Shown: piece by piece, positions 1 through 64,000 of the stretch
Numbering within the stretch: the stretch's first letter is position 1
Layout of the letters: each line of letters opens with the position of its first letter
Assembly: GCA_015665455.1 (NCBI GenBank)
Contig: JADFAD010000005.1
Location: 248,001 to 312,000, forward strand
DNA: 64,000 nt
Origin: Oceanospirillaceae bacterium
GTDB taxonomy: Bacteria; Pseudomonadota; Gammaproteobacteria; Pseudomonadales; Litoribrevibacteraceae
Reading direction: 5' to 3'
Position numbers and translations under genes: made by a program
Notes under the pieces: model-generated
Databases searched by the model: none
Seen by the model: only the letters and a program-made list of their open reading frames with translations
Told to the model about the DNA's origin: nothing

Positions 1-1897
1 CTTCATTGTGCAAGGCAGCTTTAATGCCTTTATCACACACATCCTCGGCATTAATCCAATCCCCCTGCACCCATAAGATGAATGCTTTAAGCATCATCAT
101 ACGGCCATAGAAAGGGGTTTGAGTTCCTAATGTTTGCTTATGCAGCAGTTCAATGCCTTTATCCAAGGAGGCCAAAGCCGAGTGCCAATCCCCCCTCAAC
201 TGATGAACTCGACATAAATCGATCAGCGCAGCCGATTCCAGTCGACTGTCCGACCAATTTCTCGCCTTTCTTAACGAAATATTGACCTGTTGTTCACCCT
301 CCGATACCTCCCCTAATACCAAAGCAAGTCGCGCTGATAAAGTCAGATGCATTGCTTCAGTCAATTCAGATGAAACACCCAAAGATTGATAACGCGCAAG
401 AAGTTCTAATGAGGCATCGTAATGCCCTTGGTATCGACAACACCACGCGCGAATCAATACGATCAACGGTGTTAATTCAGCGTCGTCCGACTCCTGCTGA
501 GAAATGGAATCCAGCCACTTCAACGAAGTATCAAAATCCATGGCATAGGCCCAAGCCCAAGCCATTGCCATACGCAGCTTAGGGCTGGAGTTCACCACTG
601 TTTGAGAGAGTAAACTCTCCAGTTTCTTAAGCTGATGAAAACCGTGTTGCTGCATTAAAAAATCACACGAACGCTCAGCAACGGACAAAATAACATCCGG
701 TTTGCCAAGGTAGCGACAAAGATGTATTGCTTCTGAAAACGCCTGATGCTCTACAAACCATTCGGAAGACTGCACAACCCAAGGCTCTAAGTCGTCTGGT
801 GAAGAGGCTTTGAGATGAGTTTCAATGAGCCAATTTCTAAAAACCGGGTTAAATAAATAATACCCTGTGGATTCACCTTCTGGAGGCTGTTGAAGAATCA
901 AGCGATCTCTTAAAATGGTAAAACAACGCAAACCTAACGGACCAAACACATCGGAACAAAAAGACTCAGAGACACGTTCAACCAAAGCCAATGTCGCAAG
1001 AATGTGCGGCGCTTGTTTTAATTCAGGATGATTAAACTGCTCAGCAAGAAACGAACTAAGACGCGTCAGCAATATGGATTCATCAGGCTCGTCTGTATAA
1101 GTACTCAACGACGCATCTTTGGCCATAATCTCTACGGCTAAAGGCCATCCTAGTGTTTTGACCATGATATGACGAGCACGATCCTCCTCATCAGGCACAC
1201 CCAGCTGCTTGAGACGTGAAACAACATCGGAGTACCCCATAGAAAAATCAATGTAATGCAGTAATTGAGGCTGTATATTGATCATCACAGGGCTGTTCAT
1301 GAGAGCAGGATCTAACTGAGATGAAATAATCATAATCTTAAGGTTTGCAGGCGTGAATCGAATCAGCGTTTCAAGAATATAACGTTGATCAACGTCCCCG
1401 TTTACGGAGTTCCAACCATTAAGGATCAAAAGCTTGTCAGCAAGGTCATCACTTGGTGCGGTTTGTGTTGCATTCGTTTTCGTTGAAAGCGCTTGAGAAT
1501 GACTCATTCCCATCAAAAACACTTCCAACGCTTCACGCCAATCAGAAAATACCTCTTTCTGAAGCTCTTCAATGGTAGGTTCGGACAGTTCTAACAGTTT
1601 TTGAATGGCGTCCAAAAGATAACACAAGAACAACTCAACAGAGATGTCCTCTCCTGAAAGCTCTGCCCATTCAGCTGCGCCACCTTTCTTAATATATTCT
1701 CTTGCATAAGCACCTGTGGATAAGGTTTTACCAAAACCTTTCGGTGCATGCGCAAACAAAAGTCGCGATGTGGCTAAGCCTCGCTCAATGGAGGCCTTTA
1801 CTTTAGGCCTGACGTCTATGTATCCCTGAGCAGGAATAAGCCGTCTGGATGCCTGCAATTTTCTGGATAATTTCGATGACTGCTGTGAGTGTCCCAT
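1..1897 (-). CDS. MalT-like ATP-dependent LuxR-family regulator (3' end outside window)
   Basis: Continuous minus-strand reading frame of about 632 codons that runs off the left edge. The N-terminal part has the layout of MalT-type STAND ATPases: a P-loop (APKGFGKT, about residues 49-56), then WAELSGEDISVELF-type sensor sequence, then winged-helix and long helical (TPR-like) repeats. The LuxR helix-turn-helix expected at the C terminus of this 850-900 residue family would lie beyond base 1, so the DNA-binding domain is not seen. The strand where MalT has its Walker B Asp-Asp reads LLILNGWN here, so that acidic pair is missing. I chose ATG at 1897 (GGCGGA just upstream); an in-frame ATG at 1918 is possible. 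It lies downstream of, and on the same strand as, the lipase/DUF1302/DUF1329 genes and is the likely local regulator; this is inferred from position. Confidence 0.85.
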   Translation of the reverse strand, partial: MGHSQQSSKLSRKLQASRRLIPAQGYIDVRPKVKASIERGLATSRLLFAHAPKGFGKTLSTGAYAREYIKKGGAAEWAELSGEDISVELFLCYLLDAIQKLLELSEPTIEELQKEVFSDWREALEVFLMGMSHSQALSTKTNATQTAPSDDLADKLLILNGWNSVNGDVDQRYILETLIRFTPANLKIMIISSQLDPALMNSPVMINIQPQLLHYIDFSMGYSDVVSRLKQLGVPDEEDRARHIMVKTLGWPLAVEIMAKDASLSTYTDEPDESILLTRLSSFLAEQFNHPELKQAPHILATLALVERVSESFCSDVFGPLGLRCFTILRDRLILQQPPEGESTGYYLFNPVFRNWLIETHLKASSPDDLEPWVVQSSEWFVEHQAFSEAIHLCRYLGKPDVILSVAERSCDFLMQQHGFHQLKKLESLLSQTVVNSSPKLRMAMAWAWAYAMDFDTSLKWLDSISQQESDDAELTPLIVLIRAWCCRYQGHYDASLELLARYQSLGVSSELTEAMHLTLSARLALVLGEVSEGEQQVNISLRKARNWSDSRLESAALIDLCRVHQLRGDWHSALASLDKGIELLHKQTLGTQTPFYGRMMMLKAFILWVQGDWINAEDVCDKGIKAALHNE

Positions 1898-1940
1898 CTG
1901 AATTCCGCCTCGCTCCATACAAGCCTGCAATCACTCTATT

Positions 1941-1958
1941 TTAGAATGATTATTCTAA
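1941..1958. promoter_or_regulatory. Perfect inverted repeat upstream of the MalT-like gene
   Basis: TTAGAAT, four bases, ATTCTAA: a perfect 7+7 palindrome 23-61 bases before the regulator's start. It is placed like an operator or core promoter element. The AT-rich half sites vaguely resemble part of a Fur box but do not match the 19-base consensus. Binding partner unknown. Confidence 0.35.
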
Positions 1959-2040
1959 TTATCACGGCATCATACTAAAGAGTGATAGCAACTTACAAAA
2001 TTATCATCCATTTTTATTTCAGAAATTTTATTACAGGCAT

Positions 2041-2067
2041 AAAAAAACGCCCACAAGGGGCGTTTTT
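2041..2067 (-). terminator. Rho-independent terminator after the DUF1329 gene
   Basis: Stem AAAAACGCCC / GGGCGTTTTT with a 5-base loop, flanked by A-runs and T-runs, starting 23 bases past the DUF1329 stop codon. It separates the lipid module from the regulator gene and could work in both directions. Confidence 0.85.
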
Positions 2068-2089
2068 AAGTCGATCTTCTAATAAAAGA

Positions 2090-3463
2090 TTATCGACGAC
2101 CTGAACGACGTAGCGCAGCAGGCGTGTAGTCTTTCTCAGAGCGTTCGAAACCAAACTCGTAAGAATTGCTCTCTTCGTTATCTAGACCAAGTACCAAATA
2201 ACGACCCGCTAGCAAGTCATACAAAGTTTCAACCGCATACCAAGGAATCACTGTATCGTAGAACTGCATAGAATGCGCTTCAGCCACACGCCATAGTTCA
2301 CCACGGCCATCGTAGTGATCAATCACAGCCGCTGACCAGCTATCTTCATCAATAAAGAATGTACGCTTACCATAAATGTGGCGCTGACCTTCTTTAATGG
2401 TTGCTTCTACTTCCCAAACACGGTGTAACTCATAACGAGTATGGTCAGAATTGATGTGACCCGCTTTTACGATGTCATCATACTTTAGCTTCTTTGAGTT
2501 AAGCGCGTAAGAGTTATACGGAATGTACATCTCTTTCTTGCCAATTAGCTTCCAGTCATAACGGTCTGGAGAACCATTGTACATATCGAAGTTATCAGAA
2601 GTACGAAGACCATCCGCTGCTGTACCTGGTCCATCATAAGACACCTGAGGTGCACGACGAACACGACGTTGACCCGCGTTATACAACCAAGCTAGACGAG
2701 GCTCTTTGACCTGATCAATTGTTTCATGAACCAACAATACGTTACCCGCTAGACGAGCTGGGGATAATGTCTGCTGCTTGAAATAAAACAAAATGTTTGA
2801 TGGTTGGCTTAAATCAACGCCCTTTAAGTTCGAACGGAAAGTAAACTCATCCTGGAACTTAACTAACGTATAGCTACCATTTACCTGAGGGGTTGCCTGG
2901 TTAATCACACGCTTAACCGAACCACCACGGTAACGAACAATGTGGTTCCAGATAGCTTTCAAACCGCCATCCGGATCCGCTTGATCAATCACAGGGAAAG
3001 GCACTGCCTTAATGTAATTCAGCAAACCGTTACCGCCATCCAACAACTCAGTTTTGGATGCGTTTTCTTTAATTACACTGTACAACTCTTCAGGATACGC
3101 CGCAGAACGGTGTGTCGGGTATACAGGAATTTTGTACGTAGAATACTTAGTCATCATAGCCTGTTGGCCAGGTGACAACTTATCTGCGTACTGAGCCATG
3201 TTACTGGCATCAATAGTAAATTTAACTGCATCACCCGCATAAGGTGAAATGTAATCACTGCCATCAAACCCTGCAGGCGGTTTAGTTAAACCACCATCCC
3301 AAGCAGGAATATCACCGCCGTTACCAGCTTTTTCAGCTCCAAGCGGAGTCAGGTCAGCGCCTAAACGCGCTGCCTCTGCATCAGAAACCTTTGCCCATGC
3401 ACCCGTAGCTGCTACTGATAGCGCTAGAGCACCACTCAACACCAAAGTGTTTTTCAGTTTCAT
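2090..3463 (-). CDS. DUF1329 exported protein
   Basis: 457 residues with a clear signal peptide (positive start, hydrophobic stretch, cleavage near AWA-KVSDAEAARLG, about residue 24). The mature part matches DUF1329 proteins: the N-terminal pattern LGADLTPLGAEKAGN..IPAWDGG, and a C-terminal region with YGKRTFFIDEDSW and DHYDGRGELWR. Members of this family are outer-membrane-associated or periplasmic and are nearly always encoded beside a DUF1302 protein, as here (119 bases upstream on the same strand). LolB/LolA-like lipid-binding folds have been suggested for such proteins; I infer a role in moving or handling lipids at the outer membrane together with the neighbouring barrel-like protein and lipase. 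Transcription ends at the strong hairpin at 2041. The biochemical function is not established. Confidence 0.9.
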   Translation of the reverse strand: MKLKNTLVLSGALALSVAATGAWAKVSDAEAARLGADLTPLGAEKAGNGGDIPAWDGGLTKPPAGFDGSDYISPYAGDAVKFTIDASNMAQYADKLSPGQQAMMTKYSTYKIPVYPTHRSAAYPEELYSVIKENASKTELLDGGNGLLNYIKAVPFPVIDQADPDGGLKAIWNHIVRYRGGSVKRVINQATPQVNGSYTLVKFQDEFTFRSNLKGVDLSQPSNILFYFKQQTLSPARLAGNVLLVHETIDQVKEPRLAWLYNAGQRRVRRAPQVSYDGPGTAADGLRTSDNFDMYNGSPDRYDWKLIGKKEMYIPYNSYALNSKKLKYDDIVKAGHINSDHTRYELHRVWEVEATIKEGQRHIYGKRTFFIDEDSWSAAVIDHYDGRGELWRVAEAHSMQFYDTVIPWYAVETLYDLLAGRYLVLGLDNEESNSYEFGFERSEKDYTPAALRRSGRR

Positions 3464-3582
3464 ATCAAACCCTTTAATTTGTTTCCATCCATGACCAGAT
3501 TAGGCATCTCTTAAAGACCTTACTTTAAGTACTTATTAACCTAACCTGACCATGTCCTCGATAACTTCTTATGTTCTTTAAC

Positions 3583-5454
3583 TTAGAATGAGTAGCTTGC
3601 GCTCGCGTATACATTGTCACGATCATCAAGATCGTTGTAGTCAGCGTTGTTAAAGAATGCCGTGTAACCTGCAGAAATCTTATAAGCATTCAAATACAGA
3701 GCGTTAACACCCATATTTAAAGACATACGATCTTCAATGAACTGACTGCCTGGCTCAGGGCCATAACCATCAACATCGTGAGACCAAGCAAAGAACGGCT
3801 CTAAGTTCACACCAGCAAATGCGTTGTTATACTCTAATTTACCACGGACACGATAGCCCCATGACAACTCAGTTGTGTAACCATCTTGCGTACAATAGTC
3901 AGGGTTATCATTCGCACCTGTTGTACCAGTATCACCACATGCTGAGATGCCAGGGTAGGTATAAGCACCAATACCATAAGCACCTGAACGACCGAAGCGC
4001 GCGTCATTCTGATCAGGAAGATCTTTGACGTAAGTAGCACCAACCTCACCAGCTACCGTCAAACGACTTGCACCCAACACTTGATCAAAGAACTTAATAA
4101 CTGTCATCTGAGCTTGAACGATATCAAAACGGTCATAGCCTTCAACTCGCTGCCCCTGCAACTGCGTTAATTCATTAGACTCTAAACCATATTGCTTCTC
4201 TGCAATATCAATAGCCGCTACAGATGGTAAGCCAATTACGCCATGTACCAAATCAAACGCATTGTATTGAACAGGCACATCCATTTTATAGCTAACTTCA
4301 CCAGATACTGAATAACCAGACTCAGTACTGGTATTAAAGCTCACGCCCAGAAGTTTTATGTTTTCAGGGTAAGCAAGGTTAAAATAACCATAGTCAGTAC
4401 CATCCTGAAGAACCTGACCTTCAATCACAGGAATTTTATTATGGTACTGCATGTAATAAAGACCGAATTCAGTATCATTCAGCTCTTCAGCATAATAACG
4501 CACTGCTACACCAAATTGATCATTATCATCCGGCTCATTGTCTGCAGTATGAACCACCTGAGGTAATCCAGGAAGAGCACCACCACCAAGATACTCTTGG
4601 TCGTCAATCAAGCCATTTCCGTCAGTATCGTAAATAGCTGCTGTCGGTGTATTTGTGGTATCAACTGTAGATAGAAGTACGTTTCCACAATCAACATTAG
4701 TCGCAAAATCGATGGTCGAATAGAAAGTACCACATGGATCTACTTCGGTTTTACGCCACTTCCACTGCCAATACGCTTCAACAGATAACGCATCTGTCAA
4801 ACCAACCGACGCATACACCATCTCAACCGGTAGCAAAATATCTTTAACTTCTGCACCTGGAGTACGAGCAGCCGTTGCATCCACTGGGTTTGTACTGTTA
4901 ATACCACCCTGAATGAACGTACTTTCACCCCAGCTGATCACCTGCTTACCCACACGCAAGCTTACAGGCGTCTCATCTTCTCCAACGGATGTGTTCCACC
5001 AAACAAACGCATCAAGAAGATCAATATCAGAACCAGCATCATCACGTGCTGATGCACTCAAATTTTTATGTGAGCGATTTTCATCTTGCAATTCAAAATC
5101 ATAAAACGATTTAACACGAGAAAAAGCACCAAAATCACCATAACTGAACTCAATATCGTTCGTCATTGATAACTTCTTTGTATACGTATGGCCCTTTTCA
5201 AAGTTCAATGAACCATCGTCATAGTTATACGTAGCACCATCACCTGCGTTACCATCATAGTCAGTATTGGTACGAGCAACACGATCAGAATTAGGGTCTT
5301 CAGTTCTCCAAGCCGCACTCATTGAAACTGTAGTATCTACTTGAAGAGAACCTTCATCACCTACATCAAATTGAAGTGCAGAAGCTGAGAGAGATGCCGT
5401 TGCCATAGAAATAGCCACAGCAAGATCACGAGCCAAGAATTTTCTTTTTATCAT
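3583..5454 (-). CDS. DUF1302 outer-membrane barrel-like protein with an EF-hand loop
   Basis: 623 residues. A signal peptide ends near SLSASA-LQFD (about residue 27), and the protein ends in alternating aromatic/polar strands closing with YASASYSF, a terminal Phe typical of beta-barrel outer-membrane proteins. The N-terminal pattern (ALQFDVGDEGSLQVDTTVSMSAAWR) and the middle pattern LRVGKQVISWGES are typical of DUF1302. Residues 276-287 form a textbook 12-residue EF-hand calcium loop (D-x-D-G-N-G-x-I-D-x-x-E), close after a cysteine pair (Cys241, Cys256), in what is probably an extracellular loop. The start is ATG with AGGAG just upstream. It sits in the same run as DUF1329 and the lipase. 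I infer a pore or lipid-binding barrel; a catalytic role has not been excluded. Confidence 0.9.
   Translation of the reverse strand: MIKRKFLARDLAVAISMATASLSASALQFDVGDEGSLQVDTTVSMSAAWRTEDPNSDRVARTNTDYDGNAGDGATYNYDDGSLNFEKGHTYTKKLSMTNDIEFSYGDFGAFSRVKSFYDFELQDENRSHKNLSASARDDAGSDIDLLDAFVWWNTSVGEDETPVSLRVGKQVISWGESTFIQGGINSTNPVDATAARTPGAEVKDILLPVEMVYASVGLTDALSVEAYWQWKWRKTEVDPCGTFYSTIDFATNVDCGNVLLSTVDTTNTPTAAIYDTDGNGLIDDQEYLGGGALPGLPQVVHTADNEPDDNDQFGVAVRYYAEELNDTEFGLYYMQYHNKIPVIEGQVLQDGTDYGYFNLAYPENIKLLGVSFNTSTESGYSVSGEVSYKMDVPVQYNAFDLVHGVIGLPSVAAIDIAEKQYGLESNELTQLQGQRVEGYDRFDIVQAQMTVIKFFDQVLGASRLTVAGEVGATYVKDLPDQNDARFGRSGAYGIGAYTYPGISACGDTGTTGANDNPDYCTQDGYTTELSWGYRVRGKLEYNNAFAGVNLEPFFAWSHDVDGYGPEPGSQFIEDRMSLNMGVNALYLNAYKISAGYTAFFNNADYNDLDDRDNVYASASYSF
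4594..4629 (-). other. EF-hand calcium-binding loop within the DUF1302 protein
   Basis: Codons 276-287 encode DTDGNGLIDDQE. Positions 1, 3, 5, 9 and 12 carry D, D, N, D and E, the canonical calcium ligands, with Gly at position 6 and Ile at position 8. This is a full match to the EF-hand consensus. It sits in a non-conserved, probably surface-exposed insertion of the barrel. Confidence 0.7.
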
Positions 5455-5466
5455 TAGTTTTCTCCT

Positions 5467-5490
5467 AAACCGCTCAAAGTTGAGCGGTTT
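5467..5490 (-). repeat. Intercistronic hairpin between the lipase and DUF1302 genes
   Basis: Perfect 10-base stem AAACCGCTCA / TGAGCGGTTT with a 4-base loop, between the lipase stop (5514) and the AGGAG of the DUF1302 gene. On the minus strand the hairpin is followed by AGGAG rather than a U-run, so it is more likely an mRNA stability or attenuation element than a full terminator. Confidence 0.6.
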
Positions 5491-5513
5491 TTAAATCCAT
5501 TATCTGATGACTA

Positions 5514-8500
5514 TTAAGGTGTAGTTTGAGTTTCAATAACACTTGCGCCTGCACCGCTAGCAGCAGTACCAACCGCAACGGAATAACCTGGAACAGTAGC
5601 CCCACCCGACCCAGTAATTAAGCTCACAACCTGTGTAGCCATTTCAGAATCAACCAATTCAGGAGTAGTTAAAAAGCTACCCATACCAAAAGAACTGTGA
5701 GTTCCAGAAGTAAACCTCACAGCAACTTGAATAGGCGAAGAATCAATTGTTGTTGCATTAACATTAGTTAGATTCATGTTAGCAGTAAGAGGCTCTGTTC
5801 CAGCAAGAGGAGCAGGGAATGCCTGAGCACCACCAGTTAGAGCCGAACTATCAAGTGGAGCCGTCCGGTATATGTATGGCAAGTCAGTATCATCATCCGC
5901 ACCATTAGGCACAACCGTGTCATTTTCAACTTCTATGTGAAGAACACCAGTAGTAGAAGTCAGAACAGGACTGGAATAACCACTGGCAAGTGCCATAGGG
6001 TCTACCGAGTCAATGGTTGCCTGGAATATATTCATAAACGTCTCAAAGTTTCTAGACGTTTGAGTCAAGCTGCTTGCTGCAAGGCCTGGAATTAGGCTAG
6101 GAGCAAAAGACGGTGAGTTCTCAAGCAGTTTGGTTAGCTGACTACCACCATTTGCAAGTGTTGCGGTTTGAATGTGAGGCAGTGCATTGTTACCACAACC
6201 TAACGCATTTAATGACTGAACATCATCACTTGCAGCAACCGCAGCTACTGTACCTGCAGGGATTCCGTTATCAGCATCATCTTCAAGAGGCTGCAAGGTC
6301 TCAGAAATAAATGTTGAGGCATTATCACACGCCAAGTGATTTGAACCCAAAGCAGCAGTCAATGTGCCCTGAAACAATGCATTCAAACCAGCATTCCCCG
6401 TATCAAGCTGAGCAATAGCACCCAAAGCAATAAGGTTATTATTTACATTGTAATAGCCGACAGTGTTATTTACTGATACATATGAAGTACCAACAATAGA
6501 CCCTAGAGAGTGACCAACAAAATGAACTTGGCCAGCTGCCGTCGGAAGAGTTACATCTGCAGTATTTGCATCACTATCATGATCAATAGAAATATTGCCA
6601 AGAGATGCACCTAAGTTAAGTAAGTTCATTACTGATTGGCGCAAGTTGTCACGAGTGATCTGATGATGCAAAAGATAAACGAACATACTCCCCGATTCAT
6701 TCGATTCATCAGCTGTTTCTCCTGTTGGAGTTACAAAGATATCATTTCCTTCCGAGTCATCTTGACCAGAGTCTAAAGAGATATCTTCCGCACTTATCGC
6801 ACGAGGAGTTCTACCATCTGCACTTAAAGTCAAACCAAAGTGGTTTTCACTTAACATGTACTGACCAAGAACAGCAGTAGAATATGAGCTATAAATACTA
6901 GCGACAGTAGCATCAGCTAAGGCAGTAGGATCAGCATTCACTGCAGCAACTGTATTATTCACAGCAGTATCCGTTAAAGCGCCATTAGACCCTAAAACTA
7001 CTGCTGCAACAGCAGTGGCATCAACAACTGTTGAGCTAAGAGGGCTCAATTTAGCCCCTGTCGATGTGTAATCGATCAGCCCGTTACTATCAACAAAGTT
7101 GTCAGGTTCTAAACCATGTACAGCTAAATCCATAGCAACCACGGCATACCCTGCAGCAATCAACTGAGTCGATATTGGCGCAGAAACAGAGCGGTTAGTC
7201 GTGATCCCGTGCTGATAAATTACAGTACCTTGAATGTTATTCACATCCGCTGGTAAGTATACAGTTACAGGAGCGTCCAACGTTCCTGTTTCTGCAGCAA
7301 ATGGAAATAAACGAGTCACGTTAGTGGACGGCGCTGTTAGCGCAGAATTGTTCAAATCAGTTGCCAATGATGCATCAGACTGCCACTTTGCCGCCACAAC
7401 ATTTGCTGCTGTTAATTGCTCAACCGGGTCTGCTGCTGCAGTTAAATCTTGGTAAAAAGAAGGAGCTGTCAGATAATAAGGTAATGATACTGTACCAGCA
7501 TGTACAACAGCACCAAAACCTAAGTCTTGAGCACCAGCTTTCATCGTTACTGTACGTGCTTTAGGTGCAGGAAGATTACGCAGAGCTTCCACGCCAGCAG
7601 CCAAAGTAGCATCCCCACCAACAGCAGCTAGCAAATCATCACCTGTAAAGCTATCTAATGCATGATCTTGCTTTAATGCAGAATTAGCAACACCAGGTGC
7701 GGCCATCGCAGATAGAACTTCATTTGTTCCACCTGTAGTAAATGAATAAGACATTACTACAGCACTTGGAGTTGCAGCCGTAGCGGCTAACACTGCTGTT
7801 TGAGCTGTAGCAGCATCAACAATGCTTGTAGGGTCAACACCCAAATCAGTCAATAGACCTATATTCTCGTCACTTAAAGCCAAATCAGCCAAATCATTAG
7901 ATAATGCTGTAGCTACATAGCCAGAAGCTAATGACTCATAACCTTGAATTAAAGATCTAACACCATCCAATGCAACAGGAATAACCTCATCACCGCCAAT
8001 TGCATTATATTGATAACTAGGATTAACAGACTCACCAGAAGTAGTCTTAATACCATTAGTTAAGAAAACCATATATCGAGTCACCCCATCTAAGGGCTCT
8101 AATGGAGAAATCCTTAACACATTAACAGTATTTCCTTCAGCATCATTTTGCTCAAGTACTTCAGCTCTAAAGCTAACAGCACTACCAAAAGAATTGGCAA
8201 TTAACGTTGAATCAGTTGCAACGTCTGGATCAATGTATGCTAATTCAGCATTAGGACTCGCATCACTTGAAGCTAAACACTCAGAAACTGGATCTAAATC
8301 ACTACCTGAACTGTCTTGGCAAGGTTCCAACGGAACAAGAAATACAGTTCTATTTGCTATGACTGTATCTGCATCAATAGCACCAGAAAATGGCAAGTCG
8401 ATCTGCCCTGAGATTGATGCCCCATCCAAGTCAGCAATAGCGTTTGTAATAGGGTTAAACAAGGTGCCTGTTGTGTTTGTATCAGGATCAACAAATTTAA

Positions 8501-8771
8501 ATGAGTTTAGTGTTTCTCCTGAAAAAACTAGAGTCCCATCAGAAGTATCGCTATATAAGATATCATTAGGAATGGGAATAGCAGATGATGCAGGATCGTA
8601 AATAGGATAAGTACCTGGGTTGTCAATCAAATCAATAGAACCCTGATCAGCACCACGCTGATTAGGATTGCCACCATTAGAATCAACATCACCTGAACTA
8701 TCGGTACCGGAGCAGCCTGCGAGGCCTAGGCCCGCCGCAATCGCTAAACTCAGAAGGGATTTCTTCAACAT
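5514..8771 (-). CDS. Large lipoprotein lipase/esterase (VolA-like, bacterial virulence factor lipase family)
   Basis: About 1085 residues. A lipoprotein signal (MLKKSLLSLAIAAGLGLAGC) has lipobox LAGC. The N-terminal part (NPGTYPIYDPASSAIPIPNDILY..DTSDGTL) is the pattern of the bacterial virulence-factor lipase N-terminal domain, found in surface lysophospholipases such as Vibrio VolA. The alpha/beta-hydrolase part carries GHSLG with nucleophile Ser at about residue 755. Candidate acid (HIEVENDTVVP, about 950) and base (SGTHSSFG, about 1023) residues follow in the right order. I took ATG 8771 (AAGG upstream) over the TTG two codons earlier. As a surface lipase it would release fatty acids from phospholipid or ester substrates. 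It is the first gene of the run with DUF1302 and DUF1329. Substrate unknown. Confidence 0.85.
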   Translation of the reverse strand: MLKKSLLSLAIAAGLGLAGCSGTDSSGDVDSNGGNPNQRGADQGSIDLIDNPGTYPIYDPASSAIPIPNDILYSDTSDGTLVFSGETLNSFKFVDPDTNTTGTLFNPITNAIADLDGASISGQIDLPFSGAIDADTVIANRTVFLVPLEPCQDSSGSDLDPVSECLASSDASPNAELAYIDPDVATDSTLIANSFGSAVSFRAEVLEQNDAEGNTVNVLRISPLEPLDGVTRYMVFLTNGIKTTSGESVNPSYQYNAIGGDEVIPVALDGVRSLIQGYESLASGYVATALSNDLADLALSDENIGLLTDLGVDPTSIVDAATAQTAVLAATAATPSAVVMSYSFTTGGTNEVLSAMAAPGVANSALKQDHALDSFTGDDLLAAVGGDATLAAGVEALRNLPAPKARTVTMKAGAQDLGFGAVVHAGTVSLPYYLTAPSFYQDLTAAADPVEQLTAANVVAAKWQSDASLATDLNNSALTAPSTNVTRLFPFAAETGTLDAPVTVYLPADVNNIQGTVIYQHGITTNRSVSAPISTQLIAAGYAVVAMDLAVHGLEPDNFVDSNGLIDYTSTGAKLSPLSSTVVDATAVAAVVLGSNGALTDTAVNNTVAAVNADPTALADATVASIYSSYSTAVLGQYMLSENHFGLTLSADGRTPRAISAEDISLDSGQDDSEGNDIFVTPTGETADESNESGSMFVYLLHHQITRDNLRQSVMNLLNLGASLGNISIDHDSDANTADVTLPTAAGQVHFVGHSLGSIVGTSYVSVNNTVGYYNVNNNLIALGAIAQLDTGNAGLNALFQGTLTAALGSNHLACDNASTFISETLQPLEDDADNGIPAGTVAAVAASDDVQSLNALGCGNNALPHIQTATLANGGSQLTKLLENSPSFAPSLIPGLAASSLTQTSRNFETFMNIFQATIDSVDPMALASGYSSPVLTSTTGVLHIEVENDTVVPNGADDDTDLPYIYRTAPLDSSALTGGAQAFPAPLAGTEPLTANMNLTNVNATTIDSSPIQVAVRFTSGTHSSFGMGSFLTTPELVDSEMATQVVSLITGSGGATVPGYSVAVGTAASGAGASVIETQTTP

Positions 8772-8851
8772 ATGCAACCTTGTCTGACTTTTATGTTTAT
8801 CTTTATTGGAAAGCGGTGGCTATTCAGACCACTACGCACATAACATCACAA

Positions 8852-8875
8852 TATAGCGGAGTAGTTCCCGCTATA
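8852..8875. repeat. Perfect 8+8 inverted repeat TATAGCGG / CCGCTATA
   Basis: TATAGCGG, eight bases, CCGCTATA. It lies about 80-100 bases upstream of the lipase start, without a U-run, so a regulator-binding site or mRNA leader hairpin is more likely than a terminator. Confidence 0.4.
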
Positions 8876-9001
8876 AGATCACCCTAAAGGATGATTAACT
8901 CTCTTTTCTACAAGATCACTGCAATATCGCAACAGGAACCCCATAGAAGTTAACATTCTGTTACAAGATAGTAGGGAATCGCCATTGTTCAAGCTTCCAC
9001 A

Positions 9002-9031
9002 TTAGGATTAGCCCCCCATCTGTCGTATAAT
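9002..9031 (+). promoter_or_regulatory. Candidate sigma-70 promoter of the thiolase gene
   Basis: Perfect -10 hexamer TATAAT at 9026-9031 with a weak TTAGGA at -35 (18-base spacer). The start site would be near 9038, giving a leader of about 85 bases before the ATG. Confidence 0.45.
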
Positions 9032-9123
9032 TTGCCGCCATTACTGGCGCGCTAAGGTTTTTTGGCAAAATACTCTGCCTCGTTAGCCGCACATATACCA
9101 ACCTATTTCATTAGGAGTTAAGA

Positions 9124-10308
9124 ATGTCTAAAGACGCAGTTGTTATTGTTAGTGGTGCACGTACACCTATGGGCGGCCTACAAGGTTCACTAAGCAGCAT
9201 CTCTGCTACAGATCTTGGTGCAGTTGCAATCGAAGAAGCTGTTAAACGTGCTGGCATCAATGGTGCTGACGTTCAAGAAGTCATCATGGGCAACGTTCTT
9301 TCTGCTGCACTTAAGCAAGGCCCTGCACGTCAAGCGATGCGTACTGCGGGCCTTCCTGACTCTACTGGTGCTACAACCATCAATAAGCTTTGCGGTTCAG
9401 GTATGAAAGCAACCATGCTTGCGCATGACCTTATTAAAGCAGGCACAAACGATGTAATGATTTCTGGTGGTATGGAAAGCATGTCTAATGCACCATACGT
9501 AATGGAAAAGGCACGTACAGGTTATCGTATTGGTCACGGTGATCAACTTAAAGATCACATGTTCCTTGATGGTCTAGAAGATGCTGAAACTGGCAAGTTA
9601 ATGGGTCAGTTCGCTCAGGTGGTTTCTGACGACAAAGGTTACACTCGTGAAGAAATGGATGAATACGCAATTTCTTCTCTAAAGCGCGCACAAAAAGCAA
9701 TCGACGAAGGCTTGATCAAAGAAGAGATCGTGCCTGTTACCGTTAAATCTCGTCGTGGTGAAACCGTTGTTTCTGATGATGAACAGCCACACAACGCTAA
9801 AATCGACAAAATCCCTTCACTTCGTCCTGCATTTGCGAAAGACGGAACGATCACTGCAGCAAACGCATCTTCAATCTCAGACGGTGCCTCAGCACTTGTT
9901 CTTATGAGCGAAGCAGAAGCAGAGAAGCGCGGCCTTAAGCCATTAGCTCGCATCGTTTCTCACTCTACTCAATCTCAGCATCCATCAGAGTTCACTATTG
10001 CACCTGTTGGCGCGATTGAGAAAGTATTGGACAAAGCAGGCTGGACGAAAGAAGACGTTGATCTTTTCGAAATCAATGAAGCATTTGCAATGGTTGCTAT
10101 GATGCCAATCAAAGAACTTGGCCTAGACCCTGAGAAAGTAAACGTACACGGAGGTGCTTGTGCTCAAGGCCACCCAGTGGGTTCTACAGGTTCTCGCCTA
10201 TTGATCACCTTGATGTATGCTCTACAGCGTTATGGTAAGAGCAAAGGGGTTGCGGCACTTTGCATCGGTGGTGGTGAAGCAACGGCTATGGCAATTGAAT
10301 TAATCTAG
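9124..10308 (+). CDS. Acetyl-CoA acetyltransferase (thiolase)
   Basis: 394 residues, full length for a biosynthetic/degradative thiolase II. It condenses two acetyl-CoA to acetoacetyl-CoA or runs the reverse cleavage. Catalytic residues are visible: nucleophile Cys90 in NKLCGSGMKA, His350 in CAQGHPVGSTGSR and Cys380 in LCIGGGEA. The C-terminal glycine motif is intact. The start is ATG with AGGAG seven bases upstream. It is monocistronic, with its own promoter and a strong terminator at 10353. Divergence from the lipase run suggests linked use of fatty acids or synthesis of storage polymer, but no phaB or phaC is nearby. The HGGACAQGHP sequence is slightly unusual compared with the common NGGAIALGHP. 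Confidence 0.93.
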   Translation: MSKDAVVIVSGARTPMGGLQGSLSSISATDLGAVAIEEAVKRAGINGADVQEVIMGNVLSAALKQGPARQAMRTAGLPDSTGATTINKLCGSGMKATMLAHDLIKAGTNDVMISGGMESMSNAPYVMEKARTGYRIGHGDQLKDHMFLDGLEDAETGKLMGQFAQVVSDDKGYTREEMDEYAISSLKRAQKAIDEGLIKEEIVPVTVKSRRGETVVSDDEQPHNAKIDKIPSLRPAFAKDGTITAANASSISDGASALVLMSEAEAEKRGLKPLARIVSHSTQSQHPSEFTIAPVGAIEKVLDKAGWTKEDVDLFEINEAFAMVAMMPIKELGLDPEKVNVHGGACAQGHPVGSTGSRLLITLMYALQRYGKSKGVAALCIGGGEATAMAIELI

Positions 10309-10352
10309 ATTGTCGTTTCCGTCAGGAATAGACAGCAAGATATAAGCAATTG

Positions 10353-10388
10353 AAAAAGGCTCTATCAGTTTACTGGTAGAGCCTTTTT
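10353..10388 (+). terminator. Terminator after the thiolase gene
   Basis: 12-base perfect stem AAAAAGGCTCTA / TAGAGCCTTTTT with a 12-base loop and a T-run. It sits 45 bases past the thiolase stop and faces the convergent TonB-C gene, so it probably acts in both directions. Confidence 0.9.
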
Positions 10389-10431
10389 ATTTCACGATAA
10401 TACAAACAAGATACAAGTAATTAGAAAACCA

Positions 10432-11622
10432 TCAATTCAAGTTAAAATCCAGCCGTACTTGTAAGCCCTTTTGCTCAACACTTTTCCCGTTGATTACTTT
10501 AGGGCGGTACTTCCACTTGCTAACAGCTCTTTTCGCTTCTCGATTAAAAACTTTTTTAGGTTGAGCCTCCAGAACCGATACATTCGTTACCGCTCCTGTC
10601 TCTGAAATATCAAACGTTAGATTCACCCAACCTTCAGTCCCCGTTTGAAGTGCTGCTCTTGGGTATCTAGGCTCTATTCGAACTATTGGAATAGCACTCT
10701 GTACTTCTTTTCCATAGGAAAGAAACTCTGAACCAGCACCTCCTGTCTCAGGCATTGATTCAATGGCCTTTTCATCCGGCCGGAGCTGAATTGAAGGTAA
10801 CTCGATGATTCTCTGATCAACGCTAATTCGGGTTTCCTCTACTAAGAAACCAGACTTCTTAATTCGAAGGGATAGCTGTTCTCCAACTTTATGATCACTG
10901 CTTTGATAAGGTGTACGCCCTTGAAATTCACCATTGATATACACATTTGCGCCAGAAGGTTTGGAATCAAAAACAACCACGGCTTTGCTTCCCTCATTTT
11001 CTTCTAGAGCTCTTCCTGCAACACGCTCATCAACTCGCCCATCAACAGAGCGGGAGGTTAAATTCTCTGCAGATGAATGATCAGGGGGAATATTCTTAGT
11101 TGACATTCCGAGATTCTGAGCTGGTGTTGCACCGTTTGTAGTAACTGCATTCGCCGTTGCACCAATCATCGTCTTCAACGCCTCAATGACATCAAACTGG
11201 TCACAACCCCGACAAGGACGAGATTTGGAGACCTCAACTTGACCGGACAAAACATTATGAACTCGTAGCTTTAATAAGTAGCCTTTCGCCAGCTTTTTAA
11301 CGGATGCATCAGCAATGAGTTCCCCATTAAACGCGATGGCCAAATTTTGGTTACAGGACTCCACGGTGCAATCGACTTTCTCGTATTCTTTTTCCAGAAG
11401 TCGTTCGACCTCGGCACCATAAAACACACTGTACTCAGACTGCAACCCTTCTTCTAACGCCGTTCCATAATCACTTTCAAACTCTTGATCCTGCTCAGAT
11501 ACCTCTATAGGCAACAGCACAAGGTTGGGCTTCCCTTCTGCTTGGGCCATCAAAGTAAACAACCCCCAAAAGCCAGCCATCAATACGGACTTCATGTATT
11601 TATAAGACATAAACCTATTCAT
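10432..11622 (-). CDS. Exported PEGA-domain / TonB C-terminal-domain hybrid protein
   Basis: 396 residues. The N terminus is a signal peptide (cleavage near AQA-EGKPN, about residue 29) rather than the plain anchor of TonB. Residues 30-145 resemble the nucleoside/curli-type N-terminal domain of exported proteins that precede PEGA domains (NLVLLPIEVS..AEVERLLEKEY), with Cys pairs CTVESC and CRGC. A PEGA domain follows (VVVFDSKPSGANVYINGEF, about 214-280). A TonB C-terminal domain closes the protein (EPRYPRAALQTGTEGWVNLTFDI..KWKYRP, about 310-396). No exbB/exbD is adjacent, and the proline-rich spacer of true TonB is absent, so energising receptors is unlikely. I infer a periplasmic or outer-membrane scaffold. 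Function unknown. Confidence 0.8.
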   Translation of the reverse strand: MNRFMSYKYMKSVLMAGFWGLFTLMAQAEGKPNLVLLPIEVSEQDQEFESDYGTALEEGLQSEYSVFYGAEVERLLEKEYEKVDCTVESCNQNLAIAFNGELIADASVKKLAKGYLLKLRVHNVLSGQVEVSKSRPCRGCDQFDVIEALKTMIGATANAVTTNGATPAQNLGMSTKNIPPDHSSAENLTSRSVDGRVDERVAGRALEENEGSKAVVVFDSKPSGANVYINGEFQGRTPYQSSDHKVGEQLSLRIKKSGFLVEETRISVDQRIIELPSIQLRPDEKAIESMPETGGAGSEFLSYGKEVQSAIPIVRIEPRYPRAALQTGTEGWVNLTFDISETGAVTNVSVLEAQPKKVFNREAKRAVSKWKYRPKVINGKSVEQKGLQVRLDFNLN

Positions 11623-11713
11623 CTAATTGCATTACGAAAACATTTATTCAAGTGATCATATAATAAGCATACTAAGCAGAGAAGTTCCTGCAAACCACAC
11701 CGAAAATAAAAAA

Positions 11714-11739
11714 AGGCCCTACCAAAGCTGGTAGGGCCT
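11714..11739 (-). terminator. Terminator after the DsbA-like gene
   Basis: 11-base perfect stem AGGCCCTACCA / TGGTAGGGCCT with a 4-base loop. On the minus strand it is followed by seven T residues. It ends the zapE-dsbA transcript 34 bases past the stop codon. Confidence 0.92.
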
Positions 11740-11772
11740 CTTAACGATTAAATCTCTGCTTGATAAGAGTTG

Positions 11773-12417
11773 CTACTTATTCAGAAGCTCATCAACAAAC
11801 AAAAAGAGATCTTCTTTTTTCTTCAACGCTTTATCGTTAATCACCATAGAACCGTTCAAAACCAGCGTGGGTGTCCCTCTGATTTCATAATTCTTTGAAA
11901 GCTCAATGGAATACTTCAATTTTTCTTCAAGCAACTGACTTTCAACCGTGGACTTTAATTTCTCAATGTCTACGCCTTTACTCGCCAAGAAGTTATATAT
12001 TTTATCCATTTGTTCAGCCAACGTTTTCTCACCACCAAGGGTCCTAAAGAACTCCAGTAACGCGTGATGATTGGCATCGAAATTCGGCTGCTCTTCTAAT
12101 GCATAAAACACTCGAGCATAGACACCTGTTTGCTGATTCCAAACAACCGGAACGTACCCTATCACTTGATCCGGGTTCTTCTTGCTCCAAGCCTTAAGCT
12201 GCGGAGCAAAGTCCTGACAGTGGCCACAACTGTAACTGAAGAACTCAATGACATTTGCTTTCGCCAAGTTCGATGAAGACCCCTTTAGAATATTCTCGTA
12301 CTTGAAATAGTGTTCACCTTCTTGAAGGCCTTTTTCAGTTGTCTGTGATTCTTGACCACAAGCACTTAGCAGTAATGCAAAAACACTGATCAAAAACAAA
12401 TTCATACGATTTCTCAT
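11773..12417 (-). CDS. dsbA: DsbA-like thiol:disulfide interchange lipoprotein
   Basis: 214 residues. Signal with lipobox LLSAC (Cys20), so the mature protein is probably lipid-anchored, which is unusual for DsbA. The thioredoxin-fold active site CGHC (Cys64-Cys67, in FFSYSCGHCQDF) and the cis-Pro loop RGTPTLVLNG are present, with the helical insert between them. It would introduce disulfides into exported proteins, with reoxidation by DsbB encoded elsewhere. It follows zapE by 20 bases and shares its transcript, ending at the hairpin at 11714. DsbA versus the closely related DsbA-like subgroup cannot be told from this alone. Confidence 0.9.
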   Translation of the reverse strand: MRNRMNLFLISVFALLLSACGQESQTTEKGLQEGEHYFKYENILKGSSSNLAKANVIEFFSYSCGHCQDFAPQLKAWSKKNPDQVIGYVPVVWNQQTGVYARVFYALEEQPNFDANHHALLEFFRTLGGEKTLAEQMDKIYNFLASKGVDIEKLKSTVESQLLEEKLKYSIELSKNYEIRGTPTLVLNGSMVINDKALKKKEDLFLFVDELLNK

Positions 12418-12437
12418 AGCTACGCCTTTGCCTATAG

Positions 12438-13550
12438 TTATGCTTTATGCTCTCTCGCTAGATAGTCATGAGATTGCATTTCAAGTAAACGACTGACCGT
12501 ACGCTGGATTTCAAATTCCAGTTTACCGGTCGTGTAGATTTCAGGGATCGGCTTTTCACCCGATAAGATCAGCTTTACACCACGATCATAAAACTCATCA
12601 ACCATATTAATAAATCGTCTGGCTAAATCATCCGTTTTAGCCCCCATTTCAGGCACATTACTGATTAATACAGCATGAAATAAACGACCAAGTTCAATGT
12701 AGTCATTTTGAGAACGAGGGCCATCACACAGTGCATTAAACTCAAACCAAGCAACATCATCACATACGGCTTTAGCTGTAATTTCTCGGCCTAGGATCTC
12801 TACCGGTACATCCTTTTCAATGTGTTGAACATCCGGAATAAGACTGTCAAAACTGCGCTGTAAACTTTTCTCTGCCTCGTCATCCAGTGGACAATGATAA
12901 AGTTCGGCTTGTTCCAGCGCTCTTAATCGATAGTCTACGCCACTGTCTACATTGACAATTTCGGTAAACTCATTAAGTAACTTAATCGCAGGCATGAAGC
13001 GTTCGCGCTGCAATCCATCTTTATACAGTCCATCTGGAACAATATTAGAGGTAGCGACGAGCGTAACCCCTCGATCAAACAACATTCCCATAAGGCTGCC
13101 CAAGATCATTGCATCACCAATGTCCGATACAAAGAATTCATCAAAACAAATAACAACGCCATCTTTGGCAATGCGATCAGCCACTTGCTGAAGAGGGTTT
13201 GATTGACCTTCAAGGTCGATCAATTCTTGATGGACGCGTTGCATAAAGCGATGAAAATGCGTTCGGATTTTACGCTCAAATGGTAAAGCATCGTAAAAAG
13301 TATCAACCAAATACGTTTTACCTCGACCCACACCACCCCAGAAATAAATGCCTTGTAGAGGTTCTTTTTTCTTCTTTCTCTTTAAGGATTTAGCAAACGT
13401 TGCAACTTTACTGCGAGATTTTGCACTCTCATATTCAGCTACCAACTCATCGTAAAGTCGCTGTAAATGCTTAACTGCCATTTCTTGTGCGGCATCGTAA
13501 GAGAAATCATCGCGTTCTAAATCTTTTTTATAGAGCTCTAAGGGTGTCAT
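12438..13550 (-). CDS. zapE: Cell-division ATPase ZapE (AFG1 family)
   Basis: 370 residues, the usual length. Walker A GGVGRGKT (residues 72-79), Walker B VICFDEF (Asp137, Glu138), and the family sequence LVATSNIVPDGLYKDGLQRERFMPAI acting as sensor region. ZapE is a Z-ring-associated ATPase that destabilises FtsZ polymers in late division, known from Escherichia coli. The gene is divergent from zapG, another division/envelope gene, and leads the transcript with the DsbA-like gene. Confidence 0.95.
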   Translation of the reverse strand: MTPLELYKKDLERDDFSYDAAQEMAVKHLQRLYDELVAEYESAKSRSKVATFAKSLKRKKKKEPLQGIYFWGGVGRGKTYLVDTFYDALPFERKIRTHFHRFMQRVHQELIDLEGQSNPLQQVADRIAKDGVVICFDEFFVSDIGDAMILGSLMGMLFDRGVTLVATSNIVPDGLYKDGLQRERFMPAIKLLNEFTEIVNVDSGVDYRLRALEQAELYHCPLDDEAEKSLQRSFDSLIPDVQHIEKDVPVEILGREITAKAVCDDVAWFEFNALCDGPRSQNDYIELGRLFHAVLISNVPEMGAKTDDLARRFINMVDEFYDRGVKLILSGEKPIPEIYTTGKLEFEIQRTVSRLLEMQSHDYLAREHKA

Positions 13551-13786
13551 AGGCCTGCAATACTGTTCAGATCATAGTCAATTTAAGGTTGGGCACTTTA
13601 CTCTTGAAAGCCTGACAGTTCAACCTAGAGAGGCTTCCAGCTCGTATGTTTACTGGTAATTTTTTAAAAAACCGTTGCCAATTTCTGACACAGCAGGCAA
13701 GCTAAGTCAGAAACAGGCCTTCCATTATGAACATTCACGCGCCTGTCATTATCTATAATTAAAAGTATTTTGTGAGGCAAACAAGA

Positions 13787-14281
13787 ATGGAAAGCACTGC
13801 TTTTGACTGGATATCCTATGGAATTACGTTTGTACTCGGTTCATTGATCGGGGCATTGCTAACTTTATGGTTAAAACCAGCCAATAAAAAATCTCGTCAA
13901 TTAGAGAAACAACTGCAAGAAAACGAACAAAAACAAACCGAATATCAAGACCAAGTGTCTAACCACTTTCAAGAAACGGCCGAGCTTGTTGCCGACCTTA
14001 CGCATCAGTACAAGAAAGTTTACGACCACCTTTCAACTGGCGCCCAAAAACTTTGCCCCGATGAACTCATTACTCAACAATTAACTCTCAGCGAATCCGC
14101 AGCCACGCCAGAACTACCTGACGTCGAAACCTCTGAAAAATCCGATGAAGAAATCGGCTTTGAAATGCCAAAAGATTACGCATCAGATTTAGACAAGAAA
14201 AAACAAGGAGGCACCCTGTCGGAGGATTATGGGCTTCAATCTAAGCGTGATTCTTGCCTAGACGAAGAAAAAACGTCTTAA
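13787..14281 (+). CDS. zapG: Envelope protein ZapG (YhcB, DUF1043)
   Basis: 164 residues from ATG 13787. GAGG lies about nine bases upstream, which argues against the in-frame GTG at 13772 that overlaps it. One N-terminal membrane segment (about residues 9-29, ISYGITFVLGSLIGALLTLW) is followed by a coiled coil rich in Gln, Glu and Lys (about 32-75), then a low-complexity acidic tail. This is the YhcB/ZapG layout; the E. coli protein links the divisome, elongasome and envelope synthesis. A TATAAT-like element at 13754-13759 is a likely promoter. Confidence 0.88.
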   Translation: MESTAFDWISYGITFVLGSLIGALLTLWLKPANKKSRQLEKQLQENEQKQTEYQDQVSNHFQETAELVADLTHQYKKVYDHLSTGAQKLCPDELITQQLTLSESAATPELPDVETSEKSDEEIGFEMPKDYASDLDKKKQGGTLSEDYGLQSKRDSCLDEEKTS

Positions 14282-14314
14282 AGGTCAACGAACAGTAAGT
14301 TCAAAAGAACCATA

Positions 14315-14342
14315 AAAAAACGAGGCTCAGGCCTCGTTTTTT
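14315..14342. terminator. Bidirectional terminator between zapG and the NIF3 gene
   Basis: Perfect 12-base stem AAAAAACGAGGC / GCCTCGTTTTTT with loop TCAG, between two convergent genes. It has a T-run on both strands. Confidence 0.93.
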
Positions 14343-14374
14343 GTTATAAAACAATGAACTTTCTAACGACTCTA

Positions 14375-15139
14375 TTAAACCGGGTTATCAATATCCACAA
14401 AGTAGTGTTCTAACCCAAAATGAACAGCCAAATGCTCCCCTAGGGATTTAACACCATAACGCTCAGTCGCATGATGCCCTGCGGAATAAAAATGGATGCC
14501 TTCTTCTCTTGCCGTATGCACGACGGGTTCAGAAATTTCGCCAGTAATAAAAGCATCCACGTTCGCCGCTAATGCTTTATAAATGTAAGAGTCTGCAGAC
14601 CCCGTACACCAAGCAACCTTTGAAATCTCGTCTGGGCCACCTTCAATGTGTAATGCGTCTCTATTTAATACAGATCTTAAACGATTCGAAAGTTCGTCCG
14701 GTGAAATAGGATTTTCAAACTGCCCAACCAAGCCAACACTGTTTGGGTTTCCTGCTTCTAACCCACCTGTTATTTCGATGCCCAAACGGTTAGCTAATTG
14801 GACGTTATTCCCAAATTCAGGGTGGACATCTAACGGAAGATGGTAAGCAACCAAGTTAATATCATTCTTAATCAGTGTTCTTATGCGTCGCCCCTTCATA
14901 CCGACTAAGCTTTGAGGCTCTCCTTTCCAAAAATACCCATGATGAACAAGCACCATATCCGCATTCAGTTCAACCGCTCGGTCCAATAGCGCTTGGCAAG
15001 CAGTAACACCCGTAACGATCGTCGATATTTCACTCCCCCCCTCAACTTGCAAACCGTTTTCACAATAATCTTTAAATTCACCGGGAGAAAGTAAGTTTGT
15101 TAGATAATGAAGCAACTCTGTTCTTGATAACGACGCCAT
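14375..15139 (-). CDS. NIF3-like dinuclear metal-centre protein (YbgI family)
   Basis: 254 residues, the size of the short bacterial form. Metal-ligand motifs are present: HHGYFW (His66, His67), YHLPLDVHP in the middle, and the C-terminal SAGHHATERYG. The family forms a toroidal hexamer with a two-metal site; GTP cyclohydrolase-like and other activities have been proposed without a settled role. In many gammaproteobacteria it sits next to a DegS/AlgW gene, as here, divergently. The gap to that gene (15140-15356) holds no credible gene. Confidence 0.93.
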   Translation of the reverse strand: MASLSRTELLHYLTNLLSPGEFKDYCENGLQVEGGSEISTIVTGVTACQALLDRAVELNADMVLVHHGYFWKGEPQSLVGMKGRRIRTLIKNDINLVAYHLPLDVHPEFGNNVQLANRLGIEITGGLEAGNPNSVGLVGQFENPISPDELSNRLRSVLNRDALHIEGGPDEISKVAWCTGSADSYIYKALAANVDAFITGEISEPVVHTAREEGIHFYSAGHHATERYGVKSLGEHLAVHFGLEHYFVDIDNPV

Positions 15140-15356
15140 ACCAATTTAATTCCTAAAATAAACAGTACAAATAAAAACACTTGCCCTACAATGAGCTCAA
15201 TCTCACAACCTAATGAGAGAAAATACAGGGGCAAAAAGCCCCACACACCCAATCCATGTGACTTAATACCACAATATCTACTAACGCATGTTAGCAAGAA
15301 TGAATACAATAATAGAATTGCATCGTCACTTTTTATAAGAGTTGATTACTTCGATC

Positions 15357-16568
15357 ATGATTAATCGAATTTTAATACCTGCACTCATCGGCCTTTGCGT
15401 TGGTTTAGGGTTTTTACTCCTGAAACAGTATTACCCTAATGGCTTAGACACTCTTTTTTCGACCCACAAAAATCAGCCCATCATAGGGTCAAGTAAAAGC
15501 CCAAGCGCTATAACGTTAGACCAACCTCAAGCGACTGAAATAAATGACAGCAATGCACAAGTAAATAACCCTTTTGCTGCCGCTTCTTTTGCTGACGCAG
15601 TGGAAGCAGCCTCACCTGCGGTAGCGAACATATACGCAAGCCGTACCGTGAAAACAAACACGCATCCATTACTTTCTGATCCCAAATTCCAACAATTTCT
15701 AGGCAGATTCAACCTGCCTCAAAAACAAAAAATGGAAAACAGCCTGGGCTCTGGCGTTTTCATCGGCGATCAAGGGTATGTTTTAACCAATCGTCACGTA
15801 ATTAAAGGCGCAGAAGAAATCGCAGTCGCCTTGAGTGATGGTAATAAAGCGCCGGCAAAAATTATTGGCACAGACCCGATAACCGATCTCGCTGTTCTCA
15901 AAGTCGAGCTCGATAACTTACCTCAAATTCCACTTCCAAGAACGGATTACAATTTACGTGTTGGTGACATTGTCATGGCCATAGGTAACCCTTTTGGCTT
16001 TAACCAATCCGTATCAATAGGCATTGTTAGCGCACTGGGTCGAAGCAACCTAGGCATCACAACCTACGAAAACTTCATTCAAACCGATGCTGCCATCAAC
16101 CCTGGAAACTCAGGTGGTGCTCTCATCAACGCCAATGGCGAACTCATTGGTATTAATACTGCCGTATTTAACAAAGGTGGAGAAGCACAAGGGATAGGCT
16201 TTGCTATCCCAGTGGAAGTTGCGCTCTTAGTAATGTCAGATTTAATAGAATACGGTCGAGTTAACAGAGGTTGGTTAGGTGTTGAAACCATTGACATAAC
16301 CCCCGCTCTCGCTGCTCGCTTTGACATTCCTTATCATCACGGAATATTAATAACTAAAATATTCAAAGACAGCCCAGCTCATGAAGCAGGATTACTGCCG
16401 GGAGATATTATTACGCACATAAGCGGCGTAGCGGTTGCGAGCTTTCGATCAGCAAGCAGACAAGTTGCAATGGTCAGACCCAATGACCAAGTAGATATAA
16501 AACTTGTTCGCATGAATAACCCACTAACAAGCACTCTGGTCGCTTCGGAACATCCAAACCTGCGGTAG
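15357..16568 (+). CDS. degS: Periplasmic serine protease DegS/AlgW
   Basis: 403 residues from ATG 15357; the in-frame TTG at 15342 has no better ribosome site. An N-terminal membrane anchor (about residues 4-23) is followed by a trypsin-like domain with the triad His147 (LTNRHVI), Asp177 (TDLAVLKV) and Ser252 (NPGNSGGAL), and one PDZ domain (about 285-370). One PDZ plus an anchor fits DegS/AlgW, the site-1 protease that cuts the anti-sigma factor RseA/MucA to start the sigma-E envelope stress response, rather than soluble two-PDZ DegP. It converges on hisD at a shared terminator. Confidence 0.93.
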   Translation: MINRILIPALIGLCVGLGFLLLKQYYPNGLDTLFSTHKNQPIIGSSKSPSAITLDQPQATEINDSNAQVNNPFAAASFADAVEAASPAVANIYASRTVKTNTHPLLSDPKFQQFLGRFNLPQKQKMENSLGSGVFIGDQGYVLTNRHVIKGAEEIAVALSDGNKAPAKIIGTDPITDLAVLKVELDNLPQIPLPRTDYNLRVGDIVMAIGNPFGFNQSVSIGIVSALGRSNLGITTYENFIQTDAAINPGNSGGALINANGELIGINTAVFNKGGEAQGIGFAIPVEVALLVMSDLIEYGRVNRGWLGVETIDITPALAARFDIPYHHGILITKIFKDSPAHEAGLLPGDIITHISGVAVASFRSASRQVAMVRPNDQVDIKLVRMNNPLTSTLVASEHPNLR

Positions 16569-16586
16569 CCATAAACTGGCTGACAC

Positions 16587-16613
16587 AAAAAAGGCGACCT
16601 AAGTCGCCTTTTT
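16587..16613. terminator. Bidirectional terminator between degS and hisD
   Basis: Stem AAAAAAGGCGAC / GTCGCCTTTTT with loop CTAA between convergent stop codons. T-runs on both strands. Confidence 0.92.
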
Positions 16614-16629
16614 ACAGTCTCCGAATACC

Positions 16630-17931
16630 TTACTCTTTAATACGATATTCAGCGGATCGCGCATGAGCAGTTAAGCTTTCACCGCGTGCTAACACCGATG
16701 CCACTTTACCCATCTCTGATGCACCGTCTGCGGAAAAGTGAATAATTGAAGATTTCTTCTGGAAATCATAAACACCCAACGGAGATGAGAAACGCGCAGT
16801 ACCTGAAGTAGGTAATACGTGATTTGGACCAGCACAATAATCACCCAAAGCCTCTGCTGTATAACGACCCATAAAGATCGCACCAGCATGACGAATCTTA
16901 GGAAGAAGCGATTCAGGGTCTTCCACTGATAACTCCAAATGTTCAGGAGCAATCTTGTTTACTACTTCACAAGCCTGATCCAAGTCATCAACAAGAATAA
17001 ATGCACCACGATCAACAAGCGAAGTCCGGATAATCTCTTGACGCTCCATCGTAGGGAGTAGCTTTTCAATTGAAGCATGTACCTGGTCAATGTAGTCCTG
17101 ACTTGTTGCGATCAAAATGGACTGAGCGTCTTCGTCATGCTCTGCCTGCGAAAATAAATCCATTGCAATCCAGTCGGGATTGGTTTCACCGTCACATACA
17201 ATTAAAATCTCAGATGGACCCGCAATCATATCGATACCAACGGTACCGAAGACCATACGCTTGGCCGTCGCTACGTAGATATTCCCTGGGCCAACTATTT
17301 TATCCACTCTAGGGACCGATTCAGTACCATAAGCCAATGCAGCAACCGCTTGAGCACCACCAACACGAAACACACGATCAACGCCAGCAACTGCAGCGGC
17401 AGCTAATACAAGTGGATTCACTTCATCATCAGGCGTTGGAACAACCATAATTAACTCTTCAACCCCTGCCACTTTAGCCGGGATTGCATTCATTAAAACA
17501 GACGAAGGATAAGAAGCTTTACCACCAGGCACATACAGGCCTACTTTATCCATCGGAGTGATCTTCTGACCTAATACCGTGCCGTCAGCTTCTTTATAAT
17601 CCCACGATGTTTGCAACTGTTTTTCATGATAACTACGAACGCGTTCCGCAGCAGAATCCAGTGCTTTTCTTTCTTTTTCAGGCAAGTCTTTCAGAGCAGC
17701 ATGCAGCTCAGCATTAGGAATTTCCAAATCACTTGAATCTTTCATTGAAAGACGATCAAAGCGGTTGGAGTATTCAATTAACGCTTGGTCACCTTTAGCG
17801 CGAACATCATGGACAATATCATGCACTCGTTGATTCACATCGGCATCAGAAACACCTTCCCATGCAGTCAGTTGACTCAATTGAGTATCAAAATCATTGT
17901 CGCTTGTTGCTAGTCTTTTAATCTGGATCAT
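16630..17931 (-). CDS. hisD: Histidinol dehydrogenase
   Basis: 433 residues from ATG 17931 (a GTG eight codons upstream is possible; the E. coli enzyme has 434). It catalyses the last two steps of histidine synthesis, L-histidinol to L-histidine, with NAD+ and zinc. The family signature around [33 protein letters not shown] and the catalytic Glu-His pair in IAPEHLEL are present. It is the last gene of murA-hisG-hisD. In pseudomonads hisC normally follows hisD before algW; here degS follows directly, so hisC must be elsewhere. Confidence 0.96.
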
Positions 17932-18020
17932 ATGCGTTTCTTTTATTCCTAACACTATTAACTGGGCACTTTAGTAATTACGAACGAACAGCAATTACTT
18001 AAACACCTTACAGCATGGAT

Positions 18021-18689
18021 TTAACCTTGCGCCTCTAACTCTTTTGCTTCTAATTCTTTTGCTTCATTGATTGCTCTATCCAACTTCTCAATGATTGGTT
18101 GAATAAGATGATGCTTGTTTTTATACGCAGATTTACCTGCCACTAGACGGCTACTGATGTCTGCGATTTCTTCGAAGGGTTTTAAGCCATTCGCTCGTAG
18201 CGTATTACCAGTATCAACAATATCAACAATGCGATCCGCTAACCCCATAATAGGCGCCAACTCCATTGCACCGTACAATTTGATAATATCCACTTGGCGA
18301 CCTAACTCGGCATAGTATCGCTTGGTCACATTAACAAATTTAGTGGCTACCTTCAGACGCCCTTCTGGCTCAACATCATCAATTCCAGCCGTCATCAACT
18401 TGCAACGAGCAATATTTAAATCAACAAGCTCGTACATACCTTTACCACCATGCTCTAGAAGTACGTCTTTACCAGACACACCTAAATCAGCAGCACCCAG
18501 TTCTACGTAAGAAGGAACATCTGTAGCACGCAAGATCACGAAATTCACGCCAGGAACGTTTGTTTCAAAAATCAGCTTACGACTTGTGAAAATATCTTCA
18601 ATCGGTTCGATACCTGCAGCCTTTAACAATGGCAAGGTATCTTTCAAAATTCGCCCTTTAGAAAGAGCAATAGTTAGTGTCTGATCCAT
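18021..18689 (-). CDS. hisG: ATP phosphoribosyltransferase, short form
   Basis: 222 residues. This is the short HisG form, which lacks the C-terminal regulatory domain and needs the paralogue HisZ for activity and histidine feedback. hisZ is not in this window. It catalyses the first step of histidine synthesis (ATP plus PRPP). The PRPP-site sequence [13 protein letters not shown] is present. The C terminus carries a small tandem duplication, [10 protein letters not shown], from a 15-base direct repeat near 18045. It lies 17 bases after murA. Confidence 0.95.
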
Positions 18690-18706
18690 TATTGATCAAT
18701 CCAATC

Positions 18707-19975
<1,269 letters not shown>

Positions 19976-20038
19976 CTAATACACCAAATAAAAAGAGAAC
20001 GATTTCAGACTACTGAGCGATAAGAGCATCTGACTGAA

Positions 20039-20269
20039 TTAACCAGCTTCCGCAGGTGTTAAAGCTTTAATCTTAACGGCGTGAATTGAACCATCTTGGA
20101 TCTGAGCATTCAGCGCTTTATATACAGCTTGTTGACGCTTAACGGCATTCAAGCCTTCAAACTGATCCGTGATCACAGCCACTTCAAAATGATAGCCATC
20201 CGTTGATGCATCTACTTCTGCCTCTGGGAATTCTGCCGCCAATAAAGCCTTAACCTCATCTACTTCCAT
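20039..20269 (-). CDS. ibaG: BolA-family protein IbaG (YrbA)
   Basis: 76 residues from ATG 20269, preceded by GAGG at eight bases; an upstream GTG at 20308 is less likely. BolA fold with the family pattern YHFEVAVITDQFEGLNAVKRQQAVY..LNAQI..GSIHAVKIKALTP. BolA proteins work with monothiol glutaredoxins in iron-sulfur handling; IbaG is the acid-responsive paralogue. It sits between mlaC and murA, where E. coli has mlaB-ibaG-murA. Confidence 0.93.
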   Translation of the reverse strand: MEVDEVKALLAAEFPEAEVDASTDGYHFEVAVITDQFEGLNAVKRQQAVYKALNAQIQDGSIHAVKIKALTPAEAG

Positions 20270-20401
20270 CACAACCTCAACTAACTTATTACTTATTCTC
20301 GGGGTCACCCTAAATAAATAATGTTTATCAACATGAACGCCCCGACTAATGATTCCATCAGACGAGGCTCTATTTATTCTTTAAAAACTTAAATCAGAAT
20401 T

Positions 20402-21112
20402 CTATTTCTGACCTAACTCAGACGGCAGCTTCCCGTCTTCTACTTCGATATCAAGCTTAGAAGACCAGTTTTTAACAACCAAACTTACATCTCCACCTGC
20501 TTCCGCAACTTTTCGAGCAAACTGCTGACGATACAACAATCCAACATTAATACCCGCAACGGTCACGTTTTGTACTTTCCAAACACCAGACTTGGTTCTG
20601 TACATGCTGTACTTCAAAGGTACCTGCGTGCCACTGGACGTTGTAATAACAACGTTAACAACGGCCGTCTTTTTACCTGCCGGAACCTCTGCACCCTGTT
20701 TAATGCTAATCTTATACCCTTCGTATTCAATTAGACCACCAGAGTACGTCTCAACCAAACTGCGCTGGAACGCATCAGAAAACTTTTTACGATCAGCCTT
20801 TGAGGACTTCTTATAATAAGACCCCATAACCATAGCCGCGATTCGTCTAAAACCAACAACGGGTTTTAGCGCCTCAGCTACACGATCAAAGAACTGATTT
20901 GGCGTCTGCTCATAGCTTTCGCGTTCTTCATCAATGATCTTAAGCAATATACGCGTTGTATCCCAGACTGATTTCTCTGGTCCCGTATACTCATTAACTT
21001 CAACGACACCATTAACTTCTTCAACAGGAGTCGTTGCACTGACTGCCTGAGTGCTGAATCCAAACCCAAGCATTGCAATAAATACTACAAAAAAACGAAC
21101 AATCTTAGTCAC
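20402..21112 (-). CDS. mlaC: Phospholipid-binding periplasmic protein MlaC (orphan in this locus)
   Basis: 236 residues from GTG 21112, which has AAGGAG seven bases upstream and directly opens a signal peptide (TKIVRFFVVFIAMLGFGFSTQAVSA). The mature part is MlaC/Ttg2D-like: PNQFFDRVAEALKPVVGFRRIAAMVMG, SDAFQRSLVETYSGGL, VWKVQNVTVAGINVGLLYRQQF. MlaC shuttles phospholipids between the outer-membrane MlaA complex and the inner-membrane MlaFEDB transporter. The genes for MlaF, E and D that normally precede it, and mlaB that normally follows, are all missing here; the next gene upstream is the divergent yrbG. Confidence 0.92.
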   Translation of the reverse strand: MTKIVRFFVVFIAMLGFGFSTQAVSATTPVEEVNGVVEVNEYTGPEKSVWDTTRILLKIIDEERESYEQTPNQFFDRVAEALKPVVGFRRIAAMVMGSYYKKSSKADRKKFSDAFQRSLVETYSGGLIEYEGYKISIKQGAEVPAGKKTAVVNVVITTSSGTQVPLKYSMYRTKSGVWKVQNVTVAGINVGLLYRQQFARKVAEAGGDVSLVVKNWSSKLDIEVEDGKLPSELGQK

Positions 21113-21355
21113 CAAGCTCTCCTTGTTTTCTTCGCCCGAACTGTCCCTACCCCACAGCCTAAGCATTGTAACATTCTTAACGGACTCTACTCTAGTCCAG
21201 CAAACCAAACTGTTTAACAAACCCTCTCCTTAAGCGTTAGCCAATTACTATTGAAAACTATACAATCACCGCCAGAATTTATTAGCTGGCACCAAAACCT
21301 AAAACATCAGCGTTTAAGGTTATGAACAACTGTTTTTAAACGGAAACCAACACAT

Positions 21356-22366
21356 ATGCTGCTCTATAACACCATTGCTATTATCTTAGGACTCATTACC
21401 CTGGTCTGGAGTTCAGATCAATTTGTAAATTCTGCAGCATCCACTGCACGTTTACTTGGAATGTCGACCTTAATGATTGGTTTGACCGTTGTAAGCTTTG
21501 GTACATCAGCGCCTGAAATCATGGTGGCCATAAGTTCCGCTTTGAACGACGCACCGGGTTTAGCAGTCGGCAATGCGGTCGGTTCTAACATCGCTAACAT
21601 CGGATTAGTGTTGGGGATAACCGCCATCGTTTGTGCTCTGCCTATTCGTTCAGGCTTAATACGAATTGAACTGCCTTTACTGTTGTTCGTTACTGCGGTT
21701 GCTGGCGTATTAATGTACGACTTACAGCTTACAATCATCGATGGCATTATTTTATTAGCATTAATGCCCGTCACTTTATTCATATTCCATAAGTTCTCTA
21801 ACCAGCAGGACGTTGAACATGATGCGGCGGAAAGTGAATTTGAAGAAGAGATTGCTGAACTTCCAAAAATGACACCATTAAAATCTTGGGGGCTTTTAGC
21901 GTTCAGTTTAGTGTTACTCATTGCCAGTGCTCAGGCGTTAGTATGGGGAGCATCAGGCATCGCTCGAGAATTTGGAATCAGCGAATTAGTCATCGGTCTA
22001 ACGATTGTCGCAATAGGCACCAGTCTTCCCGAATTAGCAGCATCCGTAGCCAGTGCAATCAAAGGCCATCACGACTTAGCCATTGGTAACATCATCGGCT
22101 CTAACTTGTTCAACCTTATGACCGTTCTATCCGTACCCGGATTAATTATCACCACGGATATAGAACCGGTAGGGTTCACCAGAGATTACTTTGTCATGCT
22201 GGCGCTTACGATAGCCCTTGCTGTATTTATCTTTATACAAGGCAAAACAAAAGTCACCACTGCAGGCACAACACAAAGCGGTCAGCTTACACGCTGGCAC
22301 GGTTTAATTTTCTTGGTTGGCTACACTGCTTACATGGTGCAGCTGTATTTAAGCAGCGTCAACTAA
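21356..22366 (+). CDS. yrbG: Calcium/sodium antiporter, CaCA family (YrbG)
   Basis: 336 residues, about ten membrane segments in two inverted halves. Each half carries the alpha-repeat signature: FGTSAPEIMVAISSAL followed by GNAVGSNIAN, and IGTSLPELAASVASAI followed by GNIIGSNLFN. An acidic cytoplasmic loop (about residues 143-170) separates the halves. It probably exchanges Na+ or K+ for Ca2+. It is the first gene of the run leading to kdsD and the lpt genes, in the same position as E. coli yrbG. Confidence 0.93.
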   Translation: MLLYNTIAIILGLITLVWSSDQFVNSAASTARLLGMSTLMIGLTVVSFGTSAPEIMVAISSALNDAPGLAVGNAVGSNIANIGLVLGITAIVCALPIRSGLIRIELPLLLFVTAVAGVLMYDLQLTIIDGIILLALMPVTLFIFHKFSNQQDVEHDAAESEFEEEIAELPKMTPLKSWGLLAFSLVLLIASAQALVWGASGIAREFGISELVIGLTIVAIGTSLPELAASVASAIKGHHDLAIGNIIGSNLFNLMTVLSVPGLIITTDIEPVGFTRDYFVMLALTIALAVFIFIQGKTKVTTAGTTQSGQLTRWHGLIFLVGYTAYMVQLYLSSVN

Positions 22367-22430
22367 GCCACCAGAATTGAACAACCGAAACAAGTTACAA
22401 CTCAATTGAATTTCAGGTTCAGGAAATATC

Positions 22431-23402
22431 ATGACAGATTTCGATTTTATTGCTTCAGCTAAAAGAACACTTTCCATTGAAGCTGATGCTGTTAATGAAC
22501 TTAATCAACGCCTTGGTTCTGACTTTACGACCGCGTGTACATTACTGTTAAATTGTAAAGGTCGAGTCGTCGTTACAGGCATGGGGAAATCGGGCCATAT
22601 TGGTAAAAAAATGGCGGCGACACTCGCCAGCACCGGAACACCATCATTCTTTGTTCACCCAGGTGAAGCAAGCCACGGCGACCTAGGCATGATTACACCT
22701 CACGATGTAGTCATTGCCCTTTCAAATTCAGGCAACACCAGCGAAGTTGTGACGATCCTACCGCTAATCAAACGTATGCAAGCTCCATTGATCAGCATCA
22801 CAGGGAATCCTGCATCGTCCATGGCAAAAGCCGCAGTTGTTAACCTAGACATATCAGTCAAAGAAGAAGCATGCCCTCTAGGCCTAGCGCCTACAGCAAG
22901 TACGACGGCAACATTAGCGATGGGAGATGCATTAGCCGTAGCACTTCTTGAAGCTAAAGGTTTCACAGCGGAAGACTTCGCTTTCTCTCATCCCGGTGGC
23001 GCACTCGGTCGCAGACTGTTATTGAAAGTGGAAGATTTAATGCACAAAGGGAAGGACATCCCAACGGTATCTCCTGAAACCCTAACCAAAGATGCCCTAT
23101 TGGAAATTACTCGCAAAAAATTAGGTATGACGGCGGTCGTTGAAGAGAATGGTAATCTAGTTGGCGTGTTTACCGATGGAGATTTGCGCCGAGTTCTAGA
23201 TAACGAAACGAATCTTCATACCACTCAGATAAAAGATGTAATGACTGCATCTGGCGTTAGCTGCCAACCCAATATTTTGGCAGCGGAAGCGCTTAGCATT
23301 ATGGAAAACAAATCCATTAACGGCTTATTCGTTACCGATGAAACTAATTCGATTGTTGGTGCTCTCAATATGCACGATCTTCTTAAAGCTGGCATCATGT
23401 AA
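22431..23402 (+). CDS. kdsD: D-arabinose 5-phosphate isomerase
   Basis: 323 residues. N-terminal SIS domain (MGKSGHIGKKMAATLASTGTPSFFVHPGEASHGDLGM) and two C-terminal CBS domains (about 205-323). It converts ribulose 5-phosphate to arabinose 5-phosphate, the first step to Kdo for lipopolysaccharide. Followed 21 bases later by kdsC. Confidence 0.96.
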   Translation: MTDFDFIASAKRTLSIEADAVNELNQRLGSDFTTACTLLLNCKGRVVVTGMGKSGHIGKKMAATLASTGTPSFFVHPGEASHGDLGMITPHDVVIALSNSGNTSEVVTILPLIKRMQAPLISITGNPASSMAKAAVVNLDISVKEEACPLGLAPTASTTATLAMGDALAVALLEAKGFTAEDFAFSHPGGALGRRLLLKVEDLMHKGKDIPTVSPETLTKDALLEITRKKLGMTAVVEENGNLVGVFTDGDLRRVLDNETNLHTTQIKDVMTASGVSCQPNILAAEALSIMENKSINGLFVTDETNSIVGALNMHDLLKAGIM

Positions 23403-23423
23403 TCACATAAAGGATTTGAACTT

Positions 23424-23948
23424 ATGAGCAACGTGTTTGAACGAGCAACAAAAATCAAATTACTCTCTTGCGATGTTGATGGTGTAATGACCGATGGGTC
23501 TTTACTGTTCTCTTCTGACGGCCAAGAAATTAAAACATTCAATATTTTGGATGGTCAAGGCATTAAGATGCTTCAGAATAGTGGCGTAAAAGTAGCTATT
23601 ATCACTGGAAGAAAGTCAGCAATGGTTGAAAATAGAGCCAAGAATTTGGGTATAGATATTCTCTATCAAGGTAGAGAAGACAAAATCAATGCCATTCAAG
23701 ACATTGCCAAAGACTTTAATCTTGAATTAGATCAAATTGCCCACATTGGTGATGATTTACCTGACTTACCCGTCATTAGAAAAGTAGGGCTGGGTGTGAC
23801 CGTCCCTAACGGCGCAGATTTAATTAAAGAGCACGCCCATCACTGCACTACAAAAGCAGGTGGTAGAGGTGCAGTACGAGAGCTTTGTGAGTTAATCATG
23901 AAAGCTCAAAACACACTGACAGCCGCTCATGCTGAATATTTAAAATAA
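23424..23948 (+). CDS. kdsC: 3-deoxy-D-manno-octulosonate 8-phosphate phosphatase
   Basis: 174 residues, HAD-superfamily C0 type without a cap. The nucleophile motif is DVDGVMTDG (Asp17, Asp19), motif II is IITGRKS and the motif IV region is HIGDDLPDLP. It removes phosphate from Kdo-8-P in the lipopolysaccharide core pathway. It functions as a tetramer in the family. Between kdsD and lptC in the conserved order. Confidence 0.96.
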   Translation: MSNVFERATKIKLLSCDVDGVMTDGSLLFSSDGQEIKTFNILDGQGIKMLQNSGVKVAIITGRKSAMVENRAKNLGIDILYQGREDKINAIQDIAKDFNLELDQIAHIGDDLPDLPVIRKVGLGVTVPNGADLIKEHAHHCTTKAGGRGAVRELCELIMKAQNTLTAAHAEYLK

Positions 23949-23978
23949 CGTCAACCGTATTTATAGCCGATATTAAAA

Positions 23979-24554
23979 ATGAAGCTTCCAGACAAACTGA
24001 TCAAAACATTAAAAACGCTACCCATCTTCGTTGCCACCCTGGGTATCATTGTATGGTTAAGTTTGTCCGAAGAAGGCGATAAGGTAATAACACAGTCTTA
24101 TCAGCCTCAATCTACGCCTGATCTAACACTGATAAACTCAAAGTCAGATCATTACAATGAAACAGGACAAGTCCAATATCATCTTATAGCCGATCAGATA
24201 GATCACTATAAGAAAGATGACATGGCTTATCTCACCAACCCCGACCTGACCAGTAAACAAGCTGATTCTGAATGGCATGCAACCTCCTTGTCTGGGGAAG
24301 TAGATCTAAAAACCGACCAAATCACCTTAAACGACCAAGTCGTGATCAATCGCAGCTCGGCCGATCAATCGATGAAGTTAAGAGCCTCAACACTCACTAT
24401 CCATCCCAATGAAAGCATTGCAGAGAATGAAGTTCTAACAGTCATCACCTCAGGTCAAAGTTATGTCGAATCAAAAGGGTTTCATACAAACCTAGAAACT
24501 GGCGATACATTATTGAAATCCAATGTGCGAGGAACGCATGAAGTTCAAAAATAG
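23979..24554 (+). CDS. lptC: LPS export protein LptC
   Basis: 191 residues. A single N-terminal membrane anchor (about 14-30, TLPIFVATLGIIVWLSLS) is followed by the periplasmic beta-jellyroll (TGQVQYHLIADQIDHYKKDD..YLTNPDL). LptC takes LPS from LptB2FG and passes it to LptA. The last 17 bases overlap the start of lptA, indicating translational coupling. Confidence 0.93.
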   Translation: MKLPDKLIKTLKTLPIFVATLGIIVWLSLSEEGDKVITQSYQPQSTPDLTLINSKSDHYNETGQVQYHLIADQIDHYKKDDMAYLTNPDLTSKQADSEWHATSLSGEVDLKTDQITLNDQVVINRSSADQSMKLRASTLTIHPNESIAENEVLTVITSGQSYVESKGFHTNLETGDTLLKSNVRGTHEVQK

Positions 24555-25098
24555 ATTACTAATCACGCTGCTTCTGAGTCTAGTGGTAAGTTCCACTGCT
24601 TTTTCATTGCCCGAAGATCAAACAAAACCCATCGAATTGGAAGCAGATCAAGCGAAACTAAACAATAAAACTGGTGTGTCTGAATACACAGGCAACGTCA
24701 TCATTATTCAAGGCACCGCCAAACTCAATGCAGACAGAGTCCTACTTTATTCAGAGAACAATGAAGTGACACGAATGGAAGCATTCGGTGAACCAGCAAA
24801 ATACCAACAGATATTAAACATCGGAGAAGACCCTACCCATATCGAAGGTCAAAAGCTGGACCTTAAAGTAAAAGAAAATATTGCATTAGTAACGGGCAAC
24901 GGCAAAGTTTTTCGCGGGAAGGATATTCTTACAGGGAACAAGATCACTTATTCGCTTGATACCGGCGAGTTGAAAGCCAGCGGGCAAGAACCAACCAACG
25001 GCAGCGCGGAAGAGAATAACTCTCGAGTAAAGTTCATTATCAATCCGCAACAAACAAACAAAAAAGACACCTCAACAGACCAAGCGCCAGCGAACTAA
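24538..25098 (+). CDS. lptA: LPS transport periplasmic protein LptA
   Basis: 187 residues from ATG 24538 (GAGG six bases upstream), inside the end of lptC. Signal peptide ends near [10 protein letters not shown]. The OstA-fold core is visible ([38 protein letters not shown]). LptA oligomers form the periplasmic bridge for LPS between LptC and LptD. The C-terminal tail is polar and probably disordered. Confidence 0.94.
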
Positions 25099-25112
25099 CA
25101 GGGACTTCTCTC

Positions 25113-25838
25113 ATGAGTATTTTAGAAGCCAAACATCTGGCGAAAAGCTATAAAGCCCGAAAGATTATTAAAGATGTATCACTTTCGGTATCCAGTGGTG
25201 AAGTGGTTGGCTTACTTGGTCCCAATGGTGCGGGTAAAACAACCTGCTTTTATATGATTGTAGGCCTAGTTAAACCGGACAATGGCACAGTGACCATAGA
25301 CGGTAAGGACATTACACACTACCCTATGCATGGCCGCGCTGAAGCAGGTTTAGGTTACCTTCCTCAAGAAGCTTCAATTTTTAGAAAACTGACCGTGGCT
25401 CAAAACATATTCGGCATTCTTGAATTACGCACTGAGCTGACCTCTAAACAGAAGCAAGAAAAACTCGAATACTTACTGCAAGAGTTCCACATCACACACA
25501 TTCGAGACTCTTTAGGCATGAGTTTGTCAGGTGGGGAACGCCGACGCGTTGAAATCGCGAGAGCACTGGCAACGGACCCTCAGTTCATACTTTTAGATGA
25601 ACCTTTTGCTGGCGTCGATCCCATATCCGTTAACGACATCCAAGGAATTATCAACCACCTAAAAAGCTTAGGCATTGGCGTTCTCATTACCGATCATAAC
25701 GTCCGAGAGACGCTTGGTATTTGTGACAAGGCTTACATAGCAGGTGAAGGACACATTATTGCTCAAGGTCAAAGTGAAGATGTCCTTAACAACCAAAAAG
25801 TAAAAGATATTTATCTCGGTGAGAACTTTAACCTTTAA
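25113..25838 (+). CDS. lptB: LPS export ABC ATPase LptB
   Basis: 241 residues. Walker [10 protein letters not shown] (36-44), signature [15 protein letters not shown], Walker [13 protein letters not shown], and switch His in [10 protein letters not shown]. It powers LPS extraction from the inner membrane with LptFG. It is 14 bases after lptA. A short hairpin overlaps its stop codon, and rpoN follows after 187 bases. Confidence 0.97.
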
Positions 25839-25867
25839 TGCGCCTAAGGAATAATACAAGCGCATTA
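25836..25867 (+). repeat. Hairpin at the lptB stop codon
   Basis: Perfect 8-base stem TAATGCGC / GCGCATTA with a 16-base loop, beginning in the TAA of lptB. No U-run follows, so it is more likely an mRNA 3'-end stabiliser or partial attenuator than a full terminator. Confidence 0.45.
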
Positions 25868-25931
25868 CAGTAAAAACATTACACACAAATCAACACTAAC
25901 CGTTTTTATTTGGTTTATACTTGATTGCCAG

Positions 25932-25947
25932 TGGCAAATAAATTGCT
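25932..25947 (+). promoter_or_regulatory. Candidate sigma-54 (-24/-12) promoter of rpoN
   Basis: TGGCAAATAAATTGCT: TGGCA, then TTGCT, with exactly ten bases between the GG and GC pairs, as required for sigma-54. The consensus is TGGCACG-N4-TTGCW; the differences are in the less conserved sixth and seventh positions. The start would be near 25958, about 68 bases before the rpoN ATG. The TGGCAA half is also part of a 6-1-6 palindrome (25925-25937). Confidence 0.5.
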
Positions 25948-26025
25948 TGTATGGTTTCCTACCAACAATACTTTAACGTATACACAAAACACACTGAGTG
26001 AAGGCAAAAGGATAAGTTGTAATTT

Positions 26026-27543
26026 ATGAAAACATCGCTTCAGCTCAAAATGGGTCAATCTTTAACCATGACCCCACAACTGCAACAAGCCATACGCTTA
26101 TTGCAGTTATCAACATTAGATCTTCAACAAGAGATTCAGCAAGCCTTAGAAAACAACCCGATGTTAGAAGTGGAAGAAGACTTCGAACAAGGCCCGCAAC
26201 AGTCCATTGAAGATAAAATGGCTGAAACGCCTCAGGATCAACAACCGACGGCCGAACAAGAAGAAATTAACAACACAAATACCGAAGAAGTTTCTGCGGA
26301 TAGTGACTGGAATAATGATATCCCTGAAGATCTATCCATCGATACAGGCTGGGACGATATTTACCAACATACGCCGACATCAGCCGTAGGTCCATCTGAC
26401 GATGATGGATTCGACTTTGAATCACGAAACTCCGTAACAGAAACACTCCAGGATCACTTAAATTGGCAGCTAAACCTAACGCCAATGAGCGACACGGATA
26501 AAATCATTGCCGAAAACGTCATTGATGGCATAGACAACGATGGTTACTTGCAAACCACCGCCGATGATATATGCATCAGCGTGAATCAAGAGCTGAAACT
26601 AGAAGGCGAAGACGCCATCGAAAACGATGAAGTCGAGGCCGTACTACACCTTATTCAACGGTTTGATCCTGTTGGCTCTGGCGCAAGAAATTTACAAGAA
26701 TGCCTTCAAGTCCAACTTAACCAAATGCCGCCAGACACCCCTTACCTGCCTGAAGCAAAGATTGTCGTTTTAAGGTATTTAGATCTCTTAGGGAATAAAG
26801 ATTTCGCAAGCATAATGCGTAAAGCCCGTCTAAAAGAAGATACATTACGGGCAATCATTGAACTGATTCAATCTCTGCATCCCAGACCCGGCGAGCAAAT
26901 CGATCAACAAACGCCAGAATATGTTGTACCTGATGTAGTTGTTCAAAAAATCAATGGTCGCTGGCGCGTTGACCTAAACCCAGAAATAACACCTAAAATA
27001 CGAATCAATCCAAGTTATGCATCCCTCATACGAAGAGCCGACAGCAGCGCTGACAACACCTTCCTGAAGGATAACATGCAAGAAGCTAAATGGTTTCTAA
27101 AAAGCCTTCAGAGCCGCAATGAAACCCTTCTCAAGGTCTCCACCAAAATAATGGAACACCAACGAGGATTTCTTGACTACGGCGATGAAGCAATGAAGCC
27201 CTTGGTTCTGCACGACATAGCTGAAGCCGTTGAGATGCATGAATCCACCATCTCTCGTGTAACAACACAGAAATACATTCATACCCCAAGAGGGATTTTC
27301 GAGCTAAAATACTTCTTCTCAAGCCATGTAAGCACAACATCAGGCGGAGAATGCTCCTCCACAGCAATACGCGCGATCATCAAAAAACTCGTTGCGGCCG
27401 AAAACGCCAAAAAGCCGCTGAGTGATAATAAAATCGCAGCATTACTTGGTGACCAAGGGATTAAGGTCGCCCGAAGAACAATTGCCAAATACAGAGAAGC
27501 TATGAATATCCCACCATCGAACGAGAGGAAGCGTTTGGTTTAA
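26026..27543 (+). CDS. rpoN: RNA polymerase sigma-54 factor
   Basis: 505 residues. Region I at the N terminus is Gln/Leu-rich (LGQSL-type start, [31 protein letters not shown]). An acidic region II covers about 50-130. The core-binding and DNA-binding domains include the HTH around [15 protein letters not shown], and the RpoN box [10 protein letters not shown] is at 482-491. It directs transcription at -24/-12 promoters with AAA+ activators. Followed by hpf, ptsN, rapZ and npr in the conserved order. Confidence 0.97.
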
Positions 27544-27681
27544 ACAAGTTGACACATATCATTGTATTCGAAGAAGGCTAGGACTATATTAAAGGTGAAG
27601 GGGGCAGAAGACCCCTTCCGGTTTAAACATCAAAACCGGAAAAACGCTGGACCACAGCATACCAATTTAAGGAGTCCTTAT

Positions 27682-27969
27682 ATGCAAGTAAACATCAGTG
27701 GCCAACACCTTGATATTACCCACAATATTCGCGAATATGTTACTTCCAAATTAGATCGACTTGAGCGACACTATGATCAGATTACAAACGTTCAAGTAAC
27801 CTTAAGTGTAGAAAAACAAAGACAACAGGCCGAAGCCAAGCTACATGTAACCGGCGGAGAAGTATTTGCTAACGCAGAGCATGACGATTTATACGCAGCG
27901 ATTGATGCTCTTGCAGACAAGCTGGATCGTCAACTGATTAAGCATAAAGAAAAAGCCAAATCCCGGTAA
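27682..27969 (+). CDS. hpf: Ribosome hibernation-promoting factor, short form
   Basis: 95 residues from ATG 27682, with AAGGAG upstream; longer in-frame extensions lack a ribosome site. This is the short HPF/YfiA fold (MQVNISGQHLDITHNIREYVTSKLDRLERHY). It binds the ribosomal decoding region in stationary phase; short HPF works with RMF to make 100S dimers. Conserved neighbour of rpoN. Confidence 0.95.
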   Translation: MQVNISGQHLDITHNIREYVTSKLDRLERHYDQITNVQVTLSVEKQRQQAEAKLHVTGGEVFANAEHDDLYAAIDALADKLDRQLIKHKEKAKSR

Positions 27970-28019
27970 TTTATTTTAATATGTAGCTGCGAACGAATTG
28001 AATATATGAGCAGCATTGA

Positions 28020-28466
28020 ATGGATTTAACAACCATATTAGTACCAGAGCGCACCATTAGGTGCGCTTCCTGCCAAAGCAAGAAAAGAACCATAGAAGAA
28101 CTCTCAAAAATATTTTCTCAGACATTGAGAGGCCCTTCTGAGCACGAAATCTTTGATGCATTCATAGAAAGAGAGCGACTAGGAAGCACTGGACTCGGTG
28201 ATGGAATCGGTATTCCACATTGTCGTTTAGCTGCCTGTAAATCTCCAACAGGGGTACTGCTTTTACTCGACAACCCCATTGACTTTGATTCCCTAGATCG
28301 ACAAAAAGTGGACATCGTTTTTGCATTAATTGTCCCGCAAGAAGCAACGGATGAACATCTGGATATCCTCGCAACCATAGCAGGGAAGTTCAGTAATCCA
28401 GAACTTCGTGATAAGTTAAGAGCCACAACCTCCGAAACTGAGCTTTTCAACGCAATGACAATGTAA
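28020..28466 (+). CDS. ptsN: Nitrogen-PTS EIIA component PtsN
   Basis: 148 residues, EIIA-fructose-like fold. The phosphorylatable His67 is in GIGIPHCRL. It receives phosphate from PtsP through NPr and regulates potassium uptake and nitrogen/stress functions rather than transporting sugar. An extra Cys pair (CASC, residues 15-18) near the N terminus is unusual and could be redox-sensitive or metal-binding. Confidence 0.95.
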   Translation: MDLTTILVPERTIRCASCQSKKRTIEELSKIFSQTLRGPSEHEIFDAFIERERLGSTGLGDGIGIPHCRLAACKSPTGVLLLLDNPIDFDSLDRQKVDIVFALIVPQEATDEHLDILATIAGKFSNPELRDKLRATTSETELFNAMTM

Positions 28467-28505
28467 ACTCAGATCAACCCTGACAGTTACTGATAGGCCC
28501 TGGTT

Positions 28506-29354
28506 ATGAAAATGATATTGATTAGTGGCCGTTCAGGCTCAGGTAAAAGCTCGGCACTTCATGCACTTGAAGATTGTGGGTTCTATTGCATTGATAACCT
28601 TCCTCGTTCAATGCTGAAGCACCTGATAGAGAATATCGCTGGATCAAAAGAGTACGATAAAACAGCAGTAAGCTTTGATGTGCGCAACTTTACCGGCGAT
28701 TCAAGCCAGCTTGATGAACTTCTTTCTGCCCTTGATGAACACAACATTGATCACCAGATCATTTTTCTAGACAGCAGCGAAGATATTTTAATCAAACGCT
28801 ACAACGCCTCCCGACGCAAACACCCACTAAGTTCTGAAGGTTTGTCACTTAGAGGCGCTATCCAGCAAGAAAAGACCCAGTTAGCCCCTTTAATGGATGC
28901 AGCTAGCTTAGTCGTAGACACCTCCACAATGTCTGTTCACGACTTACGTGACCTCATTCGAACACGCGTAACGACTCACCAAACGAACGCCCTGTCTCTT
29001 CTTATACAATCGTTTGGTTACAAGCACGGCATCCCGTCTGACAGTGATTTAATGTTTGATGTTCGCTGCCTACCCAACCCATACTGGGAGCCAACCCTAA
29101 GAAACTTCACAGGCCGCGACGCTGAAATTGCTGCATTTCTTGAACAACATGAAAGTACTAAGAAAATGTTGAGTGATATCCGCCGTTTTATCGAAGACTG
29201 GGTGCCTCAATATGAAAAAAGCGGACGAGCCTATGTAACAATATCTATAGGCTGCACAGGTGGTTGCCATCGCTCAGTCTATATTGCAGAACAATTGACT
29301 AAACATTTTAATACGCTATATTCTGAGGTTCATTTAAAGCACACTCAATTGTAA
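28506..29354 (+). CDS. rapZ: RNase adapter protein RapZ
   Basis: 282 residues. P-loop GRSGSGKS (8-15) near the N terminus and the C-terminal domain with GCTGGCHRSVYIAEQL. In E. coli RapZ delivers the GlmZ small RNA to RNase E and senses glucosamine-6-phosphate. The gene is in its usual place between ptsN and npr. Whether a GlmZ-type RNA exists in this organism is unknown. Confidence 0.95.
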   Translation: MKMILISGRSGSGKSSALHALEDCGFYCIDNLPRSMLKHLIENIAGSKEYDKTAVSFDVRNFTGDSSQLDELLSALDEHNIDHQIIFLDSSEDILIKRYNASRRKHPLSSEGLSLRGAIQQEKTQLAPLMDAASLVVDTSTMSVHDLRDLIRTRVTTHQTNALSLLIQSFGYKHGIPSDSDLMFDVRCLPNPYWEPTLRNFTGRDAEIAAFLEQHESTKKMLSDIRRFIEDWVPQYEKSGRAYVTISIGCTGGCHRSVYIAEQLTKHFNTLYSEVHLKHTQL

Positions 29355-29431
29355 TATAGAAAAAGCATACTGTTTACTGTCTCTAAAAGTGACATGATCA
29401 GTTCAACCAATAAGCAAGGATATACATTTAG

Positions 29432-29701
29432 ATGCAGCAAATAGAAGTGACCTTAATCAATAAACTAGGACTTCACGCACGAGCAGCAGCTAAATTGGTC
29501 AATACAGCCTCAAGCTTTTCTTCAGACATATCCATTAAAAAGGGATCTCAAACCGCCAACGGAAAAAGCATCATGGCCGTTATGATGTTAGCCGCCTCCT
29601 GCGGAACCGAGCTTGTTATTTCAGCAACAGGCGATGATCAATCCACCGCTTTAAATGCTATTGAAACGTTAATCGCAGATCGCTTTGACGAACCCGAGTA
29701 A
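29432..29701 (+). CDS. ptsO: Nitrogen-PTS phosphocarrier NPr
   Basis: 89 residues, HPr fold. Active-site His15 is in NKLGLHARAAAKLV, and Ser46 lies in GKSIMAVM at the HPr regulatory position. It carries phosphate from PtsP to PtsN. It is the last gene of the nitrogen-PTS group before mgtE. Confidence 0.95.
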   Translation: MQQIEVTLINKLGLHARAAAKLVNTASSFSSDISIKKGSQTANGKSIMAVMMLAASCGTELVISATGDDQSTALNAIETLIADRFDEPE

Positions 29702-29810
29702 TTTTAACAAAATCAATACACTTACAAAGTTAATTTACTTTAAAATATCCATCAAACTTATTGTTTACTGTTAAACTAAATCCCATCATTCATTTTTATC
29801 AGGCTTTAAT

Positions 29811-31184
29811 ATGCCAGGTGCATTGACCAACAAATCCAGCTCTTCTCGTATGAGAACGCTTAACCGAGCGCTCGAATCGGGAGCGCTCACTCAGGTCAGC
29901 CGCATGTTAAATAGTTCACTATCAAGCGCTGAACTCGGTCACCTCTTAGAGTCATCTCCTCCCCGAACCCGTACAATACTCTGGGAGCTACTGGATAAAA
30001 AACAACAAAGTAAAATCCTCCCTTTTTTAGGGGATGATCTTATAGCAGATGTTTTGCGCGATATGAGCGCAGAAGAAGTTGCAGACGTTACCAGCGATGA
30101 AGATATCGATATCGATGATGCGGTTGATATTCTTCAGGTTCTTCCGGAAAAAGTCACCCAAGACGTCCTTAACGTCATGGATGACCAAAATCGTCAACGC
30201 GTAGAAGCCATCTTATCCTACCCTGAGGATACGGCTGGCGGCCTAATGAATACGGATACCGTCACCATCCGAGCGGACATCTCTCTCGATGTGGTACTCC
30301 GTTACCTCCGTAGGCATGAAAGTATTCCTGCAACCACTGATAACCTAGTCGTTGTTAATCGAAAAGACGAGCTGATTGGGTTATTACCGATATCCAAATT
30401 ATTGGTCTCCGATCCATCAATAACCGTCCGTGAAATCATGGAAACAGACTTCCACCGGATCACAGCGGATACACATGATGACCAAGTTGCACAGCTATTC
30501 GAGCGAGAAGACTTAGTCACGGCACCTGTCGTAGACACAAACGGGAAACTTTTAGGCCGAATCACCATTGATGACGTTGTCGATGTAATCCGTGAAGACG
30601 CAGATCACTCCTTAATGAGCATGGCGGGTCTTGATGAAGAAGACGACATCTTTGCCCCTGTACTAAAAACAAGCCGAAGAAGAGCTGTGTGGCTAGGAAT
30701 AAACCTACTCACGGCATTTCTCGCCTCCGCCGTTATTGGTATGTTCGAACAAACCCTTGAAAAGGTCGTCGCCCTTGCGATTCTAATGCCTATCGTGGCA
30801 AGTATGGGCGGCATCGCTGGCAGTCAAACACTAACCTTGGTGATTCGGGGGATAGCCACTGGGCACATCAGAAACAACAACCTTCGATGGCTCTTAAGTA
30901 GAGAAGTTTTAGTAGGTTTGCTAAATGGAGTACTCTGGGGAGGTGCCGTTGCCGTCGCCGCCTCAATCTGGTTTTCAGACATTACTATTGGCTTCATTAT
31001 CGGAGGGGCTTTAATCATCAATCTGGTAATTGCAGTCTTTTCGGGCAGTATCCTTCCATCTTTGTTAAAATCAATGAATATTGATCCAGCATTGGCAGGA
31101 AGTGTTTTACTGACTACGATCACTGATGTTGTCGGCTACTTCGTTTTTCTAGGCTTAGCCACTGCATTCTATAATTTAGTCTGA
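29811..31184 (+). CDS. mgtE: Magnesium transporter MgtE
   Basis: 457 residues. An N-terminal helical Mg2+-sensing domain (about 20-130) and two CBS domains (about 135-260) precede five membrane segments (about 285-455) with the selectivity-region sequence PIVASMGGIAGSQT. It is a gated Mg2+ channel. It frequently follows npr in marine gammaproteobacteria. I see no magnesium riboswitch in the 109-base leader. Confidence 0.95.
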   Translation: MPGALTNKSSSSRMRTLNRALESGALTQVSRMLNSSLSSAELGHLLESSPPRTRTILWELLDKKQQSKILPFLGDDLIADVLRDMSAEEVADVTSDEDIDIDDAVDILQVLPEKVTQDVLNVMDDQNRQRVEAILSYPEDTAGGLMNTDTVTIRADISLDVVLRYLRRHESIPATTDNLVVVNRKDELIGLLPISKLLVSDPSITVREIMETDFHRITADTHDDQVAQLFEREDLVTAPVVDTNGKLLGRITIDDVVDVIREDADHSLMSMAGLDEEDDIFAPVLKTSRRRAVWLGINLLTAFLASAVIGMFEQTLEKVVALAILMPIVASMGGIAGSQTLTLVIRGIATGHIRNNNLRWLLSREVLVGLLNGVLWGGAVAVAASIWFSDITIGFIIGGALIINLVIAVFSGSILPSLLKSMNIDPALAGSVLLTTITDVVGYFVFLGLATAFYNLV

Positions 31185-31234
31185 GTAGAACAAGCATTGC
31201 CCAGCTATAAAAAATTAAAGGTTTAAGATTCCAA

Positions 31235-31744
31235 ATGGCAAGAAAAAAACCCGTAGAGTTTGATGATGAAATTGACGTCATTAGTAAGTCTCAACTTAAG
31301 CGAGAAGCCAGTCAATTACAAGAAATCGGAAAAAAGCTTGTTGAGCAAAAACAATCTATCTTGGATGAGCTAAATCTAACAACGGACTTGATGGAAGCAA
31401 TTCAAGAGCATAAGCGCCTTAAACAAAACGAAGCCAAGCGCCGCCACATGCAATACATTGGCAAGCTTATGCGAGAAGTTGATTCCGAAGCAATTTCTGC
31501 TGCACTGGAAAAAAACAGATCAGGCAGTGACCAGCAAATTGGCCACTTACACACAGTAGAACGCTGGCGAGACCGTTTAATTGAAAATGATCAATACATC
31601 ACCGAATTCATTAATGAATACAATGTTGATCGCCAACAATTAAGACAATTAGTCAGAAACGCTAAAAAAGATATAGAACAAGAAAAAAACCGAGGTAACA
31701 CCAAAAAGTTATTTCAATGGTTGAAGTCCGCGATCCCTTTTTAG
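31235..31744 (+). CDS. darP: Ribosome biogenesis factor DarP (YjgA)
   Basis: 169 residues, full length. The DUF615 pattern is KSQLKREASQLQEIGKKLVEQ and RRHMQYIGKLMR, helical and Lys/Gln-rich. It promotes 50S subunit assembly in E. coli. pmbA, usually its partner gene, is not adjacent; the convergent yhdP gene comes next. Confidence 0.94.
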   Translation: MARKKPVEFDDEIDVISKSQLKREASQLQEIGKKLVEQKQSILDELNLTTDLMEAIQEHKRLKQNEAKRRHMQYIGKLMREVDSEAISAALEKNRSGSDQQIGHLHTVERWRDRLIENDQYITEFINEYNVDRQQLRQLVRNAKKDIEQEKNRGNTKKLFQWLKSAIPF

Positions 31745-31757
31745 CATTAAGGTGCTT

Positions 31758-31784
31758 CAGCAGAAATCAATGTTATTTCTGCTG
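31758..31784. repeat. Hairpin at the darP/yhdP convergent junction
   Basis: Perfect 10-base stem CAGCAGAAAT / ATTTCTGCTG with a 7-base loop, overlapping the yhdP stop codon. No U-run on either strand; it is at best a weak or Rho-assisted terminator. Confidence 0.5.
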
Positions 31785-34700
31785 GGTCCCAACCTTCAAA
31801 TTAGGCTCATCCCAAGTGCCCGTAATTTGATAATTCACCCCAACAAATTGATCAACCATCCCACCCCAAACTTGCTGACCAAGCAATAGTAGCCCCCCAA
31901 TGACTGGCGCGACCCCCGCGACTACCACCGCAATGGGAAGGGAACCACTCACTGGCACGGTCAAACGCATCTGAAGATCCAACGTCTCTTTCTCTAAGTT
32001 TGTTGTCCCAGATATAGACATTTGGGAGCTCGGCCCAACAATTGAAACCGGAGAAAGCGTATCAAGCATCTCATTATTAACGGATAATTCAGCAGAGACC
32101 TCATCAAATGCTAAACCAGAGGAATACACATCACTAAAATCTAATTTCAAGCGCCGACTTAGAGAGCTTAAGTTAAATAAACCAAACACTTTAAGGGTAT
32201 TTGCAGATTCACTTACGTTAAGAAACGCCCCATCTTCCACGGATAAGTCCACCAGTCCTTGAGTTCTTAAACGATCAAATGAGGCCGGGCTGCCATCCCA
32301 ATATATATAAGTATCAAAATTGGTGGATTTACTACGAATTGTAGGCTCATACCCCAATCTCTTTGAGACATCACTAACATCATCAGCATGAAGCATTCCG
32401 TCAACAAACGTTGTGTGATGGCCATTAATCAGTGTCCACCAGAGCTTACCTTTCACATCAAAGCCGAGAGCACTGGAATCATCCAAAGTAAGTAATGTTC
32501 CCTTTTCAATTGGCTTAAACTCACCACGCCAAACGCCTAAATCCTTACCATCCATTAATAGTTGGCGAATCCTTACATCCATTGCTGGTATTGTAGAAGG
32601 GTCTAAACCACCGAGAGGATCTCTCGTAATGTCATAAGGCTCAGCCTTAGCAACTGGAGTTTTTTCATCAAATTCGTTAGTAACCGGATCATCTTTGGAC
32701 CCGACCAAAGTCAAATAATCCAAATCGACCTGAATAATTTCATCTGAGCTTTTAGGAATTTTTATGGTGCCAGCCAACTGCCTAGAGCGAATGGAAACCC
32801 GATGCCCAAAGCCCGACGAGGATGAGGTTAAAGATAAATTGTCTAATTGCTGCTCCCCCAACAACCCTTTCTGAATGGCCACATCAGCGTAGACAGCAAC
32901 CTCTTCCGACTCAGCAGAAGAATCCATCCCGCCAAAAATCTCTAACCAAGACTTAATATCGAATTGAGCTAGGCGAGCAAATATGAACAGACCTTGGTCT
33001 GGAACACGAGACTCTTTAGGTAATCGACCAAATGAAACCACAGTACGATCAATCTTTTCTTTCGGTTTTTGGATGAAATCGATATTCAAGGCACCGACAT
33101 CCACCGAGTGCTCGGTCACCTCCTCACTGACCTTACCTTGATAAACAAAGATTAATTTACTCTTTGGATCTTCTTTAACCATCGGGTATGGCAATGTAGA
33201 AACAACGCCCGCCATGTCAGATCGAACATCAACGTCTACGTTTCCACCTTCTGATATCTCAGCATCAAAATAATAATCAACGTTGCCCTGCAAATTGTCA
33301 TTTAGACTCGCAGGTAGAGCCTGCCAAGCCAACAAAGGTTCAATCTCTGCATTACCTCGCCCCTTCACATGGAATCGATCTTCAATCGACTTCAACGTTA
33401 GGCTAACAGGCCCATTTAAAGTCTTCCCCTGCAACTTAGGGATAAAGAGCTGATCCGTATCATTAAAATGGATGTCACCTTGAATATCAGTAATCAAAGG
33501 AAGGTTAGGCATTTGAACTTTGCTTTCTTGAGGTGTAATCACAACATCAATGTTGGACACCTCTGTCGTATCCAAATCAAATGAAAAATTAACCCCCAGT
33601 TGTCCTTCTCCTTCAATGGACCAGTCTTGCAAGGCCTCCCCAATTGTTTCTTGTAAGGGTGATTGCTTAATAAACCGTAAATAGCGATCAAAGCGTGATT
33701 CAGACGCCAAAGACACATTCAACTGAAAGGCATCCTCAGACCATATATCGGGGTAGTTAACACGCAAGTTACGGAACGGATTCGTCAAGGTTGTTCCGTT
33801 CGTTAACAGAGCGTTTAATTCATCATTAGTTAATTCAAAGTGCCCTTCAACTTGATCCAATTTAGGCCATGATGAATCATATTCGAATGAGCTTGCTTTT
33901 AAGTCAGTATCAATAAGCAGAGTATCTTCAACAGGCACAACAGGATCAATCGTCGAGGTAAAAAGCAGCCGCCCGTTGGTGACTGAAGTATCCTTTAACG
34001 CGGTCTGCGTCCAAGATAATAGTGCGGGTTCAAGGTCTATTGGTAGGTACTCAACAATCTGACCTGAATCTCCCCGCTCAATATAAACATCCAACCCTAA
34101 ACGCGCCTCATCGGCTGGCATCTCCAGCTCGAATGAAAAACCGACATTTGCATCAATGACGGGGGATGCTAAAGAGACACCATCACTCGACACTTGAATG
34201 ACATCATCGTCATACCACCATTCAACTCGCCCTTTGGCCAGATCAAATAACTTACCTTCAGCAAATACCTCAGGGAACGTCAAAGTTACGGATGACGAGT
34301 CAAACTCAAGGTACCCTTGGTCTTGCTCTATAACCAACTTACCCGTTAAGTTCGTTGCGCCAGGCGCCCCTTCCCAAGGCAATGCAGATATCGCTTCCAC
34401 ATCCGTTTCAAGTCGAAATTCCCCGCCCGTATTCAGCCAGAGTACAGGGTGATGGAGAATCCCCGAGGGAGACAAGGTTGAAATGTCGTTTTTTAATACT
34501 TCTTCGCTTTCTGGTAACCAACCAACCACAGACGCCAATTCTTCCAAATAAAGGACTGGCGTAGTCCACCACCAATTCCCTTGGTAGTCGCATAAAACCC
34601 GATGCGCGTTACTGGTCTTTAATTCATTATTTACAAGAACACTGCTTTCAGGAATATTTATAGAACAATAGTTTTCATTAAATGAACCTGATACCAAGAG

Positions 34701-35615
34701 CTCATCTGAAGATACAATCAAACTGCGGCCGTCTTCTTGATTACGGACAGTCAAATCAGCAAGATTCGTCTGACTCACAAACTCCAAACCCGAATATGAC
34801 CAGTTGATCCAAGTTCTTACTGAAGTCGCTAAGCGATCAATTTGATAGGCTTCTGACACCTCAATTCGATCCGTCCAATCCAATGAATCAAGATCATCGA
34901 CTTCTACGAATAAATCAAAATTGAAATCTGGCTCACCAGGAAGATGAATCGCTTCTCCTCGAAAAGACAGATCTATTGGGTTTCTACTTCCCTGAATTTC
35001 ACCGTCAACTCGAGTATGATCGCCTAACTTAGAGACCAACAAATCCAACTCAACGGCTCGATCAAAAGGTGCATCCGAATGATATAAATGAACCAATGCT
35101 CCGCGAATATCAATATTTCCTTGATAAAATAGAAGATCGACCCAACGATTGATTTCAATGCTGTCATCCGTTGTCACCTGAGTATCTGGCGTAACCAAAC
35201 CATCCAAAGACCAAGTCCAATCGTCTTTCTGCCTGACTGTTAACTCTAGGCTATCGATTACAACGTCATTTAATACGGGTCTGAAATACCAAATAGACTT
35301 TAAGGTATTCAATTCAATGATGACATTTTTAGCTTTTGCTAGAGATACACCAGACGCTTGATGCACCACCTTTAAATCGGTAAAAGCAAGCAGAGGGTTT
35401 ACACCCGACATCTGATTATGGGTACTTGAAAATGCCAAGTCGTATCCTGACTCGGTCTCCATCCACAGCTCAATATCTTTGCTGTAACGGTTATAGCCCC
35501 ACAATAAAACTTGGGCTAACGACCAAGAAACCATAAAAACAATGGTACACAAGAAAAATAACAACCATAACCAGCGTTCTATTTTTCTCGTGATGGATGA
35601 AAGCGGAAGCGCCAT
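31773..35615 (-). CDS. yhdP: AsmA-like outer-membrane lipid transport protein YhdP
   Basis: 1280 residues, typical family length. One N-terminal membrane helix (about 15-38) is followed by a very long beta-rich periplasmic region with the repeating-beta-groove character of AsmA-like proteins, and a C-terminal domain containing SGTTNLEKETLDLQMRLTVPVSGSLP. YhdP, with TamB and YdbH, moves phospholipid to the outer membrane in E. coli. It starts three bases after the rng stop and is the last gene of the mre-maf-rng run. tldD, which often follows, is absent here. Confidence 0.94.
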   Translation of the reverse strand: MALPLSSITRKIERWLWLLFFLCTIVFMVSWSLAQVLLWGYNRYSKDIELWMETESGYDLAFSSTHNQMSGVNPLLAFTDLKVVHQASGVSLAKAKNVIIELNTLKSIWYFRPVLNDVVIDSLELTVRQKDDWTWSLDGLVTPDTQVTTDDSIEINRWVDLLFYQGNIDIRGALVHLYHSDAPFDRAVELDLLVSKLGDHTRVDGEIQGSRNPIDLSFRGEAIHLPGEPDFNFDLFVEVDDLDSLDWTDRIEVSEAYQIDRLATSVRTWINWSYSGLEFVSQTNLADLTVRNQEDGRSLIVSSDELLVSGSFNENYCSINIPESSVLVNNELKTSNAHRVLCDYQGNWWWTTPVLYLEELASVVGWLPESEEVLKNDISTLSPSGILHHPVLWLNTGGEFRLETDVEAISALPWEGAPGATNLTGKLVIEQDQGYLEFDSSSVTLTFPEVFAEGKLFDLAKGRVEWWYDDDVIQVSSDGVSLASPVIDANVGFSFELEMPADEARLGLDVYIERGDSGQIVEYLPIDLEPALLSWTQTALKDTSVTNGRLLFTSTIDPVVPVEDTLLIDTDLKASSFEYDSSWPKLDQVEGHFELTNDELNALLTNGTTLTNPFRNLRVNYPDIWSEDAFQLNVSLASESRFDRYLRFIKQSPLQETIGEALQDWSIEGEGQLGVNFSFDLDTTEVSNIDVVITPQESKVQMPNLPLITDIQGDIHFNDTDQLFIPKLQGKTLNGPVSLTLKSIEDRFHVKGRGNAEIEPLLAWQALPASLNDNLQGNVDYYFDAEISEGGNVDVDVRSDMAGVVSTLPYPMVKEDPKSKLIFVYQGKVSEEVTEHSVDVGALNIDFIQKPKEKIDRTVVSFGRLPKESRVPDQGLFIFARLAQFDIKSWLEIFGGMDSSAESEEVAVYADVAIQKGLLGEQQLDNLSLTSSSSGFGHRVSIRSRQLAGTIKIPKSSDEIIQVDLDYLTLVGSKDDPVTNEFDEKTPVAKAEPYDITRDPLGGLDPSTIPAMDVRIRQLLMDGKDLGVWRGEFKPIEKGTLLTLDDSSALGFDVKGKLWWTLINGHHTTFVDGMLHADDVSDVSKRLGYEPTIRSKSTNFDTYIYWDGSPASFDRLRTQGLVDLSVEDGAFLNVSESANTLKVFGLFNLSSLSRRLKLDFSDVYSSGLAFDEVSAELSVNNEMLDTLSPVSIVGPSSQMSISGTTNLEKETLDLQMRLTVPVSGSLPIAVVVAGVAPVIGGLLLLGQQVWGGMVDQFVGVNYQITGTWDEPNLKVGTQQK

Positions 35616-35618
35616 AAA

Positions 35619-37118
35619 TTAACCCAGAAGCACCACATCAAACTGCTCTTGGGAATAACCGAGCTCAACCTGAAATTGAATAGGCGTCCCAATAAACTCT
35701 TCTAAATCAGCAACACTTGCAGACTCTTCATCCAATAACATATCTACCACAGCCTGACACGCCAACACCATGTAGCCAGTGCTGCCGTAAGCTCTAGACT
35801 CACGCATAATCTCTCGGAAGATTTCATAACAAACCGTTTCAGCTGTTTTTAACGTCCCACGCCCCTTACACGAAGAACAGGATTCCGTCAGCAATTGCCC
35901 AAGGCTTTCTCGCGTTCTCTTACGAGTAAGTTCAACCAAACCAAGGTCTGACACCCCGCTTATTTTGGTTTTTGCGTGATCCCTTTCAAGCTGTTTTTCG
36001 AGCATTCTCAACACTTGTCTTTGATGCTCTTGCTCTTCCATATCGATGAAATCAAGTATGACGATCCCACCAAGATTTCTTAAACGGAGCTGTCGCCCTA
36101 TAGCAGTAGCCGCCTCAAGGTTTGTCTTGAAAATTGTCTCTTCAAGGTTTCTATGACCAACGAAACCACCTGTATTCACATCAATGGTCGTCATGGCTTC
36201 TGTTTGATCAATAATAATATAGCCACCAGATTTAAGCTGAACACGTCTCGTAAGCGCCTTTTGTAATTCATCTTCCACACTGTACAAATCAAAGATCGGT
36301 CGCTCACCCGGGTAATATTCAAGTTGAGAAACAACTTCCGGAACGTACTTTTCAGAAAAAGACGACGACTTCTGATAGGTTTCTTTTGAATCAATCCGGA
36401 TCTTTTCTATATTAGGTCGAACCAAGTCACGCAACGCACGCTTATAAAGAGGTAAATCCTCAAAAATAAGTGCAGGTGCTTTTACATTAATCATGCTCGC
36501 ACCGATATAACCCCAAAGGCGCTTTAAAAAACGGACGTCCGCCAGAATATCTTCACTGGAGACTCCGTCTGCAGCGGTTCTCAATATAAACCCTTCAGCA
36601 TGGGCACCATCATCAGTACCTTCGGCAACACTCTCACTAACAATCTTTCTTAAACGGTTTCGTTCTTCTTCATTTTCAATCCGCTGAGAGATACCAACAT
36701 GATCATTATCTGGCATATACACCAAATATCGAGAAGGTATAGAAATTCGGGTTGTTAATCTCGCACCCTTTGTTCCAATGGGATCTTTAGTGATCTGAAC
36801 AACAATCTCTTCGCCTTCATGCAATAAAGCGCTGATATGATCAGGGTTTTGTCGAGCAAAATCAGAATCTTTAGCTGGCAAATGAACATCTGCGGCATGA
36901 ATAAACGCGGCTCGTTCTAAACCAAGATCAACAAACGCGGCCTGCATGCCCGGCAAAACACGTACAACTTTACCTTTGTAAATGTTTCCAACGATGCCAC
37001 GGGTATTGCTACGTTCAATATAAACTTCCTGTAACATCCCGTTTTCAACTACGGCTACCCGTGTTTCAACCGGTGTAACATTTATCAGGATTTCACCATT
37101 TTTAATTCCTGACGCCAT
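35619..37118 (-). CDS. rng: Ribonuclease G
   Basis: 499 residues from ATG 37118, which overlaps the maf stop as TAATG. S1 domain (about 38-120), catalytic acidic residues in TIDVNTGGFVG and ILDFIDM, and the zinc-link CSSCKGRG (about 400) that holds the dimer. The C-terminal scaffold of RNase E is absent, so this is RNase G. It matures 16S rRNA 5' ends and degrades some mRNAs. Confidence 0.96.
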   Translation of the reverse strand: MASGIKNGEILINVTPVETRVAVVENGMLQEVYIERSNTRGIVGNIYKGKVVRVLPGMQAAFVDLGLERAAFIHAADVHLPAKDSDFARQNPDHISALLHEGEEIVVQITKDPIGTKGARLTTRISIPSRYLVYMPDNDHVGISQRIENEEERNRLRKIVSESVAEGTDDGAHAEGFILRTAADGVSSEDILADVRFLKRLWGYIGASMINVKAPALIFEDLPLYKRALRDLVRPNIEKIRIDSKETYQKSSSFSEKYVPEVVSQLEYYPGERPIFDLYSVEDELQKALTRRVQLKSGGYIIIDQTEAMTTIDVNTGGFVGHRNLEETIFKTNLEAATAIGRQLRLRNLGGIVILDFIDMEEQEHQRQVLRMLEKQLERDHAKTKISGVSDLGLVELTRKRTRESLGQLLTESCSSCKGRGTLKTAETVCYEIFREIMRESRAYGSTGYMVLACQAVVDMLLDEESASVADLEEFIGTPIQFQVELGYSQEQFDVVLLG

Positions 37119-37687
37119 TACCACCACCCCTTTATGTTTGCTTCCATCAATAAATCCGCAGTTTCAGCCAATGGCAATCCCACGACTGAACTGTAACTTC
37201 CTTCAATTGAGCGAACAAGCATACCACCCAGTCCCTGTATCCCGTAACCACCCGCTTTATCGCAAGGCTCTTGAGTTTGCCAATATTTCCTTGCCATCGA
37301 CTCATCGATCTTACGAAAACATACTTTAGTCGTAACCAGTCGAGTTAACACCTGTTGTTGCTTAACCAAAGCAACTGCCGTGAGAACAGAGTGGCATTTC
37401 TCAGAAAGTGATAAAAGCATATCAATAGAATGCTGTTCACTTTCAGGTTTTCCCAAGATATCTGAACCCAGAACAACCGTTGTGTCTGATCCAAGAACCC
37501 AAAGTTCCAAATGCTTATCAGAAATAACAGTCGCTTTTTCAATGGCGAGCCGAAGTACATATTCGGCAGGCATTTCATTTAGATGGGGCGTTTCATCGAT
37601 ATCAGCAGGCGCCGTAGTAAAGCTAACACCTAGCTGTGTTAACAACTCTTTTCTGCGTGGAGATTGAGAAGCAAGAATTAAGCTCAT
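37118..37687 (-). CDS. maf: Maf-type nucleoside triphosphate pyrophosphatase (YhdE)
   Basis: 189 residues. The family start LILASQSPRRKELLTQLG, the catalytic VLGSDTTVVL and the sequence CDKAGGYGIQGLGGMLV are present. Members next to mreD-rng are of the YhdE type, hydrolysing dTTP/UTP and modified pyrimidines. Translationally coupled to rng by a one-base overlap. Confidence 0.95.
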   Translation of the reverse strand: MSLILASQSPRRKELLTQLGVSFTTAPADIDETPHLNEMPAEYVLRLAIEKATVISDKHLELWVLGSDTTVVLGSDILGKPESEQHSIDMLLSLSEKCHSVLTAVALVKQQQVLTRLVTTKVCFRKIDESMARKYWQTQEPCDKAGGYGIQGLGGMLVRSIEGSYSSVVGLPLAETADLLMEANIKGWW

Positions 37688-37730
37688 TGAATGGAATACA
37701 CCAATTATTAAAACAACAATTTAAAAGAGA

Positions 37731-38219
37731 CTAAACATGCCAACGATAGTTCAATCGACGAAGCATATAATACATAGAGGGCCATAAGACGGCACTGACT
37801 AATGACGGAAGCAAAAACCACAACACATCAGAAACTGATCCCACACGCTCCTGCCACCAATAACTCATTAGTTTCGTCAGCCCCAACATCAAAAAGACCA
37901 TCATTGATTGCTGAAGTAGGTTAAACATCCTCATCCGTTGATACAGAGTTAAACAAAGGTACGCTATAACTGCGTACTTCATGGCGTTTAACCCCAAATA
38001 ATCACCCTTAAATACATCAACCAACAACCCCACTAACCAACACGTCACAACACCAACGTTATAAGGCAGAAACATGACCCAAAAAATCAAGACCAACGCC
38101 ATCCATTCCGGCCTAGCAACCGCCATCCAATCCGGCAGCGGCCAAAGCTCCAACAACAGCGCACACAATATTCCACTTAAGAATGGCCAAAACCAATTTT
38201 TTTTAGAGCCGCTATTCAT
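37731..38219 (-). CDS. mreD: Rod-shape protein MreD
   Basis: 162 residues from ATG 38219 (GAGG upstream), inside the last codons of mreC (8-base overlap). About five membrane segments; the sequence LVGLLVDVFKGDYLGLNAMKYAVIAYL matches the family. Integral membrane part of the elongasome with MreC and MreB. Confidence 0.93.
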   Translation of the reverse strand: MNSGSKKNWFWPFLSGILCALLLELWPLPDWMAVARPEWMALVLIFWVMFLPYNVGVVTCWLVGLLVDVFKGDYLGLNAMKYAVIAYLCLTLYQRMRMFNLLQQSMMVFLMLGLTKLMSYWWQERVGSVSDVLWFLLPSLVSAVLWPSMYYMLRRLNYRWHV

Positions 38220-39084
38220 CTTCAGCCTCTTCAGAGACATCCGAACTTAATGACTGATAATCAATACTGTCCGACTTCAAAACCAACCACTGTCGGCTTC
38301 TATCTAACTCTGCAACGGGTAATGCTTTTACTAAAGCATAAGGCCGACCTGGATCATGATAAACAGACGTCACCCGGGCTACAGGGTAACCCGCAGGAAA
38401 ACGCCCTCCCAACCCAGACGTTAACAATAGATCACCTTCTTCCACGTCAGCAGTGTCTGCAACATAAATAAGCTTAAGCTGATCTAAATTACCTGTACCT
38501 ACCGCAATGGCACGTGTACCGTTTCGGTTCACTTCCACCGGAACCGCATGAGTACTGTCAGTAATCAGCAAAACTCTAGAATATTGGTAACCCGCCTCAA
38601 CCACTTGCCCGACCAAGCCTTTTGCATCAATCACAGGCCAGCCTTCCTTGACGCCATCGTTCAAGCCAACATCAATCACCGTGCGATGCACAAATGGGTC
38701 AGGATCAACAGCAACCACTTCTGCAAGTAAGTGCTCCGAGTCTACACGCTGAGAACCGCCTAACGTTTCTCTTAATCGAATGTTCTCGGCAGTCAGCGCA
38801 GCCATCCGCTGCATGTTTTTCTTAAGAATGATGTTTTCAGAGCGAAGCTTACTGTTTAATTCAATCAGGTCAGAACGGCTAGTCAGCATGTCATCCATAA
38901 CTTCAGCCGTTTCATAAGGGATGTCCATCAGATGATAAAACGGGACAGTAGTAACGCCTAAAATACGCTTAACAGGGTCGAGCCAATCTGTATACTTATC
39001 AACCAAGATCAACCCACCAGAAAGCACAGCAACAATAAAAAGTCGCAATAAAATCGAAGAGCCCGAACTAAAAATTGATTTCAT
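38212..39084 (-). CDS. mreC: Rod-shape protein MreC
   Basis: About 290 residues from ATG 39084 (AGG about ten bases upstream); an in-frame ATG at 39093 is possible. N-terminal membrane helix, then a coiled coil (about 65-105, LIELNSKLRSENIILKKNM), then the two beta-barrel domains (GLVGQVVEAGYQYSRVLLITDSTHAVPV, LLTSGLGGRFPAGYPVARV). It activates the RodA-PBP2 complex. An acidic C-terminal tail overlaps mreD. Confidence 0.95.
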   Translation of the reverse strand: MKSIFSSGSSILLRLFIVAVLSGGLILVDKYTDWLDPVKRILGVTTVPFYHLMDIPYETAEVMDDMLTSRSDLIELNSKLRSENIILKKNMQRMAALTAENIRLRETLGGSQRVDSEHLLAEVVAVDPDPFVHRTVIDVGLNDGVKEGWPVIDAKGLVGQVVEAGYQYSRVLLITDSTHAVPVEVNRNGTRAIAVGTGNLDQLKLIYVADTADVEEGDLLLTSGLGGRFPAGYPVARVTSVYHDPGRPYALVKALPVAELDRSRQWLVLKSDSIDYQSLSSDVSEEAEDE

Positions 39085-39138
39085 AGGATGCATACCTGCC
39101 AAGCAGAAACCTGCTTAAAATTATTCCGTATCTGAAAC

Positions 39139-39172
39139 AGCAAAGCCGTTTGCAGTTACCCGCAAACGGCTT
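39139..39172 (-). terminator. Strong hairpin between mreB and mreC
   Basis: Perfect 13-base stem CAAAGCCGTTTGC / GCAAACGGCTTTG with an 8-base loop, 55 bases past the mreB stop. No clear U-run follows, so it could be an attenuator or RNA-processing site that makes MreB exceed MreC and MreD. The core AAAGCCGTTTG also forms the gatB terminator at 44049. Confidence 0.55.
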
Positions 39173-39226
39173 TGAATAAATCTCTTACTTGCTTAACCAA
39201 TGTATTTCACCACATGGTTCACAAAA

Positions 39227-40671
<1,445 letters not shown>

Positions 40672-40959
40672 ATGAGCATTGACCACGACCAAGTGGCAAA
40701 AATTGCGGAGTTGGCTCGCTTAAAGTTAGAACCATCTCAAATGGATCAATATGCAGAAAATCTATCAAGCATTCTTGATTTGGCAGACCAGTTACAAGCC
40801 GCTGATACTGACGGCATAGAACCTCTTGCAAATCCTCTCGATGCAGAGCAACGCCTAAGAGCGGATAAAGTAACCGAGACCAACCAACGTGAACACCTTC
40901 AGAAAAATGCACCAAGCACTGAAGCAGGGTTGTTTTTGGTTCCTAAAGTGATTGAGTAA
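40672..40959 (+). CDS. gatC: Asp-tRNA(Asn)/Glu-tRNA(Gln) amidotransferase subunit C
   Basis: 95 residues, starting with the family pattern DHDQVAKIAELARLKLEP. It wraps around and stabilises the GatA-GatB interface. Together the three subunits convert Glu-tRNA(Gln) and/or Asp-tRNA(Asn) to the amidated forms; which is needed depends on glnS and asnS, which are not in the window. It is 129 bases before gatA. Confidence 0.96.
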   Translation: MSIDHDQVAKIAELARLKLEPSQMDQYAENLSSILDLADQLQAADTDGIEPLANPLDAEQRLRADKVTETNQREHLQKNAPSTEAGLFLVPKVIE

Positions 40960-41088
40960 TCCATCAAACTCAATGCGCTGAGATCAAACAATTTAGGTTG
41001 CCCCTTGAGCCAAAGTTATTTAACCATCAAATAATTCAATGCTCGCAACCCAAAAAGAATTAGACAAATACAAATATTGGACAACCCC

Positions 41089-42543
41089 ATGCACAACAAG
41101 ACATTAGCCGAGCTGGCGGATGGTCTGAAATCAGGCGAATTTTCCAGCGTCGAATTAACGACTCATTATCTTGACCGAATTAAGTCATTGGATAGCCAAA
41201 CCAATGCATTTATTTCTGTGACAGAAGAGCAAGCACTTAGCCAAGCAGCAGAAGCAGACAAAACCCGAGCAGCCGGAGATGCAACAGCATTAACGGGCAT
41301 CCCTATTGCGCATAAAGATATATTTTGTACCGAAGGCGTAAAAACAAGTTGTGGTTCCAAGATGTTGGACAACTTCATTGCACCTTACGAGTCCACGGTA
41401 ACTGAAAAGTGTAATAACTCAGGATTAATCATGTTAGGTAAAACTAACATGGATGAATTCGCTATGGGTTCAACCAACGAATCCAGCTTTTACGGCCCAA
41501 CTAAAAACCCATGGGACAACACCAAGATTCCAGGGGGGTCATCAGGCGGTTCTGCTGCGGCTGTTGCAGCGCGCTTAGCGCCTATTGCAACAGGTACGGA
41601 CACCGGCGGTTCCATTCGTCAACCTGCGTCCATGTGTGGTATCACAGGCTTAAAACCAACGTACGGCCGTGTCAGTCGCTGGGGCATGATTGCCTTTGCA
41701 TCCAGCTTGGATCAAGCTGGACCAATGGCTCAAACGGCTGAAGACGCAGCCATGCTAATGAACAGCATTGCAGGTTTGGATCATAAAGACTCGACATCAA
41801 TAGATACACCCGTTGATGATTATACAGCCAACCTAAACAATGGTCTTGAAGGCTTGCGTGTTGGTTTGCCAAAAGAGTATTTCGCAGAAGGCCTTGATGA
41901 TTCTGTAAAGACTGTCATCGAATCAGCCATTAAAGAAATGGAGAAACAAGGCGCAATCCTGAAAGAAATCAGCCTAGCGACGACCTCTCTTTCTATCCCG
42001 GCTTATTACGTCATTGCACCCGCAGAAGCGTCCGCAAACTTATCTCGCTTTGACGGCGTGCGTTTCGGCCACCGTTGCGAAGATCCAAAAGATTTGACCG
42101 ATATGTACACACGTACCCGTGGCGAAGGGTTCGGGGACGAAGTTAAACGACGCATTATGGTCGGTGCTTACGCACTTTCTGCAGGCTACTACGACGCTTA
42201 CTACAAGAAGGCACAACAAGTACGTCGTTTAATTAAAAACGATTTCATTAAAGCCTTCGATGAAGTTGATGTTATTGCTGGCCCTACAGCGCCAACCACT
42301 GCATTTGGCCTTGGTTCAATCAAAAATGACCCAGTAGCCATGTACCTGGAAGATATCTTCACGCTTTCAGTGAACCTGGCGGGTCTACCAGCGATTACTG
42401 TTCCTGCTGGCTTTGCCAACGGCATGCCTACGGGTCTGCAGCTGATTGGTAACTACTTCCAAGAATCAAAGCTTCTAAACATCGGTCATAAGTACCAACA
42501 AGTCACTGATTGGCACAAGAAAACACCAGAGCAGTTTGCTTAA
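41089..42543 (+). CDS. gatA: Amidotransferase subunit A
   Basis: 484 residues from ATG 41089 (a TTG four codons upstream is possible). Amidase-signature Ser-cisSer-Lys triad: Lys76 (IAHKDIF), Ser151 region ([11 protein letters not shown]) and nucleophile Ser175 (DTGGSIRQP). It releases ammonia from glutamine for the GatB kinase/transamidase. Confidence 0.97.
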
Positions 42544-42578
42544 TTCATCAGCAACGCTCTAAGTAAGAGGATTACATT

Positions 42579-44030
42579 ATGCAATGGGAAACGGTTATTG
42601 GACTGGAAATCCATGTTCAGCTTGCCACCGAGTCCAAGATTTTCTCTGGTGCCAGCACTAAGTTTGGTGCAGAACCAAACACTCAGGCTTGTGCACTCGA
42701 TTTAGGTCTACCAGGTGTGTTACCTGTCGTAAACGAAAAGGCCATCGAATTAGGCGTTCGTTTTGGATTAGCAATCGATGCTGAAATTGGTATGAAATCA
42801 GCTTTCGATCGTAAAAACTATTTCTACCCTGATTTACCTAAAGGGTATCAAACAACCCAGATGGACTACCCAATTGTTGGCGTAGGTCATATGGACATTG
42901 AACTTGAAGATGGTTCAACCAAACGCATTGGTGTGACTCGTGCGCATTTGGAAGAAGATGCAGGTAAATCACTGCACGAAGACTTTGATGGCCAATCCGG
43001 GATCGACTTAAACCGAGCAGGCACACCGTTGCTTGAAATCGTGTCTGAGCCTGACATCCGCTCAGCCAAAGAAGCTGTAGCTTACGTTAAAAAGATTCAC
43101 TCATTAATTCAGTATCTTGATGTCTCTGACGGCAACATGGCTGAAGGTTCTATGCGTGTGGATTGTAACGTTTCAATTCGTCCGAAAGGCCAAGAAGAAT
43201 TTGGTACTCGAACTGAAATCAAAAACGTAAACTCCTTCAAGTTCATCGAAAAAGCCATTAACACAGAAATTGAGCGTCAAATTGATCTAATCGAAGACGG
43301 CGGCACTGTGGTGCAAGAAACGCGTCTTTACGATTCAGCGAAAGACGAAACTCGCTCAATGCGTAGCAAAGAAGTCGCCAATGATTACCGTTACTTCCCA
43401 TGCCCAGATCTGCTGCCTATCATCATTGAACAGTCGTTCGTAGATGAGATTAAAGCAAGTCTTCCCGAACTGCCAGATCAAAAACGAGATCGTTTCCAGC
43501 AGGAAATGGGTCTGAGTCACTATGACGCATCCGTTTTATCGGCAAGTCGAGATTTGGCTAACTATTTTGAAGTGGTTGCCACCGAAGCGAAAGATGCAAA
43601 GCTAGCGGCAAACTGGGTGATGGGCGAATTATCTAAGTTCTTAAATCAAAGCGACCTAGAAATCTCTGCCAGCCCAGTCTCAGCAGAGCAACTCGCAGGC
43701 ATGCTGATTCGCCTAAAAGACGACACCATCTCCAGTAAAGGCGCTAAGACAGTCTTAGAAGCCATGTGGGAAGGTGAAGGCTCTGCAGATGAAGTGATTG
43801 AAAAGAAAGGCTTGAAACAAGTTACAGATTCCGGTGCGATTGAATCCATCGTGGATGAAGTAATCAGTAACTGCCCTGCGCAAGTAGAGCAATACACAAG
43901 TTCAGAGCCCGACAAACGCGGAAAAATGGTTGGTTTCTTTGTAGGCCAAGTCATGAAGGCGTCAAAGGGAACGGCAAACCCTGGACAAGTAAACCAAGTA
44001 TTGAAGAAAAAACTGGACGCGCTCTGCTAA
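42579..44030 (+). CDS. gatB: Amidotransferase subunit B
   Basis: 483 residues. The family start [21 protein letters not shown], the Mg/Zn-site and kinase region ([22 protein letters not shown]), and a C-terminal YqeY-like helical tail for tRNA binding ([20 protein letters not shown]). It phosphorylates and amidates the misacylated tRNA. It ends at the terminator at 44049. Confidence 0.97.
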
Positions 44031-44048
44031 AAGTAGCCACCGTCTTTT

Positions 44049-44080
44049 AAAGCCGTTTGAATGTTCAAACGGCTTTTTTA
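44049..44080 (+). terminator. Terminator after gatB
   Basis: 13-base stem AAAGCCGTTTGAA / TTCAAACGGCTTT with a very short loop and a following T-run. It ends the gatCAB transcript. Its core is the same 11-base word as in the mreB-mreC hairpin. Confidence 0.92.
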
Positions 44081-44288
44081 TTTCCACCACATATCAAACC
44101 GTTCACACCACCCAATCAGATCTATTCGCCTAACAACCTCACCATAAAACTCAAACTAATTTCCTACAAAATAAAATACACTGAATTTGTTCAAGAAACT
44201 GCAACACTCTGTTGGCATCCTAGTTGCAAAGATCTTAAAGCACTAAGGAATTAAAAAATTATAACTAGGATACTAGGGAGAAATCAGG

Positions 44289-44480
44289 ATGGGTGCAGCC
44301 GAAGATATTTTCATGGATGTGAATCAAGGGAAAATAGAAGAACCCGCGAAAGAAAAGGGTCGTAGAGGACGCAAGAACACTACTGTTAAGCGCCTTGCTG
44401 CGAGACGTAACATTGAATCGTACCAAGAAGAACGTGCATTAAATAAAAATATGGAAGAATTTTGGTTTGACGACCTTTAA
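44289..44480 (+). CDS. Small PA3496-family-like protein (putative envelope integrity)
   Basis: 63 residues, highly charged, preceded by GGGAG at a good distance. A basic middle (KGRRGRKNTTVKRLAARRNIESYQEER) precedes an acidic aromatic end (EEFWFDDL). The pattern of R-rich helix followed by a terminal FxxDL resembles the small PA3496 family of gammaproteobacteria, annotated as putative envelope-integrity proteins. That match is from memory of the pattern and is moderate. No signal peptide or membrane segment. It has its own upstream AT-rich region with TATAAC at 44260-44265 and a strong 3' hairpin. Confidence 0.7.
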   Translation: MGAAEDIFMDVNQGKIEEPAKEKGRRGRKNTTVKRLAARRNIESYQEERALNKNMEEFWFDDL

Positions 44481-44500
44481 TAGAAATAATATCGAATAAA

Positions 44501-44529
44501 CCATAGGTAACACCTCCTGTTACCTATGG
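44501..44529 (+). repeat. 12-base hairpin with a CCTCC loop downstream of the small gene
   Basis: CCATAGGTAACA / TGTTACCTATGG, a perfect 12-base stem, closing a 5-base loop CCTCC. No U-run on the plus strand. Read as RNA the loop is the anti-Shine-Dalgarno word CCUCC. It is the only 3' structure seen after the small gene. Confidence 0.6.
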
Positions 44530-44619
44530 GTACATCCTTCCAATACTCTGCTATTCGCCTCTCGCCTTAACTGCCTAAAAAACAATCAAGTAGCGTCTAA
44601 CTTAAAGAAAGTTCTTTAC

Positions 44620-45264
44620 CTACACGCCTGCGCCAGAATCACTGTATCCCCATCTAGGCACCATAACCTGCTCAATGCCTAATTGATCAAGAATCCGAGC
44701 AACCACAAAATCAATAATGTCCTCAATGCTTTTTGGTTCATGATAGAAACCTGGCGAAGCCGGCATAATAATCGCCCCCATCCGACTCAATTTCAGCATG
44801 TTTTCCAAATGTATATCTGATAATGGCATTTCTCGAACGAGCATAATCAGCTTTTTTCGTTCTTTAAGTACAACATCCGCAGCACGTTCAATTAAGTTAT
44901 TACTCGCACCGCAAGCCACAGCGGATAAAGTGCCAGTACTGCAAGGGCAGATAACCATTTGGCCAGGGCCACTTGAGCCCGAAGCCACCGGCGCTAACCA
45001 ATCTTCACGACCAAACACCTCAATAGCGCCTTCATTAAGGTTATAACGCTTGATTAAGTCTGCTTTTAACGTATCAGGGTTTGCAGGCCACTTCTCTTTA
45101 GTTTCAGTGGCTATAACCATTTGAGCGGCTTTTGAAACCATGAGAAATACAGGCACTTGAGCAGCAAACAAACACTCCATCAAACGCATACCATATTGCA
45201 CACCCGAAGCACCGGTCAGTGCAACAGTGACAGGCTGAGTTTGAGAATACGAGCCTTGAACCAT
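44620..45264 (-). CDS. ubiX: Flavin prenyltransferase UbiX
   Basis: 214 residues. The flavoprotein start VTVALTGASGVQYGMRLMECL, the middle CPCSTGTLSAVACGASNNLIERAADV and REMPLSDIHLENMLKLSRMGAIIMPASPGFYH are the family signature. It makes prenylated FMN for the UbiD decarboxylase in ubiquinone synthesis. Its ATG overlaps the mpl stop (TAATG), so the two are co-translated. Confidence 0.96.
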   Translation of the reverse strand: MVQGSYSQTQPVTVALTGASGVQYGMRLMECLFAAQVPVFLMVSKAAQMVIATETKEKWPANPDTLKADLIKRYNLNEGAIEVFGREDWLAPVASGSSGPGQMVICPCSTGTLSAVACGASNNLIERAADVVLKERKKLIMLVREMPLSDIHLENMLKLSRMGAIIMPASPGFYHEPKSIEDIIDFVVARILDQLGIEQVMVPRWGYSDSGAGV

Positions 45265-46652
45265 TAACCATTTCCCTCTTGATCAAGCGACAGCTGATCT
45301 AATAATCGTTGATGAACACCACCAAAGCTTCCGTTACTCATACATACAATGTGAGTACCCGGCTTTGCCGCAGCGCATACTTGCTTAACCAAATCATCCA
45401 AGTCAACAACAACGGCATTATGAGGTCGAGACCCCAGCCAATTGTGCAAATCAAACTCTAATGTATTTGATTGATACCAATAACTTCGATCTGCGGATCG
45501 GACACTTTTCTCAAGCAACTCATTGTGAACGCCCATTTTCATCGTATTTGAACGGGGTTCTAAGACAGCAATCACGGGTTGCTCCCCTACTCGGCTTCGA
45601 ACACCCTCCAACGTTAAGCGAATCGCGGTTGGATGATGAGCAAAATCGTCATAAACAGTCACCCCTTTTACCTGACCTTTTACTTCAAGTCGTCGCTTAA
45701 CACTTGCAAATCCTCCTAGCGCATCCGCAGTCACCTCCGGCAAGATTCCAATATTGCGCGCCGCAGCAAACACGCCTAACGCGTTCGAAACGTTATGCAT
45801 GCCCAGCAAAGGCCAATCAACCCGCCCTACAGTCTTACCTTGAAATAGCACATCAAATGCAGACCCATCAGGATTAATTAAAGACGCTTGCCAATCTGCG
45901 TGCTTATTAAACACAGAGTTGTCTGCCGAAACGGTATTTGTCTCACTCCAACAGCCCTTAGAAAGCACATCAATTGAGTTCTCATCCCCTTGCGGGGAAA
46001 TAACCATACCGTTCGATGGAACCGTTCTTACTGCATGATGAAATTGAGTTTTGATTGCATCTAGGTCTTTGAAGATATCAGCATGATCGAATTCAATATT
46101 ATTAATTAACAACGTATTCGAATGGTAATGCACAAACTTTGAGCGTTTATCAAAAAAAGCGCTGTCGTATTCATCCGCCTCAATGACAAAGAAATCACTT
46201 TCTCCCACTCGCGCCGATACGCCAAAGTTTTCAGGAACGCCACCAATTAAAAATCCCGGTTTAAAACCCACAAACTCCAAAACCCAAGCCAACATACTGG
46301 ACGTAGTTGTTTTGCCATGCGTTCCAGCAACGGATAAAACCCATTTATCTCTTAAAAGGTTTTCACCCAACCATTGTGGGCCAGAAGCATAAGGAATGCC
46401 TTCATTCAAAATACGTTCAACGCATGGGTTACCACGGCTCATGGCATTACCAATCACCACTAGGTCCGGTTTTGAATCTAATTGTTTGGGATCAAACCCC
46501 TCAATTAATTCAATACCTGCAGCAATTAATTGATCGCTCATTGGGGGGTAGACATTCGCATCCGACCCAGTCACTTTATGCCCCAATTGCTTGGCAATTT
46601 GAGCCAATCCGCCCATAAAGGTGCCACATACACCGAGGATATGAATATGCAT
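45264..46652 (-). CDS. mpl: Murein tripeptide ligase Mpl
   Basis: 462 residues from ATG 46652 (MHIHILGVCGTFMGGLA, the family start). Mur-ligase P-loop VAGTHGKTTTSSM, then the central domain (FVHYHSNTLLINNIEFDHADIF) and the C-terminal domain (YDDFAHHPTAIRLTL). It joins UDP-MurNAc to recycled L-Ala-gamma-D-Glu-meso-Dap. Divergent from fbp across 127 bases. Confidence 0.96.
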   Translation of the reverse strand: MHIHILGVCGTFMGGLAQIAKQLGHKVTGSDANVYPPMSDQLIAAGIELIEGFDPKQLDSKPDLVVIGNAMSRGNPCVERILNEGIPYASGPQWLGENLLRDKWVLSVAGTHGKTTTSSMLAWVLEFVGFKPGFLIGGVPENFGVSARVGESDFFVIEADEYDSAFFDKRSKFVHYHSNTLLINNIEFDHADIFKDLDAIKTQFHHAVRTVPSNGMVISPQGDENSIDVLSKGCWSETNTVSADNSVFNKHADWQASLINPDGSAFDVLFQGKTVGRVDWPLLGMHNVSNALGVFAAARNIGILPEVTADALGGFASVKRRLEVKGQVKGVTVYDDFAHHPTAIRLTLEGVRSRVGEQPVIAVLEPRSNTMKMGVHNELLEKSVRSADRSYWYQSNTLEFDLHNWLGSRPHNAVVVDLDDLVKQVCAAAKPGTHIVCMSNGSFGGVHQRLLDQLSLDQEGNG

Positions 46653-46779
46653 TACGATGATCCCTAACGTCGCATTAATCGGCAAAGCATAGCATCTTGG
46701 CTTTTCTCGTCGCAAAGAAATCCTTTTTTCGATAGAATCAACGGCATTTTTTAATGGCCAAACGTTTGGAGCTTACAGA

Positions 46780-47742
46780 ATGACCACACTTAATGACTCT
46801 TTGAAGCAGCAAGAGTGCGACGCATCTCTGATTGATGTGATTCAGAGAATACTGTCTGCCAGCAAAGATATATCTTTCAGACTGCAACAAGGTGCATTAG
46901 CCGGTATTCTAGGCGCAACAGAAGATGAGAACGTTCAAGGAGAAACACAGAAGAAACTTGACGTAATCTCTAACGACCTTCTTAAAGATGCATTACAAGA
47001 ATCTCCATACGTTTGCGGTATCGCTTCCGAAGAAGAAGACTTCGCTGTACCAGCAAACCCTGAAGGCGACTTTTTGGTAACGTTCGATCCTCTGGATGGT
47101 TCGTCCAACATCGACATCAACGTAACCGTTGGTACTATCTTCTCAATTATGAAGACAACGGGAAATAAAGATCTAGCTCAAGATTTCCTTCAAGCAGGTA
47201 CAAATCAAGTTGCTGCTGGTTATGTTCTCTATGGGCCTTCCACCATTCTTGTTATCACCACAGGTAAAGGTGTAACAATGTGGACTCTGGATAACAGAAT
47301 TGGTGAATTTATTTTAACCAACGGCAACGTTCAAATCCCTGAACAAACAAAAGAATTTGCCATCAACATGTCCAACCAACGTTTTTGGGCTGAGCCTGTA
47401 CAGCAATACGTCACGGACCTACTTGCTGGTGAAGAAGGCCCTATTGGCAAACGATTCAACATGCGCTGGGTAGCTGCAATGGTGGCAGAGGTTCATCGTA
47501 TTCTGACTCGTGGAGGTATTTTCATGTACCCATGGGACAGTCGTGATCCAAAAAAACCTGGCAAATTGCGTTTAATGTATGAAGGAAACCCAATGGCGTT
47601 TCTGGTTGAACAAGCTGGCGGCCTATGCTGCACGGACACGGAACGCATGCTGGAAGTTGCACCAACAGAAATTCATCAGCGTGTGCCTGTGTTCCTTGGT
47701 TCTAAAGAAGAAGTCGAGCGCGCTATCAGCTATAGCAAATAG
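46780..47742 (+). CDS. fbp: Fructose-1,6-bisphosphatase, class I
   Basis: 320 residues. Metal-site motif [14 protein letters not shown], substrate-side motif GGIFMYPWD, and [19 protein letters not shown] near the C terminus. It removes the 1-phosphate in gluconeogenesis, fitting an organism that lives on lipids or organic acids. The short N-terminal regulatory segment is similar to that of other gammaproteobacterial FBPases. Confidence 0.96.
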
Positions 47743-47772
47743 CAAGACGCATTGGAAACACACCTAATCTAT

Positions 47773-47828
47773 CGAACCAATCAAACCCTCAAAACGGAGC
47801 GGTTGGTTCGACGTCAGCAAGCGCTGAC
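47773..47828 (+). promoter_or_regulatory. Two hairpins in the leader of the DUF349 gene
   Basis: First: CGAACCAA (47773-47780) / TTGGTTCG (47803-47810), 22-base loop. Second: GTCAGC (47813-47818) / GCTGAC (47823-47828), loop AAGC. They lie between the fbp stop and the AGGAG of the next gene, without a U-run. They may be a cis-regulatory leader or fbp 3'-end structure. Confidence 0.4.
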
Positions 47829-47855
47829 CTAATTTATTGCGAGGAGATAATTATT

Positions 47856-50615
47856 ATGGCCGGTTTACTAAACAAATTATTTAAGCCTAAATGGCAGCAC
47901 AAATCCGAAAACATTCGCGACGCTGCCGTTAAACAACTGTCAGAAAACGAACCTGATCAATTGCAAGTTTTGCTTAAGATCATCACCACTGACAGCGTTG
48001 ATTCAGTAAGAAACACAGCATGTTTACAGCTTAATAATATTGGCATCATCACTGAACTGACTCAACACCAAGATAAAGTAACTCAAAGGATTGCTAAACT
48101 GCGCCTTGAAACGATCTTATCCGTTGAAAACCAATCACTTTGGCCTAGCAGTGAACAACAACTTGCCGACCTAGTTATTACTCTTCCGAATCTACCCACC
48201 ATTCCAGAACTACTGGCAAAAGTTAAATCTCAAACGATCTTAGCTCAGGTTGCCGAGCAAGCTCGCGTTACCAGTATTCGACAACAAGCAGCTCAAGCAA
48301 TTACTGACGAAAGCGTGCTTGAAGCTCTAGAAAAAGCAATCAAAGGTAAAGATAAAGGCTCTCAAAAAATCATTCGAGAGAAATTGGCGCTATTGCACAG
48401 TCAACGTCAATTAAAGCAAAAACAAGAAGAAGGGATAGCGCAAACAATTCTCGCCGCAGAACAACAAGCAAAGCTGCCATTCCAACCGCTTTGTGAGGCG
48501 AAGCTCGTCACGCTAAATGCTCGCTGGGACAAGATCAAAGAAAACGCGTCAGACACTCACGCATCAAGTTTTGCAAGCGCCATAAACATTTGTAAATCCG
48601 TTATTGCAGATCACTACCAAGCAGAAAGTGAAAAGAAAGCAAAAGCTGAAGCGCACAAAGACGCAAAAGAAGAACAAGAAGCAACAGTAGAACTGCTTGA
48701 GCAAGAACAAGACCTAATTGTCGAGCAAGGTGACTTCAATGGCCCTGCGCTGAACGCCTTACTTAAAACGCAAGACAATCGCTGGCAGGACAGCTGCGAA
48801 ACCAGCCGTCCACAAAAACCTCTAAGTAATCGTTTCGACCGTGTACGCAACTCACTTGGTCAATTCATTCAAGCCAAAGACAAGCTCGAAGAAAGCAAAG
48901 AAGCCATTGAACAGCTTTTAGCAAATGAATCACCTAATTTGTCTGAACTTAAGCAACTGATGTACGCCATCAAATGGCCATCAGAGTTGAATGAACCAGA
49001 ACTTCTGACTCAAGTGCTTAACATTCTAGGGGATGCGCAAAAAGAACAACGCCGAGTTCGCAGCAATTTAAAACAAGACTGTAAAACCTCTGAAGAGCTA
49101 CTTGATAAAGCAGAAAGCATGTTAGCGGAAGGCAAGCTAAAAGGTATCTTCCAGAACATACGCCAAACTCAAGAAATCATGAAGAACTGGCCTAACGAGC
49201 GAAAGATCAATAAGCGCCTTAGCCAACTTCAGTACAAATTCAAAGAAATGAAAGATTGGCAAGACTACGCAGTACTTCCTAAGCTTGAAGGCCTGTGCGA
49301 TAAAATGGAGTCACTTGTCACATCAGAACAAGGGCTGGATTACATCGCGAGTCAGCTTAAACAAGCACGAAACGATTGGAAAGAATTGGGGTACAGCGAT
49401 AACAACTACGGCCAGGCCCTGTGGCACCGCTTTAAAGACGCGTCAGAGAAGGTTAACGAACGCTGTAAACCTTACTTTGAGTCCATTGCCCAGCTTCGTG
49501 CAGATAACCTTCAGCGTCGAAAAGACATCATTACTCAACTGGAAGATTTTGTTGAGAAAGTCGTTTGGGATAAGGCCGACTGGAAAGTCATTGACCTTCT
49601 GCACCGCCAGTCGATCGAAGAATGGAAAAGTTGCACCCCCGTAAATCGATCTGAAGTCGAAAAAATACAAACCGCCTTTGATACACCGTTACACATTCTT
49701 AAAGACCGTTTGAAAGAAGAACGAGATAAGAACACTGAGGTTAAGCAATCTCTGCTCTCTGAAGCAAAAGAATTGTTGAACGAAGAAAACCTCAAAAAAG
49801 CGACCGACCAAGCCAAAGCACTACAGAAAAAGTGGCAGCAAGTTGGTGTGTGTCATCGTAGACAAGAACAGCACCTTTGGAAAGATTTCAGATCCGTCTG
49901 TGATCAACTGTTCGGTAAGCGCTCAGAGCAGTGGCAAGAGCAAAAAGACCAACGCGATTCCAATTTAACCAAAGCACAGGAAATCATCGGTCAAATTCAA
50001 CAGCTGGCTGAAGAAACATCTTCAAACAGTAAAGAGTTGTCGAACCAGCTCCGTGAACTTCAAACGAGCTATGGCAATGTGGGTAGCATCCCTAAAGAAC
50101 ATTACGAAAAGCTTGAAGAGCAATACCGAGCAGCGAGCGATCGAATTAAAGAGAAAATGTCTGAACTTAAGCGCGCTCAAAAAGCAGCTCAAGGTGAAGC
50201 GTTATTCAATAAGCTTAAGGTTTATCATGAAGCCAGCATCAACCAGTTATCTTCTGAAGATGCCTCTCAACAGTGGGAAGGTATTATCGTCGAAGATAAG
50301 AAGCTGGTTAAACTACTTGAAGGCGCATGGAAAAACTTGCACGCTGGTAAATCAGCTCTGACGCCGACAACGGAAGACAAACTTCGTGAGCTTTGTATCC
50401 GCAGTGAAATTGTTGCAGATAAACCGTCTCCTGAGTCCGACCAAAGTTTGCGTATGTCTCTGCAAGTTGAGCGTTTATCCAAAGGCATGAACAACAACCA
50501 AGACAATAAAGAGACATCAACCAGCTTATTGTCTGAATGGCTATCCCTTGAAGTCCCAGAACAAAACTTCAATGAATACCTAAACCGATTGTTAGTGGCT
50601 CTGGAATACAAGTAG
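47856..50615 (+). CDS. DUF349-repeat protein
   Basis: 919 residues, hydrophilic, Lys/Glu/Gln-rich and mostly helical. The first 200 residues look like HEAT-type repeats (KWQHKSENIRDAAVKQLSENEPDQLQVLLKIITTD). The rest is long coiled-coil-like segments with repeated DUF349 signatures (ARNDWKELGYS, LWHRFKDASEKVNERCKPYFE, KKWQQVGVCHRRQEQHLWKDFRSVCDQLF). Cytoplasmic; no signal or membrane segment. Family members are widespread in gammaproteobacteria and their function is not settled; possible links are to RNA or ribosomes. Ends at a terminator at 50657. Confidence 0.9.
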   Translation: MAGLLNKLFKPKWQHKSENIRDAAVKQLSENEPDQLQVLLKIITTDSVDSVRNTACLQLNNIGIITELTQHQDKVTQRIAKLRLETILSVENQSLWPSSEQQLADLVITLPNLPTIPELLAKVKSQTILAQVAEQARVTSIRQQAAQAITDESVLEALEKAIKGKDKGSQKIIREKLALLHSQRQLKQKQEEGIAQTILAAEQQAKLPFQPLCEAKLVTLNARWDKIKENASDTHASSFASAINICKSVIADHYQAESEKKAKAEAHKDAKEEQEATVELLEQEQDLIVEQGDFNGPALNALLKTQDNRWQDSCETSRPQKPLSNRFDRVRNSLGQFIQAKDKLEESKEAIEQLLANESPNLSELKQLMYAIKWPSELNEPELLTQVLNILGDAQKEQRRVRSNLKQDCKTSEELLDKAESMLAEGKLKGIFQNIRQTQEIMKNWPNERKINKRLSQLQYKFKEMKDWQDYAVLPKLEGLCDKMESLVTSEQGLDYIASQLKQARNDWKELGYSDNNYGQALWHRFKDASEKVNERCKPYFESIAQLRADNLQRRKDIITQLEDFVEKVVWDKADWKVIDLLHRQSIEEWKSCTPVNRSEVEKIQTAFDTPLHILKDRLKEERDKNTEVKQSLLSEAKELLNEENLKKATDQAKALQKKWQQVGVCHRRQEQHLWKDFRSVCDQLFGKRSEQWQEQKDQRDSNLTKAQEIIGQIQQLAEETSSNSKELSNQLRELQTSYGNVGSIPKEHYEKLEEQYRAASDRIKEKMSELKRAQKAAQGEALFNKLKVYHEASINQLSSEDASQQWEGIIVEDKKLVKLLEGAWKNLHAGKSALTPTTEDKLRELCIRSEIVADKPSPESDQSLRMSLQVERLSKGMNNNQDNKETSTSLLSEWLSLEVPEQNFNEYLNRLLVALEYK

Positions 50616-50656
50616 CAGCAAACACGCGATAAGACACACGTTATAGTCGCTGAAAT

Positions 50657-50706
50657 AAAACCTCTTAAACCCCCATATTAATTGGGTAAGTTTAAGGGGT
50701 TTTTAT
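50657..50706 (+). terminator. Terminator after the DUF349 gene
   Basis: Stem AAAACCTCTTAAAC / GTTTAAGGGGTTTT (one mismatch) with a T-run. The structure overlaps the 3' end of the convergent substrate-binding gene (stop at 50678). Confidence 0.85.
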
Positions 50707-51454
50707 TTAAATACGCATCACGTATTTCAATTAAAGTCCCATCCGCCTTCAACTGCCTTAACGACTCATTAAACTGACGAATGATTTCTTGGCCATCTTC
50801 TCGTTCCCTCGACACGATAAAATATAAACTGGCATCAAATAACGCATTTTTAAAATGCTTAATTCCCGCTTTAAATTTGTAATTGTCCAAAATAAATCGT
50901 CCCGTGACGGTGTCTATAGGCACGAGATCCACCCTGCCAAGCGCCAACAAACGAAAACAATCAAATAAAGTCGAAGGTTGGTCTATTTCAAAAAAACCAG
51001 TAGATAACAGAGGCTTCTCAAGTTCATTTAATGAATACCCATTCGGACGGCAAATACGACGCCATCCCTTCTGCTTCAATAACTCAATGGTCCAAATGTT
51101 CTCTTCGCCTCCATCACGGGAAAATAAATGGCTGGAAATATCGAAAATAGAGTCCGAGTAATAAAACTCGTTGTCACGAATTTTATCCCACACGTACGGG
51201 AACGTTCCTAAGTGGATGCCTTGCTTAGCTTGTTCATACCCCCTTGCCCAAGGTTCGTAAACAATTTCAAAATCAAAATAATCCTCCGTTTGGTCCAAAA
51301 CTTTTGCCATCACAGGAATCATTAGTCCGTTATCACGTAACGAGCTGTCAACGTATGGAGGGTATAAATCCCCTGTGGTGATCGTTTCGGTAGCGTGCAA
51401 ACTCAAGGAGAAGCAAAAAAATACACTTAAGAAAAATAACCTTCGAACAATCAT
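50678..51454 (-). CDS. Orphan periplasmic solute-binding protein (SBP family 3-like)
   Basis: 258 residues with a signal peptide (cleavage near SLHA-TETITTG). It has the polar amino-acid-binding-protein layout: TTGDLYPPYVD..LMIPVMAKVL, VYEPWARGYEQAKQGIHLGTFPYVW, and a C-terminal RQFNESLRQLKADGTLIEI. There are no permease or ATPase genes nearby. Such single binding proteins (the YPPY..EPWARG type) are common in marine gammaproteobacteria and may act as sensors or scavengers. Ligand unknown. Confidence 0.88.
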   Translation of the reverse strand: MIVRRLFFLSVFFCFSLSLHATETITTGDLYPPYVDSSLRDNGLMIPVMAKVLDQTEDYFDFEIVYEPWARGYEQAKQGIHLGTFPYVWDKIRDNEFYYSDSIFDISSHLFSRDGGEENIWTIELLKQKGWRRICRPNGYSLNELEKPLLSTGFFEIDQPSTLFDCFRLLALGRVDLVPIDTVTGRFILDNYKFKAGIKHFKNALFDASLYFIVSREREDGQEIIRQFNESLRQLKADGTLIEIRDAYLNKNPLNLPN

Positions 51455-51535
51455 TTTTGCATCCCAGTTAACATCTTTATAATATGGTGACGTTTTAAAA
51501 TAATTAAAAAAATAATAATCACTTAAGGATAGAAC

Positions 51536-51943
51536 ATGCGCACGCGTCTAGCTGCCCTACTAACGATATGCTTTACTCTTTCAGCTCCGGCTCACGCCGA
51601 TCTTCCAATAGACTCAGTGGGTGCAGGTTATTGGTTTGATGAAGGTGAGTACCTCGAAGTTTATCAAGAAACAGACACGGGTTTTCATCCCCAAGTATTC
51701 TTAGGAACGGATGTCGTAGGCATCAGTGTGAAAACAGACCCCCTCGTTGAAAAGTACGGTGTAGAACTCGCTCCCTATTTTGGTTTAGCAGCAACAGACA
51801 CCTTAGAAGGCCTGTTAGGCGCTGAAATCTCTAAGAATCTAAACGTTGCGAGCAAACGTCTGAATATGTACTTTCGATTAAACATCGACTTTGATAATGC
51901 GGAATACATGACCGGTGTTCGTTACTTCTTTGATTCTGAATAG
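51536..51943 (+). CDS. Exported hypothetical protein, small beta-rich
   Basis: 135 residues, AAGGA before the ATG and a signal peptide (cleavage near AHA-DLPID, about residue 22). The mature part alternates hydrophobic and polar residues (ISVKTDPLVEKYGVELAPYFGLAATD, LNMYFRLNIDFDNAEYMTGVRYFF), as in a small outer-membrane-barrel fragment or porin-like domain, and ends in VRYFFDSE. I do not recognise a family. It is followed 30 bases later by another small exported gene. Confidence 0.75.
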   Translation: MRTRLAALLTICFTLSAPAHADLPIDSVGAGYWFDEGEYLEVYQETDTGFHPQVFLGTDVVGISVKTDPLVEKYGVELAPYFGLAATDTLEGLLGAEISKNLNVASKRLNMYFRLNIDFDNAEYMTGVRYFFDSE

Positions 51944-51973
51944 TCAGTCACTCTCAATAGACAAGGGAACTGA

Positions 51974-52336
51974 ATGAACACGTCACTTAAACTGTTTCTC
52001 TCTGGCGCACTGACCGTGTGCCTTACCGTACCCTCCTTAAGCTTGGCTGATGGTAATCATTCTTCTCTTTTACTGATGATGATCAGCAACAAGATTAAAA
52101 TGGAAAAGATGATCACTGCAGCTGAAGAAGACAACAGCTTATGCAACCAGAACTCTGAGCAAGCATCCAAAATGATGAAAACCACGCTTCATATGCTTTC
52201 AGAGTATTCAAAAGAAAAATCAGGTAATTACGTTAACCAGTCCGCTTACGCTGATAGCCTTGAGCAACGCGCTAAAATGATTGAGAAGTTTTCATTGTTG
52301 CTAGAACGCTTATTCAATCTGAAGCAGTCTTGCTAA
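51974..52336 (+). CDS. Exported hypothetical protein, small helical
   Basis: 120 residues with a signal peptide (cleavage near LSLA-DGNHS, about residue 25) and a helical, Met- and Lys-rich mature part. Two Cys (in NSLCNQ and the final residue) could form a disulfide. Starts 30 bases after the preceding gene and is probably co-transcribed. No family recognised. Confidence 0.7.
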   Translation: MNTSLKLFLSGALTVCLTVPSLSLADGNHSSLLLMMISNKIKMEKMITAAEEDNSLCNQNSEQASKMMKTTLHMLSEYSKEKSGNYVNQSAYADSLEQRAKMIEKFSLLLERLFNLKQSC

Positions 52337-52477
52337 GTGACGCTACACAGACTGTCTGGCCATGACTTATTAGCATTACACTGGATACTATTAAAAACTG
52401 CATACAATTAAACTGTAGAGATATAAACAGCTTAGAAATAGACTGCAGCGGAGGCGTTTAGAAACACCCTTTAAGTG

Positions 52478-52906
52478 TTAATTTGCCTCTGCTTCTTCCG
52501 CCCTGTTTAGAACATACTTAATGACATCCCTCCACGTTAAAATCCCCAACAGGTTCATTTCATCATCAACAACCGGTAAACATGATACGCTTTGATCAAT
52601 GATCGTCCGTAAAGCTCGTGTCGCGCTGGTATTTGGGTAAACCGTCAAAGGACCACGACTCATAAACTGGTGTGCGGGTTTCCTTAATACCTCAATTTCT
52701 GCCACCGTAGCATTGCCTGACTCCACCCGAGGAGAAATGTAATAAAGAACGTCTCGATCCGAGACCATCCCAATCAACTTATTATTTTCATCTAAGACAG
52801 GTAAATGATGAAAGCGGTGCTGTCGAAAGATTTTCCAAACGTCCGACAAAATCGTATCCATTGTAATCGATTCAACGTTTGAGCTCATAAGATCAGAAAC
52901 TTGCAT
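52478..52906 (-). CDS. CBS-domain pair protein
   Basis: 142 residues from ATG 52906 (AAGGG upstream; a TTG two codons earlier is possible). It consists of two CBS motifs (about 8-60 and 82-135: VSDLMSSNVESITMDTILSDVW, LIGMVSDRDVLYYI, CLPVVDDEMNLLGILTWRDVIKYVL). Stand-alone CBS pairs bind adenine nucleotides and regulate partners. Partner unknown. Confidence 0.93.
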   Translation of the reverse strand: MQVSDLMSSNVESITMDTILSDVWKIFRQHRFHHLPVLDENNKLIGMVSDRDVLYYISPRVESGNATVAEIEVLRKPAHQFMSRGPLTVYPNTSATRALRTIIDQSVSCLPVVDDEMNLLGILTWRDVIKYVLNRAEEAEAN

Positions 52907-53036
52907 GGCCAATCCCTTGTTTGTTATTCACTTTATTTTAAGAGTATAGCCTTAGATGCCCTGAATAAATATCACCCTACGCTGAGCCATCAACAAGGAT
53001 CCATCAAAAGGCTTTATTCAAAGAAAGAACAGAGAA

Positions 53037-54002
53037 TTAGCCCACTAACCCAGATAAGAACTCACCAACCCGTTGATCGATCCAATAACTGCCATCAGAG
53101 TTAAAAGAAACAAACCCTACATGACCGCCGTTCCCCGGTGTTTCAAGGTACAAATGAGAAGAGTCATCCGCTTGTTGATAAGGATAAGCGCTTTCTGAGA
53201 GAAACGGATCGTCTTTCGCATTGATCAAAAGAGCAGGAATAGAAATGTCTTTTAAATAGCTCAAACAACTGGATTGAGTCCAATAATCCGTGGCGTCTTT
53301 AAAGCCATGAAGTGGCGCAGTATAGGCATCATCAAACTGTCTAAAGTCCCGAATCTCAGCGTAGTGCTCAACAGAAATGTCTTCAGGAAACGTCTCTTGT
53401 TTTGCCTGCATCTTGCCATACAAATCACGCAAAAAGCGTTTCATGTAAATACGGTTGTTCGGTTGCGCTAATTGGTTTGCACACCCTTCCAAATCACAAG
53501 GCACAGAGACTCCAACAGCGCCTACAACCTTATCATTTAACTCTGCGGCTTCACGACCGGCATGAAGCAACGTTAAATTGCCACCCATGCTGAACCCAAC
53601 CAAAGCAATTTCCTGATACCCCTGCTCACTGGCATGGGCAACCACATGAGCTAGATCATCCGTGGCGCCACTGTGATAAAAACGCTTCTGTCGATTCATT
53701 TTTGGTCCACAAGAACGGAAATTCCAAGCCAGCGCATCCCAGCCCAGTTTGTTCATGTGGCGAACCATGCCAAGGACATACGGTCTTTCACTGTGCCCTT
53801 CCAACCCATGGGAAACAATGACCAATCTACGCGAACCGGTTTCATACCAATCCAAACAAAGAAAATCATGATCCAATGTATCAATCATTTCTCTACGACT
53901 CATGACAGGCTTCAACCTTCGAAATAGAGAAGGGAAAATTGTATTGGCGTGACCATTTCTTAAAAATAATGGCGCACGATAGCTACTAGTAATATTCGGC
54001 AT
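53037..54002 (-). CDS. YheT-family alpha/beta hydrolase
   Basis: 321 residues from ATG 54002, preceded by GGAGG. The family start is APLFLRNGHANTIFPSLFRR, with HGLEGHSERPY. Nucleophile Ser138 (GFSMGG), candidate Asp in NAKDDPFLS, and base His in GNGGHVGF. Members hydrolyse short-chain esters; the natural substrate is unknown. Divergent from the TetR gene, with a shared 112-base control region. Confidence 0.93.
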   Translation of the reverse strand: MPNITSSYRAPLFLRNGHANTIFPSLFRRLKPVMSRREMIDTLDHDFLCLDWYETGSRRLVIVSHGLEGHSERPYVLGMVRHMNKLGWDALAWNFRSCGPKMNRQKRFYHSGATDDLAHVVAHASEQGYQEIALVGFSMGGNLTLLHAGREAAELNDKVVGAVGVSVPCDLEGCANQLAQPNNRIYMKRFLRDLYGKMQAKQETFPEDISVEHYAEIRDFRQFDDAYTAPLHGFKDATDYWTQSSCLSYLKDISIPALLINAKDDPFLSESAYPYQQADDSSHLYLETPGNGGHVGFVSFNSDGSYWIDQRVGEFLSGLVG

Positions 54003-54071
54003 CAGAATCCTCCTGTCAGCTATTAGATCGAAACCCGTTAAGAACATCAATTATTCTTGACCTAAAAAATG

Positions 54072-54120
54072 AACCATGATTCACTTCTTAAAAAAATAAA
54101 TACGGATTCACATCATGGTT
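54072..54120. promoter_or_regulatory. Inverted repeat AACCATGAT / ATCATGGTT at the tetR start
   Basis: AACCATGAT at 54072-54080 and its exact inverse ATCATGGTT at 54112-54120, the latter including the tetR ATG (54115). The left copy lies within TGAACCATGATTCA, a near-perfect palindrome. It is positioned to act as an autoregulatory TetR operator between the yheT and tetR genes. Confidence 0.4.
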
Positions 54121-54723
54121 TACCGAGCAACACCGCTGACAGAATCAAAAAAAATGGAATGCAGAGAAAAACTTCTCGCGTCCGGCCTAAAGCTTGTTTT
54201 AGAAGGCGGCTTTGGCAATATCACCATCATTAAAGTAGCCCAAAGATCCCAAGTTGCCACAGGCACTATGTATCGATACTTCTCCTCCAAGGGCGAACTT
54301 TGTGAAGATATTTTTCGAACAGCCACAGAAATTGAACTATCGAAAGTCGCCAAAACGTGCCAACAACCAGGCACCCCCACCGACCGAATGAATCAAACAC
54401 TCACCGAATTTGCGCAACGTGCAATTAAAGGCCGACGACTCGCCTACGCACTCATAGCAGAGCCAGTTGACAGCATGCTAGATGAAACGCGCCTTCAGTT
54501 CAGACGTGCCTACGCAAATCACTTTTCTCGCCTGATTGAAGAAGGCATACAAACAGGTGAATTCTGTGAACAACCCAGCATGATATCAGCCACTGCAATT
54601 ATTGGTGCCATCTCTGAAGCACTGATAGGGCCTTTATCCCCTGAAAACTGCGACCCCATTGAAAGCCAAAAACTGACTCACGACATTGTTAGCTTTTGCT
54701 TACGTGCACTTTCAGCCAAATAA
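54115..54723 (+). CDS. TetR-family regulator
   Basis: 202 residues. The N-terminal helix-turn-helix (about 25-65: NITIIKVAQRSQVATGTMYRYFSSKGEL) is typical. The C-terminal ligand domain is helical. 15 bases upstream of the AidB-like dehydrogenase gene, which is therefore probably co-transcribed and may be its target; an acyl-CoA-type ligand is an inference. Confidence 0.93.
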   Translation: MVYRATPLTESKKMECREKLLASGLKLVLEGGFGNITIIKVAQRSQVATGTMYRYFSSKGELCEDIFRTATEIELSKVAKTCQQPGTPTDRMNQTLTEFAQRAIKGRRLAYALIAEPVDSMLDETRLQFRRAYANHFSRLIEEGIQTGEFCEQPSMISATAIIGAISEALIGPLSPENCDPIESQKLTHDIVSFCLRALSAK

Positions 54724-54738
54724 ACAACGGAACACACC

Positions 54739-56400
54739 ATGACTCACAATATAAATGTTCTATCTGATACCCATGAAGTCACAAACCAATTACATCCCCT
54801 AGAAAACATCAACTTATTCACTCAAGATCAGGCATTAACAGAAGCGGTTGAACGTGAACATGCCGCGTGGGCTTTGGACGAACTGAAACAGTTCGGCCAA
54901 CTAACGGGATCCTCCGAGGTCTTGGAACTCGGACACTTGGCCAACAAACACAAACCCACGTTCAAAACCCACAACCGTTTTGGCCAACGCGTGGACCAAG
55001 TGGATTTCCATCCCTCTTACCATCAGCTCATGGATCAAGCCATTGGACACGGTTTACACGCCAGACCATGGACACAACAGAAAGCCGGAGCGCATGTCGC
55101 AAGAGCAGCTAAAACCTACATGCAAACTCAAGTCGAAGCAGGTCACGGCTGCCCAGTCACCATGACATTTGCTTGTACGCCAACGTTCTTAAAACAACCC
55201 AACATCGCACAAGAGTGGTTGCCACTCATCCACAGTAATCAGTACGACAAAGCCAACAAACCCTATTTTGAAAAATCCGGGTTGACCATCGGCATGGGCA
55301 TGACCGAAAAACAAGGAGGCTCTGACGTTCGAGCCAACACAACCAAAGCCTACCCCGTAGGTCAAAAAGGGGCTGGCGAGCTGTATGAACTGGTGGGACA
55401 TAAGTGGTTTTTATCTGCACCAATGAGCGATGCTTTCTTAGTGTTAGCACAAACAGAAGGCGGCCTGTCTTGCTTTCTTCTCCCTAGGTGGCGACCGGAT
55501 GGCACACGAAACCCCGTCCACGTTCAACAGCTCAAAGATAAAATGGGGAACGTTTCAAACGCCTCCAGTGAAGTTGAATTCCGAGGCGCCCTTGCCTGGC
55601 TGATCGGTGACGAAGGCAGAGGCGTTGCGAACATATTGGAAATGGTTGCCCTTACCCGATTTGATTGCATGGTCGGTTCCTCATCCGGCATGAGACAAGC
55701 CATCAGCCAAATCATCCACCATTGTGAGCATCGTAGTGTTTTTGGTAAGCCATTAATCCAGCAGCCCCTCATGCAAAATGTTCTGGCTGACTTGGCCTTA
55801 GAAAGCGAAGCCGCCATGGCTCTTTCATTTCGAATGGCTCGAGCATTGGATCAAATGCAAACCAACGAACACGAAGCCATGATCATGCGACTCGGAACAG
55901 CCATAGGTAAGTACTGGATCTGCAAACGGACACCCGCCCACGCCTATGAGGCCATGGAATGCATTGGTGGTTCTGCCGTTATGGAAGACAGCATCATGCC
56001 TCGCCTTTATCGTGAAGCACCTATAAACGCAATCTGGGAGGGCAGTGGTAACGTTCAATGCCTAGATGTTTTGCGAGCCATAATAAAGACCCCCAAGTCC
56101 TTAGAGGCCTTAATGGCCGAGTTTAACTCAGCGCATGGCAAGAACCCAGATTATGACCAACGCTTAGCCATTATTTCAGAACAGGTCCGGGACCTTAATA
56201 GCTTTGAATACCAAGGAAGGATACTAGTAGAACAATTGGCTCTGCTATTCCAAGCCAGCGTTTTAATTAATTCAGGCAATGAAACCGTCGCAGACATGTT
56301 TTGTGCAGCAAGATTAAGAACAGATCGCTCAACCATGTATGGAACCCTACCGAAAGAATTTGATTTCCAGCGTTACATTGCACGTTCTTCTCTCGCATAA
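54739..56400 (+). CDS. AidB-like acyl-CoA dehydrogenase
   Basis: 553 residues, longer than ordinary acyl-CoA dehydrogenases and typical of the AidB group. FAD-site sequence GMGMTEKQGGSDVRANTT, C-terminal GGSAVMEDSIMPRLYREAPINAIWEGSGNVQCLDVLRA. AidB proteins protect or repair during alkylation stress in E. coli, but genuine substrate oxidation is possible in relatives. The Ada/AlkB genes are not here; the TetR partner points to regulation by a fatty acyl or related compound instead. Ends at a terminator at 56444. Confidence 0.92.
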   Translation: MTHNINVLSDTHEVTNQLHPLENINLFTQDQALTEAVEREHAAWALDELKQFGQLTGSSEVLELGHLANKHKPTFKTHNRFGQRVDQVDFHPSYHQLMDQAIGHGLHARPWTQQKAGAHVARAAKTYMQTQVEAGHGCPVTMTFACTPTFLKQPNIAQEWLPLIHSNQYDKANKPYFEKSGLTIGMGMTEKQGGSDVRANTTKAYPVGQKGAGELYELVGHKWFLSAPMSDAFLVLAQTEGGLSCFLLPRWRPDGTRNPVHVQQLKDKMGNVSNASSEVEFRGALAWLIGDEGRGVANILEMVALTRFDCMVGSSSGMRQAISQIIHHCEHRSVFGKPLIQQPLMQNVLADLALESEAAMALSFRMARALDQMQTNEHEAMIMRLGTAIGKYWICKRTPAHAYEAMECIGGSAVMEDSIMPRLYREAPINAIWEGSGNVQCLDVLRAIIKTPKSLEALMAEFNSAHGKNPDYDQRLAIISEQVRDLNSFEYQGRILVEQLALLFQASVLINSGNETVADMFCAARLRTDRSTMYGTLPKEFDFQRYIARSSLA

Positions 56401-56443
56401 AGACGCCAAAGATCTAATTTCTGAGTAAACAGTCAAATATAAG

Positions 56444-56476
56444 AACATCAATATCAAAATATATTGATGTTTTTTT
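56444..56476 (+). terminator. Terminator after the AidB-like gene
   Basis: Perfect 11-base stem AACATCAATAT / ATATTGATGTT with a 6-base loop and a T-run, 44 bases past the stop. Confidence 0.92.
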
Positions 56477-56561
56477 GACTCTCAAAAAATCACCGTAACC
56501 AAGTGTGATCCACTTAACATTTTTCAATAACACAAAGACAACAGACTAATTTATAAACAGC

Positions 56562-56570
56562 TGAGATAAT
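56562..56570 (+). promoter_or_regulatory. Extended -10 promoter of a candidate small RNA
   Basis: TGAGATAAT, an extended -10 (TGN plus GATAAT). No good -35 is seen, as is usual for extended -10 promoters. Transcription would start near 56577. Confidence 0.35.
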
Positions 56571-56576
56571 ACTTTC

Positions 56577-56660
56577 ATCCTTTCACATATGTGAGCGTTT
56601 GAGAGCGTTTGGATCTTTCATTTTTGTTTTTTTAGCCATCATATTTATGATGGCTTTTTT
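56577..56660 (+). ncRNA. Candidate small RNA (about 84 nt)
   Basis: From the predicted start to the end of a perfect intrinsic terminator (AGCCATCATA / TATGATGGCT, T-run). Near its 5' end is the palindrome TCACATATGTGA, then the word GAGCGTTT occurs twice (56593-56600 and 56603-56610), then a U-rich stretch. The only reading frame crossing it would be interrupted by the terminator. No family recognised; existence is inferred from signals only. Confidence 0.3.
56634..56660 (+). terminator. Intrinsic terminator without an upstream gene
   Basis: AGCCATCATA / TATGATGGCT perfect 10-base arms with a small loop and six T residues. It lies about 160 bases after the aidB-like terminator. Confidence 0.85.
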
Positions 56661-56887
56661 ATTTCCGGTCGATAATCATTCAGCTAAAAAGTTCCATATT
56701 CCAGTCCAAATTTTTCCTCTGAATGGCCCTTTATTCTGGAACAAAGCTTTCCAAATTTACATACAGACCTATCCCAATATCCTTCTTATACTGAACATTA
56801 GATTAGCTTTGGTACTGTTTCTTTAGCATCTGTAAGCGAAGGAATTTCCGAAGTTAATGCTTCCTTAAGTGCTAGCTTTTGTTATTT

Positions 56888-56911
56888 AGGTTCGGGTTTC
56901 CGAACCTTTTT
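56888..56911 (+). terminator. Second intrinsic terminator without an upstream gene
   Basis: AGGTTCGG / CCGAACCT with a 4-base loop and a run of eight T residues. The convergent DnaJ-domain gene cannot use it, because its U-run is on the plus strand. A TATACT at 56787-56792 could start a transcript of about 110 bases, but no -35 is seen. Confidence 0.85.
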
Positions 56912-56951
56912 TTTGCCTGTTTTTTAAGCAAACAAAGCACACCAATGATCT

Positions 56952-57695
56952 TTAATCAAAACGACGCAACAAAACCTCTTTCGCTTGCGCAACCAATCGA
57001 GACAAATAATCATTTCCACCTCGATCAGGATGAACCTTCTGCATCAACGATTTATATGCGTGGTTGATCTCTTCTTTCGTCGCGTCACTTGAAACACCAA
57101 GAATCTCGCACGCCTCTTTCTCCGATAACGAATCTGAAGGGGCTCCTGAGTTAAAGCTCTGAGATGAATGCTGGCCAGACAGCTCTTCTGTAAAAGACGA
57201 TTGCCACTGTTCACCGTACGCTTGCTGCAAAAAGACGGCAAGTAATTGAGCAGACTTTACATCACTGCTTAAACAAGACGTTAATAACGCCTTAAGCTGT
57301 GCTTCAGTAAGAGAAGATAAGGCCAATCCCTTATCGCTGCCTTTCAGGACTTTTCCATCAACCTTGCCATTCACCGGGCTAACGGTCAGTTGCAACCACT
57401 CCCCCATTAACTGACGCTGTTGACTCGCTCTGCTTTTCTGCCACTGCAATGCAAACGGCATAAGACGACGAAGATACGGAAAGGAAGCCTTAGCCAGCGG
57501 AATCAAGGCAGCAATCGCACCGGTGATCCAATGTACTCGGCCAGTCAGCGTTAATAAAATCAGTACCGCCGCACCGCCCCACAACCCAAACGTTAACAAC
57601 GACTTTTTCGTAGCCACCGGATCTTGCTTTTTCCACCAGCGATACGCATACCAAACAACGAACATGGCTATAAATAAGAACAATAGCTTTGACAT
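56952..57695 (-). CDS. Membrane protein with a C-terminal J domain
   Basis: 247 residues. Two or three N-terminal membrane segments (about 2-17, 31-50 and 56-70) are followed by a middle cytoplasmic part and a C-terminal J domain (EKEACEILGVSSDATKEEINHAYKSLMQKVHPDRGG) with the HPD motif at 222-224. The HPD must contact DnaK, so this is a membrane-tethered co-chaperone, in the general style of DjlA but without its TerB domain. Client unknown. The order (J domain last) is the reverse of classical DnaJ. Confidence 0.92.
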   Translation of the reverse strand: MSKLLFLFIAMFVVWYAYRWWKKQDPVATKKSLLTFGLWGGAAVLILLTLTGRVHWITGAIAALIPLAKASFPYLRRLMPFALQWQKSRASQQRQLMGEWLQLTVSPVNGKVDGKVLKGSDKGLALSSLTEAQLKALLTSCLSSDVKSAQLLAVFLQQAYGEQWQSSFTEELSGQHSSQSFNSGAPSDSLSEKEACEILGVSSDATKEEINHAYKSLMQKVHPDRGGNDYLSRLVAQAKEVLLRRFD

Positions 57696-57809
57696 GACCT
57701 ACACCCAATTAAACAACTCAAACTACAAAAAGGTACATAAACCCATACATATTGTTGCACCTCGCCAACAAAACGTATCCGTACAAGATCAATAACCACG
57801 TAAACTATA

Positions 57810-58190
57810 ATGAACGACTCATCGAGCTTATATAGTTTCATGCTGACAACAATTGCGAATCATACCATCACTTTGCACCAGAACTTTGCTGTTATTGTTC
57901 CGCACCCAAACACGGAACTCACCGCAGCAAGTCTACAAGCCATTGAGCAACGGTTCGGCCCTTACACCCTACAAAATTACGGCGTTATTTTATATCCACA
58001 CAACCGATACGCTGTCAGCTTCTGTGCAATGCAACACTTAACCAACTTGCCAGAAAACATCTACGTCAGCATTGTCAGTGGTTCAGAGCGTACAAGAATG
58101 GTCTTTGATTTACTGAAACATATGACCAATCGAGTGGAGATTTTCTCCACCACAAATTCTGCGGAAGCTTGGATAAAGCATATATTATGA
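57810..58190 (+). CDS. Small STAS/SEC14-like hypothetical protein
   Basis: 126 residues from ATG 57810; no Shine-Dalgarno is visible there. A consensus TATAAT at 57806-57811 overlaps that ATG, so ATG 57840 (116 residues) may be the true start. The strand-helix pattern ending RVEIFSTTNSAEAWIKHIL is like the SpoIIAA/SEC14-type STAS proteins, where the last helix follows a 'F-x-x-x-x-x-A-x-x-W' pattern. No catalytic residues. Function unknown. Divergent from the J-domain gene and upstream of the diguanylate cyclase. Confidence 0.75.
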   Translation: MNDSSSLYSFMLTTIANHTITLHQNFAVIVPHPNTELTAASLQAIEQRFGPYTLQNYGVILYPHNRYAVSFCAMQHLTNLPENIYVSIVSGSERTRMVFDLLKHMTNRVEIFSTTNSAEAWIKHIL

Positions 58191-58365
58191 CGGTTCATTT
58201 CCATTGTCCGTCATCCTAGACTTTCCTAAGGTTTTTTATGGCTCTAGGGATTCAATGCATCCCCAAACTATAAATAAACATTGTTAATTGCGCCCACTAA
58301 TAAAGTACGACATTATGGATAAATAATGTCTTAAAAAAACAATAACAATTCGATTATACAACTCA

Positions 58366-58371
58366 TATACT
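58366..58371 (+). promoter_or_regulatory. Candidate -10 of the diguanylate cyclase gene
   Basis: TATACT ending 9 bases before the GTG start. If used, the transcript starts within a few bases of the start codon. No matching -35 is visible. Confidence 0.3.
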
Positions 58372-58380
58372 GAAAATATT

Positions 58381-59589
58381 GTGACTCAACATCTAGAGAA
58401 AGAAGCCTCTGAAGCGCTCGACAAAGGCTTTAGTCGACTTAAATTTGATCACCCCAAACTTGAACGCGCTTTTGAGCGTCACTACTTTGCCCAGTTTTTT
58501 CAAAAAGCCGTCCCATCATTAGCCGTTGGGCTTGTACTGTATTTTAGCTTTATGTTCGGTGACAAGATGATGATCCCCGAACTGTTCGAAGAAAGCCTAA
58601 TGTTAAGAGCCACCGTTGCAATACCAAGCGTATTTGCGCTGCTCGTCATTAAATGGGGAAATGAAAGTCGCTGGCAATACTTCAGCATCTGCGCCATGTT
58701 TTGTGCAGTGAATGCCTCTATATCGCTACTTGGTTATTGGGCCGCACTGCAGGGGCAACACTATTACCAAAGTGGTACTTTGCTGGTCATTATGTTGTGC
58801 TGTACTCTGGCTCGTTTGCCTTTTTGGTTCGCCTTTTCTACCACGTGTATCATGTTAATTACCTATGGCTTAGCCATTGGTGCTACTAACGCATCCCCAC
58901 CGGACATCTTTCTAAACAACCTACTGGTCTTTTGCGGTGTCGCCTTCTTAGGGTTAGTAAGCAACTACCAACACAACTTCGACGTACGAAAAGATTTCTT
59001 ACAGAGCTTATTACTGAATGTCGAAAAAGAACGACTTACCCTCGACAAACGAAAGTTCCAACACATTTCAAATACCGACGGCTTATCCGGCCTTTATAAT
59101 CGACGCTTTCTAGATCAACGTTATGAACAGGAGTGGACGTCAGCCCTGCAACTGAATAACTCCCTGTCCGTCATGATGATTGATATAGACCGATTTAAAT
59201 TATTTAACGACAACGCAGGGCATCAATCGGGTGATCAAGTCATTACCCAAGTCGCGACCACCTTAAAAAGCTCAGTACGACGAACTCAAGATTTGGTTGC
59301 TCGTTACGGGGGGGAAGAATTTATCATCCTCTGCCCTTCTATCACGAAAGAACGCGCGCAAGAAATGGGTGAAAATATTAGACACGACATAGAAATGCTT
59401 AATATCAAACACCCAGAAGGCGGAGTCGTTACCGTAAGCATTGGTATTGCCTCTGTCATTCCAGAGAAGGACATGCAGCCATCCAAGCTTCAGAAACACG
59501 CAGACGACGCTTTGTACTTTGCTAAACAGCAAGGCCGTAACCAAGTTCGAACCGCCGATGAACTGCCCAATAAAAACTCATCACACTAA
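58381..59589 (+). CDS. Membrane diguanylate cyclase (GGDEF)
   Basis: 402 residues from GTG 58381. About six membrane segments (45-195), a short coiled-coil linker, and a GGDEF domain with active GGEEF at 310-314. The inhibitory I-site RTQD is at 301-304, exactly five residues upstream, so product inhibition is expected. It makes c-di-GMP. No Shine-Dalgarno precedes the GTG; a TATACT at 58366-58371 would start the mRNA near the GTG itself (possibly leaderless). The last bases overlap the convergent pirin gene by 9. Confidence 0.92.
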   Translation: MTQHLEKEASEALDKGFSRLKFDHPKLERAFERHYFAQFFQKAVPSLAVGLVLYFSFMFGDKMMIPELFEESLMLRATVAIPSVFALLVIKWGNESRWQYFSICAMFCAVNASISLLGYWAALQGQHYYQSGTLLVIMLCCTLARLPFWFAFSTTCIMLITYGLAIGATNASPPDIFLNNLLVFCGVAFLGLVSNYQHNFDVRKDFLQSLLLNVEKERLTLDKRKFQHISNTDGLSGLYNRRFLDQRYEQEWTSALQLNNSLSVMMIDIDRFKLFNDNAGHQSGDQVITQVATTLKSSVRRTQDLVARYGGEEFIILCPSITKERAQEMGENIRHDIEMLNIKHPEGGVVTVSIGIASVIPEKDMQPSKLQKHADDALYFAKQQGRNQVRTADELPNKNSSH

Positions 59590-60411
59590 GTTGTTATTTC
59601 GGTAATCAACCACGGCTTGATTAACTTCTTCCATAGTATTCATAACAAATGGGCCATACTGAACCACCGGTTCTTCCAGAGGTTTGCCTGATAATATGAG
59701 AACGCCCGCGCCCTCTTTCATACCCATCTCGAACAATTGATCGCCTGAAACCAACGCCATCGCCCCTCTAGAAATGGACGTACTTTCAACGTTCACTTCC
59801 CCAGCATACACATAAACTAAAAACTTCTGGTTATCAGGATGAGAAACCGTCACTCGAGTGGCTTTGCTAGCATGTAAGGTATAGACCGATGCTTGTGTCG
59901 TGTCTCGTATAACCGGAGCTTCCAGTCGTTGCTCATCAACACCCAAGACGCCACCTATGCCTCGTACAACAACACCATTAACCTGCTTTTCAACCCACTG
60001 GTCGGCGTTCAAATCTTGGTATGAGGCACATTGCATTTTTTCTTCTGAAGGCAAATTCAACCAAACTTGAAAGCCATGCAACAGGCCTTCGTCTTGCTCG
60101 GGGATTTCTGAATGAATCACGCCTCGACCTGTGGTCATCCACTGGCCGCCACCCGCTTCAATCACACCATTATTACCTAAGTGGTCTCTATGGCGCATTT
60201 TACCTGCCAACATAACAGTGATAGTTTCGAACCCTCGATGAGGATGAGAAGGAAACCCCTCAAGGTAGTCATCCGCCTCTGTTGAGTGGATTTCATCAAT
60301 CATTAAAAAAGGGTCCAACAAAGCAACATCAGACATTCTTGAAATCCGATTGATTTTAACTCCCGCACCGTCCGATGCGGGTTTGGATTGAATAACTTGA
60401 ACATTGCCCAT
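59581..60411 (-). CDS. Pirin-family protein
   Basis: 276 residues, bicupin. The N-terminal metal motif HPHRGFETITVML and GRGVIHSE supply three His and one Glu. Some pirins are quercetin dioxygenases, others are regulators of pyruvate metabolism. Transcribed after azoR; a 7-base inverted repeat (60461-60487) lies in the gap. Confidence 0.94.
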   Translation of the reverse strand: MGNVQVIQSKPASDGAGVKINRISRMSDVALLDPFLMIDEIHSTEADDYLEGFPSHPHRGFETITVMLAGKMRHRDHLGNNGVIEAGGGQWMTTGRGVIHSEIPEQDEGLLHGFQVWLNLPSEEKMQCASYQDLNADQWVEKQVNGVVVRGIGGVLGVDEQRLEAPVIRDTTQASVYTLHASKATRVTVSHPDNQKFLVYVYAGEVNVESTSISRGAMALVSGDQLFEMGMKEGAGVLILSGKPLEEPVVQYGPFVMNTMEEVNQAVVDYRNNNLV

Positions 60412-60460
60412 GCTTAACTCCGCTATTAGCGATTGATGATGACTTGCTGATGAAAGTGAC

Positions 60461-60487
60461 GTACCGAAGTATTTGTAACCTCGGTAC
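60461..60487 (-). repeat. Inverted repeat between azoR and the pirin gene
   Basis: GTACCGA / TCGGTAC, perfect 7-base arms with 13 bases between. No U-run. Intercistronic hairpin, perhaps setting the azoR:pirin ratio. Confidence 0.4.
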
Positions 60488-60502
60488 TTAATCCCCTAAA
60501 AC

Positions 60503-61111
60503 TTAAAGCCCTTCTACAATCTGCTCTATTTTCTGATGCGCTTGATGTAATGCAGCTTCTTTTTCACCCATGTTCAAGGCTTCAGCATACACAAACTCAA
60601 CATTCTCAATGCCAAGAAATCCCAATACATCAACTAAGTAATGTGTTTGAGTGTCTTTAGGCGTGCCTTTATACATACCACCACGAGCAGCAGCGATGAT
60701 GACCTTTTTAACATTACTGACCAGACCCACAGGCCCTGTTTCTGAGTAGCTGAAAGTTACGCCTGCTCTTGCCACATAATCAATCCATGACTTAAGCGTC
60801 GAAGGAATACCAAAATTATACATAGGTACGCCTAACACGATGTAATCAACAGACTTCAACTCTTCGATCAACTCATTCGATACCTTCAACTCAGCTTGCT
60901 GTGCTTCAGTCAATTGCCCTTCATCTTCAGACATAAACGCAGTCACCGTTTCGCCACTCAAATGGGCGACCGGAGAAGTAGCAAGATCACGCTCAATGAT
61001 TTCAATGTCACCAAACTGCTGCTTAAGAACCGATACACTGCGGTCAACCAACTTAGAAGACTCACCTTGACCAGAAAAAATTGAACTCTTAATTACCAAC
61101 GCTTTACTCAT
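60503..61111 (-). CDS. azoR: FMN-dependent NADH:quinone oxidoreductase / azoreductase
   Basis: 202 residues, flavodoxin-like fold. VPMYNFGIPSTLKSWIDYVARAGVTFSY is the family's FMN/substrate signature, with AARGGMY nearby. It reduces quinones and azo dyes with NADH, a protection against quinone stress. Divergent from a LysR gene with inverted repeats between, so it is the likely target. Confidence 0.94.
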   Translation of the reverse strand: MSKALVIKSSIFSGQGESSKLVDRSVSVLKQQFGDIEIIERDLATSPVAHLSGETVTAFMSEDEGQLTEAQQAELKVSNELIEELKSVDYIVLGVPMYNFGIPSTLKSWIDYVARAGVTFSYSETGPVGLVSNVKKVIIAAARGGMYKGTPKDTQTHYLVDVLGFLGIENVEFVYAEALNMGEKEAALHQAHQKIEQIVEGL

Positions 61112-61144
61112 AACACTGTCCTTATCAAATTCGTACTTTAGATT

Positions 61145-61200
61145 AGTTACTTATCAGTAACTGCTTTGATAAACAGTTTATATCGCCTAGACTGATATAA
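61145..61200. promoter_or_regulatory. Three inverted repeats between azoR and the LysR gene
   Basis: First: AGTTACT-4-AGTAACT (61145-61162). Second: AACTG-10-CAGTT (61159-61178). Third: TTATATC-9-GATATAA (61178-61200). All arms are perfect. They are placed for LysR-type binding in a divergent control region; the second resembles a degenerate LexA box but has only one ACAG half. Confidence 0.45.
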
Positions 61201-61294
61201 AAGAAGATAGATCTGATACGAACAATCGACAAAATAGATAAATATTCAGAATCACCTCTGATTTTCACCCCACGTTATTCGTTATGGAGCCCAA

Positions 61295-62215
61295 ATGCCT
61301 AAAGTCACACTGGATCAATGGAAAATGTTTCACGCGGTGATAGAGGAAGGCGGTTACGCGCAAGCGGCCGACAAACTTTATAAAAGCCAATCCACCATTA
61401 CCTACGGCATTCAAAAGTTACAAGACCAGCTGGGCGTCAAGGTACTTGCCATCAAAGGCAGAAAAGCGGTTCTTACCAACGAAGGGGATGTGCTGCTCAG
61501 GCGCTCCAAAACCCTGCTTCGGGAAGCCGATGAATTAGAGCGTGTTGCCTCCAGTCTTTCGCAAGGGTGGGAAGCACAAATAAACATTGCCATGGATGCA
61601 ATATTTCCCACATGCATCGTGACCGAAGCCTTAAACCAACTGGCCGACATCACGCCCGATACACGCATTGAATTCAGAGAAACCGTATTATCAGGCACCG
61701 GAGAAGCCCTAATTGAAGGAACGACCGACATCGCAATTACAGGCCGAGTGCCTCAAGGGTTCTTAGGTGAACCCCTGCTTAACGTCGAGTTCCAACCCGT
61801 AGCTCATCCTGATCACCCGTTAAATAAATCCGGTAAAGCCATTAGCCTGCAAGATTTAAAACGCGAACGACAAATAGTGACCATGGATTCAGGCAAGGCA
61901 AGAACCGACGCTGGCTGGTTAGGGGCAGAACAACGCTGGTCGGTCAATCATATGGCCATTGCCATTGAACAAGTCAGCCAAGGTTTGGGGTTTGCTTGGT
62001 TGCCCATCACTCGCATACGCAATCAAATAAAACTCGGCACATTAAAACCAATCCCCTTAAAAGATGGTGGAACGCGTTTTGTTCAAAGCTATCTCGTCTT
62101 TAAAGACCCGGATCAAGCAGGCCCAGGGACAAAGAAACTTGCCGAATTGTTAACCCATATTTGCACCGAAGGCAATTGCTCAAATCAAGCAACCCTGTCA
62201 CCTCAAGCGGATTAA
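61295..62215 (+). CDS. LysR-family regulator
   Basis: 306 residues. N-terminal winged HTH (about 4-63: LDQWKMFHAVIEEGGYAQAADKLYKSQSTITYGIQKLQDQLGVKVL), then an effector-binding domain (about 90-295). Divergent from azoR, the usual arrangement for regulation of a flavin oxidoreductase. The likely effector, an electrophile or quinone, is inferred. Ends near a 9-base stem (62234-62260) without a U-run. Confidence 0.95.
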   Translation: MPKVTLDQWKMFHAVIEEGGYAQAADKLYKSQSTITYGIQKLQDQLGVKVLAIKGRKAVLTNEGDVLLRRSKTLLREADELERVASSLSQGWEAQINIAMDAIFPTCIVTEALNQLADITPDTRIEFRETVLSGTGEALIEGTTDIAITGRVPQGFLGEPLLNVEFQPVAHPDHPLNKSGKAISLQDLKRERQIVTMDSGKARTDAGWLGAEQRWSVNHMAIAIEQVSQGLGFAWLPITRIRNQIKLGTLKPIPLKDGGTRFVQSYLVFKDPDQAGPGTKKLAELLTHICTEGNCSNQATLSPQAD

Positions 62216-62233
62216 GTCCTCATAAATTGATGT

Positions 62234-62260
62234 CGGCTATTGAATTAATCCCAATAGCCG
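62234..62260 (+). repeat. Hairpin after the LysR gene
   Basis: CGGCTATTG / CAATAGCCG perfect 9-base arms with a 9-base loop. No U-run, so probably a weak terminator or mRNA-end structure. Confidence 0.45.
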
Positions 62261-62305
62261 CGTAAAAACTACCCAATAACAATAAAATGACCAAGAGATT
62301 AAATA

Positions 62306-62827
62306 ATGAAAGCAATCATCACGTTATCCTCGGCACTTTTATTAAGTGTTCTTGCAGGCTGTGCGAGCAAGCCTTATAGCCACCCGAACTTAGAAGCCGA
62401 CGCAGGTTACCCATACCAAAAGCTTCAAACGTTTTGCATCACGCCCAAGCAATTTACAGGCAGTGCAACCGACGTTGAACAGACCATCACCTCGGGCCTA
62501 AAGACGACCTTAGAAGCCAAAGGGTATAGCATGACATCATGTGCCAACAGTGACTTTGAAGTTGAATTCTACGCGCGTCGCACCGAAGAAAAGCGTATGG
62601 AAACCCGCCAGATTCACAGCAACATTGGCACATTCACAGATTATCGAATGGAAGACGTTCTAAAGGGCGCATTGGCCATTCACCTTAAAGACAATAACAA
62701 CACCGTATTCTGGAAAAACCTGATTTCGAAAGAAACTCACGTGGCACCGCCAGAAGAACAGCAGGAACAACGAATCCACAAAGCGATCAATATTCTTTTA
62801 GAACCACTGCCGGGTAAGACTCAGTAG
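62306..62827 (+). CDS. DUF4136-like lipoprotein
   Basis: 173 residues. Lipobox LLAGC-like (LSVLAGC). The mature part follows the DUF4136-type layout of exported lipoproteins: YQKLQTFCITPKQFTGSATDVEQTITSGLKTTLEAKGYSM, with DFEVEFYARRTEEKR later. Function unknown. A terminator follows at 62836. Confidence 0.85.
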   Translation: MKAIITLSSALLLSVLAGCASKPYSHPNLEADAGYPYQKLQTFCITPKQFTGSATDVEQTITSGLKTTLEAKGYSMTSCANSDFEVEFYARRTEEKRMETRQIHSNIGTFTDYRMEDVLKGALAIHLKDNNNTVFWKNLISKETHVAPPEEQQEQRIHKAINILLEPLPGKTQ

Positions 62828-62835
62828 AAAGAACT

Positions 62836-62890
62836 AGGCTTATTGTTTTTTAGCTTCAAAAAAGTAGAAATCAATAAGCCTTCTTTTTAT
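62836..62890 (+). terminator. Terminator after the DUF4136-like gene
   Basis: AGGCTTATTG (62836-62845) / CAATAAGCCT (62872-62881) with a 26-base loop, then T-rich sequence. Confidence 0.8.
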
Positions 62891-62991
62891 TTCTCGAACT
62901 TCCTTCTTTTTCCATACTATTTCTTTTAGCCCCTTATTAATAACTCTCTTATTCATAACTCCAAACAGAACATCGCTCGCTAAAAAGCACA

Positions 62992-63573
62992 CTAGTAATC
63001 CGATGACCTCACTCGATCTTGTGTGACCCTGCTCCCTGCTGCTGGGAATTCAACAAACAACTTTTCAGAAACAATCTCAATCCGTTCTCGCATTTCTTCA
63101 ATGGTTGAATTTCGTTTCATAGAGGCAGACGCCGTACTGACCATGACCGGTTTGCCCGTTTCCAGATCCGAGACAATGAATATCAATGCGCCCTTCGCCA
63201 TATTCTCTTGAATGGTCTTATTTTGTGAATCATTTAAGTTTGGAGATATTGGGGTCACTTTACGGCCCGCAAAATACGTCAAGCCAATATCTGGATTCTC
63301 TGCCTCACCTGCTTTGAGTGGGCGATATCCCAGCGCCTTTAAGCGCGATTCTATCTCGGCCCTGAACTCCGCATCGGAATCAATATTAACCGGTTCCCAT
63401 TGCCCTTTAGGGTCATTAATGATCATGCCGCCAGCCAACCAAACGAACGTCTCATATGGGCCGTCGTCGGTTGAAATGTATTCATTCTGAACGTCCACCT
63501 GCTGACGTGGCGCAGACGCACAGCCCGACAAAGAAACATAAACGCCCACCCAAGCTAAGACCAACCACCTCAT
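62992..63573 (-). CDS. Second DUF4136-like lipoprotein
   Basis: 193 residues. Lipobox LSGC. YETFVWLAGGMIINDPKGQWEPVNIDSDAEFRAEIESRLKALGYRPL matches the same exported-lipoprotein fold as the preceding gene, which is on the opposite strand. Function unknown. Two convergent members within 1.3 kb suggest local duplication of the family, although the sequences are far diverged. Confidence 0.82.
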   Translation of the reverse strand: MRWLVLAWVGVYVSLSGCASAPRQQVDVQNEYISTDDGPYETFVWLAGGMIINDPKGQWEPVNIDSDAEFRAEIESRLKALGYRPLKAGEAENPDIGLTYFAGRKVTPISPNLNDSQNKTIQENMAKGALIFIVSDLETGKPVMVSTASASMKRNSTIEEMRERIEIVSEKLFVEFPAAGSRVTQDRVRSSDY

Positions 63574-63770
63574 GAGACACTCCCTACGAATTCAAAGCTT
63601 ATTGTTAGACACTGAATCGAATAAAAAATCTCTTTCATTTCAATAAAATAAGAATATACATTGAACGCTTCAATTAATTATTCATTTATTTCTAATTTGC
63701 TTAATAAGCCTAATGTGCAACGGATTAACATTTGATAGAGTATTTCTTTCATTCGATTTAGATCTTAAGT

Positions 63771-64000
63771 ATGGGCAGAGAAATCAATAACGCACAGTAC
63801 GCCAATCTACTTTTATGTCCCGATTGCGACTTACTGATCGACAAGGTGACTTTATCGCCCAATGAAACCGCTGTGTGCTCTCGTTGCCAAGCCAAAGTAC
63901 TCAGGCACCCAAAAAACAGCGTAAACAAAGTCATCGCCTTTGCATTGGCGGGCTTATTATTCTACCTGCCGGCTAATTTCTTACCCATTATGTCGTTTGA
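63771..64000 (+). CDS. PqiA-like inner-membrane protein (5' part only)
   Basis: The first 76 codons are visible. A pair of CxxC motifs (Cys16/Cys19 and Cys36/Cys39) forms a rubredoxin-like zinc ribbon, then a membrane segment starts near residue 53 (IAFALAGLLFYLPANFLPIM), the classic PqiA/YebS start. PqiA works with MCE proteins PqiB/YebT in lipid transport. The gene continues past the right edge; a pqiB-like MCE gene would be expected downstream. Confidence 0.9.
   Translation, partial: MGREINNAQYANLLLCPDCDLLIDKVTLSPNETAVCSRCQAKVLRHPKNSVNKVIAFALAGLLFYLPANFLPIMSF

Follow-up and report, generated by a model that had tools for sequence, protein, structure and literature searches.

We propose that the lineage represented here has lost the MlaFEDB transporter and has kept MlaA and MlaC, under selection, as a module that works without it, a reading to which we give a probability of roughly 0.6. 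The window, i.e., the whole stretch of 64,000 nucleotides that was analysed, spans positions 248001-312000 of contig C4 in a 4.85 Mb genome (G000) of 17 contigs with a listed completeness of 100%. MlaC has been described as the carrier for MlaFEDB, and both the direction and the energy source of Mla transport have been disputed.

Based on Pfam matches and gene order, the minus strand around 20 kb reads mlaC, ibaG, murA, hisG and hisD, and the plus strand, divergent from the mlaC side, carries yrbG, kdsD, kdsC, lptC, lptA and lptB (Table 1). The lptC gene is supported by Pfam and the hisD, lptA, kdsC-type and lptB-type families likewise by profile matches, the names kdsC and lptB being given by family match plus position. 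At the corresponding site, between yrbG and ibaG, E. coli K-12 holds mlaF-mlaE-mlaD-mlaC-mlaB. The first-pass annotation had described yrbG, mlaC, ibaG and murA as in place and mlaF, mlaE, mlaD and mlaB as missing from the locus, and Pfam searches together with the sequence of the yrbG-mlaC-ibaG locus bear this out: none of the four genes was found there, the mlaC-yrbG gap is too small for mlaFED and the mlaC-ibaG gap is too small for mlaB. The 243 bases that it had counted between mlaC and yrbG hold with the likely mlaC start, a GTG at 21112 that follows a GGAG-type site; a TTG at 21115 is also possible, and the end of the originally noted feature, 21355, takes in the mlaC-yrbG gap. Its yhdP gene and its pqiA-like gene across the right edge were likewise recovered by profile, the latter with PF04403 matches at C4:311924-312385 and 312583-313050, and a multi-MCE PqiB-like gene lies just past that edge (PF02470 at C4:313248-314486). 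In a scan with MurA, the nearest relatives, at 74-76% identity, were from Oceanospirillum, Neptuniibacter, Marinobacterium and Marinobacter. Elsewhere in the window, a 1087-aa frame with a TTG start and no Pfam match (5514-8777, minus strand) adjoins a DUF1302 gene (3583-5454, minus strand).

Table 1. Features of the mlaC locus and of possible alternative lipid routes, in window coordinates.
Feature	Position	Strand	Basis or remark
mlaC, predicted periplasmic phospholipid carrier of ~236 aa	20402..21112	-	Pfam MlaC 3.3e-37; phmmer; AF2 model
mlaC-yrbG gap, 243 bases	21113..21355	.	site of mlaF-mlaE-mlaD in canonical loci
mlaC-ibaG gap, 132 bases	20270..20401	.	site of mlaB in most canonical loci
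ibaG, BolA family, start inferred at internal ATG	20039..20269	-	Pfam BolA 3.8e-15
murA	18707..19972	-	Pfam EPSP_synthase 8e-122; at most 76% identity to MurA of named relatives
hisG	18021..18689	-	Pfam HisG 1.6e-51; conserved order
yrbG, Na/Ca exchanger family	21356..22366	+	Pfam Na_Ca_ex 4.1e-65
kdsD	22431..23402	+	Pfam SIS 7.4e-33, CBS 1.9e-21
yhdP, AsmA-like protein, possible alternative lipid route	31773..35615	-	Pfam YhdP (PF13116) 1.4e-178
pqiA-like gene, start of first PqiA domain, cut by window edge	63924..64000	+	PF04403

By family and modelled fold, the protein in the window is a genuine MlaC, and lipid binding is predicted for it. It matches the Pfam MlaC family (PF05494) with 128.3 bits, the cut-off being 26, over profile positions 4-157 of 166. 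Among solved structures, a phmmer search of the PDB gave as best relatives the Ttg2D/MlaC proteins of Pseudomonas putida and P. aeruginosa (4fcz, 4.4e-26), ahead of E. coli MlaC. An AlphaFold (AF2) model built with 16 relatives has a mean pLDDT of 81.6, with residues 1-39 low, and matches 4fcz with Z 23.3 and 2.1 Å over 180 residues and E. coli 5uwa with Z 19.7. The top 12 structure matches of the model are MlaC or related phospholipid-binding proteins (Z 14.6-23.3), and the next row falls to Z 8.5.

The search was extended to the whole genome. MlaE (PF02405) gave no match in the 17 contigs and none in one other genome of the family, whereas the MlaE-bearing genomes of the order have best E-values mostly between 1e-65 and 1e-78, with a few weaker. 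The nine MCE matches (PF02470) all fall within two multi-MCE frames, 775 and 558 aa in length, each adjoining two PqiA domains, which makes one LetAB-like and one PqiAB-like machine; a single-MCE MlaD was absent from this genome-wide search. MlaA gave one match (PF04333, 2.3e-74, C7:200683-201273), a predicted outer-membrane lipoprotein by family, and MlaC also one (C4:268489-268956), so that the copy in the window is not the duplicate of an mlaC within a full operon elsewhere. As neither MlaE nor a single-MCE MlaD occurs in the genome, the transporter was lost and not moved, as far as an assembly of 17 contigs allows; MlaF and MlaB, members of generic families, are absent from the locus. The first-pass annotation had offered two histories, a deletion that left MlaC behind and a transporter that had moved; the former is supported by these searches, and the latter was rejected for this genome. 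Relocation fits a few relatives, namely G033, G106, G109, G160 and G222, in which mlaC is lone and an MlaE match lies outside the stretch read. These five genomes and the division of G000 into 17 contigs speak for a transporter that is present here and was missed, having moved, diverged too far or fallen into an assembly gap. We consider this very improbable, in view of the strength of the MlaE matches elsewhere in the order, their absence from both G000 and its sister, the listed completeness, and three single-contig assemblies (G048, G221 and G241) that are MlaE-less and MCE-less as well.

We then surveyed 244 genomes of the same order, drawn evenly, for MlaE, MlaC, MlaA and MCE. The families were present in 137, 226, 223 and 173 genomes, respectively, with the MlaE count being an upper bound for the Mla transporter, since some MlaE matches lie in ~400-aa frames that may belong to other MCE transporters. 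All four families occur together in 134 genomes, MlaC and MlaA without MCE in 50, and MCE, MlaC and MlaA without MlaE in 35; 14 genomes have none of the four, four have only MlaC (one of these, G128, by a doubtful match below the family cut-off), three have only MlaA, three have MlaE, MCE and MlaC without MlaA, and one has only MCE and MlaA. MlaC without MlaE was thus found in 89/244 genomes and MlaE without MlaC in 0/244. Among the 107 MlaE-less genomes, 85 have both MlaC and MlaA, four MlaC only, four MlaA only and 14 neither (Fisher p 6.5e-11, a value that ignores relatedness, the counts being genomes and not independent events). For the 95 MlaE-less genomes with a listed completeness of at least 90%, the corresponding numbers are 78, 4, 1 and 12. 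MlaA and MlaC are therefore kept or lost together in MlaE-less genomes. Of the 14 genomes without either protein, 11 belong to families f35 and f39; G144 and G226, two of these 14, reach 70% completeness at most. In a class sample of 143 genomes, counted by eye, 17 lacked MlaE and 12 of these had MlaC (11/141 outside the order); the state of MlaC without MlaE is rarer outside the order. The opposite state, MlaE without MlaC, was seen in nine of the 143 class genomes (G244, G248, G266, G269, G294, G296, G335, G342 and G363).

The lone mlaC is recurrent across the order and stands at the ancestral ibaG-murA position. The 89 MlaE-less genomes with MlaC yielded 81 loci for reading, one of them the window and 80 fetched, with eight genomes left out; 75 of the 81 show a lone mlaC followed by ibaG, with Mla transporter genes missing. 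On the other side, yrbG or kdsD is found in 71 of the 75, and of the four without, L091 ends at a contig end; the remaining six of the 81 loci are in other contexts or on short contigs. Within 3 kb of mlaC, 74 lone loci showed no MlaB, MlaD, MlaE or MlaF label, the MlaB profile being weak, as it labelled MlaB in only 30 of 35 canonical loci. The mlaC-ibaG gap of the lone loci has a median of 72.5 bases and ranges from -151 to 3078. A hand-chosen, non-random comparison set of 55 MlaE-bearing loci from 53 genomes comprised 35 canonical, 13 'other', five lone and two unassigned loci; the five lone include L138 (G022), a miscall that arose because its MlaD went undetected. L077 and L167 are included in the locus counts. 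Of the 35 fetched canonical loci, 30 carry ibaG or murA downstream. The MurA scan added 80 named loci, of which 66 are canonical, 11 were called lone, one is cut and two have no mlaC; L234 (Pseudomonas mangiferae) has MlaE labelled, bringing the true lone count to 10/80, and some of these loci are probably assemblies already among our sampled genomes (e.g., L230 and L051). Named lone loci include those of Kineobactrum sediminis, Halovibrio salipaludis, two Pseudohongiella MAGs and one Alcanivorax MAG. In L239 (Pleionea mediterranea), yrbG stands directly beside ibaG and the mlaC label between them is missing.

The usual neighbours in the 81 MlaE-less mlaC loci are yrbG/kdsD, ibaG, murA, hisG and hisD, and no new partner gene beside mlaC stood out by eye. 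In family f38 (L066, L148, L162, L165 and L168), mlaC lies away from ibaG-murA, upstream of a gene of ~800 aa, and MlaE, where found, is elsewhere than mlaC. The ~800-aa gene was considered as an RND partner and rejected, as it encodes a GGDEF/EAL protein in L168, where the next gene is MutY-like and a his gene is near. Family f28 (L140, L160, L164 and L179) has both MlaC and MlaE, at a great distance from each other or on separate contigs.

Seven proteins of the locus were used for a tree with 110 tips and several weak deep nodes, which placed G000 and its sister in a group with the canonical G037, G102 and G130 (support 0.978), apart from a large MlaE-less clade. By parsimony, the state 'mlaFED at the mlaC locus' requires at least seven changes at equal costs, or 10-11 losses if regain is barred. 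Since the tree was built from genes of one locus, transfer of the whole locus would stay hidden in it.

In this genome, a Porin_4 gene (5.7e-48) lies on the upstream side of mlaA, in line with MlaA acting in a porin complex; downstream come genes for a PilZ protein, for a response regulator that carries a SpoIIE phosphatase domain and for a STAS-domain protein. A porin gene directly upstream of mlaA was seen in L177 and L178 (G000 and G001) and also in L292, L301 and L309 (cluster c13). A comparison of the mlaA neighbourhoods of 25 MlaE-less and 20 MlaE-bearing loci showed response-regulator and STAS genes downstream of mlaA in both sets. Four gene clusters were more frequent near mlaA in MlaE-less loci, namely a TerB-family gene and a DUF2063 gene (each 17/25 versus 2/20), an MbnB/TglH/ChrH-type gene (16/25 versus 1/20) and a short gene without Pfam match (13/25 versus 2/20); example positions for the TerB-family gene and the DUF2063/MbnB-type gene pair are L186:10255-10704 and L187:10227-11869. 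All four are absent from the mlaA stretches of G000 and its sister, and the enrichment may reflect one large MlaE-less clade that is the source of many of the loci. Wherever it was read, the C-terminal tail of MlaA has a net negative charge, with a median of -10 over 25 MlaE-less genomes and of -7 over 20 MlaE-bearing ones. The acidic tail of E. coli MlaA is described as recruiting MlaC (PMC10719372; PMC10245069), and the tail of MlaA in this genome, 24 residues with a net charge of -8, is a candidate for the same role.

We compared 74 lone and 35 canonical MlaCs in an alignment numbered on E. coli MlaC. Mean conservation is equal (0.406 in lone and 0.405 in canonical proteins, r 0.85), and E. 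coli positions 78, 93, 161, 180, 181 and 197 are M, F, W, Q, F and W in all 74 lone MlaCs, these six being stricter in lone than in canonical proteins, except for 161. The largest drops in conservation among lone MlaCs are at positions 83, 66, 80, 175 and 142. In E. coli, position 80 and the 141-145 loop are reported to face MlaD (PMC11289387). Lysine or arginine is found at position 80 in 31/74 lone versus 29/35 canonical MlaCs and at position 83 in 41/74 versus 33/35; the single positions 80, 83, 142 and 147 lose conservation in lone MlaCs, and 153 goes the opposite way. Taken as a set, the MlaD-facing positions defined from the literature are not significantly relaxed in lone MlaCs (p 0.092), either in the MCE-free (p 0.084) or in the MCE-bearing subgroup (p 0.16). 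An insertion between E. coli positions 82 and 89, of ~13 residues in aligned examples (e.g., L064, L107 and L111), is present in 28/74 lone versus 1/35 canonical MlaCs and lies beside the MlaA/MlaD docking site. Because the set gives p 0.092, the footprints of MlaA and MlaD on MlaC are reported to overlap (PMC10245069) and the insertion is close by, relaxation of the MlaD-facing surface of lone MlaCs is only suggestive. Net charge of MlaC segments, compared by uncorrected p-values that ignore phylogeny, was lower in lone than in canonical proteins for residues 75-90 (2.01 versus 3.00, p 0.0044) and differed in the opposite direction for residues 141-153 (0.54 versus -0.09, p 0.014), with no significant difference for residues 66-92 (p 0.49) or 168-190 (p 0.3). 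In the MlaC of the window, positions 83 and 84 are lysine and position 90 is arginine; the published patch is named K84/R90, and its lysine is residue 83 in the K-12 sequence analysed.

These patterns bear on whether MlaC and MlaA are leftovers of a pathway that has been lost, or whether MlaC now serves some unrelated function. In favour of this reading, the 14 MlaE-less genomes that lack both proteins indicate that the pair is dispensable in some lineages. However, the mlaC frames are open and in place across the order, the six core residues are identical in every lone MlaC, MlaC is retained jointly with MlaA, the acidic tail of MlaA is kept, and the state recurs on the tree. We therefore regard the pair as relics, or MlaC as diverted, as improbable.

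A further alternative is that MlaC in this genome has been rewired to PqiAB or LetAB, giving phospholipid to one of these machines or taking it from there. Both kinds of machine are encoded in G000, and 35 MlaE-less genomes with MlaC and MlaA carry MCE machines; in addition, the loss of conservation at positions 66, 80, 83, 142 and 147 is weaker in MCE-bearing than in MCE-free lone MlaCs, two groups of unequal size and diversity. However, the pqi- and let-like genes are 43-46 and 172-175 kb from the mlaC match and thus unlinked to it, the tunnels that PqiB and LetB build do not depend on a soluble carrier, and MlaA and MlaC are both retained in 50 genomes of the order in which MCE proteins went undetected. 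When these 50 were re-searched for MCE at E-values up to 10, 16 gave some match and none exceeded the cut-off, the best E-value being 0.009; 44 of them have a completeness of at least 90% and a contamination of no more than 5%. PqiA (PF04403) served as an independent control: each of 21 MCE-bearing MlaE-less genomes examined gave a strong match. Among 53 MCE-less genomes, i.e., the 50 plus G009, G031 and G123, PqiA is absent in 47, and the other six (G012, G032, G053, G114, G141 and G206) have weaker, PqiA-like matches of 4e-21 to 1e-14. Unless an MCE protein lies beyond profile detection, MlaC cannot be using another one in the 50 genomes. Another MCE partner is then unnecessary for retention and is no general answer, and for this genome itself we hold rewiring to be unlikely. 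The different MCE partner proposed in the first-pass annotation thus stands as a possibility here, where PqiAB- and LetAB-like genes exist, and is not needed for the 50 of 244 genomes that retain the pair in the MCE-free state.

Our preferred reading, loss of MlaFEDB with MlaA and MlaC retained as a working module, can be laid out as follows. MlaA at the outer membrane, its gene beside a porin gene, and the soluble carrier MlaC, encoded at the ancestral ibaG-murA locus, would be the half of the pathway that is retained, the outer one. Through its acidic C-terminal tail, MlaA would still recruit MlaC, which would take up or deliver phospholipid at MlaA. At the inner membrane, MlaC would exchange phospholipid in the absence of MlaFEDB, either directly with the bilayer or via a non-MCE partner; for this genome, PqiAB or LetAB may take that part. 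YhdP is a candidate acceptor solely because this lipid route is present in the window. In the E. coli work of PMC11289387, MlaC is reported to have high lipid affinity, and acceptor liposomes without MlaFEDB gave a much attenuated signal; passive delivery gets no support from that assay as described, so lone MlaCs would unload differently or a non-MCE acceptor would exist. In a broader form, MlaA and MlaC would be a self-standing, MCE-free pair for lipid exchange between the two membranes; loss of MlaFEDB would have given rise to it repeatedly, and it would operate without the Mla ATPase, passively or with a non-MCE partner, e.g., an AsmA-like protein; we see the chances of this broader form as evenly balanced.

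Genomes with MlaA and MlaC and without MlaFEDB, some of them without any detectable MCE protein, are natural experiments on the pathway. They indicate that the carrier and the outer-membrane channel merit retention by themselves, and the loading and unloading of MlaC without a transporter becomes directly testable in them. Grasekamp 2023, who sampled three species per order, describes MlaEFD as the ancestral core to which MlaABC was added later and reports that systems without MlaA and MlaC exist (PMC10665443). In the literature searched, no description of MlaA and MlaC without MlaFEDB was found, although single cases may stand in the supplementary dataset of PMC10665443; against that literature the reverse state, MlaA and MlaC kept without MlaEFD, appears new, with Mla itself being known.

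Compared with the Mla systems of E. coli, Acinetobacter and Pseudomonas (MlaA-OmpC/F, MlaC and MlaFEDB), the system described here has the same MlaC family and fold, an acidic-tailed MlaA, a porin-adjacent mlaA and the ancestral mlaC neighbourhood; in contrast to the canonical arrangement, MlaE and MlaD are absent from the genome and MlaF and MlaB from the locus. The minimal MlaEFD of Veillonella parvula, as described in PMC10665443, is likewise a reduced Mla system and is the mirror image of ours, with MlaEFD kept and MlaA and MlaC missing, whereas here MlaA and MlaC are kept and MlaE and MlaD are missing. The chimeric Mla-Pqi system Mpc of Brucella also recombines Mla parts in a manner unlike E. 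coli; unlike the present case, it is described as keeping an MCE system, with no MlaC homologue detectable (PMC12436622). LetAB and PqiAB are MCE lipid-transport machines, and relatives of both are encoded in this genome; however, they are unlinked to mlaC here and undetected in many relatives that share the lone mlaC.
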